A DNA stretch of 34,902 nt from the NCBI RefSeq assembly GCF_000716545.1, contig NZ_JNWZ01000073.1, positions 1 through 34,902 of the forward strand. Reading direction: 5' to 3'. A program made the position numbers and the translations under genes. The notes beneath the pieces are model-generated. The model made no database searches. It was not told the origin of the DNA and was given only the letters and a program-made list of their open reading frames with translations. Below are positions 1 through 34,902 of this stretch, piece after piece; within the stretch, counting starts at the first letter, position 1; every line of letters starts with the position of its first letter. The stretch is from Kitasatospora phosalacinea. GTDB lineage: Bacteria > Actinomycetota > Actinomycetes > Streptomycetales > Streptomycetaceae.

Positions 1-124
1 ACCCCGCCCTCCCCGGCCCCGCCCTGCCAGGACCCGCCGTCCCGGGCCTCCGCCACAGCTGACCGCCCGCACCGCCGCAGCCCGCCGCGTCCCGCGCCCG
101 CGCTCCCCTCCGCCCCGCGCCCCG

Positions 125-154
125 CTGACATGTGACCGGCGAGTAGGCATACTC
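125..154 (+). promoter_or_regulatory. Probable promoter with overlapping inverted repeat, upstream of the MaoC gene
   Basis: A CTGACA box (125-130) and a CATACT box (148-153) are 17 bp apart, a reasonable sigma-70/HrdB layout. GAGTA (141-145) and TACTC (150-154) form a perfect 5-bp inverted repeat with a GGCA spacer over the -10 box, so a repressor could bind there. The transcript would start near 160. Seen by eye only. Confidence 0.45.
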
Positions 155-210
155 TGCGAGTCGGTCCCGCCCCGGGCCGGCCCTGCCCCGACGCACCTGT
201 GGAGCGCACC

Positions 211-669
211 GTGACGACCTTCGCCTCGCTCGCCGATCTGACCGCCGCGGTCGGCACCGAACTCGGCACCAGCGAGTGGCACACCGTCGACCAGGACCGG
301 GTGAACCTGTTCGCCGAGGCGACCGGCGACCACCAGTGGATCCACGTCGACCCGGAGCGCGCCAAGCAGACGCCGTTCGGCGGGACGATCGTGCACGGCT
401 ACCTGACGCTCTCGCTGCTGCCGGTGCTGGCGAAGGAGTGCTACGCCGTGGAGGGCGTCGCGATGGCGCTGAACTACGGCTCGGACAAGGTGCGCTTCCC
501 GGCCCCGCTGCCGGTGGGCACGGCGGTGCGGGCGACGGCGGTGCTGGTCTCGGCGGAGGAGGTGCCGGGCGGCGTGCAGGCGGTGGTCCGGTTCACCATC
601 GCCAGCGAGGCGAGCGCCAAGCCGCACTGCGTCGCGGAGACGATCACCCGCTTCTACCCGGCCGCCTGA
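211..669 (+). CDS. MaoC-family (R)-specific enoyl-CoA hydratase
   Basis: A 152-residue single hot-dog-fold protein of the MaoC/PhaJ type, which hydrates trans-2-enoyl-CoA to (R)-3-hydroxyacyl-CoA in the cytoplasm. The catalytic Asp-His pair is visible: D40 in ATGD and H45 in WIH keep the five-residue spacing of PhaJ enzymes, followed by FGGTIVHGYLTLSLLP typical of actinobacterial members. I chose the GTG at 211 over the in-frame GTG at 199 because GGAG (201-204) is 6 nt before it and the family usually begins M-x-T-F. Length is normal. It stands alone with its own promoter (125-154) and a terminator-like hairpin after it. The physiological acyl chain is not evident; the nearby TesB thioesterase makes a role in acyl-CoA metabolism plausible. 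Confidence 0.9.
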   Translation: MTTFASLADLTAAVGTELGTSEWHTVDQDRVNLFAEATGDHQWIHVDPERAKQTPFGGTIVHGYLTLSLLPVLAKECYAVEGVAMALNYGSDKVRFPAPLPVGTAVRATAVLVSAEEVPGGVQAVVRFTIASEASAKPHCVAETITRFYPAA

Positions 670-696
670 ACCCCGGCCCCCTTCGGCAGACCGACG

Positions 697-727
697 ACGG
701 ACCGTCCCGCACCCGGGGGCGGTCCGT
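697..727 (+). terminator. Terminator hairpin after the MaoC gene
   Basis: ACGGACCG (697-704) pairs perfectly with CGGTCCGT (720-727). The 15-nt spacer has further C/G runs that can pair, and a short T run (TTTCC) follows. It lies 27 bp after the stop codon. Confidence 0.55.
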
Positions 728-954
728 TTCCGCTGCCCGCGCGGGCCACCGTCGCCCCCGTTCCGGCGCGCCACCCTCCACCTGCCGCGTTCCTCCGCTT
801 TGTGCCGGTAATGTCCCGGCCCGAGGTGCGCCGTCCGGCGCCGGGGGCTCCCCCGCCGCCGCTGTGCCGCGCTCCGGCCCGCCGATGCCGCGGGGCGCGC
901 CGCGTCCCGCCGTCCCGGCGTGCCGCCGTCCGGGTGTTCGACCGTGGAGGTGCC

Positions 955-2286
955 GTGTCCCGCCCCGTCTCCTGGCTGTTCCGTGCCGGCGAGTTGGTCG
1001 CCGAAGCCGGGCTCGCGCTGCGCGACGCCAGGCGCTCGTACCGGACGCTGCCCCGGGAGGCCTGGCAGCGGATGCGCACGGACGCGTTCGGCGCGGACCC
1101 GTCGGGCTGGCGCCTGCACCGGGTCCGCAACTCGCCGCACTTCGTGGACGGGTCGTTCCGCAACCCGGTGGCGACCCGCCGGCTCGCGTACGCGCACACC
1201 CCGCTGGCGTTGATGCGCACCAAGCTCGCGGTCGATCCCAACCGCCGTGCCCCGGCCGCCGCGGTCCCGGTGCACCGGCTGCTCCCGGTGGAGCTGGCCA
1301 CGCCGCCCGAGTCCGGCCTGCGGCTGACCTGGATGGGCCACGCCACCGTGCTGGCCGAGCTGGACGGGGTGCGGGTGCTGTTCGACCCGGTGTGGAGCGA
1401 GCGCTGCTCGCCGTTCGACTGGATCGGTCCCAAGCGCCTGCACCCGGTGCCGCTGCCGCTGGCCGAGCTCGGTCCGGTGGACGTGGTGGTGATCTCCCAC
1501 GACCACTACGACCACCTGGACATGACGACGGTGCGGACGCTGGCCGCCGGCGACGCGGTGTTCGCGGTGCCGCTGGGCATCGGCGCGCACCTGGAGCACT
1601 GGGGCGTCTCGCCGCGCCGCATCGTCGACCTGGACTGGTGGGAGACCGCCGAGCTGGACGGCCTGCGGCTGACCGCCACCCCGGCCCGGCACTACTGTTC
1701 GCGCGGGCCCCGGCCGAGCGGCAAGTTCCTGTGGTCGTCCTGGGTGGTGGAGGGCAAGCGGCAGCGGATCTTCCACAGCGGCGACAGCGGCTACTTCCCG
1801 GGCTTCGCCGACATCGGCCACCGCTTCGGGCCGTTCGACGCGACGATGATGCAGGTCGGCGCGTACTCCGAGCACTGGCCCGAGGTCCACCTGACGCCCG
1901 AGGAGGCCGTGCAGGCCCACCGCGACCTGCGCGGCGACGTGCTGCTGCCGATCCACTGGGGCACCTTCGACCTGGCCCCGCACCCGTGGGAGGAGCCCGC
2001 CGAGCGGACCGTCGCCGCCGCCCGGGACGCGGACGTCACGCTCGCGCTGCCCCGCCCCGGCCGGCCCTTCGAGCCCGCGGCCCCGCCCACCGCCAAGCCC
2101 TGGTGGCGGGCCGTCGCCGCACCCCCCTCCGGCGCGGACCTGCTCCTCCCGCCCGGCCTCACCGCCGTCCCGGACAGCCCCGCCGCCCTCACCACCGCCC
2201 CGCCCCGGCCCGACGCCCCCCTCGCCGAGGCCCGCCCGACCGCCGACCACTCCCCGGGGCAGGACGGCGAGGTCCCGCAGTTCTGA
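955..2286 (+). CDS. NAPE-PLD-like zinc metallohydrolase (metallo-beta-lactamase fold)
   Basis: A 443-residue MBL-fold hydrolase of the COG2220 type. All expected metal ligands are present: H182, H184, D186 and H187 in SHDHYDHLD, H246 in ARHYC, D277 in GDSGY and H334 in PIHWGTF. Several stretches (GPKR, ELGPVDVVVISH, LDWWE, HRFGPFD, PEEAV.AH) follow vertebrate N-acylphosphatidylethanolamine phospholipase D as I remember it, so a phospholipase D-type lipid substrate is the best guess. Function in actinomycetes is unproven. No signal peptide is evident; the first 100 or so residues are a lineage-specific Arg/Ala-rich extension. The GTG at 955 is preferred because GGAGG (946-950) is 4 nt before it; the open frame extends upstream to 802 without a better site. 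The C-terminal tail is Pro/Ala-rich and probably disordered. Confidence 0.85.
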   Translation: MSRPVSWLFRAGELVAEAGLALRDARRSYRTLPREAWQRMRTDAFGADPSGWRLHRVRNSPHFVDGSFRNPVATRRLAYAHTPLALMRTKLAVDPNRRAPAAAVPVHRLLPVELATPPESGLRLTWMGHATVLAELDGVRVLFDPVWSERCSPFDWIGPKRLHPVPLPLAELGPVDVVVISHDHYDHLDMTTVRTLAAGDAVFAVPLGIGAHLEHWGVSPRRIVDLDWWETAELDGLRLTATPARHYCSRGPRPSGKFLWSSWVVEGKRQRIFHSGDSGYFPGFADIGHRFGPFDATMMQVGAYSEHWPEVHLTPEEAVQAHRDLRGDVLLPIHWGTFDLAPHPWEEPAERTVAAARDADVTLALPRPGRPFEPAAPPTAKPWWRAVAAPPSGADLLLPPGLTAVPDSPAALTTAPPRPDAPLAEARPTADHSPGQDGEVPQF

Positions 2287-2391
2287 GCCCGTCCGGGCGC
2301 GCCTGCCCCGCGCCGGGTCCGCGTTCCGGATCGCCGTCACCGGGGCCGTGTCGTGCTCCGCTCCGCTCCGTTCCTCGCCGCCCGCCGTCCG

Positions 2392-2410
2392 CCGTCCCGC
2401 GGGTGGACGG
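2392..2410 (+). terminator. Weak hairpin in the gap after the MBL-fold gene
   Basis: CCGTCC (2392-2397) and GGACGG (2405-2410) form a 6-bp stem with a 7-nt loop and no T run. It may be a weak terminator. The rest of the 2287-2523 gap is C/G-rich with short CTCCG repeats near 2356-2371 and shows nothing else I can support. Confidence 0.25.
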
Positions 2411-2523
2411 TAAGCCGCCGAGTACGGCAAGCCGGGTTCCGGGGCGCCGCGCCGACCTCCTCCCTCGACGGCCCCCGTCCGGCGCCTCGCCCGCGTGTGA
2501 CCGGTGCCACAATCCCCGCCCAT

Positions 2524-2537
2524 TGCAACGTGTTCTA
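2524..2537. promoter_or_regulatory. KstR-like operator TNNAACNNGTTNNA before tesB
   Basis: TGCAACGTGTTCTA fits the KstR palindrome consensus TNNAACNNGTTNNA at every fixed position. It ends 2 bp before the thioesterase start codon, so a bound repressor would cover the promoter or transcription start. The TetR protein encoded 1 kb downstream resembles KstR. The match is seen directly; regulation by that protein is inferred. Confidence 0.55.
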
Positions 2538-2539
2538 GC

Positions 2540-3469
2540 ATGAGCCGGGTGATCGCCCCCGCCGCCCCGCCCCCCGCTCCCTCCCCCGGGCCGCGCTCCT
2601 TCGCGGAGCTGCTCGGCATCGAGGAGTTGGAGGAGAACCTGTTCCGGGGACGCTGCCACGCGGGCGCCCCGCTGCGCGCGTTCGGCGGCCAGGTCGCGGC
2701 CCAGGCCCTGACCTCGGCCGGGCGCACGGTGGAGCCGGCCCGCCGAGTGCACAGCCTGCACGGGTACTTCCTGCGCCCCGGCGACCCGCGCTGCCCGATC
2801 CTCTACCAGGTGGACCGGGCCCGGGACGGCTTCTCGTACGCGACCCGGCGGGTGTCCGCGGTGCAGCGCGGCGAGGTGATCTTCACCATGTCGGCGTCGT
2901 TCAAGCACCCGGAGGCGGCGGACGACCGGCAGCGCACGATGCCGCCGGTGCCGGGCCCGGAGGAGCTGCCGGACCCGTACCTGGCCTGGGAGCGGGACGC
3001 CCCGGAGGAGTTCGCCAACGCGGCGGTCTTCCGCGCGCTGCGGATGCGCTTCGTCCCGGCGGACGCACCCGGCCTGCCGCCGGAACTGCCGGGCGTCCCG
3101 CAGCAGTTCGTCTGGCTGCGGACGGACCACCCGCTGCCGGGGGACGATCCGCTGCTCCAGGTCTGCGCACTGACCTACCTGTCCGACCTGACGCTGGCCT
3201 CGACCGCGGCGCTGCACCTGCAACCGCACCGGGTGCACCGGGTGGAGGAGCCCCGGGTGGCGCTGGCCTCGCTGGACCACGCGATGTGGTTCCACCGCCC
3301 GTTCCGCGCCGACGAGTGGCTGCTGTTCGCCCAGCGCAGCCCGTCGGCGTCGGACGGCCGGGGGCTGGCGATGGGCGAGTTCTACGACCGGGACGGGGTG
3401 CTGGTGGCCTCGGCCGTGCAGGAGACGCTGCTGCGCGAACTGCGCCCGCAGCCCTCCCGGACGGGCTGA
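2540..3469 (+). CDS. tesB: Acyl-CoA thioesterase II (TesB-like)
   Basis: A 309-residue double hot-dog thioesterase that hydrolyses acyl-CoA to free fatty acid and CoA in the cytosol. Family features: an N-terminal ELLGIEELEENLFRG stretch, GGQVAAQALTSAGRTV, HSLHGYFLRPGD, then ASLDHAMWFHRPFRADEW, which carries the conserved Asp, and a C-terminal VASAVQETLLR with the conserved Gln. Length is normal for TesB (about 290) plus a short Pro-rich N-terminus. The ATG at 2540 follows directly after a TAG stop in another frame and has no Shine-Dalgarno; the open frame could begin at GTG 2504, but that also lacks a ribosome site. A KstR-like operator sits just upstream, suggesting control by a fatty acyl-CoA- or steroid-CoA-sensing TetR regulator. 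Confidence 0.9.
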   Translation: MSRVIAPAAPPPAPSPGPRSFAELLGIEELEENLFRGRCHAGAPLRAFGGQVAAQALTSAGRTVEPARRVHSLHGYFLRPGDPRCPILYQVDRARDGFSYATRRVSAVQRGEVIFTMSASFKHPEAADDRQRTMPPVPGPEELPDPYLAWERDAPEEFANAAVFRALRMRFVPADAPGLPPELPGVPQQFVWLRTDHPLPGDDPLLQVCALTYLSDLTLASTAALHLQPHRVHRVEEPRVALASLDHAMWFHRPFRADEWLLFAQRSPSASDGRGLAMGEFYDRDGVLVASAVQETLLRELRPQPSRTG

Positions 3470-3490
3470 CGGGCCGACGGGCTACCGAGC

Positions 3491-3562
3491 CCTTGCCACC
3501 CACTGGTGCGCTGTCCTTGTCACCCACTGGTGCGCTGTCCTTGTCACCCACTGGTGATCTGC
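3491..3562 (+). repeat. Three tandem 24-bp repeats upstream of the TetR gene
   Basis: Three head-to-tail 24-bp units begin at 3491, 3515 and 3539. The second matches the first except T for C at one site; the third diverges in its last few bases. Each unit contains CACC-CACT-GGTG, a short inverted repeat (TCACC/GGTGA in the third). They lie between the tesB stop and the -10 box of the TetR gene, a typical place for repressor or activator sites. Confidence 0.8.
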
Positions 3563-3592
3563 CGCGTCATACCGCCGCGAGTGGCCGCCCCG

Positions 3593-3628
3593 TATCATGG
3601 TTCGGGTGACCAAGGTTGACCTGTCACC
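3593..3628 (+). promoter_or_regulatory. -10 box for a leaderless TetR transcript, with adjacent inverted repeat
   Basis: TATCAT (3593-3598) is followed after 7 nt by the in-frame GTG at 3606, the spacing expected when transcription starts on the first base of the start codon. No convincing -35 box is visible. Just inside the gene GGTGAC (3605-3610) and GTCACC (3623-3628) form an inverted repeat with a 12-bp spacer, a possible autoregulatory site. Confidence 0.4.
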
Positions 3629-4235
3629 TCGTCCGGTGGAGGCGATGTCCCCCCGTCAGCTCGAACGCCGCGGCTCCCTCCTGTCCGCCGCCCTGGCCCT
3701 GGTGACCGAGATCGGCGTGGAACGGCTCCAGATGAAACAGGTGTCGGAGCGTTCTGGCGTGGCCCTCGGTACCGCGTACCGGTACTTCTCGTCGAAGGAC
3801 CACCTGCTCGCCGCCGCGATAGCGGACTGGCACCGACTGCTGCTCGCCGACCTGGTCGGCGAGGTGGGGGCGGGGCGCGGCGCCTCGCCGACCGAGCGGG
3901 CGGTGCGGTTCGTGCGGCGGGGGATGCGGGCGTACCAGCGGCAGCCGGAGCTGGCCCGGCTGCGGGTGGCGGTGGCGACGTCGACGGACCCGTTCGCCAG
4001 TGAGGCGTTGCAGGGCCTGGCCCGGGCGGACCGGGCGGCGTTGGGGGCCGTGATGCCGGAGGTCCCGCCGGCCTCGGGGGACTTGGTGCGGCACATGGTG
4101 GGGCACGCCTGGCAGGGCGAGTTGACGGCCTGGGTGACGGGCCGCACGACGCTGGACGACGCCCGCACCCGGCTGGAGGACATGGTCCGGCTGGTGCTGA
4201 CACCGTACGAGCCGCCGCCACCGCTGCCCGTCTGA
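3606..4235 (+). CDS. TetR-family regulator, KstR-like
   Basis: A 209-residue TetR repressor. The N-terminal helix-turn-helix (about residues 20-65) reads ERLQMKQVSERSGVALGTAYRYFSSKDHLL in consecutive parts, close to the mycobacterial cholesterol/lipid regulator KstR as I recall it (VQMRAVADRADVAVGTLYRYF). The C-terminal end (WQGELTAWVTGRTT, then RLEDMVRLVL) is also KstR-like. KstR proteins bind TNNAACNNGTTNNA and are released by acyl- or steroid-CoA; such a site lies at 2524-2537. I prefer the GTG at 3606 because TATCAT is 7 nt upstream. ATG 3597 lies inside that box, and ATG 3645 has GGAGG only 2 nt before it. It may control tesB, itself, or the BCCT transporter downstream. Confidence 0.85.
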   Translation: MTKVDLSPRPVEAMSPRQLERRGSLLSAALALVTEIGVERLQMKQVSERSGVALGTAYRYFSSKDHLLAAAIADWHRLLLADLVGEVGAGRGASPTERAVRFVRRGMRAYQRQPELARLRVAVATSTDPFASEALQGLARADRAALGAVMPEVPPASGDLVRHMVGHAWQGELTAWVTGRTTLDDARTRLEDMVRLVLTPYEPPPPLPV

Positions 4236-4310
4236 GCCGCCGCCGCGACCGCCGGCCCGGTCCGCCGGCCGCCGCGTCCCGGCGTGCCGCGCCGATCCGA
4301 GGTCCGCTCC

Positions 4311-4328
4311 GTGGACATAGTTCCTGCT

Positions 4329-4336
<8 letters not shown>
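4311..4336. promoter_or_regulatory. Perfect inverted repeat over the -10 box and start codon of the BCCT gene
   Basis: GTGGACATAG (4311-4320) and CTATGTCCAC (4327-4336) are exact reverse complements, 10 bp each, around a 6-bp spacer TTCCTG. Inside it CATAGT (4316-4321) is a plausible -10 box exactly 7 nt before the ATG at 4329, and there is no Shine-Dalgarno, so the transcript is probably leaderless. A repressor dimer here would block polymerase directly. The cognate regulator is unknown; the adjacent TetR protein is one candidate. Confidence 0.7.
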
Positions 4337-5972
<1,636 letters not shown>

Positions 5973-5978
5973 ACCGGC

Positions 5979-6008
5979 CGCCGGGCCGCCCACCGGTGCG
6001 GCCCGGCG
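5979..6008 (+). terminator. Terminator hairpin after the BCCT gene
   Basis: CGCCGGGCCGC (5979-5989) pairs perfectly over 11 bp with GCGGCCCGGCG (5998-6008) across an 8-nt loop. It starts 6 bp after the stop codon. There is no T run, as is common in actinomycetes. The gap from 6009 to 6214 shows no other supported feature. Confidence 0.7.
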
Positions 6009-6214
6009 CCCCCGGCGGCGTCCGGTCGGGGTGGCAACTCCCGCTCCTCTGGCCCGAGTTCGCCATGGAAACGGCCGCCCGGGCCGCTACGCGCGTCGCC
6101 GATCAGCCGTTCGACCTGCGCGGATGCGGGAGCGGAGGTTCCGACGCCGAGATCCCTTCCAGACTTCACCCGCGTTTCGCGACCGCGTAACACCTCCCTG
6201 TCAGGCTCTCTGCC

Positions 6215-6403
6215 ATGAACGCCCGCACTCTCCCGTCGGCCCAGGATCCGCGCTTCCCGCTGCCCCGCCGCCACCGCCGCCTGCTCGCCTGCGCCGCCGT
6301 CGCGGCCTCCGTCGCGCTGGGCTCGCTCGGCGTCGGCGCCACGGTGGAGACCGTCCGCCACCAGAGCGAGTCGGCTCGGGCGGTCGGCCAGGGCGGCCGC
6401 TGA
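6215..6403 (+). CDS. Small single-pass membrane protein, unknown function
   Basis: A possible 62-residue protein. Residues 1-23 are basic (RFPLPRRHRR), then a hydrophobic Ala/Val/Leu segment of about 20 residues (LLACAAVAASVALGSLGVGA) could be a membrane anchor or signal sequence, with a short polar tail rich in Arg, Gln and Gly. CAGGCT (6202-6207) lies 7 nt before the ATG, so a leaderless start is possible; no ribosome site is seen. I recognise no family. The basic-then-hydrophobic composition supports a real gene, but length and lack of homology knowledge leave it uncertain. Confidence 0.4.
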   Translation: MNARTLPSAQDPRFPLPRRHRRLLACAAVAASVALGSLGVGATVETVRHQSESARAVGQGGR

Positions 6404-6472
6404 GCCGGGCGGGTGGTGGGCGCCGGGCCTCCGGCCGATACTGAGGGTGACCGGCTCGAAGGGAGACCCGCC

Positions 6473-6688
6473 ATGGAGACCGGCACCGTCAAGTGGTTCG
6501 ACCCCCGCCACGGCTACGGCTACATCGCCCCGGACACCGGCGGCCCCGACGTCGCCGTCTACTACGACTCGGTCCTCGCCGACACCGACGAGCACCGCTT
6601 CCTGCACCAGGGCCAGCGCGTCCGGTACGACGGGACGGTCCAGGAGTTCCGTCCGGTCGCCGAACGCGTCCACCCGCTCACCTACTGA
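6473..6688 (+). CDS. Divergent cold-shock-domain protein
   Basis: A 71-residue protein with one cold-shock (OB-fold) domain, expected to bind single-stranded RNA or DNA. The start METGTVKWFDP is canonical, but the nucleic-acid-binding motifs are altered: RNP1, usually KGFGFI, is HGYGYI (13-18), and RNP2, usually VFVHF, is VAVYY (27-31). The Phe-to-Tyr changes keep aromatic stacking, while the central Phe of RNP2 is lost to Ala. The C-terminal part (RFLHQGQRVRYDGTVQEFRP) is more diverged than in CspA. ATG 6473 is preferred over upstream GTG 6413 because GGGAG (6461-6465) is 7 nt before it and the family begins here. Monocistronic, followed by short repeats and a hairpin. Confidence 0.85.
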   Translation: METGTVKWFDPRHGYGYIAPDTGGPDVAVYYDSVLADTDEHRFLHQGQRVRYDGTVQEFRPVAERVHPLTY

Positions 6689-6727
6689 AACCCGGCGCTG
6701 AACCCGGCACTGAAAACCCGGCGCTGG
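6689..6727 (+). repeat. Three short imperfect direct repeats after the cold-shock gene
   Basis: A 12-bp word AACCCGGCGCTG occurs three times in a row (one copy with A for G), separated by a few A residues, right after the stop codon at 6686-6688. Confidence 0.6.
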
Positions 6728-6732
6728 ACCCG

Positions 6733-6754
6733 GGCAGGGCCTACACGCCCTGCC
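6733..6754. terminator. Hairpin between two convergent genes
   Basis: GGCAGGGC (6733-6740) pairs with GCCCTGCC (6747-6754) over a 6-nt loop that contains the stop codon of the minus-strand DUF2398 gene. It could end transcription from both sides. Confidence 0.5.
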
Positions 6755-8153
6755 GGTCCCGTTCCCGCCCCGGCGCGGGGACGGTCGCCGGGCGGGAGTG
6801 CCGACCGCTGCCCGCGGGGGGCTCGGGTTCGGCGCGGGGGGCGTAGCGGGCGGCGGGGGCGCGCAGCAGCCAGGTGCGTCCGGCGGGGGCGGCGAGGCCC
6901 ATCCGGTGCAGCAGGTCGAGCGCGTCGCGGCGGAAGGCGGCGAGGTCGGCGAGGTAGCCGGCGTCCCAGCCGGCGCTCATGCCGTAGTCGTCGGTGATGT
7001 CGCCGAGGGTGCCGTCGATCAGTGCGTCGGGGACCAGGACGGCGGGCGGCGGGGTGTCGGTGCCGACCGGACGCAGGTCCTCGACCAGGCGTTCGGCGAG
7101 CAGCAGCGCGGCCTGGGCGAGGGTGCCGGGGCCCGGCAGGGCGAGGTCGGTGAGTTCGTCGGCGGGGTCGAGCAGGGCGACGCCCTCGGCGCGGATCTCG
7201 GCGGTGAGGCCGAGCAGTTCGGCGAACCGCTCCGTCTCGGCGGGGGCGGCGGCGAGCAGGTGGGCGCGTTCGGCGGGCGCGAGGTCGTGGTGGAGCACGA
7301 CGGGCGTCTCGGCGAGCAGTCGGCGGACCGTCACCTCCGGTCCGGCGGCGGGCAGCGGGGGCGCGGTGAGCAGGTCGGCGGCGAGCGCGGCGGGCGGCCG
7401 CCAGTCGTCGAGCAGGGCGCGGACGGCGGGCGGGGCGGCGGCGGGCGGGACGGCGCCGGCCAGGGCGCGGGCGAGCGCGGCGTACCCGGCGGGGTCGAGG
7501 CCGGGCAGCGGGCGGCCGGGCAGCGGGCCCTTGTGCAGGCGGGCGTGGGCGGGGCCGAGGGTGAGCCGGTAGCCGAGCAGGGCGCGGAAGCGTTCGGCGA
7601 GCACCTCGGCGTGACGGCGGATCAGGGCGAGTCCGGCGCCGTGCGGTCCGTCGGCGGTGACCAGCGGGTGGGCCATCAGCAGCCGGGCGGCGGTGCGCAC
7701 TTCGCCGGCGGCGTCCGGGCGTTCGGGTTTGCGGTGCCGGCCGCCGCCGGTGGGGCGGGTGCCGGCCTGGACGGGCGCTTCCCGGCGTATCCGGCGGTAG
7801 CCGAGCGGTCGGAACAGCGGCGAGGTGCTGTGGTGGACGGTGGGGCCGTGCCACCAGCTGGTGCCGGGCGCCGGTTCGGCCTGCCGGGGCGCCCCGCCGA
7901 GGTGCCTGGCCCCGTACGCGCCGAACACCGCGCTGGCCAGCAGGTCCGCCTCGGCGGGTTCGGCGGCGGCGAACCGGGCGGCCAACTCCTCGGCGGCCGC
8001 GACGACTTCGGCGCCCGGACGGTCCTGCGGGCGTGCCTGCGAGCGCGTCCGCGGGCGCGCCTGGTCGGCGAGCCGTCCGGCTCCGCCCGTGCGCCCCGTC
8101 CCCGATCCGCCGGCCGCCGCAGCGACTTCGACGGCTGCTCGCTGCCGCTCCAT
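6741..8153 (-). CDS. Orphan DUF2398/TIGR02678-like protein (JetB-type family)
   Basis: A 470-residue protein. From about residue 155 it follows the TIGR02678/DUF2398 pattern: AARLLMAHPLVTAD, LIRRHAEVLAERFRALLGYRL, ETPVVLHHDLAPAERAHL, LTAEIRAEGVALLDP (318-330) followed by ELTDL, and a C-terminal LLHRMGLAA then RAPAARYA. As I recall, this family is the JetB (KITE-like, winged-helix) part of type II Wadjet SMC plasmid-defence systems, normally beside DUF2397 (JetA), an SMC-like JetC and DUF2399 (JetD). None of those is in this window. The winged-helix region between residues 210 and 280 looks shorter than usual, and there is a 150-residue Ala/Arg-rich N-terminal extension with a SWWHGPTVHHSTSPLFRPLG patch. 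TAGGCT sits 9 nt before the ATG, so the mRNA is probably nearly leaderless. Confidence 0.7.
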   Translation of the reverse strand: MERQRAAVEVAAAAGGSGTGRTGGAGRLADQARPRTRSQARPQDRPGAEVVAAAEELAARFAAAEPAEADLLASAVFGAYGARHLGGAPRQAEPAPGTSWWHGPTVHHSTSPLFRPLGYRRIRREAPVQAGTRPTGGGRHRKPERPDAAGEVRTAARLLMAHPLVTADGPHGAGLALIRRHAEVLAERFRALLGYRLTLGPAHARLHKGPLPGRPLPGLDPAGYAALARALAGAVPPAAAPPAVRALLDDWRPPAALAADLLTAPPLPAAGPEVTVRRLLAETPVVLHHDLAPAERAHLLAAAPAETERFAELLGLTAEIRAEGVALLDPADELTDLALPGPGTLAQAALLLAERLVEDLRPVGTDTPPPAVLVPDALIDGTLGDITDDYGMSAGWDAGYLADLAAFRRDALDLLHRMGLAAPAGRTWLLRAPAARYAPRAEPEPPAGSGRHSRPATVPAPGRERDRQGV

Positions 8154-8162
8154 GTCGTGCCA

Positions 8163-8168
8163 AGCCTA
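8163..8168 (-). promoter_or_regulatory. -10 box for the DUF2398 gene
   Basis: Read on the minus strand, TAGGCT lies 9 nt before the ATG at 8153. It matches the actinobacterial TANNNT pattern. No Shine-Dalgarno is seen, so a very short or absent leader is likely. A -35 box is not obvious. Confidence 0.4.
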
Positions 8169-8228
8169 GACGCCGAACCGGGCAGTACGCGCCGGTAACA
8201 ACCTCTTCCGCAGGTCGCCGCGGTCCCC

Positions 8229-8234
8229 TAGGGT
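8229..8234 (+). promoter_or_regulatory. -10 box for a leaderless AGMO-like operon
   Basis: TAGGGT is followed by 7 nt and then the ATG at 8242, with no Shine-Dalgarno, as expected for transcription starting at the start codon. The 88-bp gap between the divergent genes holds both -10 boxes. Confidence 0.55.
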
Positions 8235-8241
8235 TCCGGGC

Positions 8242-9120
8242 ATGCCACACCTGCCCGATGTCGTGCTCTGGTCGATACCGGCCTTCGTGCTGCTCACCGT
8301 CCTGGAGCTGGTCTCGTACCGGTTCCATCCGGACGAGGACGAACAGGGGTACGCCGCGAAGGACACCGCGACCAGCCTGACCATGGGCCTGGGTTCGCTG
8401 CTGTTCGACGCGGGCTGGAAGATCCCGATCGTGGCGGTCTACTCGTTCCTGTACGAGCTGACGCCGCTGCGGGTGCCGGTGCTGTGGTGGACGGTGCCGC
8501 TGATGCTGCTCGCCCAGGACTTCTTCTACTACTGGTCGCACCGCGGCCACCACGTGGTGCGGATCCTGTGGGCCTGCCACGTGGTGCACCACTCCAGCCG
8601 GCACTACAACCTGTCCACCGCGCTGCGCCAGCCCTGGACTTCGGCCACCAGTTGGGTGTTCTTCGTGCCGATGGTCCTGGCGGGCGTGCACCCGGCGGCG
8701 CTGGCGTTCTGCTCCTCGGCGAACCTGGTGTACCAGTTCTGGATCCATACCGAGCGGATCGGCCGGCTGCCCCGCCCGGTCGAGTACCTGTTCAACACGC
8801 CCTCGCACCACCGGGTCCACCACGCCTCCCAGGGCGGCTACCTGGACCGCAACTTCGGCGGCATCCTGATCGTCTTCGACCGGCTGTTCGGCTCGTTCGC
8901 GGCCGAGGCCGAGCGCCCGGTGTACGGACTGACCAAGAACATCGGCACCTTCAACCCCCTGCGGGTCGCCACCCACGAATACGCCTCGATCGCCCGGGAC
9001 ATACGGGGAGCGAGCACCTGGGGCGACCGGCTGCGGCACCTGACGAAGGGGCCCGGCTGGCACCCCGCGCCCCGCACCGAGACCACCGCCGCCACCGGAC
9101 CGGAGAGTGCCGCCGCATGA
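8242..9120 (+). CDS. Alkylglycerol monooxygenase-like membrane hydroxylase (fatty acid hydroxylase/sterol desaturase superfamily)
   Basis: A 292-residue integral membrane di-iron enzyme. The eight-His pattern is complete: H100 and H104 in SHRGHH, H113, H116 and H117 in HVVHHS, and H190, H193 and H194 in NTPSHHRVHH, with an extra His in YQFWIHTE (H169). Beyond the generic superfamily motifs it shares HHSS..YNLSTALRQ, YQFWIHTE, NTPSHHRVHH, VYGLT and KGPGWHP with vertebrate alkylglycerol monooxygenase (AGMO/TMEM195) as I remember it. That enzyme cleaves the O-alkyl bond of ether lipids to a fatty aldehyde, using tetrahydrobiopterin. The bacterial substrate and cofactor are unproven. The stop overlaps the YhhN start (ATGA), so the two are co-translated. 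The start has a -10 box 7 nt upstream. Confidence 0.85.
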   Translation: MPHLPDVVLWSIPAFVLLTVLELVSYRFHPDEDEQGYAAKDTATSLTMGLGSLLFDAGWKIPIVAVYSFLYELTPLRVPVLWWTVPLMLLAQDFFYYWSHRGHHVVRILWACHVVHHSSRHYNLSTALRQPWTSATSWVFFVPMVLAGVHPAALAFCSSANLVYQFWIHTERIGRLPRPVEYLFNTPSHHRVHHASQGGYLDRNFGGILIVFDRLFGSFAAEAERPVYGLTKNIGTFNPLRVATHEYASIARDIRGASTWGDRLRHLTKGPGWHPAPRTETTAATGPESAAA

Positions 9121-9827
9121 CTTCCCTCCGCGACCCGCGCACCGCGCGGGCCCTGCTGATCGCCTTCACCGTCGTCGCGGCCGCGCACCTGCTGGCGATC
9201 GTCTTCGGGATCAAGCCCCTGCAGTACGGCACCAAGCCGCTGCTGATGCCGCTGCTGGCGGGCTGGGTGTGGGCCCTCGCGAAGCCCGGCACGCCGAAAC
9301 TGCTCGTCCCCGCGCTGCTGTTCGGGGCGGGCGGGGACATCCTGCTGGAGATCGGCGGGGCGGTGGCGTTCCTGGCCGGGATGGGCTCGTTCGCGGCCGG
9401 CCACGCCTGCTACGTGACGATGTTCGTCAAGCTGGGCGCGTTCGCCGACCGCCGCCGGGCGCTGCTCCTCGCGGGCTGCTACGCGGTGCTCTGGGCCGCG
9501 CTGATCGTGCTGCTCTGGCCCGACCTGGACGCGGGGATGCGCGTCCCGGTGGCGCTGTACAGCCTGCTGCTGGCCTCCACCGCGGTGACCGCCTCGCAGG
9601 TCAACGTGCGGGCGGGGCTGGGCGGGGCGCTGTTCCTGTTCTCCGACACCCTGATCGCCACCGACCTGGCGGACTGGCGGCACCTGCCCGCGCACGGCTT
9701 CCTGATCATGGCGACGTACCTGGCCGGCCAGTACCTGCTGACGGTCGGCACCCTGGAGCGCACCGGCGGCGTGGAGCGCAGCGACGGCGCCGAGCGCGGC
9801 CGCGGCGTGGAGCGCGCCGCCTCCTGA
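9117..9827 (+). CDS. YhhN/TMEM86-family membrane protein, probable lysoplasmalogenase
   Basis: A 236-residue, very hydrophobic protein with about eight membrane segments and YhhN hallmarks: KPLLMPLLA near residue 40, LFGAGGDILLEIGG, FAAGHACYV, and a late ALFLFSDTLIATD. The family includes TMEM86B and bacterial lysoplasmalogenases that hydrolyse the vinyl-ether bond of lysoplasmalogens to fatty aldehyde and glycerophospho-headgroup; the conserved Asp residues are thought to be catalytic. The ATG overlaps the preceding stop by 4 bases, giving translational coupling with the AGMO-like gene and a shared lipid role. The last 20 or so residues are a polar tail with a GVER/GAER repeat (VERSDGAERGRGVER), probably cytoplasmic. 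A strong terminator follows. Confidence 0.85.
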   Translation: MTSLRDPRTARALLIAFTVVAAAHLLAIVFGIKPLQYGTKPLLMPLLAGWVWALAKPGTPKLLVPALLFGAGGDILLEIGGAVAFLAGMGSFAAGHACYVTMFVKLGAFADRRRALLLAGCYAVLWAALIVLLWPDLDAGMRVPVALYSLLLASTAVTASQVNVRAGLGGALFLFSDTLIATDLADWRHLPAHGFLIMATYLAGQYLLTVGTLERTGGVERSDGAERGRGVERAAS

Positions 9828-9850
9828 GCGTGCGGGAGGGCGGGACGCGA

Positions 9851-9880
9851 AAGGGCGGCACCCTCGCGGGTGCCGCCCTT
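9851..9880. terminator. Strong terminator after the AGMO-YhhN operon
   Basis: AAGGGCGGCACCC (9851-9863) pairs perfectly over 13 bp with GGGTGCCGCCCTT (9868-9880) across a TCGC tetraloop. It lies between two convergent transcripts and may act on both. Confidence 0.9.
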
Positions 9881-9916
9881 CCTCGTGCCGTCGGCCGCGT
9901 GGGACGCGCGGCCTGC

Positions 9917-9939
9917 CCGGTACGGTGGGCGCGTACCGG
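9917..9939 (-). terminator. Hairpin after the secreted anchored protein gene
   Basis: CCGGTACG (9917-9924) pairs perfectly with CGTACCGG (9932-9939) over a 7-nt loop, 9 bp beyond the stop codon of the minus-strand gene. Confidence 0.6.
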
Positions 9940-9947
9940 ACGGCTGC

Positions 9948-10559
9948 TCAGGAGGCCCGGCCGGTGGCCGCGCCTCGGCGGCGCAGCAGCCAGAACCCGC
10001 CGATGCCGGAGCCCACCAGCGCGGCGCCGACGGCCAGTCGGGTGCCGTCCATGCCGACCGAGCCGCCCAGGCCGGTCTCCACCCCGCCGTGCGGGATCTG
10101 GGCGCCCTCCCAGACGCCGGCCCCGGCGGCCGCGCCGCTGGTGGCGCCGCTGGTGGCGCCGCTCACGCCGGCGGCCGCGATGGCCACCGCACCGACGAAG
10201 CCGTCCCCGTTGGGGCACTTGCCGTCGATGCCCCAGGACGAGTCGGTGGTGGTGCGCTTGGCGGCGGCCGCGGCCATCTCCTGTTCGGAGATGACGGTGG
10301 CGCTGCCCGAGTACTTGCCGTCGGGGCCGACTCGGAGCGTGGTGGAGCCGCCGGCGAAGGCCAGTGAGGTCGCGGTGACTGTCTTCTCCGTGCTGCTCGC
10401 GCACGTGACACTGACCGAGACCGACTGCCCGGGCTGGGCCTGCGCGGGAGAGACCCAGGCGGGCTCGCTGCCCTTCGCGGACGCGGGGGCGGTGCCGGCC
10501 AGGCCGAGCAGGACGGTGGTGCCGAGCAGTGCGGCGGCGGCGGTGCGCGTCGGGCGCAT
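9948..10559 (-). CDS. Secreted, C-terminally membrane-anchored protein, unknown function
   Basis: A 203-residue exported protein. Residues 1-28 are a signal peptide (basic MRPTRT, hydrophobic core, cleavage after ASA). The next 90 residues look like a small beta-rich domain of the sort seen in Streptomyces surface proteins: PGQSVSVSVTC and CPNGDG carry two Cys that could form a disulfide. Then comes a low-complexity Gly/Ala/Ser linker with GATSGATSGAAAGAG. The end has VETGLGGS, a hydrophobic segment (LAVGAALVGSGIGGFWLL) and RRRG, the layout of a sortase-like or simple membrane anchor; VETG is not a clean LAxTG. GGAGG 6 nt before the ATG supports the start. Similar short proteins are common in Streptomyces, but I know no function. 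Confidence 0.8.
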   Translation of the reverse strand: MRPTRTAAAALLGTTVLLGLAGTAPASAKGSEPAWVSPAQAQPGQSVSVSVTCASSTEKTVTATSLAFAGGSTTLRVGPDGKYSGSATVISEQEMAAAAAKRTTTDSSWGIDGKCPNGDGFVGAVAIAAAGVSGATSGATSGAAAGAGVWEGAQIPHGGVETGLGGSVGMDGTRLAVGAALVGSGIGGFWLLRRRGAATGRAS

Positions 10560-10869
10560 GCCGTACCTCCAGGGGATCGGGGTTGGAACAGCGGCTCCGT
10601 GTTCGTGCCGCTACTCCCGGTTGCCGCCCACGCTAGGCAGTGCCGCCCGACCCGGCGAACTCGCAAGGCCGTTCGGGTCCGATCGATGGTCCGGACCCGA
10701 ACGACGTACGGCCCGCCGGAGCACGGCGCCGGTCCCGCCCCGCCCCTCCTCGCCCCTCCTCACCCCGCCCCGCCCCGGCGGGCCCCAGGCGCGGGGCCCG
10801 CCGCCGGAGCGCCGGAAGGGCCCGCCCGTCGCGGGCGCGCCCTCCGGTCCGGCCTCCCCCCGGGAGGGG
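10560..10869 (-). other. Gap between the ABC permease and the secreted protein gene
   Basis: This 310-bp stretch contains no supported gene. Read leftward it holds the end of the ABC operon with its hairpin (10814-10845), a C/G-rich low-complexity run around 10735-10800, then a possible TAGCGT -10 box (10630-10635, minus strand) and the GGAGG site of the secreted protein. Open frames here are shadows of high-GC DNA. Confidence 0.5.
10814..10845 (-). terminator. Terminator hairpin after the ABC operon
   Basis: On the minus strand a 14-bp stem with one G-G mismatch and one G-T pair closes over a 3-nt loop (arms 10845-10832 and 10828-10815). It lies 25 bp after the permease stop codon. Confidence 0.65.
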
Positions 10870-13146
10870 CTACTCGTTGCGGGCGGTCTCCGGCCCGGTG
10901 ATCCGGCGCAGCAGCGGCAGGGTGGCGCCGATGACGGCCAGCGCCCCGGCCAGCCCGCCCGCGACCGCCAGGTAGTAGCCGGTGCCGAGCGAGTGCAGCG
11001 TGTACTGGAGCTGGGAGCGCAGGAACAGGTCGGCGGCCAGCAGTCCGGTGCCGATCGCCACCGCCGAGACCGCCAGCAGCGGCACCGCGGACTCCATCAG
11101 CACCACCCGCCGCAGCATCGCCAGCGGCACCCCGCTGAGCCGCAGCAGGCTGAACGGCCGCTTGCGCTCGCCGAGCGCGGCGGCCACGCTGACCGCCAGG
11201 CTGCAGCCCGCGATCGGGAAGGTCGCCAGGATGACCACCTTCGCCAGTTGCTGGAAGCCCTGCAGTTCGGCGCCGGACTCCTTCCGCCCCTCGGCCAGGG
11301 TGTGGGACTGCCGGTTCGTCGGGTAGGCGGCGTCCACCATCGTCCGGGCGCGCTCGACGGCGGCCCGCGAGCCGTCGGTGGCGACCACCACGCTCACCAC
11401 CGGCAGGGCCGCCACCTGCTCGGCGGTGTAGGGCGCGGGGGGCCACGCGGTGTCGGAGTAGTCGCGGAAGCCCGCCAGCACGGACGGCAGGTAGGCGGTG
11501 GCCGCTCCCGGCTCGCAGTGGCCGAACACCCCGACGGCGTCGAGGTCCGGGCAGGCCACCACCTCGGAGGCCTCGGTCTCGTCCCCGGCGCGGACCGGCA
11601 CCACCCGATCGAGCGGGTGCACCAGCATCGTGCCGCGCACGCCGGGGACGGCCAGCAGGCCGGCGGTCAGCCCGGGCGGCGCGGGCGGGCCGGCGCTGCG
11701 GTCCAGGCCCTCGGGGGTGCGGCCCTCGCTGAGGCTGTTGGTCAGCACGTTGTCGAACTGCGGGCCGCCCTCGACCCGGCCGCGCTCGTCGGTCATGGTG
11801 GTGATGATCCCGATCGTCGCGGTCATCACCAGCAGGGCCAGCACCAGCCCGCTGACCGCCCGGAACCCGGCGGTGGGGTTGTCGGCGAGCCGGCGGGCCG
11901 CGATCAGCGTGGCCGGGCGCTGGGTGCGCCGGGCCAGCAGGGCGGCGGCCCGGCCGGTCAGCCAGGGGCCGGAGAGCACGATGCCGATCATGATCAGACC
12001 GAACGCGGAGAGGTACCCCCGCACCTGGCCCGGGATCGACTCCGGGTGCCGGACCAGCAGGAACACCAGCTCGGCGAGCCCGGCCAGCAGCGGCGCCACC
12101 CGCCAGGCCCGGGGCGGCTTCGGGGTGACCCGGCGGCTGACCCCGAGCGGGGAGATCCGCACCCGGCGCAGCGCGATCCGGGCGGCGACGACGGCCGCCA
12201 GCGGCACGCCCAGGCCGACGACCGCGATCTGCGGGAACGTCAGGGCGAGGTCGGAGGGGTAGAAGCGGTACCCGGTCAGCCCCATCCCGGCGACCCGGCC
12301 GCGCAGCGCGAGGTAGGGCAGGAAGCCGAGCAGCACGCCCGCCGCGGCCGCGAGCGCGGACTCGACGGCGGAGACCGCCGCCACCTGCCGCGGCGTCGCG
12401 CCGACCAGCCGCATCGCGGCGAAGCGGCGCTCGCGCTGGGTGGCGCTCAGCCGGGTGGCCGTGCCGATCAGGATCAGCAGCGGGAAGACCAGCGCGCCGG
12501 TGACGACGGTCAGGATCAGCGTGACGCCGCTGGACTGGATGCCGATCGGGCAGTCGTCGCAGCGGTCGGGCGGGGTGGTGACGATCCGGGTGACCCGCAC
12601 CGCGCCGTGGATCGCCGACAGCTCCTGCGGGGTCCGGCCGACCAACGCGACCAGGCTGTCGGGGCCGGGCAGCGCGTCCTTGCCGAGGATGCCGATCCGG
12701 TGGCCGCCGAAACGGTCGGCGAGCTGTTCCGGGGGCACCGCGTCGGCCAGCTTCGCCAGTGCGGGCGACAGGTAGTACTCGCCGTCGGCGGGCAGCCGGT
12801 CCACCCCGGGCGGGAGCACGCCGGTCGGGCCGGTGGGGGCGAGGTCGACGCGTCCGATCTGCTGCCCCTGGAAGCTGTCGCGCCGGATCATCCACCACAG
12901 CGGCGCGTTGCCGTCCGAGGTCGTCCCCGCCGCCTCCCGATCGGCGGGGGCGGTCTCGGCGTCGGCGACGAAGCCGGTGTTGGTCCAGGCGTAGCGGCCG
13001 TTCTGGGTGTGCACGGCGTTGACGGCCGCGAGGGTGGTGAGCAGCAGTCCGACGCCGACGGCGACGGCGGCGGCGGCGGTGACCAGCAGGCGCAGCAGCG
13101 CTTCGCGGCCGCCGCTGACGGCGAGGCGCAGGCCGAGGCGGATCAT
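10870..13146 (-). CDS. ABC transporter permease, FtsX/MacB type
   Basis: A 758-residue membrane protein with the two-unit FtsX layout. A first membrane helix (about residues 15-42, LLRLLVTAAAAVAVGVGLLLTTLA) is followed by a large extracytoplasmic region, then three or four membrane helices around 230-340 with the FtsX-like ATQRERRFAAMRLVGATPRQV signature. A second block of helices lies near 350-480, then another extracytoplasmic stretch, and a C-terminal FtsX block with LGERKRPFSLLRLSGVPLAML. Such permeases export antimicrobial peptides or lipids, or sense cell-wall stress, rather than importing nutrients. The ATG overlaps the stop of the ATPase gene by 4 bases, so the two subunits are coupled. 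The substrate cannot be read from sequence; the PadR gene in the operon suggests induction by a small molecule. Confidence 0.88.
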   Translation of the reverse strand: MIRLGLRLAVSGGREALLRLLVTAAAAVAVGVGLLLTTLAAVNAVHTQNGRYAWTNTGFVADAETAPADREAAGTTSDGNAPLWWMIRRDSFQGQQIGRVDLAPTGPTGVLPPGVDRLPADGEYYLSPALAKLADAVPPEQLADRFGGHRIGILGKDALPGPDSLVALVGRTPQELSAIHGAVRVTRIVTTPPDRCDDCPIGIQSSGVTLILTVVTGALVFPLLILIGTATRLSATQRERRFAAMRLVGATPRQVAAVSAVESALAAAAGVLLGFLPYLALRGRVAGMGLTGYRFYPSDLALTFPQIAVVGLGVPLAAVVAARIALRRVRISPLGVSRRVTPKPPRAWRVAPLLAGLAELVFLLVRHPESIPGQVRGYLSAFGLIMIGIVLSGPWLTGRAAALLARRTQRPATLIAARRLADNPTAGFRAVSGLVLALLVMTATIGIITTMTDERGRVEGGPQFDNVLTNSLSEGRTPEGLDRSAGPPAPPGLTAGLLAVPGVRGTMLVHPLDRVVPVRAGDETEASEVVACPDLDAVGVFGHCEPGAATAYLPSVLAGFRDYSDTAWPPAPYTAEQVAALPVVSVVVATDGSRAAVERARTMVDAAYPTNRQSHTLAEGRKESGAELQGFQQLAKVVILATFPIAGCSLAVSVAAALGERKRPFSLLRLSGVPLAMLRRVVLMESAVPLLAVSAVAIGTGLLAADLFLRSQLQYTLHSLGTGYYLAVAGGLAGALAVIGATLPLLRRITGPETARNE

Positions 13147-13829
13147 CCGGCGACCCGTCCGCTCAGCGAGGTGGCGCGGCCGTCCCGGACGATGGCCTCG
13201 CGGTCGGCGTAGGCGGCGATCCTGGCCTCGTGGGTGACCAGGACGACGGTGGTGCCCTGGGCGCGGGCGGAGTCGACCAGCAGGTCCATCACGTGTTCGC
13301 CGGTGAGCGAGTCGAGCGCGCCGGTGGGTTCGTCGGCGAACAGCACGCGCGGTTCGGCGACCAGGCCGCGGGCCAGGGCGACGCGCTGGGCCTGGCCGCC
13401 GGAGAGCTCGCCGGAGCGGCGCCCCTCCAGCCCGTCCAGGCCGAGCCTGGGGAACCAGGCGCGGGCCCGGGCCAGCGCGTCGGCGCGCTTGGCGCCGCCG
13501 AGCAGCAGCGGCAGGGCGACGTTCTCCTCGGCGCTCAGCTCCGGGACGAGCTGGCCGAACTGGAAGACGAAGCCGAAGCTGTCGCGGCGCAGGGCGCTGC
13601 GCTGCTGCTCGCCGAGGCGGTCGATCCGGCGGCCGTCGAAGTGGATCTCGCCGCCGTCGGGGGCGAGGATGCCGGCCAGGCAGTGCAGCAGGGTGGACTT
13701 GCCGGAACCGGAGGGGCCCATCACGGCGAGGATCTCGCCGGCGTCAACGGCCAGGTCGGCGCCGCGCAGGGCGGGGGTCTCGCCGAAGGAGAGGGTGACG
13801 GCGCGGGCCTCGATCAGGGGTGCGGTCAT
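13143..13829 (-). CDS. ABC transporter ATP-binding protein (MacB/LolD type)
   Basis: A 228-residue ATPase with every ABC motif: Walker A GPSGSGKST (about 39-47), Q-loop FVFQFGQLVPELSA, signature LSGGQAQRVALARGL, Walker B RVLFADEPTGALD and H-loop LVTHEAR. The length and the LVPELSAEENVALPLLL segment match the MacB/LolD/FtsE-like class that pairs with FtsX permeases. It powers the permease encoded next, sharing a TCAT (ATGA) overlap at 13143-13146, and it overlaps the padR stop in the same way at 13826-13829. All three genes are therefore one transcript with coupled translation. Confidence 0.93.
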   Translation of the reverse strand: MTAPLIEARAVTLSFGETPALRGADLAVDAGEILAVMGPSGSGKSTLLHCLAGILAPDGGEIHFDGRRIDRLGEQQRSALRRDSFGFVFQFGQLVPELSAEENVALPLLLGGAKRADALARARAWFPRLGLDGLEGRRSGELSGGQAQRVALARGLVAEPRVLFADEPTGALDSLTGEHVMDLLVDSARAQGTTVVLVTHEARIAAYADREAIVRDGRATSLSGRVAG

Positions 13830-14353
13830 CGCTTGGCCACCTCCGCGGCGAGGGCGTCGAGCCGGGCGGCGGTGAGGTCGATCCAGCGCAGGTCGGACTC
13901 CAGGTGGAACAGGCCGTGGTCGGCGAGCAGGGCGTCGACCAGGCTGCCGGAGCGCTTGACCTCGGTGAGTTCGCGCATCCGCTTCAGGTGGGCGGCGCGC
14001 TGGGTGTCGAGGTAGCGCTCGGCGTCGCGGCCGAGCATCAGGGCGAGCACGACCTTGCTGAACAGCACGGTCTGCAGGTGGGGTTCGGCGGCGACCGGCT
14101 CGCTCAGCCAGTCCTCGAACTCGGTGGCCCCCGCCTCGGTGATCACGTACCGCTTGCGGTCCGGCCCGTCGCCGGCCTCGGGGTCGCCGACCACCACCTT
14201 CCCGTCCCGGGCGAGCCGCCCGAGGGTCGCGTAGACCTGGCCGAAGGGCAGCGGTTTCCCGCGCCCGAAGAAGGCGTCGTAGTCGCGCTTGAGGTCGTAG
14301 CCGTGGCTGGGCTCGCGTTCGAGGAGCCCGAGCAGGGTGAGTGGAACGCTCAT
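13826..14353 (-). CDS. PadR-family transcriptional regulator
   Basis: A 175-residue repressor of the PadR type. The N-terminal winged helix (residues 1-75) has LTLLGLLEREPSHGYDLKRD, GQVYATLGRLARDG and RKRYVITEAGATEFEDWL, the standard PadR fold; the C-terminal 90 residues form the helical dimer domain of the longer PadR class. It is the first gene of the operon with the ABC ATPase and permease. PadR proteins typically repress a neighbouring efflux pump until a drug or phenolic compound binds, and this arrangement fits that. There is no Shine-Dalgarno; TACGCT lies 6 nt before the ATG, inside a palindrome, so the mRNA is probably leaderless and autoregulated. Confidence 0.9.
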   Translation of the reverse strand: MSVPLTLLGLLEREPSHGYDLKRDYDAFFGRGKPLPFGQVYATLGRLARDGKVVVGDPEAGDGPDRKRYVITEAGATEFEDWLSEPVAAEPHLQTVLFSKVVLALMLGRDAERYLDTQRAAHLKRMRELTEVKRSGSLVDALLADHGLFHLESDLRWIDLTAARLDALAAEVAKR

Positions 14354-14358
14354 GGCGG

Positions 14359-14389
14359 GAGCGTACGCCGCGCGTACACTCCGCGTCTA
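14359..14389 (-). promoter_or_regulatory. padR operon promoter with overlapping palindromic operator
   Basis: On the minus strand TAGACG (-35, 14389-14384), an 18-bp spacer and TACGCT (-10, 14365-14360) lead to the ATG 6 nt later. Over the -10 box GTACGC (14363-14368) and GCGTAC (14372-14377) form a perfect repeat with a CGC spacer; it extends to 10-bp arms with one mismatch (14359-14381). TACACTC occurs twice nearby (14375-14381 less the first-copy end, and 14390-14396). Probable PadR autorepression site. Confidence 0.6.
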
Positions 14390-14466
14390 TACACTCGGAG
14401 AATACTGACGCGCGGATCTTCGCCGGCCACCCTCTGCCTGCGAGTTTTCACCCGCAGGGGGGCACG

Positions 14467-14807
14467 ATGCGGTTCGGACCGCTGGAACACATCACGACGA
14501 AGACGGACACACCGCTCGGCGAACTGCTGCTGCACCGGCGGAAACCGGAGAGGGACGCCTTCGGCCTGCCGACGATCAACGGCCCGGAGGACTGGTCGTT
14601 GAACCTGGCCGGCCGGCCGCTGGCCGGACTGCTGGAGGACGGGCGGACGGTGGCCCGCACCCGCTCCGGCGAGTGGAGCACGAGGAGGCCGACCCGCTGC
14701 GGGTGCTCGCCCTGGCGGTGTACGCCTGGGCGGCCCTGGACCGCGTCAACACCAACCCGGTGCTGCGGAACGTGCTGCCGGCGCTCCTCGGCGCGCCGGT
14801 CTCCTGA
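14467..14807 (+). pseudogene. Small gene of unknown function with a one-base frameshift
   Basis: From ATG 14467 (G-rich ribosome site just upstream) an open frame reads MRFGPLEHITTKTDTPLGEL and on to RTRSGEW (about residue 70), then turns into Arg/Cys/Pro-rich nonsense. Reading from 14676 in the next frame continues smoothly as EHEEADPLRVLALAVYAWAALD, then RVNTNPVLRNVLPALLGAPVS and a TGA at 14805-14807. A single missing G in GAGTGGAGC (14671-14679) would explain both halves, giving a protein of about 113 residues with an amphipathic C-terminal helix. I do not recognise the family. Alternatives are a sequencing error or a genuine recent inactivation; a programmed frameshift is unlikely because no slippery sequence is visible. 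The stop lies 6 bp from the convergent exonuclease gene. Confidence 0.65.
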
Positions 14808-14813
14808 GAGACC

Positions 14814-15617
14814 TCACAGGTCGAGGTCGACCACCACCGGCGCGTGGTCCGACGTCCCCTTGCCCTTGCGGGCCTCGCGGTCCACGTAGCTGTCGGTGAC
14901 GGCTTCCGCGAACGGCTTGTTGGCGTACGTCAGGTCGATCCGCATGCCGCGGTTCTTCGGGAAGGCCAGCGCCCGGTAGTCCCAGAAGGTGTACGGGCGG
15001 TCGTACTTGAGGGCGCGGGGGACGACGTCCCGCAGGCCGGTCTCCTGGAGGGCGGTGAGGGTGGCGCGCTCGGGGGCGGTGACGTGGGTGAGGCCCTCGA
15101 AGGCGGCGACGTCGAAGACGTCCTCGTCGGCGGGGGCGACGTTGAAGTCGCCGAGGACCGCGAACGGGCGCTCGCCCGCCGCGTCCTCGCGGACGGCGTC
15201 GCGCAGCGCGGCCATCCACTCCAGCTTGTAGCGATAGTGCGCGTGGTCGACCTCGCGGCCGTTGGGCACGTACACCGACCAGACCCGGACGGGGCCGCAG
15301 GTCGCGGCGACGGCGCGCGGCTCGACCACCGGCAGCAGCGCGTCCTCGGCGAGGTAGCCGGGCTGGTGGGGCAGGTCGCGGACCACGTCCTCCAGGCCGA
15401 TCTTCGAGAGCACGGCGACGCCGTTCCACCGGCCGTCGCCGTGCGCGGCGGACTCGTACCCCAGCTCGGCGACCGCCTCGGCGGGGAAGGCGTCGGTGGC
15501 GCACTTGAGCTCCTGCAGGCACAGCACGTCCGGCTCGGCGGACTCCAGCCACTCCAGCAGCTTGGGCAGCCGGGCGGTGACGGAGTTGATGTTCCAGGTG
15601 GCGATGCGGACGGTCAC
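14814..15617 (-). CDS. xthA: Exodeoxyribonuclease III
   Basis: A 267-residue endonuclease/exonuclease/phosphatase-fold enzyme that nicks DNA at abasic sites and removes 3' blocking groups in base excision repair. The family motifs are all present: IATWNINSVTARL at the N-terminus with the conserved Asn, CLQELK with the metal-binding Glu, SVYVPNGREVDH, GDFNVAP with the catalytic Asp and Asn, and a C-terminal TSDHAPVVVDL with the catalytic Asp-His. The Trp/Tyr-rich RALKYDRPYTFWDYRA and MRIDLTYANKP are typical of ExoIII. GTG 15617 is chosen over ATG 15686 because the family begins with VRIATWN and AGGGAAGG precedes it by 5-6 nt. Monocistronic. Confidence 0.95.
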   Translation of the reverse strand: MTVRIATWNINSVTARLPKLLEWLESAEPDVLCLQELKCATDAFPAEAVAELGYESAAHGDGRWNGVAVLSKIGLEDVVRDLPHQPGYLAEDALLPVVEPRAVAATCGPVRVWSVYVPNGREVDHAHYRYKLEWMAALRDAVREDAAGERPFAVLGDFNVAPADEDVFDVAAFEGLTHVTAPERATLTALQETGLRDVVPRALKYDRPYTFWDYRALAFPKNRGMRIDLTYANKPFAEAVTDSYVDREARKGKGTSDHAPVVVDLDL

Positions 15618-15725
15618 GGCGGCCTTCCCTCGGCGGTGCGGACGGACGGGGCCCCGGCGCGCGGGCCGGGCACCCCGTCCGAACATACCGCCCGGCGCCG
15701 ACAGCGCCCGGCAGCTGACGGCGGC

Positions 15726-17534
15726 TCAGCGGCGGTCGGGCACCACCACCCCCGCCGCGCCGCCGCCGCGCCGGACGGGTTCGGCGGCGGCCAGCCAGCG
15801 GCCGTCCGGGAGCCGTTCGACGCCGGTGGCGGCGCCGATCTCCGGGGTGGCGGCGAACACGTGGCCCAGCGCCTGGAGCTCCGCCGCCTCGGGCGAGGCC
15901 AGGAAGGCCGGTTCGGCCTGGGTGGCGGCGGTGTTGCGCTGGCTGGCCCGGGGCGCGGCGATGGCCTGTTCCAGCGTCAGCCCGCGGTCGACCCGGCCGG
16001 TCAGCACCTGGAGGACGGTGGTGATGATGGTCGCCCCGCCGGGCGAGCCGAGCGCCAGGTAGGGCCGGCCGTCCTTGAGCACGATGGTCGGCGAGATCGA
16101 GGAGCGCGGCCGCTTGCCCGGACCGGGCAGGTTCGGGTCGGGGACGCCGGGGGTGAGCGGCGCGAAGTCGAAGTCGGTCAGCTCGTTGTTGAGCAGGAAG
16201 CCCCGGCCGGGGACGGTGATGCCGCTGCCGCCGGTCTGCTCGATGGTCAGCGTGTAGGAGACCACGTTCCCCCAGCGGTCGGCGACCGTCAGGTGGGTGG
16301 TGCTCTGCCCCTCGTACGGTTCGGCGGCCGGCTGCCCGCTGTCCGCGCAGGCCGCCGGGTGGTACGGGTCGCCGGGGGCGAGCGGGCTGGTCAGGGCGTG
16401 CGCCGGGTCGATCAGGCAGGCCCGGGCGGCGGCGTAGCCGGGGTCGAGGAGCTGCCGGGTCGGCACCTGGACGGCGGCCGGGTCGCCCACCCAGCGGTTG
16501 CGGTCGGCGAACGCGATCCGGCTGGCCTCCAGGTACCGGTGGTCGTACTGGACGGGGTCGGCGAGGTCGGCGCGGCTGCTGCGGGCCAGGATGTTCAGCG
16601 CTTCGCCGACCGTCGTCCCGCCGGAGGAGGACGGCGCGATGCCGTACACGTCCAGGCCCCGGTAGGTCACTCGGGTCGGATCCTGTTCGCGGACCCGGTA
16701 GGCGGCCAGGTCGGCGGCGTCGACCCGGCCGGGGCGGGCGTTGCGGCCGGAGGCGGGGTCGACGGGCGGGTGCTGGAGGGTGCGCACGACGTCGGCGCCG
16801 ATCGGGCCCCGGTAGAGCGCGTCGGTGCCCTGGCGGCCGAGCTGGCGGTAGGTGGCGGCCAGGTCGGGGTTGCGGAGGACGGAGCCGACGGCCGGGAGCT
16901 GCCCGCCGGGCAGGAACAGGGCGCGGCTGGCCGGGAAGTCCTGGAACCTGGCCTGGTTGGCGGCGGTCTGGTCGCGGAAGGTCTGGTCGACGGTGAAGCC
17001 GCGCTCGGCGATCCGCTCGGCCGGGCGCAGCACCTCGTCCAGGCCGCGGGTGCCCCAGCGGCGCAGGGCCCGCTCCCAGGTCGCGGCGGTGCCGGGGACG
17101 CCGACGGACAGGCCGCTGGTGACCGCGTCGTTGAAGGGCAGCGGGGTGCCGTTCTCCAGGAACAGCGAGCTGTCGGCGCTCCGGGAGGCGGTCTCCCGGC
17201 CGTCGATGGTCTCGACCCTGCCGGTGCGGGCGTCGTAGTGGACGAAGTACCCGCCGCCGCCGATGCCCGCCGAGTAGGGCTCGGTGACGCCGAGCGCGGC
17301 GGCGGTGGCGACGGCGGCGTCCACCGCGTTGCCGCCGTGCTTCAGCACCTCCAGGCCGGCGGCGGTGGCGTCGGCGTCCACGCTGGCCACCGCGCCGCCC
17401 CAGCCGACCGCGACCGGCTGCTTGCCCGGCGGAGCCTGGCCCGACTGCCCCGCCGCCGCGGGGGCGGGAGCGCCCAGCAGCGCGGCGGCGGTGACGAGCG
17501 CGAGGAGCGGGACGGGACGGGTACGGGCGCGCAT
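15726..17534 (-). CDS. ggt: Secreted gamma-glutamyltransferase
   Basis: A 602-residue enzyme that hydrolyses or transfers the gamma-glutamyl group of glutathione and related compounds outside the membrane. A signal peptide spans residues 1-27 (RTRPVPLLALVTAAALLGAP, cleavage after AAA). The N-terminal half has GGNAVDAAVATA and GIGGGGYFVHYD. The precursor should cut itself before the catalytic Thr T412 in the QSTTHLTV motif; this is followed by D.WGNVVSYT, the GSGI loop and LNNELTDFDF. The substrate-binding SSISPTIVLKDGRPYLALGSPGG is intact. ATG 17534 is preferred over 17594 because AGGGAGG is 4 nt upstream and the signal peptide starts there. It is transcribed behind the ROK kinase gene, but a terminator separates them. 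Confidence 0.95.
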   Translation of the reverse strand: MRARTRPVPLLALVTAAALLGAPAPAAAGQSGQAPPGKQPVAVGWGGAVASVDADATAAGLEVLKHGGNAVDAAVATAAALGVTEPYSAGIGGGGYFVHYDARTGRVETIDGRETASRSADSSLFLENGTPLPFNDAVTSGLSVGVPGTAATWERALRRWGTRGLDEVLRPAERIAERGFTVDQTFRDQTAANQARFQDFPASRALFLPGGQLPAVGSVLRNPDLAATYRQLGRQGTDALYRGPIGADVVRTLQHPPVDPASGRNARPGRVDAADLAAYRVREQDPTRVTYRGLDVYGIAPSSSGGTTVGEALNILARSSRADLADPVQYDHRYLEASRIAFADRNRWVGDPAAVQVPTRQLLDPGYAAARACLIDPAHALTSPLAPGDPYHPAACADSGQPAAEPYEGQSTTHLTVADRWGNVVSYTLTIEQTGGSGITVPGRGFLLNNELTDFDFAPLTPGVPDPNLPGPGKRPRSSISPTIVLKDGRPYLALGSPGGATIITTVLQVLTGRVDRGLTLEQAIAAPRASQRNTAATQAEPAFLASPEAAELQALGHVFAATPEIGAATGVERLPDGRWLAAAEPVRRGGGAAGVVVPDRR

Positions 17535-17631
17535 GCGGCCTCCCTGGGTCGGCGTCGGTCTCCCGTTCTCCCACAACCGACGTGCACCGGACAACAGGCG
17601 TGTCGGCCATCCGGGGCGCGTTCACGCGGCA

Positions 17632-17646
17632 TTGACGCCGCGTCAA
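17632..17646. promoter_or_regulatory. Inverted repeat upstream of the gamma-glutamyltransferase gene
   Basis: TTGACG (17632-17637), CCG and CGTCAA (17641-17646) form a perfect 6-bp palindrome with a 3-bp spacer, about 100 bp before the ggt start. Either arm resembles a -35 box, but no matching -10 box is clear. Possible operator. Confidence 0.35.
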
Positions 17647-17649
17647 CGT

Positions 17650-17682
17650 CCCGTGCCGCGCCGCCGGTCGGCGCGGCACGGG
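17650..17682 (-). terminator. Terminator after the ROK kinase gene
   Basis: CCGTGCCGCGCCG (17651-17663) pairs perfectly over 13 bp with CGGCGCGGCACGG (17669-17681) across a 5-nt loop, 10 bp after the kinase stop codon. Confidence 0.8.
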
Positions 17683-17691
17683 CCTCCGGGG

Positions 17692-18789
17692 TCAGGTCAG
17701 CGTCGCCCGGCGGCGCTTGACGGTGCGGAAGCGGCGGGCCACCTGCCGGGCCAGGTCCGCGGCGCCGACCAGTCCGGCCTCGTTGCCGAGGTCGGCGTGG
17801 ACGATGTCGGCCTCGGGGCGGAAGCCGCGGCCGGTGAGGGTGCGGCGGAAGGCGTCCCGGGCGGGGCCGAGCAGCAGGTCGCCGGCCTCGCTGACGCCGC
17901 CGCCGATCACGAAGCGGCCGGGGTCGAGCGCGGCGGCCAGGTTGGCGATGCCGACGCCGAGCCAGCGGCCGACCTCGTAGAGCAGTTCGACGGCGACGGC
18001 GTCGCCGTCCCGGGCCGCCTCGGTGACCAGCGGGCCGGTGATGCCCAGCGGGGTGCCGCCGGCCCGGGCCAGCAGCGGCTGCACCACCGGGGACTCCTCG
18101 GCGGCCAGTCCGCGGGCCTCGCGCACCAGTGCGTTGCCGGAGGAGTACTGCTCCCAGCAGCCCCGGTTGCCGCACGGGCAGCGGTGGCCGCCCGGCACCA
18201 CCTGCATGTGGCCGAACTCGCCCGCCAGGCCGTGCTTGCCCCGGTCGACGTGGCCCTCGCGGACCTGCGCGCCGCCGATCCCGGTGCCCAGGGTGATCAT
18301 CACCATGTGGTCCTCGCCGCGCCCGGCGCCGAACCGCCACTCGGCCCAGGCCGCCGCGTTGGCGTCGTTCTCCACCACCACCGGGAAGCGCAGCCGGGAG
18401 CTCAGCGCCTGCTGCAACGGCTCTCCGCGCCAGTTCAGGTGCGGGGCGAAGAGCACGGTGGAACGCGCGGCGTCCACCCAGCCGGCCGCGCCGACGCCGA
18501 CGGCGTGCACGTCGTGCTTGTCGGCGAGTTGGAGGACCAGGTCGACGATGACGTCCTCGACCACCTTGGGGCTCTTGCTCTTGTCGGGGGTCTCGGTGCG
18601 CAGCCGTTCCACCACGTTGCCGTCGCCGTCGACCACGCCCGCGACGACCTTGGTGCCGCCGATGTCCACCCCGATGGTGGGGAGCCTCAGCAGCCCCGCG
18701 GGCAGGGTGCGCCGACGGCGCTCGGCGCGCGGGCCGAGGCCCAGCAGGTTGGGCAGGACGGGGCGGACGGGGCCGCTGGCACGGGTCAC
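17692..18789 (-). CDS. ROK-family sugar kinase (glucokinase-like)
   Basis: A 365-residue ROK kinase expected to phosphorylate glucose or a related hexose with ATP. Motifs: the phosphate-binding TIGVDIGGTKVVAGVVD, the sugar-binding VVVENDANAAAWAE, the catalytic LGTGIGGAQVREG, and the ROK zinc/signature motif CPCGNRGCWEQYSSG (C-x-C-G-x2-G-C-x-E) preceded by GEFGHM. The C-terminal GRFVIGGGVSEAGDLLL is standard. It has no N-terminal DNA-binding domain, so it is an enzyme rather than a NagC/XylR-type repressor. Unusual is a 40-residue Arg/Pro/Leu-rich extension before the kinase fold; no internal start removes it. GTG 18789 has a GAGGAG site about 10 nt upstream and the natural VTRASGPV start. It is divergent from the esterase gene. 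Confidence 0.9.
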   Translation of the reverse strand: MTRASGPVRPVLPNLLGLGPRAERRRRTLPAGLLRLPTIGVDIGGTKVVAGVVDGDGNVVERLRTETPDKSKSPKVVEDVIVDLVLQLADKHDVHAVGVGAAGWVDAARSTVLFAPHLNWRGEPLQQALSSRLRFPVVVENDANAAAWAEWRFGAGRGEDHMVMITLGTGIGGAQVREGHVDRGKHGLAGEFGHMQVVPGGHRCPCGNRGCWEQYSSGNALVREARGLAAEESPVVQPLLARAGGTPLGITGPLVTEAARDGDAVAVELLYEVGRWLGVGIANLAAALDPGRFVIGGGVSEAGDLLLGPARDAFRRTLTGRGFRPEADIVHADLGNEAGLVGAADLARQVARRFRTVKRRRATLT

Positions 18790-18863
18790 GGAACGAATGC
18801 TCCTCGGTTCGGTAAAGGTTGCGGTCCGGGGTCGGAGGGCCGTGGACGAACTGGCAGACTGAG

Positions 18864-18966
18864 CGCTGGAAACCCAGCGGATTCTCACGAAAAAGTGATG
18901 TTCCTCTCAGGTTTCCGCGAGTGTCGACAGCAACTGATCGAGTGTGTGACGCAGTCTGACAAGTGT
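18864..18966. promoter_or_regulatory. Divergent control region with phased repeats
   Basis: AGTGT occurs at 18920, 18941 and 18962, exactly 21 bp apart (two helical turns), in slightly different contexts, consistent with cooperative binding of a regulator on one face of the DNA. CGCTGG (18864-18869) and CCAGCG (18874-18879) form an inverted repeat, and TCAC....GTGA flanks an A-run near 18894-18907. These lie between the ROK kinase and esterase starts. The remainder of 18790-19026 shows no gene. Confidence 0.45.
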
Positions 18967-19026
18967 GATGCGTGAACCGGGGGACCTTGCCCCGGACGGC
19001 CGGACGACCCGATTCGAGAGACTTAC

Positions 19027-20157
19027 ATGCAGCTGACAGGCACCCCGTTCCTCCTCCTCACGATCGTCCTGGTGCCGGTCTCGATCGTGGTGGCGCTCCT
19101 CCTGTGGGGGAGGGTCCGCGGGCCGAAGCCCTTCCAGGCGCTGTCCAGGATCGTGATGCTGCTGTTCTGTCAGATCACGGCCGTCCTCATGGTGTTCGTC
19201 CTGGTGAACAACGCCAACCTGATCTACGGCAGCTGGGACGACCTGTTCGGCACCGGCAACCACGTCCGCGCGGTGCCCAACCTGCAGACCGGGCCGGACG
19301 GCGGGGGCGCCGGTGGCCCCGGGAACGACGCCCAGCACCAGAAGGTGATCCAGCAGTTCAAGCCGGTCAACGACTCCAAGGTGCCCGGCGACGTGCAGAC
19401 CACCGACCTCAAGGGCCAGATCTCCGGCGTGGACGGCGAGGTGCTGGTCTGGCTGCCCCCGCAGTACAACGACCCGGCCTACAAGGACAGGACCTTCCCC
19501 GTGGTGGAACTGCTGCCGGGCTGGCCGGGCTCCTCCAAGACCTGGTTCGGCACCCTGAAGGTGTCCGAGCAGCTGAAGCCGATGATGCAGAGCGGGAAGG
19601 TCGCCCCGTTCATCCTGGTCTCCCCGCGCACCACCCTGCTGGACGACAGCACCGACACCGGCTGCGCCGACGTTCCCGGCAAGGTCAACGCGGACACCTG
19701 GCTCGCCCGCGACGTCCCCCGGATGGTCCTCGACAACTTCCGCGCCGACCCCTCCGCCGACCGCTGGGCCGTGGCCGGCTACTCCGCCGGCGGCCACTGC
19801 GCCGCGAAGCTCGCCCTGGAGCACCCCGACCGCTACCGCGCCGGCGTCAGCCTGTCCGGCTACAACGACCCGGCCGTCGAGGACAAGTCGCTGACCGCGA
19901 AGGACCCGCACCTGCGCGAGATCTCCAACCCGCTCAACATCCTCAAGTCCGCCAAGACCCCGCCGAGGACCTCGCTCTACATCAGCGGCAACAAGGGCGA
20001 CGGCCTGGAAGCCGGCGAGGCCCTGAAGGCCGCCGCCAAGCCCCCCACCGCGGTCACCGTCCAGGAGACCGACGGCGCCCACAGCAGCGACGTGTGGAAG
20101 CCCATGATCCCGGGCGTCTTCACCTGGCTGACCGGCGTCATCCCCGTCCAGCACTGA
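19027..20157 (+). CDS. Membrane-anchored alpha/beta hydrolase, esterase D/antigen 85 type
   Basis: A 376-residue protein with two N-terminal membrane helices (about residues 7-28 and 40-63) and a Gly/Pro linker, followed by a serine-esterase domain outside the membrane. The nucleophile is in GYSAGGHCAAKLALEHPDRY; the oxyanion region ELLPGWPGS and the C-terminal His in DGAHSSDVW complete the usual pattern. It belongs to the PF00756 family (S-formylglutathione hydrolases, enterochelin esterases, mycolyltransferases); in Streptomyces such two-helix proteins are common and mostly uncharacterised. The ATG at 19027 has a weak GAGAG site 6 nt upstream. The acid residue and substrate cannot be assigned from sequence. 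A strong hairpin follows. Confidence 0.88.
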   Translation: MQLTGTPFLLLTIVLVPVSIVVALLLWGRVRGPKPFQALSRIVMLLFCQITAVLMVFVLVNNANLIYGSWDDLFGTGNHVRAVPNLQTGPDGGGAGGPGNDAQHQKVIQQFKPVNDSKVPGDVQTTDLKGQISGVDGEVLVWLPPQYNDPAYKDRTFPVVELLPGWPGSSKTWFGTLKVSEQLKPMMQSGKVAPFILVSPRTTLLDDSTDTGCADVPGKVNADTWLARDVPRMVLDNFRADPSADRWAVAGYSAGGHCAAKLALEHPDRYRAGVSLSGYNDPAVEDKSLTAKDPHLREISNPLNILKSAKTPPRTSLYISGNKGDGLEAGEALKAAAKPPTAVTVQETDGAHSSDVWKPMIPGVFTWLTGVIPVQH

Positions 20158-20167
20158 CCCTCCCCCG

Positions 20168-20199
20168 CGGGCCCGGCCGCCACCCGGCGGCCGGGCCCG
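20168..20199. terminator. Bidirectional terminator between the esterase and GH16-like genes
   Basis: A perfect 14-bp stem (20168-20181 with 20186-20199) closes on an ACCC loop, between the two convergent stop codons. There is no T run. Confidence 0.85.
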
Positions 20200-20205
20200 G
20201 GCGGG

Positions 20206-21183
20206 TCAGGGCTTCGGCAGGGTGTCGACGTAGTCGGTGCCGGCGGCGTAGAAGCCGTCCACCGCCTTCTGGACGTCGACCTGGGACACCGCCTCGTCGG
20301 CCTTGTGGTAGAACCAGTTGACCTTCATGTCCCAGGTGCGGCCCGTCCCGAGGGAGGGCAGCAGGTCGATGAACCAGTTGCTGAAGTGGACGTCGAGCTT
20401 CTCGCGGGCGACGTACTTGCCGGAGCTGGTGAACAGGTCCTTGCCGTCCAGCGAGTAGGTCACCTTCCCGTCCACCGCGGTGATCATCATCAGGTGCCAG
20501 CCCTGCAGGTGCTGCTTGAGGGCGTGGGTGACCCGGTCCGGCGGGTCGGCCTTGAACCAGCTGGTGGTGTCGAGCTGCGGGCCGGTGGAGCCCCAACCGC
20601 CGTTGGCCATGTACTCGTAGTCGAGCTCGCTGTAGTTCGCCGAGGAGTCCTCGGGCGAGATCGGGAAGAAGGTCTGGACGACGTGGTCGCCGTTGCGGCC
20701 GCTGCCGGGCTTGTCGCTGAGGTAGACCCGGGCGGCGTACGTCCCGTTGAGGAACCGGGCGCCGGTGGTCTGCACCTCGACCTGCTTGGTGCCCTGCTTG
20801 GTGCCGTCGGTGGACGAGCGCAGCCGCAGGACCCGGCCGCCCTGGGCGTCGGCGTCGGTGGGGAAGGAGGCTCCGGTGGCGCTCCAGGTGTCCTTCACCC
20901 CGGGGCCGCCCGCGCCGTCGCGGGCCTCCCAGCCGTGGTCGGCGAAGGCGGGGTCGTCGGGCCCGGTGTAGTGGAAGGAGTCGAACAGCGTTCCGGGCGG
21001 GCCGGTCGGGGTCGGCGAGGCGCTCGCGGCCGCGCCGCCCTTCGCGCCCGCTCCCCCGGTGGCCGCGCCGTCCCCGGCTCCGGCTCCGCCGCCGCTGGAG
21101 CAGGCGGCGAGCAGCGACAGCAGGGCCGGCACGGCGAGTACGCTCCACGCGCGGCGACGGGGCATGCGGCGGGGCTGGCTCAC
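20206..21183 (-). CDS. Lipoprotein with a GH16-like glycoside hydrolase fold
   Basis: A 325-residue exported lipoprotein. The signal peptide ends in LLSLLAAC, a lipobox with the lipidated Cys at residue 28, followed by a 40-residue Gly/Ala/Ser/Pro linker. The rest is a concanavalin-type beta-sandwich of GH16 appearance: DSFHYTG...W, the SELDYEYMANGGWG motif, which contains the ExDxE catalytic pattern (E-L-D-Y-E), HLMMITAVDGKVTYSLDG and VNWFYH. GH16 enzymes cut beta-1,3/1,4-glucans, agars and other polysaccharides; the exact target is unclear. GTG 21183 is supported by AAGGAG 5 nt upstream. It is divergent from the matA-matB polymer operon across a 337-bp gap. Confidence 0.8.
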   Translation of the reverse strand: MSQPRRMPRRRAWSVLAVPALLSLLAACSSGGGAGAGDGAATGGAGAKGGAAASASPTPTGPPGTLFDSFHYTGPDDPAFADHGWEARDGAGGPGVKDTWSATGASFPTDADAQGGRVLRLRSSTDGTKQGTKQVEVQTTGARFLNGTYAARVYLSDKPGSGRNGDHVVQTFFPISPEDSSANYSELDYEYMANGGWGSTGPQLDTTSWFKADPPDRVTHALKQHLQGWHLMMITAVDGKVTYSLDGKDLFTSSGKYVAREKLDVHFSNWFIDLLPSLGTGRTWDMKVNWFYHKADEAVSQVDVQKAVDGFYAAGTDYVDTLPKP

Positions 21184-21520
21184 ACGGGCTCCTTGCGGCG
21201 TAGCGGCGGCGCCTGGACGCGCCCCTGGGCACCGGGGCGGCAGCTGATCCGCACGAGGCGGTCATCCTAACGGGGGGTGCGAGCGACACCGCCCCGACCC
21301 CGCCCGGATTCCGACGGACGCCTGACAGGCATACGCCAAGCTCAACGGTCCGCAGTCGTCCGCCTACAGTTATGCCCCCACGGGCATCTCAATCCGATTA
21401 CAACACCGCGCCATATCCCGCCAAAAACGGGCATCCGCCCTGATTCGCTCCTGGCGGGTGGTCTAGCGTTCGACCTACGCTCCCGCGGTCTACGTACCCT
21501 GCACTGAGAGGCGCTGCAAG
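21184..21520 (+). other. Gap upstream of matA, holding its promoter region
   Basis: This 337-bp gap is noticeably more A/T-rich than its surroundings between 21350 and 21475, which suggests a regulatory region. ACGGGCATC occurs twice (21380-21388, 21427-21435), and GGTCTA-CGT-like words repeat at 21460 and 21487. TAGCGT (21463-21468) is a possible -10 box with a weak TGATTC 17 bp upstream. I find no gene here. Confidence 0.4.
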
Positions 21521-22024
21521 GTGCGCTCTGTCATGACCCCCCGTGAAGGCGGACCGGCGCGCCCGGGGGAACCCGGCGCCTCCGCTGACGACTTCGACGC
21601 ACACGACGATGACGACGGTTTCGAGGAACCGGTCCCCGAGCCGGTGTTCGTCGACCAGTCGGGCCTCCGCGGCCGCCTGCTGCGGGGCATGGGCTGGCCG
21701 GTCTCCCTGGTGGGCGCGGTCCTGGCGGTCGCCATGGGCGGCAGCCTGATCGGCATGCAGGCGGACGCCCCGGCGCTGGTGGTGCCCGCACAGCCCGCGC
21801 AGGCGCCGTCCGCCCCCGCGGTCCCCTCTCCTTCTCCCTCCGCCCCCGCGGCGCCCTCGCCCTCGCCCTCGCCGTCCGCCACCGGAACGGCCGGACGCTC
21901 CACCGCGCCCGGCACGAAGGGCCCGGCCGGCAGCACGAAGCCGAGCGGCGCGCGGTCCGGTTCGAAATCCCCCACCGGGGTCCACGCATCGACGCCCTCG
22001 GGCCAGTCGGCCGCGCACTCCTGA
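21521..22024 (+). CDS. matA: MatA-like single-pass membrane protein
   Basis: A protein of up to 167 residues: an acidic cytoplasmic N-terminus (DDFDAHDDDDGFEEP), one membrane helix at about 58-79 (GWPVSLVGAVLAVAMGGSLI), and a long extracytoplasmic tail rich in Pro, Ser and Ala with PSPSPSPS stretches. No enzyme motif is present. The gene sits 56 bp ahead of matB and matches the layout of the matA-matB locus of Streptomyces, which controls mycelial pellet formation by making an extracellular polymer; MatA probably assists the synthase, much as IcaD assists IcaA. The start is either GTG 21521 or ATG 21533; GAGAGG (21506-21511) favours neither strongly. Identity rests on context and topology. 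Confidence 0.7.
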   Translation: MRSVMTPREGGPARPGEPGASADDFDAHDDDDGFEEPVPEPVFVDQSGLRGRLLRGMGWPVSLVGAVLAVAMGGSLIGMQADAPALVVPAQPAQAPSAPAVPSPSPSAPAAPSPSPSPSATGTAGRSTAPGTKGPAGSTKPSGARSGSKSPTGVHASTPSGQSAAHS

Positions 22025-22080
22025 CGACCCGCCGTTCCCGCACCTCCGCACCTCCGCACCACCCATCTCCAGGAGCGCCA

Positions 22081-24234
22081 TTGTCCCGCCACCAGCGCCG
22101 TCGGCAGTCCCTGCTCAGGCCGCGACGACTGGCTGCGCCGCCGTTGCGCTTCTTCATGCCGCTGTCCCTGCTGGCGTGCCTGCTCGCGCTGCTGGTGCTG
22201 CGCGGCCTGGCCACCAACGAGGTGTTCCACGACACCCGGATCGCCCAGTCCGTGGACAAGACGACGGTGCCCGAGTCGCTGCTCAAGGGCGGCCCGGTCA
22301 TCGACGCGCGCGGTGACAAGAAGGCGAACCCGGTGAGCTACCGGATACCCGACAAGACCGTGGTGCTGAGCTTCGACGACGGCCCCTCGCCGGAGTGGAC
22401 CCCGAAGGTCCTGAAGGTGCTCGCGGCCCACGGCATCCGCGCGGACTTCTTCGTGACGGGCTCGATGACCACCCGCAACCCGGAGCTGATCCGGCAGATC
22501 GTCGCAGGCGGCCACGAGATCGGCCTGCACACCTTCACCCACCCGGACCTGGTGTACCAGTCGCACACCCGGATCAGCTGGGAACTCGCTCAGACCCAGC
22601 TGGCGCTGGCCGGCGTCGCGGGCGTCCACAGCTCGCTGTTCCGGCCGCCCTACTCCTCGGACGCCTCGGCGATGGACGACTGGAACTACCCGGTCATCAA
22701 GTACGTGGGCGCACACGGCTACCTGACCGCGTTCATCGACCGCGACACCGACGACTGGAAGCGCCCCGGCGTGGCGGAGATCGTCAAGGCCGCGATGCCC
22801 ACCACGCCCGGCGCGGGCGAGCTGATCCTGCTGCACGACGCGGGCGGTGACCGGTCGGAGACCGTCGAGGCGCTGGAGCAGATCATCGTCAAGCTCCAGG
22901 GGGAGGGCTACCGCTTCACCACCATCTCCGACGCGCTCGGCGCCTCCAGCGCCATGGTGCCGGTGCACGGCTTCCAACTGTGGGCGGGCAAGGGGTTCAT
23001 CTGGGCCACCCACGTGTCGGTGGTGACCCTGCCGCTGCTGGTCGGGCTGCTCGCCCTGGTCGGCTTCCTGAACTTCGGCCGGTTCGCGCTGATGATCGTG
23101 CTCGCCCCGGTGCACGCCCGCCGCTCCAAACGACAGGGGGCCTGGGGACCACCCGTCACCGAGCCGGTGACCGTCCTCGTCCCGGCCTACAACGAGCGGG
23201 AGTGCATCGCCAACACGCTCAACTCGCTGGCCGCCAGCGACTACCCGATCGAGGTCATCGTCATCGACGACGGCTCCACGGACGGCACCGCGGACATCGT
23301 CGAGGAGATGGACCTGCCGTTCGTCCGGCTGATCCGCAAGGTCAACGGCGGCAAGCCGAGCGCGCTGAACGCCGGTGTGGCGGCCGCCTCGTACGACATC
23401 GTCGTGATGATGGACGGCGACACCGTCTTCGAACCGTCCACCGTCCGCGAGCTGGTCCAGCCCTTCGGCGACCCGGGGATCGGGGCGGTCGCGGGCAACG
23501 CGAAGGTCGGCAACCGGGACAGCCTGATCGGCGCCTGGCAGCACATCGAGTACGTCCTCGGCCACAACCTGGACCGCCGGATGTACGACGTGCTCAACGT
23601 CATCCCGACCATCCCCGGCGCGGTCGGCGCCTTCCGCCGGGAGGCCCTGCAGGCCGTCGGCGGGATGAGCGACGACACCCTGGCCGAGGACACCGACATC
23701 ACCATGGCGGTGCTCTGCGAGGGCTGGCGGATCGTCTACGCCGAGCGCGCCCGCGCCTGGACCGAGGCGCCCGCCAGCCTGCAGCAGCTGTGGTCGCAGC
23801 GCTACCGCTGGAGCTACGGCTCCATGCAGGCGATGTGGAAGCACCGTCGCGCGGTGGTCTCCCGCGGGCCGGCCGGCCGTTTCGGCCGGATCGGGCTGCC
23901 GCTGGTCGTGCTGTTCGGCGTGGTCGCCCCGCTGCTGGCCCCGCTGGTCGACCTCTTCCTGCTGTACGGCGTCCTGTTCGCGGACACCCCGATCACCCTC
24001 GCCAGCTGGGGCGGCTTCATCCTGCTCCAGTCCGTGCTGTCCTGGTACGCCTTCCGGCTCGACCGCGAGAAGCCCTGGCACCTGATCAGCCTGCCGCTCC
24101 AGCAGGTGGTCTACCGGCAGCTGATGTACATCGTCCTCTTGCAGTCCACGATCACCGCGTTCACCGGTGGCAGGCTGCGCTGGCAGAAGCTCCGGCGCAC
24201 CGGCGAGGTCTCCGCCGCGCCGGTGGAGGTGTGA
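22081..24234 (+). CDS. matB: MatB-like fused polysaccharide deacetylase and glycosyltransferase
   Basis: A 717-residue bifunctional membrane protein expected to polymerise and partly deacetylate a poly-beta-1,6-N-acetylglucosamine-like polymer at the cell surface. After one N-terminal helix, a NodB-type deacetylase domain (about 90-290) has all motifs: SFDDG (97-101), HTFTH (150-154), RPPYSS (188-193) and LLHD (250-253). A membrane pair (310-342) leads to a GT2 domain with VPAYNERE, DGD (445-447), EDTD (536-539) and QRYRW (573-577), then C-terminal helices. It corresponds to IcaA and IcaB of staphylococci in one chain. The start is TTG 22081 with AGGAG 5 nt upstream; no ATG or GTG fits. The stop lies one base from the acyltransferase start. 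Confidence 0.9.
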   Translation: MSRHQRRRQSLLRPRRLAAPPLRFFMPLSLLACLLALLVLRGLATNEVFHDTRIAQSVDKTTVPESLLKGGPVIDARGDKKANPVSYRIPDKTVVLSFDDGPSPEWTPKVLKVLAAHGIRADFFVTGSMTTRNPELIRQIVAGGHEIGLHTFTHPDLVYQSHTRISWELAQTQLALAGVAGVHSSLFRPPYSSDASAMDDWNYPVIKYVGAHGYLTAFIDRDTDDWKRPGVAEIVKAAMPTTPGAGELILLHDAGGDRSETVEALEQIIVKLQGEGYRFTTISDALGASSAMVPVHGFQLWAGKGFIWATHVSVVTLPLLVGLLALVGFLNFGRFALMIVLAPVHARRSKRQGAWGPPVTEPVTVLVPAYNERECIANTLNSLAASDYPIEVIVIDDGSTDGTADIVEEMDLPFVRLIRKVNGGKPSALNAGVAAASYDIVVMMDGDTVFEPSTVRELVQPFGDPGIGAVAGNAKVGNRDSLIGAWQHIEYVLGHNLDRRMYDVLNVIPTIPGAVGAFRREALQAVGGMSDDTLAEDTDITMAVLCEGWRIVYAERARAWTEAPASLQQLWSQRYRWSYGSMQAMWKHRRAVVSRGPAGRFGRIGLPLVVLFGVVAPLLAPLVDLFLLYGVLFADTPITLASWGGFILLQSVLSWYAFRLDREKPWHLISLPLQQVVYRQLMYIVLLQSTITAFTGGRLRWQKLRRTGEVSAAPVEV

Positions 24235-24235
24235 C

Positions 24236-25573
24236 ATGACTTCACCCACCGGACAGCGCGGGCGCCACGAGGAGACCGTCCCGCTGCGCGTCCCCGAGAA
24301 CTTCGCGCGCCACGAGGACACCATGGCGCTGCGCATCCCCGCGCAGTGGCGCAGGGACCACGACACGGACCCGGCCCCGGGGCCGGAGACGCAGCAGGAG
24401 GAGCAGCGGGCTCCCGCGCCGCCCAGGGGCGGCCGGGACCGCTACCTGGACCTGCTGCGCGCGCTGGCGCTGGTCCGCGTGGTGCTCTACCACAACTTCG
24501 GCTGGTTCTGGCTGCCGCTGCTGTTCCCGTCGATGGGCGTGATGTTCGCGCTGGCGGGGTCGCTGATGGCCCGTTCGCTGAGCCGTCCCGCCCTCGGCGT
24601 GGTCCGCGGGCGGATGCGCCGCCTGCTGCCGCCGATGTGGCTGTTCGGCGGCATCGTGATCACCCTGCAGGTCCTCGACGGCGGCGGCCCGGACGCGGAC
24701 GGCCACCCCACCTGGTGGTGGGCGAAGCTGGCGTTCTGGCTCCTGCCGCTCAGCACTCCCCCGTACGCGGAGGACGGGCTGCACGGCCTGCACCTGCACC
24801 TGGAGTCCGGTTGGGCCACCCAGCTCGTGGTACCGCTGTGGTACCTGCGGGCCTACCTCTGGTACGTGCTGCTCTCGCCGCTGATGCTGCGGGCGCTGCG
24901 GCGCTTCCCGGTGGTGACGCTGCTGGCCCCGCTGGCGCTGGTGATCGCGATGAACGGGTTCTTCGTCGAGCACGACTTCGTCTACCAGCGGGTCTGGGAG
25001 ACCGTCAACGACTTCGCCACCTTCGGCTCCTGCTGGATCCTCGGCATGGCGCACCAGGAGGGGATGCTCAGGCGGCTCCCGCAGTACGTCCTGCCCTCGC
25101 TGGCGCCGCTGGTCATGGTGGCGGGCTTCTGGTACCTGCAGAGCAGGCCGGTCGACCCGACGCAGCCGACCGACATCGAGGCGTGGCCGATCGCCCAGGC
25201 CGTCTGGTCCTTCGGTTTCGTCGCGCTGCTGCTGCACCTCAGCCCGTCCTGGGAGCGGTGGCCGGCCCCGCTGGAACGCTGGAACGGGCTGGTCAGCCTG
25301 CTCAACTCGCGGGCCGTCAGCGTCTACCTGTGGCACGTGACGGCGCTGGTGGCCGCCGTCCCGCTGATCGACCACCTGTGGGACGTCGACTTCTTCTACG
25401 AGCACCTGAAGTGGCTGCTGACCAGTCAGTGGTTCACCCTCGTGGTGGGCGTCCCGCTGCTCGCCCTGCTGGTGCTGGCCTTCGGCTGGGTCGAGGACGT
25501 GGCCGCCAAGCGCTCGCCGCGGCTGTTCCCGTACCCGCGCCGCAAGCGGGGCAAGCGCCGGGTCGCCGTCTGA
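24236..25573 (+). CDS. Membrane acyltransferase of the acyltransferase 3 family, third gene of the mat operon
   Basis: A 445-residue protein with about ten membrane segments. RYLDLLRALALVRVVLYHNFGW carries the conserved Arg and His of acyltransferase 3 proteins, followed by SMGVMFALAGSLMARSL and RMRRLLPPMWLFG. Such enzymes O-acylate surface polysaccharides; IcaC fills a similar slot in the staphylococcal poly-N-acetylglucosamine operon. The cytoplasmic N-terminus is unusual: a 15-residue unit repeats as RHEETVPLRVPENFA then RHEDTMALRIPAQWR, followed by a partial RDHDT. The ATG comes one base after the matB stop with GGAGG 6 nt upstream, so the genes are co-expressed. The acyl donor and target are inferred from context only. 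Confidence 0.88.
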   Translation: MTSPTGQRGRHEETVPLRVPENFARHEDTMALRIPAQWRRDHDTDPAPGPETQQEEQRAPAPPRGGRDRYLDLLRALALVRVVLYHNFGWFWLPLLFPSMGVMFALAGSLMARSLSRPALGVVRGRMRRLLPPMWLFGGIVITLQVLDGGGPDADGHPTWWWAKLAFWLLPLSTPPYAEDGLHGLHLHLESGWATQLVVPLWYLRAYLWYVLLSPLMLRALRRFPVVTLLAPLALVIAMNGFFVEHDFVYQRVWETVNDFATFGSCWILGMAHQEGMLRRLPQYVLPSLAPLVMVAGFWYLQSRPVDPTQPTDIEAWPIAQAVWSFGFVALLLHLSPSWERWPAPLERWNGLVSLLNSRAVSVYLWHVTALVAAVPLIDHLWDVDFFYEHLKWLLTSQWFTLVVGVPLLALLVLAFGWVEDVAAKRSPRLFPYPRRKRGKRRVAV

Positions 25574-25604
25574 GGCACCGCCCGCCGCGCGTTCCGCTCC
25601 CGGC

Positions 25605-27197
25605 TCAGGCGAGTTCCAGGGCGAGGTAGAAGTCGACGCGGTCCTCGAGTCGGGAGAGGTCGCGGCCGGTGAGTTCCTCGATCCGGCCGATGCGGTAGCG
25701 CAGCGTGTTGACGTGGACGTGGAGCTGGGCGGCGCAGCGGGTCCAGGAGCCGTCGGAGCGGAGGAAGGCTTCGAGGGTGCGGACCAGGTCGGCCTGGTGT
25801 TCGAGGTCGTAGGCGATGACCTTGTCGAGGAGGCGGCTGCGGAAGGCGCGGCGGACCTCGTCGGGGACGGCGGCGAGCAGCAGGACGTGGGAGGCGAGTT
25901 CCTCGGGGCCGGCGACGCAGACCCGGCCGACCCGGGCGGCGGCGATCCGGCGGGCGTGCCGGGCCTCTTCGAGGGCGCCGCGCAGGCCGCCGGACTCGGC
26001 GGCGGGGGCGCAGACGCCGACGGTGATCCGGCCCTCGGAGCCGAGGCCGGCTTCGAGCGGGGCGAGCAGGGCGCGGACGGCGTCGGCGGGGACGGCGGTG
26101 TCGAGGGCGGGCAGGGCGACGACGGCGCCGGTGGGGCCGAGGGCGGCGACCAGGGCGCGGTCGGTGGCGGCGGCGAGCGCCTCCTCGAGGACGGGGCGCA
26201 GCGCGCCGTCGGGCAGCCCGGTGGCGTCGGCGGAGAGCACGAGCCACTGCGGCTGGTCGCCGGCGGTCTCGGTGGAGCCCTCGTAGCGGGTGGCCATGGT
26301 GGTGGAGGCGTGCAGGGCGCGGCCGATCTCGGCGGGGTCGGCGTCGCGCTGGAGCAGGGCGAGGACCTCGTCGGCGATCCGGCGGCGCAGCCGGCGGCCC
26401 TCGTCGCGGCGGGTGCGTTCGGCGGCGACCAGGCGGGCCAGGTTCTCGGCGAGCTGCTGGCGCTTGGGCGTCCACTCGGTGACGTCGCCGGCGACGACGA
26501 GGATCCAGTCGGCGAGGAAGGTGTCGGCGTCCGCTTCGGCGGCGGCGGGCAGCAGCGAGTAGGGGCCGGTGGCGAGGCGGACCCGGTGCGGGGGGCGGCG
26601 GCGCTGGCGCTGGGCGGCGAGGTGGGCGCGGGCGAGCTGGTCGCGGTCGGCGGCCGGCAGGCGGTCGGCGGGGCCGGCGACGACGCGCCCGGTGGGGGTG
26701 AGCACCCAGCAGTCGAGGTCGAGGTCGCCGCCGAGCAGGTCGAGGACGGCGTCGAGGCCGCCGGCGCCGGCGGCGGAGACCAGCAGGCGGTGCCGGTCGA
26801 CCAGGGCGGCGAGGTCGGCGGCGCGGTCGGCGGAGACCTGGCGTCCGACGTACTCGGTGACCGCGCCGAAGGCGACGTCGTCGGGGACGGCGAGCAGCGG
26901 CAGGCGGTGGCGGCGGCAGGCTTCGGCGAGGTCGGCGGGGACGGGGCCGACCTCGACCTCGCCGGCGCCGAGGGCGGCGGCGCCGGCGGTGGCGATGGTG
27001 CGCACGAAGCGTTCGGAGTCGACGGGGGCGGTGCGCCAGAGCATGCCGGTGAGGACGAGTTCGCCGCCGTGCAGGTAGCGGCCGGGGTCCTGGAGGTCGG
27101 TGGTCATCACTCCGGTGACCTGCCGGTCGAGCTCGTCCTCGCCGGCGAGCAGCCGCAGTCGGGGGGCTCCGGGGGCGAGCAGGTCGCGGACGCGCAT
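25605..27197 (-). CDS. PucR-family transcriptional regulator of purine catabolism
   Basis: A 530-residue regulator. The N-terminal purine-catabolism domain (about 1-125) begins MRVRDLLAPGAPRLRLLAG and contains ELVLTGMLW and RHRLPLLAVPDDVAFGAVTEYV. A central GGDEF-like/PucR-type region follows, and the C-terminal helix-turn-helix (about 470-530) has the hallmark LHVHVNTLRYRIGRIEELTGRDL. Actinobacterial PucR proteins commonly control xanthine dehydrogenase, uricase and transporter genes in response to purine breakdown products. Here it is divergent from the xanthine dehydrogenase operon, the classical arrangement. AGAAGGG 6 nt before the ATG supports the start. Whether it activates or represses is not visible. 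Confidence 0.92.
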   Translation of the reverse strand: MRVRDLLAPGAPRLRLLAGEDELDRQVTGVMTTDLQDPGRYLHGGELVLTGMLWRTAPVDSERFVRTIATAGAAALGAGEVEVGPVPADLAEACRRHRLPLLAVPDDVAFGAVTEYVGRQVSADRAADLAALVDRHRLLVSAAGAGGLDAVLDLLGGDLDLDCWVLTPTGRVVAGPADRLPAADRDQLARAHLAAQRQRRRPPHRVRLATGPYSLLPAAAEADADTFLADWILVVAGDVTEWTPKRQQLAENLARLVAAERTRRDEGRRLRRRIADEVLALLQRDADPAEIGRALHASTTMATRYEGSTETAGDQPQWLVLSADATGLPDGALRPVLEEALAAATDRALVAALGPTGAVVALPALDTAVPADAVRALLAPLEAGLGSEGRITVGVCAPAAESGGLRGALEEARHARRIAAARVGRVCVAGPEELASHVLLLAAVPDEVRRAFRSRLLDKVIAYDLEHQADLVRTLEAFLRSDGSWTRCAAQLHVHVNTLRYRIGRIEELTGRDLSRLEDRVDFYLALELA

Positions 27198-27480
27198 GGG
27201 CAGCCCTTCTTGGTCTGTGAGGGTGGGACCGCGGGGTGGAACGGCCCAGTGTGCCCGACCTGAGCTGGAGGATCGTCCACCTTAGAGGAACGTACAGGAC
27301 GGTGGTGCGGGTCACCGCCGGGCCTCATGCCATCAGTGACTGCCAGTGGCCCCCGTCACAGCGGTTCACTTGCCAACACGCCGCCGGGCTGCACCGCGGT
27401 GCCGAGGGCCCCCGGGCCCCCGGCACCGGCAAGGGCGCAGGTGCCCGCGTCCGTCGGCGACGACTTGAGGAGTAACCCGC
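27198..27480 (+). promoter_or_regulatory. pucR-xdh divergent promoter region with a switch-like leader
   Basis: The 283-bp gap carries the promoters of both sides; I cannot fix them exactly. In the part transcribed toward xdh a 14-bp stem (27398-27411 with 27414-27427, one mismatch, 2-nt gap that must open in RNA) is very strong. GGCACC (27422-27427) can pair either with GGTGCC (27398-27403) in that stem or with GGTGCC (27440-27445), giving two exclusive folds. GCACCGCGGTGC (27391-27402) is also a perfect palindrome. GAGGAG lies 10 nt before the xdh start. The structures are read directly; a regulatory role is inferred. Confidence 0.5.
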
Positions 27481-28368
27481 ATGGAGTTCCTTCGGCCCGC
27501 GACCTGGGACGAGGCACTCGCGGCGAAGGCCGAGCACCCCACCGCGCTGCCGATCTCGGGCGGCACGGACGTCATGGTCGAGATGAACTTCGACGTGCAC
27601 CGGCCATCCGCGATCCTCGACCTGAACCGCATCACCGAGCTCGCCGAGTGGAGCGGCGACGGCGAGACCGTCCGGCTGGGCGCGGCGGTGCCGTACGCCC
27701 GGATCATCGAGGAGCTGTCGGGTCCGCTGCCGGGCCTGGCGCTGGCGGCGCACACGGTGGGTTCGCCGCAGATCCGCAACCGCGGCAGTGTCGGCGGCAA
27801 CCTGGGCGCGGCCTCGCCGGCCGGCGACTCGCACCCGGCGCTGCTGGCCGCGGGCCGGGACGTGTTCGTGGAGGCGGAGTCGGTGCGCGGGTCGCGGCTG
27901 ATCCCGATCGACGAGTTCTACCTCGGGGTGAAGCGCAACGGCCTGGAGCCGGACGAGTTGATCCGCGCGGTGCGGATCCCGGTCGCGGACGGCCCGCAGC
28001 AGTTCTCGAAGATCGGCACCCGCAACGCGATGGTGATCGCGGTCTGCGCGTTCGGCTTCGCGCTGCACCCGAAGGACGGCACGGTCGGCACCGGCATCGG
28101 CTCGGCCGCGCCGACGCCGCGCCGGGCGGTGGAGGCCGAGGAGTACCTGCGGGGCGTGCTCGCCGAGCGCGGCCTGTGGGAGTCGGGCGAGCTGCTGGGC
28201 CCGGAGGTGGTGCGGCGCTTCGGCGAGCTGGTGAAGGCCGCGGCCTCCCCGATCGACGACGTCCGGGGCACCGCCGCGTACCGGCGGCACGCGCTGGCCG
28301 TGATGGCCCGGCGCACCCTGACGTGGTGTTGGAACGACTATCGCAAGCAGATCAGGAGCGCGGCATGA
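27481..28368 (+). CDS. Xanthine dehydrogenase, FAD-binding subunit
   Basis: A 295-residue flavoprotein subunit of a three-part molybdenum hydroxylase. It has the FAD-binding motifs LPISGGTDVMVEMNF (about 25-38) and VGSPQIRNRGSVGGNLGAASPAGDSHPALLA (in parts, about 96-125), typical of CoxM/XdhB/PucC proteins. It takes electrons from the iron-sulfur subunit and passes them to NAD+. The start has GAGGAG 8-10 nt before it. The stop TGA overlaps the next ATG (ATGA at 28365-28368), so all three subunits are translated together. Identification as a xanthine enzyme comes from the PucR neighbour, the purine permease downstream and the large subunit motifs. Confidence 0.93.
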   Translation: MEFLRPATWDEALAAKAEHPTALPISGGTDVMVEMNFDVHRPSAILDLNRITELAEWSGDGETVRLGAAVPYARIIEELSGPLPGLALAAHTVGSPQIRNRGSVGGNLGAASPAGDSHPALLAAGRDVFVEAESVRGSRLIPIDEFYLGVKRNGLEPDELIRAVRIPVADGPQQFSKIGTRNAMVIAVCAFGFALHPKDGTVGTGIGSAAPTPRRAVEAEEYLRGVLAERGLWESGELLGPEVVRRFGELVKAAASPIDDVRGTAAYRRHALAVMARRTLTWCWNDYRKQIRSAA

Positions 28369-28850
28369 GGGTCACGTTCAGCGCGAACGGCAAGCCGGTG
28401 GAGGCCGACGACGTGTGGGAGGGCGAGTCCCTGCTGTACGTCCTGCGCGAGCGGGTCGGCCTGCCCGGGTCCAAGAACGCCTGCGAGCAGGGCGAGTGCG
28501 GCTCGTGCACGGTCTACCTGGACGGGGTGCCGGTGTGCTCCTGCCTGGTGGCGGCGGGCCAGGTGCAGGGCCGCGAGGTGCGCACCGTGGAGGGCCTGGG
28601 CGGCGAGGACGGCGAACTGGGCCTGGTCCAGCAGGCGTTCGTGGACGCGGGCGCCGTGCAGTGCGGCTTCTGCACCCCGGGGCTGCTGGTGCAGACCGAC
28701 GCCCTGCTGGCCTCCGACCCGCAGCCGTCCGACACGGACATCCGCGAGGCGCTGTCCGGCAACCTGTGCCGCTGCACCGGCTACGAGAAGATCATGGACG
28801 CGGTGCGGCTGGCCTCGGCCCGCACGTGCTCGGCGGAGGTGCGGAAGTGA
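28365..28850 (+). CDS. Xanthine dehydrogenase, 2Fe-2S subunit
   Basis: A 161-residue iron-sulfur subunit carrying two 2Fe-2S clusters that link the molybdenum centre to FAD. The plant-ferredoxin-type N-terminal cluster uses C40, C45, C48 and C60 (CEQGECGSC), and the C-terminal helical cluster uses C100, C103, C135 and C137 (CGFC with PG, then CRCTGY). All ligands are present and length is normal. It overlaps both neighbours by four bases, at 28365-28368 (ATGA) and 28847-28850 (GTGA), a tight operon typical of such enzymes. Confidence 0.95.
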   Translation: MRVTFSANGKPVEADDVWEGESLLYVLRERVGLPGSKNACEQGECGSCTVYLDGVPVCSCLVAAGQVQGREVRTVEGLGGEDGELGLVQQAFVDAGAVQCGFCTPGLLVQTDALLASDPQPSDTDIREALSGNLCRCTGYEKIMDAVRLASARTCSAEVRK

Positions 28851-31207
28851 CGTCGCGGACGATCCAGGGCCAGAAGAACCTGCAGAAGATCAACCAGGCG
28901 TCCAAGGACGGCATCGGCGGCTCCCCGCTGCGCCCGGACGGCGCGCTGAAGGTGAGGGGCGAGTTCGCCTACTCCTCCGACATGTGGCACGAGGACATGC
29001 TCTGGGGCACGGCGCTGCGCTCGCCCCACCCGCGCGCCAACATCCTGGGCGTCGACGTCTCGGAGGCGCTCAAGGTCCCGGGCGTGTACGCGGTGCTCAC
29101 CCACGAGGACATCCCCGGCGAGAAGTACTACGGCCTGGAGATCGCCGACCAGCCGGCCCTGGCGATCGACAAGGTCCGCTACCACGGCGAGGCGATCGCC
29201 CTGGTCGCGGCCGACCACCCGGAGACGGCCCGCCGCGCGGTGAAGAAGATCAAGGTCGAGTACGAGGTGCTGACCCCGATCACCACCGAGGAGCAGTGCC
29301 TCGACCCGGAGACCCACGGCTACGTGCACGAGCCGCACGAGTACAAGTCGCACGCCTACGGCAACGTCTGCCACGAACAGAAGCTGGTCTCCGGCCTGGG
29401 CGTGACCGACGAGGTGCGGGCGCTGGCGGACGTGATCGTGTCCGGCGAGTACGAGGTCGGCATGCAGGACCAGGCGTTCCTGGGCCCGGAGTCCGGCCTG
29501 GCGGTGCCCGCCGAGGACGGCGGCGTCGACCTGTACATCGCCACCCAGTGGCTGCACGTGGACCGCCAGCAGATGGCGCCCGTCCTGGACCTGCCGCTGG
29601 AGAAGGTCCGGCTCACGCTGGCCGGGGTGGGCGGGGCGTTCGGCGGCCGCGAGGACCTGTCGATGCAGATCCACGCCTGCCTGCTGGCGCTGCACACCGG
29701 CAAGCCCGTCAAGATCGTGTACGCCCGCGACGAGTCGTTCTTCGGGCACGTGCACCGCCACCCGGCGAGGATGCGCTACGAGCACGGCGCGACCCGCGAC
29801 GGCAAGCTGGTCTTCGCCGACTGCCGGATCGTGCTGGACGGCGGCGCGTACGCCTCCGCCTCCCCCGCCGTGGTCGGCAACGCCGCCTCGCTGGGCCACG
29901 GCCCGTACGTCATCCCGAACGTGCGGATGCACGCGATCGCGCTGTACTCCAACAACCCGTCCTGCGGGGCGATGCGCGGCTTCGGCGCGGTGCAGGCCGC
30001 GTTCGGCTACGAGTCGCAGATGGACAGGCTGGCCGAGGCGCTCGGCATGGACCCGGTGGAGCTGCGGCAGCTGAACGCCGTCACCCAGGGCGACTTCATG
30101 CCGACCGGGCAGGAGATCGACGCGCCCGCGCCGGTCGCCGAGCTGCTCCAGCGGGTCAAGGACATGCCGCTGCCGCCGCCGCTGGACCTGGAGCACCCGG
30201 ACGTGCGGACCCTGCCGGGCGCGCTGTCGAACACCTCGCACGGCGAGGGCATCGTGCGCGGCGTCGGCTACTCGGTGGGCATCAAGAACGTCGGCTTCTC
30301 CGAGGGCTTCGACGACTACTCGACGGCCCGGGTCCGGCTGGAGGTGATCGGCGGCGAGCCGGTGGCCATGGTGCACACCGCGATGGCCGAGGTCGGCCAG
30401 GGCGGCGTCACCGTGCACGCCCAGATCGCCCGCACCGAGCTGGGCGTCGAGCAGGTCACCATCCACCCGGCCAACACCGAGGTCGGCTCGGCCGGCTCCA
30501 CCTCCGCCTCCCGGCAGACGTACATGACCGGCGGCGCGGTGAAGCTCGCCGCCGAGGCGGTGCGGCACGAGCTGCTGGAGCGCGGGCGCCACCGCTACGG
30601 CTGGACGCAGACCGACCTGTCGCTGGTGGGCGGCAAGGTGGTCTCGGCCTCGGCGGGCGTGCTGATCTCCATGGTCGACCTGCTCGGGGACGACGCCGTC
30701 GAGCAGACCCGCGAACACCACCACCGGCCCACCGTCCCGTTCGACAAGGAGACCGGGCAGGGCTTCGGCCACGTCCAGTACACCTTCTGCGCCAACCGCG
30801 CGGTGGTCGACGTGGACGTGGAGCTGGGCCTGGTCAAGGTGGTCGAGCTGACGGCCGTGCAGGACGTCGGCAAGGCGCTCAACCCGCTCTCGGTGGTCGG
30901 CCAGATCCAGGGCGGCTGCACCCAGGCGCTGGGCCTCGCGGTGATGGAGGAGATCGTGGTCAAGGACGGCAAGGTGCGCAACGCCTCCTTCACCGACTAC
31001 CTGATCCCGACCATCCTGGACACCCCGCCGATCCCGGTGCAGATCCTCGAACTGCCCGACCCGAACGCCCCGTACGGGCTGCGCGGCGTCGGCGAGGCGC
31101 CCACCGTCTCCGCCACCCCGTCGATCGTCGCCGCGATCCGCCAGGCCACCGGCAAGGCGCTCACCCGCATCCCGGTGCGGCCGGAGCACCTGACCGACAC
31201 GCTCTGA
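28847..31207 (+). CDS. Xanthine dehydrogenase, molybdopterin-binding subunit
   Basis: A 786-residue catalytic subunit that oxidises hypoxanthine and xanthine toward urate using a molybdopterin cofactor. Key sites match xanthine enzymes: GGAFGGRED with E269 (like bovine E802), CGAMRGFGAVQ with R377 (like R880), and GVGEAP with catalytic E750 (like E1261). The carbon monoxide dehydrogenase loop (VAYRCSFR) is absent, which supports a purine substrate. The start is GTG 28847 overlapping the previous stop. The N-terminal half has the domain I pattern DGALKVRGEFAYSSD, and the C-terminus is intact. Cofactor insertion needs the XdhC-like factor encoded at the end of this cluster. Confidence 0.95.
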   Translation: MTSRTIQGQKNLQKINQASKDGIGGSPLRPDGALKVRGEFAYSSDMWHEDMLWGTALRSPHPRANILGVDVSEALKVPGVYAVLTHEDIPGEKYYGLEIADQPALAIDKVRYHGEAIALVAADHPETARRAVKKIKVEYEVLTPITTEEQCLDPETHGYVHEPHEYKSHAYGNVCHEQKLVSGLGVTDEVRALADVIVSGEYEVGMQDQAFLGPESGLAVPAEDGGVDLYIATQWLHVDRQQMAPVLDLPLEKVRLTLAGVGGAFGGREDLSMQIHACLLALHTGKPVKIVYARDESFFGHVHRHPARMRYEHGATRDGKLVFADCRIVLDGGAYASASPAVVGNAASLGHGPYVIPNVRMHAIALYSNNPSCGAMRGFGAVQAAFGYESQMDRLAEALGMDPVELRQLNAVTQGDFMPTGQEIDAPAPVAELLQRVKDMPLPPPLDLEHPDVRTLPGALSNTSHGEGIVRGVGYSVGIKNVGFSEGFDDYSTARVRLEVIGGEPVAMVHTAMAEVGQGGVTVHAQIARTELGVEQVTIHPANTEVGSAGSTSASRQTYMTGGAVKLAAEAVRHELLERGRHRYGWTQTDLSLVGGKVVSASAGVLISMVDLLGDDAVEQTREHHHRPTVPFDKETGQGFGHVQYTFCANRAVVDVDVELGLVKVVELTAVQDVGKALNPLSVVGQIQGGCTQALGLAVMEEIVVKDGKVRNASFTDYLIPTILDTPPIPVQILELPDPNAPYGLRGVGEAPTVSATPSIVAAIRQATGKALTRIPVRPEHLTDTL

Positions 31208-31221
31208 CGGCCGGTCGAGAA

Positions 31222-31235
31222 CGTCCCCGGGGACG
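31222..31235. promoter_or_regulatory. Palindrome after the xanthine dehydrogenase operon
   Basis: CGTCCCCGGGGACG is a perfect 14-bp palindrome 15 bp after the large-subunit stop. It could be part of a weak terminator or an operator; it has no loop of its own. Confidence 0.3.
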
Positions 31236-31343
31236 ACGTCACGGTCCTCCCCGTCGCTCCCCGGGGTCCTGCCGTCCAGCCACGCCGGGCCGGCGGCCGC
31301 ACCACCCCCACCCGTGAGTCGAACCAGTCCCCCTGCGTACCCC

Positions 31344-31362
31344 ACCTGACGGGCATTCAGGT
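31344..31362. promoter_or_regulatory. Inverted repeat upstream of the purine permease gene
   Basis: ACCTGA (31344-31349) and TCAGGT (31357-31362) form a perfect 6-bp inverted repeat with a 7-bp spacer, 42 bp before the permease start. It may be a regulator site for the permease, which is separated from xdh by 197 bp and could be transcribed on its own. Confidence 0.4.
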
Positions 31363-31404
31363 CGGCTCGCCCACCCCAACCCCCTATGAACCTTGGGAGT
31401 GGAC

Positions 31405-32868
31405 ATGACCCGGACCTCCACGGAGCCCGGCCCCACCGAAGACGCGGCCCCCACCGCGCCCGAAACACCACCGCGCGGCGCCCTCGACGCCTACTTCAAG
31501 ATCTCCGCGCGCGGCTCCACCCTGGGCAACGAGATCCGCGGCGGTCTCACCACCTTCATGGCGATGGCCTACATCGTCCTGCTCAACCCGATCATCCTGA
31601 GCGGCGCGGACGTCACCGGCGCCAAGCTGGGCCACGCCCAGCTGACCACCGCCACCGCGCTGGCCGCCGCCGTCACCACGATCCTGATGGGCGTGGTCGG
31701 CAACGTGCCGCTGGCGGTCGCGGCCGGCCTGTCCGTCTCGGGCGCGATATCCGCGCTGGTGGCGCCGCACACCACCTGGGCGCAGGCGATGGGCCTGTGC
31801 GTGATCTACGGCCTGCTGATCGTGCTGCTGGTGGTCTCCGGCCTGCGCGAGAAGATCATGAACGGGATCCCGCTGCCGCTCAAGCACGCCATCACCATCG
31901 GCATCGGCCTGTTCGTGGCGATCATCGGCTTCCACAAGGCCGGGTTCGTGCACACCGGCGGCCCCACCCCGCTCTCGCTCGGCCCGTCCGGCGAGCTGCG
32001 GGGCTGGCCGGTGCTGATCTTCGCCCTCACCCTGCTGACCGTCTTCGTGCTGCTGGCCCGGAACGTCCGGGGCGCGATCCTGATCGGCATCGCGGCGGGC
32101 ACCGCGGTCGCGCTGGTCGTCAACGAGGCGGCCGGGCTGACCGCGGAGGACTGGGGCGGCTCGGCGCCGAGCTGGCCCGGCTCGCCGGTCTCCGCACCGG
32201 ACTTCGGGCTGTTCGGGCACGTCGACCTGTTCGGCGCGTTCGGCTCGCACGGGCTGGGCGCGATCAGCGCCTCGGTGGCGGTGTTCACCCTGGTGCTGGC
32301 CGGGTTCTTCGACGCGATGGCCACCATCATCGGCGTCGGCACCGAGGCCGGGCTCGCCGACGCCAAGGGCCGGATGCCCGGACTGTCGAAGGCGCTGTTC
32401 GTCGACGGCGCGGGCGGCGCGATCGGCGGCCTGTCCGGCGCGTCCGGGCAGACCGTGTTCGTCGAGTCGGCGACCGGCGTCGGCGACGGCGCCCGCACCG
32501 GCCTGGCCTCCACCGTCACCGGCGGCGTGTTCGCGCTGATGCTGTTCTTCTCGCCGGTGGCCGCGGTGGTGCCGGTGCAGGTCGCCTCCGCCGCGCTGGT
32601 GGTGATCGGCTCGATGATGATGAGCCAGGCCCGGCACATCGACTGGTCGGACCGCGAGACCGCCATCCCCGCGTTCCTGACCTGCGTGCTGATGCCGTTC
32701 ACGTACAGCATCACCGCGGGCGTCGCGGCCGGCGTCGTCTCGTACACCGTCATCAAGGCGGGCACCGGCAAGTGGCGCGAGCCCGGCCCGCTGATGTGGA
32801 TCCTGACCGGCGTGTTCGTCGTGTACTTCGCGCTCGTCCCGATCAAGTCCTGGCTGGGCGTCCACTAG
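31405..32868 (+). CDS. Purine permease, NCS2/AzgA type
   Basis: A 487-residue membrane protein with twelve or more predicted helices, of the AzgA/PbuG (COG2252) type that imports adenine, guanine or hypoxanthine by proton symport. Family features: RGGLTTFMAMAYIVLLNPIIL near residue 40, AAGLSVSGAISAL where members often have GLGLNA, LPLKHAITIGIGLFVAIIGF, then GFFDAMATIIGVGTEAGL and SGASGQTVFVESATGVGDGARTGLAS, the strongly conserved substrate region. Its place beside xanthine dehydrogenase and PucR supports a purine-salvage or catabolic uptake role. ATG 31405 is chosen because GGGAG (31395-31399) is 5 nt upstream; TTG 31393 and GTG 31399 are less likely. A perfect hairpin follows. Confidence 0.93.
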   Translation: MTRTSTEPGPTEDAAPTAPETPPRGALDAYFKISARGSTLGNEIRGGLTTFMAMAYIVLLNPIILSGADVTGAKLGHAQLTTATALAAAVTTILMGVVGNVPLAVAAGLSVSGAISALVAPHTTWAQAMGLCVIYGLLIVLLVVSGLREKIMNGIPLPLKHAITIGIGLFVAIIGFHKAGFVHTGGPTPLSLGPSGELRGWPVLIFALTLLTVFVLLARNVRGAILIGIAAGTAVALVVNEAAGLTAEDWGGSAPSWPGSPVSAPDFGLFGHVDLFGAFGSHGLGAISASVAVFTLVLAGFFDAMATIIGVGTEAGLADAKGRMPGLSKALFVDGAGGAIGGLSGASGQTVFVESATGVGDGARTGLASTVTGGVFALMLFFSPVAAVVPVQVASAALVVIGSMMMSQARHIDWSDRETAIPAFLTCVLMPFTYSITAGVAAGVVSYTVIKAGTGKWREPGPLMWILTGVFVVYFALVPIKSWLGVH

Positions 32869-32878
32869 CCACTCCCCC

Positions 32879-32911
32879 CGCCGCCCCGCCGAACCCTCCG
32901 GCGGGGCGGCG
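32879..32911 (+). terminator. Hairpin after the purine permease gene
   Basis: CGCCGCCCCGCCG (32879-32891) pairs perfectly with CGGCGGGGCGGCG (32899-32911) over a 7-nt loop. It ends 34 bp before the XdhC-like start, so the last gene may be expressed at a lower level or from its own promoter. Confidence 0.75.
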
Positions 32912-32944
32912 CACCCCGTCCGTGAGTCCGTGAGGAGCAACCCC

Positions 32945-34093
32945 GTGCACGACATCGCCGCCCAGTTGCACACCTGGCACGCCGCCGGACGCCCCTACGC
33001 CGTGGCCACCGTGGTCGGCGTCTCCGGCTCCGCCCCGCGCGACCCGGGGGCGGCGCTGGCCGTCGACGCGGACGGCGAGGCGGTCGGCTCGGTCTCCGGC
33101 GGCTGCGTGGAGGGCGCCGTGTACGAGCTGTGCCGGGAGGCGCTGCGCACCGGCACGCCCGTCCTGGAACGCTTCGGCTACAGCGACGAGGACGCCTTCG
33201 CCGTCGGCCTGACCTGCGGCGGACTGCTCGACGTCTTCGTCCAGCCGGTCGTCCCCGGCGCCGCCCCGGGCCTGGACGCGGCGGTCGCCTTCGTCGCCTC
33301 CGGCACACCCGTCGCGGTGGCCCGGGTCGTCGACGGTCCGCCCGCCCTGCTCGGCGGCGCCCTCGCCGTCACCGCCGACGCCCACCACGGCACCCTCGCC
33401 TCCTTCCGCCTGGAGCGCGCCGCCGTCGCCGAGGCCCGCGCGATGCTCTCCGCCGGGCGCACCGGCCGGCTCGTCCTCGGCCTGGACGGGCGGCCCTGCG
33501 ACCCGGACGGGGAGGGCACCGTCACCGTCTTCGTCGAGGCGTACGTGCCGCCGCCGCGGATGCTCGTCTTCGGGGCGATCGACTTCGCCTCGGCGGTGGT
33601 GCGGATCGGCAAGTTCCTCGGCTACCGCGTCACCGTCTGCGACGCCCGGCCGGTCTTCGCCACCGAGCGCCGCTTCCCCGAGGCGGACGAACTCGTCGTC
33701 GACTGGCCGCACCGCTACCTCGACACCCAGTTGGACCGGCTCGACGGCCGCAGCGTGCTGTGCGTCCTCACCCACGACGCCAAGTTCGACGTCCCGCTGC
33801 TGGAGCGCGCCCTGCGCCTGCCGGTCGGCTACGTCGGCGCGATGGGCTCCCGCCGCACCCACCTGGACCGCGACGCCCGGCTGCGCGAGGCCGGCCTCAC
33901 CGAGGCCGAACGCGCCCGCCTGCACTCCCCCATCGGCCTCGACCTCGGCGCCCGCACCCCCGAGGAGACCGCCGTCTCCATCGCCGCCGAACTCGTCGCC
34001 CTGGCCCGCGGCGGCTCCTGCCTCCCGCTCTCCGCCACCGGCGGCCCGATCCACCACGATCCCGCCGCCCGGCCGTCCCCGCGGGCGGCCTAG
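32945..34093 (+). CDS. XdhC/CoxI-family molybdenum hydroxylase maturation protein
   Basis: A 382-residue protein of the XdhC family, which binds the molybdenum cofactor, helps to add the terminal sulfur, and delivers it to xanthine dehydrogenase. The N-terminal domain has VVGVSGSAPRDPGAALAVD and GSVSGGCVEGAVYE (about residues 25-60) and the Cys in LTCGGLLDVFVQP. The C-terminal part is a Rossmann fold, MLVFGAIDFASAVVR with CDARPVFA, and ends with GYVGAMGSRRTH and SPIGLDLGARTPEETAVSIAAEL. The Rossmann glycine run is altered (GAIDFA). GTG 32945 is supported by GAGGAG 7 nt upstream; GTG 32930 overlaps that site. It completes the purine oxidation cluster. Confidence 0.92.
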   Translation: MHDIAAQLHTWHAAGRPYAVATVVGVSGSAPRDPGAALAVDADGEAVGSVSGGCVEGAVYELCREALRTGTPVLERFGYSDEDAFAVGLTCGGLLDVFVQPVVPGAAPGLDAAVAFVASGTPVAVARVVDGPPALLGGALAVTADAHHGTLASFRLERAAVAEARAMLSAGRTGRLVLGLDGRPCDPDGEGTVTVFVEAYVPPPRMLVFGAIDFASAVVRIGKFLGYRVTVCDARPVFATERRFPEADELVVDWPHRYLDTQLDRLDGRSVLCVLTHDAKFDVPLLERALRLPVGYVGAMGSRRTHLDRDARLREAGLTEAERARLHSPIGLDLGARTPEETAVSIAAELVALARGGSCLPLSATGGPIHHDPAARPSPRAA

Positions 34094-34273
34094 CACCGCC
34101 GGGTGATCCACGTCACACCGGGCGCGGAACCGGCCCGCCCGCCCGGGGTGCGGCTCCGTCGGCGCCGCCATTGACGTGCACACACAGTCGACCCACCGAC
34201 CGGAGCGCCAGATTCCGGTCGTGCCGTTGCCCCCGTCATGTTCGAATCCCCTGCGACGGGCATTCCACCTGGC

Positions 34274-34279
34274 TAGCCT
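34274..34279 (+). promoter_or_regulatory. -10 box for the lectin gene
   Basis: TAGCCT fits TANNNT and would start a transcript near 34286, giving a leader of about 47 nt with a GGGGA ribosome site. A clear -35 box is not seen. The rest of 34094-34332 shows no gene. Confidence 0.4.
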
Positions 34280-34332
34280 GATCCCCGCTCAACCCGGAAA
34301 ACCAAGGCAACCGAGTGACGGCAGGGGAAGAC

Positions 34333-34785
34333 ATGAACAGGACCACCCGCAGGATCGCCAAGGCGCTCGTCGCCGGCTCGATGGCCGCGGTGTCCCTCCT
34401 CGCCCTGGCGGGGAGCGCCTCGGCGGGCGGTACGACGGGGCTCGAACGCGGCCAGGCCCTCGTCGCCCCCAACGAGATCCTGAAGTTCGACGCGAACCGC
34501 CACCTGATCTACGTGATCGACGTGCAGGCGGACGGCAACGTCGTCGAGTACCGCTGGGACTACGTCAACCACACCCGGACCAGGGCCTGCTGGTCGACCG
34601 GCACCTGGTGGGCGGGCGACGTCCTCGCGACCTACCAGGACGACGGCAACTTCGTGGTGTACCAGCGCTACGGCTACCGGCCGATCTGGGCGTCGAACAC
34701 CGTGGGCCTGCCGGGCACCTCCGTCAGCATCAACGACCAGGGCGTGGTGTACGTCGGCCTCAAGGCGATCTCCGGCCCCTGCTGA
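34333..34785 (+). CDS. Secreted bulb-type (GNA-like) mannose-binding lectin domain protein
   Basis: A 150-residue exported protein. Residues 1-31 form a signal peptide (basic NRTTRRIAK, hydrophobic core, cleavage after SASA). The mature part, about 119 residues, is one bulb-type lectin domain. Two copies of the mannose-binding motif QxDxNxVxY are intact: Q65, D67, N69, V71, Y73 (VQADGNVVEY) and Q102, D104, N106, V108, Y110 (YQDDGNFVVY). A third at 133-141 (INDQGVVYV) is degenerate. C87 and C150 could form a disulfide. Related bacterial proteins include the two-domain LlpA bacteriocins, but this single-domain form could equally bind glycans of fungi, plants or the cell's own surface. ATG 34333 with an upstream GGGGA is preferred over GTG 34315. 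It stands alone. Confidence 0.85.
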   Translation: MNRTTRRIAKALVAGSMAAVSLLALAGSASAGGTTGLERGQALVAPNEILKFDANRHLIYVIDVQADGNVVEYRWDYVNHTRTRACWSTGTWWAGDVLATYQDDGNFVVYQRYGYRPIWASNTVGLPGTSVSINDQGVVYVGLKAISGPC

Positions 34786-34902
34786 CCTCCGGCCGGACGG
34801 GGGGAGCGGTTCCCGCGCAGCCCCGGCGGAGCCTCCCGCGCGCGGCGGGCGGCGTCGGCCGCTCCCTCCCGCCCCGGCCCTCACACCACCCCCGCCCCCA
34901 GC
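34786..34902 (+). other. Window end, no gene seen
   Basis: This last 117 bp is C/G-rich and contains no gene or convincing hairpin that I can support. Confidence 0.4.

What the first reader, a model, noticed from the sequence alone, without database searches (positions are those of the whole stretch)
8242..9827. Candidate bacterial ether-lipid cleavage operon: AGMO-like hydroxylase coupled to a YhhN lysoplasmalogenase
The first protein shares several extended motifs with vertebrate alkylglycerol monooxygenase, and the second belongs to the TMEM86/YhhN family. Both known activities cut sn-1 ether bonds and release fatty aldehyde: one the alkyl ether, the other the vinyl ether. Their genes overlap by four bases. 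Aerobic actinomycetes are not known for making plasmalogens, so the substrate may be environmental lipid, a host lipid, or an unrecognised own ether lipid. AGMO needs tetrahydrobiopterin, whose bacterial equivalent here is unclear.
Basis: partly seen in the sequence, partly recalled or inferred. Interest (0 to 1): 0.7.

Follow-up and report, generated by a model that had tools for sequence, protein, structure and literature searches.

The report
AGMO-like hydroxylase and lysoplasmalogenase gene pair
Two overlapping genes of a soil actinomycete resemble the enzymes that cut the two kinds of ether bond in lyso-ether lipids, and the same two families sit together in distant bacteria, so they probably work together to break such lipids down.

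Summary
A 292-aa fatty-acid-hydroxylase protein (8242-9120) overlaps a 236-aa YhhN protein (9117-9827) by four bases. The hydroxylase is 40% identical to human AGMO (sequence recalled) over 302 columns and barely resembles sterol desaturase or carotenoid hydroxylase. YhhN carries all eight residues tested in human TMEM86A/B.

The pairing is not chance. Of 147 genomes of the order, 98 hold both families and 79 have them adjacent. The pair recurs in Micromonospora and Nonomuraea. Of 149 genomes of a Bacteroidota class, at least 18 have YhhN just downstream of long AGMO-like proteins, whose relatives group with human AGMO.

The window's hydroxylase is a short variant without AGMO's C-terminal membrane domain, and it has valine where AGMO has the glutamate needed for tetrahydrobiopterin. 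Pterin dependence should not be assumed. The known plasmalogen desaturase was not found in this genome, so lipid from outside is the likelier substrate.

Best reading: a two-enzyme module that cleaves alkyl and alkenyl lyso-ether lipids to fatty aldehydes. Activity is inferred; the one bacterial AGMO-like enzyme described in what I read cyclises a pigment. I found no report of the pairing in the library searched.

The parts
8242..9120 (+). Short AGMO-like membrane hydroxylase, 292 aa (P0001)
   Evidence: PF04116 98.5 bits; 40% identity to recalled human AGMO; AlphaFold model pLDDT 90.7
8539..8592 (+). First histidine motifs H100, H104, H113, H116, H117; V105 stands at the AGMO pterin-glutamate site E137
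   Evidence: alignment of 127 AGMO-like sequences
9117..9827 (+). YhhN-family protein (lysoplasmalogenase family), 236 aa (P0002)
   Evidence: PF07947 118.7 bits; K40, G73, D74, H96, G169, S176, D177, Y201 present
9117..9120 (+). ATGA start-stop overlap of the two genes
9851..9880 (+). Hairpin with a 13-bp stem after the second gene, before the convergent gene; possible transcript end
   Evidence: fold of 9828-9905, z -3.6; the pattern scan, which asks for a T run, lists no terminator-like site here

Best explanation
A two-gene unit for cleaving lyso-ether lipids. The membrane di-iron hydroxylase (a short AGMO-like form) hydroxylates the C1' carbon of an sn-1 alkyl chain; the hemiacetal falls apart to a fatty aldehyde and the glycerol or glycerophospho part. 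YhhN adds water to the sn-1 vinyl ether of lysoplasmalogens and releases the same kind of products. By published work on their relatives each enzyme needs a free sn-2 hydroxyl, and AGMO does not take vinyl ethers, so the two together would cover both kinds of sn-1 lyso-ether lipid. The lipids most likely come from outside the cell. The hydroxylase of the window probably does not take its electrons from a pterin held by the AGMO glutamate. Shown here: families, residues, conserved pairing. Inferred: the reactions, the substrate source, the electron donor.
For: 40% identity to AGMO and kept AGMO-type residues Q162, D233, N235 besides the eight histidines. YhhN residues kept. Adjacent in 79 of 147 genomes of the order, both present in 98, one alone in 10, neither in 39. 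Both present in 26 of 224 genomes of the class outside the own family, 8.5 expected. In 149 genomes of a Bacteroidota class at least 18 adjacent pairs, all with long AGMO-like forms, and YhhN in 36 of 47 genomes with a listed long form against 2 of 38 without. Human AGMO groups with ten such long forms at 100/100. Complementary substrate rules: PMC3617469 passages, PMC9052158 section 6. PF10520 (CarF/PEDS1 desaturase) found in 1 of 46 genomes, not in this one.
Against: No activity is shown. E137, Y236, W243 and the C-terminal domain of AGMO are not kept, and alanine at Y236 or W243 and loss of the end after R405 inactivate human AGMO. The bacterial AGMO-like enzyme PRUB680 does another reaction. 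In most of the class outside the own family the two genes are both present but not adjacent (2 of 26), and part of that co-occurrence comes from two well-sampled families (without them 10, 22 and 4). Close hydroxylase relatives without adjacent YhhN exist (10 of 86).
Confidence: 0.5

Rival explanations
1. The hydroxylase acts on another molecule (an own membrane lipid, an acyl chain or a natural product), and YhhN deals with a lyso-lipid by-product or is coupled for another reason.
For: PRUB680, an AGMO-like enzyme of Pseudoalteromonas rubra, cyclises prodigiosin (PMC6667630 passages). The pterin-site residue varies widely (Val 62, Arg 28, Glu 20 of 127), and some genomes of the Bacteroidota class carry 5 to 7 AGMO-like genes, which suggests varied substrates.
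Against: The recurring partner is YhhN in two phyla and in separate hydroxylase clades, which points to ether lipids.
Confidence: 0.25
2. The two enzymes act in sequence: the hydroxylase makes a vinyl ether (desaturase-like) or a hemiacetal from an alkyl lyso-lipid and YhhN finishes the cut.
For: The FAH superfamily holds desaturases as well as hydroxylases (general knowledge); overlapping genes; loss of the pterin glutamate and of the C-terminal domain while YhhN stays; PF10520 not found in these genomes though YhhN is present.
Against: No case of such a sequence is known to me; AGMO's product is held to fall apart by itself; the AGMO-like proteins that keep the glutamate pair with YhhN too (L117, L119, L125).
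Confidence: 0.12
3. The pair turns over an own, unrecognised ether lipid of actinomycetes.
For: Wide retention among streptomycetes.
Against: PF10520 was not found in this genome (1 hit in 46 genomes, Corallococcus). A paper on S. coelicolor membrane lipids contains no word beginning with 'ether' (PMC4686642, term search). Other routes to ether lipids were not searched for.
Confidence: 0.1
4. The hydroxylase is a sterol C5-desaturase or carotenoid hydroxylase, as several databases name its relatives.
For: Names of relatives; in the tree yeast ERG3 fell inside the AGMO-like part, on a branch of length 8.75.
Against: 22 bits to ERG3 and 20 to CrtZ (both recalled) against 181 to AGMO; a tree that keeps ERG3 out of the AGMO-like group is not rejected (p 0.365); AGMO-type Q162, D233 and N235 kept.
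Confidence: 0.02

Closest known systems
Alkylglycerol monooxygenase (AGMO/TMEM195, EC 1.14.16.5)
   Same: 40% identity over 302 columns, eight histidines, H201, Q162, D233, N235, D244
   Different: No pterin glutamate (V105), Phe at Y236 and W243, no C-terminal membrane domain PF24858; lies outside the clade of human AGMO with long Bacteroidota forms
YhhN/TMEM86 lysoplasmalogenases (EC 3.3.2.2), incl. those of Legionella and M. tuberculosis
   Same: PF07947 118.7 bits; all eight proposed active-site residues
   Different: No feature tested here differs; activity and topology untested; the genetic partner is new to me
PRUB680, AGMO-like prodigiosin cyclase of Pseudoalteromonas rubra
   Same: Described as AGMO-like, bacterial (PMC6667630 passages)
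   Different: Its sequence was not compared; its substrate is a pigment
Ornithine lipid hydroxylase OlsE (NF052566)
   Same: Same superfamily, the only NCBIfam match
   Different: 37.1 bits against a cut-off of 475
Yeast fatty acid 2-hydroxylase Scs7p (4ZR0, 4ZR1)

Membership tests
AGMO | FA_hydroxylase domain with the eight histidines and H201 | tested here: met
AGMO | Q162, D233, N235, essential and absent from the other FAHs compared | tested here: met
   of the three outgroup rows only L050 has N at the N235 site
AGMO | Y236 and W243, essential in human AGMO | tested here: not met
   Phe at both; Phe at the W243 site in 4 of 127, at the Y236 site in 60 of 127
AGMO | Glutamate E137 needed for tetrahydrobiopterin binding | tested here: not met
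   V105
AGMO | C-terminal membrane domain PF24858 | tested here: not met
   recalled human AGMO 124.7 bits, window protein no match at E<=1
AGMO | Groups with human AGMO in a tree | tested here: not met
   Human AGMO with ten long Bacteroidota forms at 100/100, window protein in an actinobacterial part; all lie together apart from other FAHs
AGMO | Pterin-dependent cleavage of alkylglycerols | not testable with these tools
   needs an assay
YhhN/TMEM86 lysoplasmalogenase | YhhN domain | tested here: met
   118.7 bits, cut-off 25.6
YhhN/TMEM86 lysoplasmalogenase | Eight conserved residues (seven change activity when mutated) | tested here: met
   assigned by motif pattern from PMC11994398 section 15, TMEM86 itself was not aligned
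YhhN/TMEM86 lysoplasmalogenase | Eight transmembrane helices | not tested
   no topology call was made
YhhN/TMEM86 lysoplasmalogenase | Lysoplasmalogen hydrolysis | not testable with these tools
   needs an assay
Sterol C5-desaturase / carotenoid hydroxylase | Clear sequence similarity to a characterised member | tested here: not met
   22 and 20 bits, recalled references
OlsE | NF052566 cut-off | tested here: not met
   37.1 of 475 bits
FA2H-type di-metal hydroxylase fold | Structural match to Scs7p | tested here: inconclusive

The most novel reading that the evidence does not exclude
Bacteria own a general two-enzyme ether-lipid cleavage module, AGMO plus YhhN, from which the animal pair AGMO/TMEM86 may descend. 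In streptomycetes the hydroxylase has no pterin glutamate and no C-terminal domain and works with another electron donor, possibly handing a vinyl-ether or hemiacetal intermediate straight to YhhN.
Probability: 0.15. Interest if true: 0.85.

Novelty: new variant of a known kind. Interest (0 to 1): 0.6.

Why it matters
Ether-lipid breakdown in aerobic bacteria is little described in what I could read. AGMO could not be purified as of a 2013 review (PMC3617469 passages); short bacterial forms with a natural partner might give tractable protein. Forms with Glu, Val or Arg at the pterin site, all found beside YhhN, allow a direct test of how AGMO gets its electrons. Some relatives named 'C-5 sterol desaturase' in actinomycetes would need renaming.

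Tried and rejected
Natural fusions: P0068 (439 aa, both domains) and locus L124 (one open frame over both domains) looked like fusion proteins. In P0068 the YhhN part is cut short, and in L124 the hydroxylase end is out of frame with its relatives, so both are read as frameshifted sequence, not as evidence.

AGMO's C-terminal domain as a relic of YhhN: no similarity in a profile comparison, probability 0.3% (one recalled sequence against 32 rows).

Cofactor recycling: pterin-4a-carbinolamine dehydratase PF01329 is in 53 of 56 genomes, this one included, so it decides nothing. Synthesis of tetrahydrobiopterin was not searched.

First AlphaFold job with 36 close relatives failed (pLDDT 48); 57 diverse rows worked. 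Foldseek alone gave no match at E<=0.001. A hunt for recurrent third genes was swamped by shadow frames of high-GC DNA. YhhN in viral contigs: nothing. PDB sequence searches: no related chain.

Yeast ERG3 in the tree fell inside the AGMO-like part on a branch of 8.75. That would speak against my reading, but the tree that keeps it out is not rejected (p-AU 0.365), and pairwise scores are near zero. The trees leave it out, and also L050, another long row.

YhhN elsewhere in the genome: of 10 close hydroxylases (>=480 bits) without adjacent YhhN, 8 genomes have a YhhN at another place and 2 have none. Seven of the eight were read (L171-L177); they form one look-alike group with Gln at the H96 site that also occurs in two genomes without the hydroxylase, so they are not independent support.

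Full report
What is there. The window lies in a 7.6-Mb genome of 226 contigs; the nearest relative of the first protein is from Kitasatospora cineracea, 95% identical. ORF 8242-9120 encodes a 292-aa protein with FA_hydroxylase (98.5 bits); ORF 9117-9827 encodes a 236-aa YhhN protein (118.7 bits). Stop and start overlap in ATGA. A hairpin with a 13-bp stem follows at 9851-9880 (z -3.6 for 9828-9905) before a convergent ORF ending at 9948; a scan that asks for a T run lists no terminator. The upstream ORF 6741-8153 is divergent. So this looks like a two-gene unit; transcription was not tested.

How it differs from AGMO. Among 127 AGMO-like sequences (47 from genomes of the order, the window's included, and 80; near-copies not removed) the eight histidines, H201, D233, N235 and D244 are invariant and Q162 is kept in 124. 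The E137 site is Val in 62, Arg in 28, Glu in 20, Asn in 4, Gln in 3, Leu in 2 and other in 8. In human AGMO alanine at E137 raises the Km for tetrahydrobiopterin 18-fold (PMC3617469). The window has V105. It also has Phe at the Y236 and W243 sites, both essential in human AGMO; Phe at W243 is seen in 4 of 127. PF24858 scores 124.7 bits in recalled AGMO and does not match the window protein at E<=1. Human AGMO ending at R405 has lost its function (PMC7911779). So the protein is AGMO-like, but membership in AGMO proper is not claimed.

What YhhN is. All eight residues proposed as catalytic are present: K40, G73, D74, H96, G169, S176, D177, Y201. I assigned them by motif pattern; TMEM86 itself was not aligned. 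In TMEM86A and B seven of the eight changed activity when mutated (PMC11994398 section 15). Over 97 relatives (some genomes twice) G169, S176, D177 and Y201 are in all, K40 and D74 in 96, G73 in 95; the H96 site is His in 79 and Gln in 17.

Is the pair more than chance? In 147 genomes of the order 105 have the hydroxylase at 200 bits or more, 101 have YhhN, 98 both, 7 only the hydroxylase, 3 only YhhN, 39 neither; in 79 YhhN lies downstream on the same strand within 1.5 kb. By score against the window: 76 of 86 at >=480 bits are adjacent, 0 of 2 at 380-480, 0 of 9 at 340-380, 3 of 9 at 300-340, 0 of 3 at 200-300. In 246 genomes of the class, with 22 listed genomes of the own family set aside, 38 have the hydroxylase (E<=1e-30), 50 YhhN and 26 both, where 8.5 are expected; 2 of the 26 are adjacent (G199, G327). 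By genus 10 are shared of 16 and 24 in 104 (p 2.5e-4). Without two well-sampled families the numbers are 10, 22 and 4, so kinship drives part of this. None of the loci from Bacteroidota, Pseudomonadota, Myxococcota or Acidobacteriota has one; these proteins end at most about 40 residues after the domain. The profile used was built from streptomycete YhhN and could miss distant ones.

A second phylum. I searched 149 genomes of the class of the L137 genome (an uncultured Brumimicrobium, phylum Bacteroidota; in GTDB terms presumably Bacteroidia). 85 have an AGMO-like hydroxylase (E<=1e-30), 43 YhhN, 38 both (Fisher 3e-7, not corrected for kinship). At least 18 have YhhN downstream on the same strand within 3 kb of the domain, 14 of them within 650 bases; in all 18 the hydroxylase frame is 405-442 aa. 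YhhN is in 36 of 47 genomes with a listed 400-470-aa form and in 2 of 38 without one (hydroxylase rows cut at 150, so some long forms may be unlisted). Ten long forms were read. They align with human AGMO from residue 35-43 to 396-440, thus into or through its C-terminal membrane region (177-263 bits); PF24858 reaches 18.0 and 19.9 bits in 2 of 6 scanned, under its cut-off of 28.3. Nine of ten keep the glutamate; L189, adjacent to YhhN, has Val. In the five read with their YhhN the space from stop to first ATG is 6, 45, 119, 234 and 518 bases. Human AGMO and these ten form one clade at 100/100, while the window sits in an actinobacterial part; adjacency to YhhN needs at least seven changes on well-supported branches, gains or losses. 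So YhhN stands beside AGMO proper, beside short actinobacterial forms with the glutamate (Micromonospora) and beside forms with Val or Arg there.

How it most likely works. AGMO takes sn-1 alkyl lipids with a free sn-2 hydroxyl and rejects vinyl ethers (PMC3617469). YhhN of M. tuberculosis takes sn-1 alkenyl lysolipids, needs the sn-2 hydroxyl and no oxygen (PMC9052158 section 6). Both release a fatty aldehyde; passing through the same hemiacetal is my inference from the chemistry. The pair would clear both kinds of lyso-ether lipid. PF10520 (CarF/PEDS1) was found in 1 of 46 chosen genomes, the myxobacterium Corallococcus, and not in this one; a review calls plasmalogens in aerobic bacteria exceptional, myxobacteria apart (PMC9131029 passages). 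This favours lipid from outside. With E137 absent, another electron donor, or another way of holding a pterin, is likely.

Limits. No activity is shown. PRUB680 shows that AGMO-like enzymes can do other chemistry (PMC6667630 passages; the original paper was seen only in reference lists). Library searches on AGMO with bacteria, YhhN, lysoplasmalogenase, operon, Flavobacteria or cycloprodigiosin (20 of 373 listed; 13: 20 of 45; 17: 15 of 15; 64: 6 of 6; 104: 1 of 1; 109: 6 of 6) showed no title or abstract start about the gene pair; only the papers named here were opened, as passages or single sections. Papers under other licences are not held.

Noticed in passing
window 6741-8153 (-): One 470-aa ORF carries a piece of JetA (DUF2397, residues 57-108, 44 bits) and the end of JetB (DUF2398, residues 269-449, 201 bits) of Wadjet type II; both TIGR models are far below cut-off. 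It looks like a shrunken, fused remnant.
   Followed up: partly
window 9948-10559 (-): Secreted-looking protein with a GVDTG C-terminal sorting domain, 29.4 bits against a cut-off of 29.
   Followed up: no
L101, L102, L105, L108: In four Streptomyces loci YhhN after the hydroxylase is only a short fragment (L101, L102) or in two pieces (L105, L108); decay or sequencing errors.
   Followed up: no
L140, L153, L156, L158, L159: Mycobacterial relatives, 45-47% identical to the window protein, all have Arg at the AGMO pterin site.
   Followed up: no
L117, L119, L124-L126, L180, L181 against L002-L031: YhhN beside hydroxylases with Glu or Arg at the pterin site mostly has Gln where the window's YhhN has catalytic His96; L039 has His. 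The two sites may change together.
   Followed up: partly
G456, G422, G418, G451, G496, G529: Some genomes of the Bacteroidota class carry 5 to 7 AGMO-like genes at E<=1e-30, which suggests a spread of substrates.
   Followed up: no
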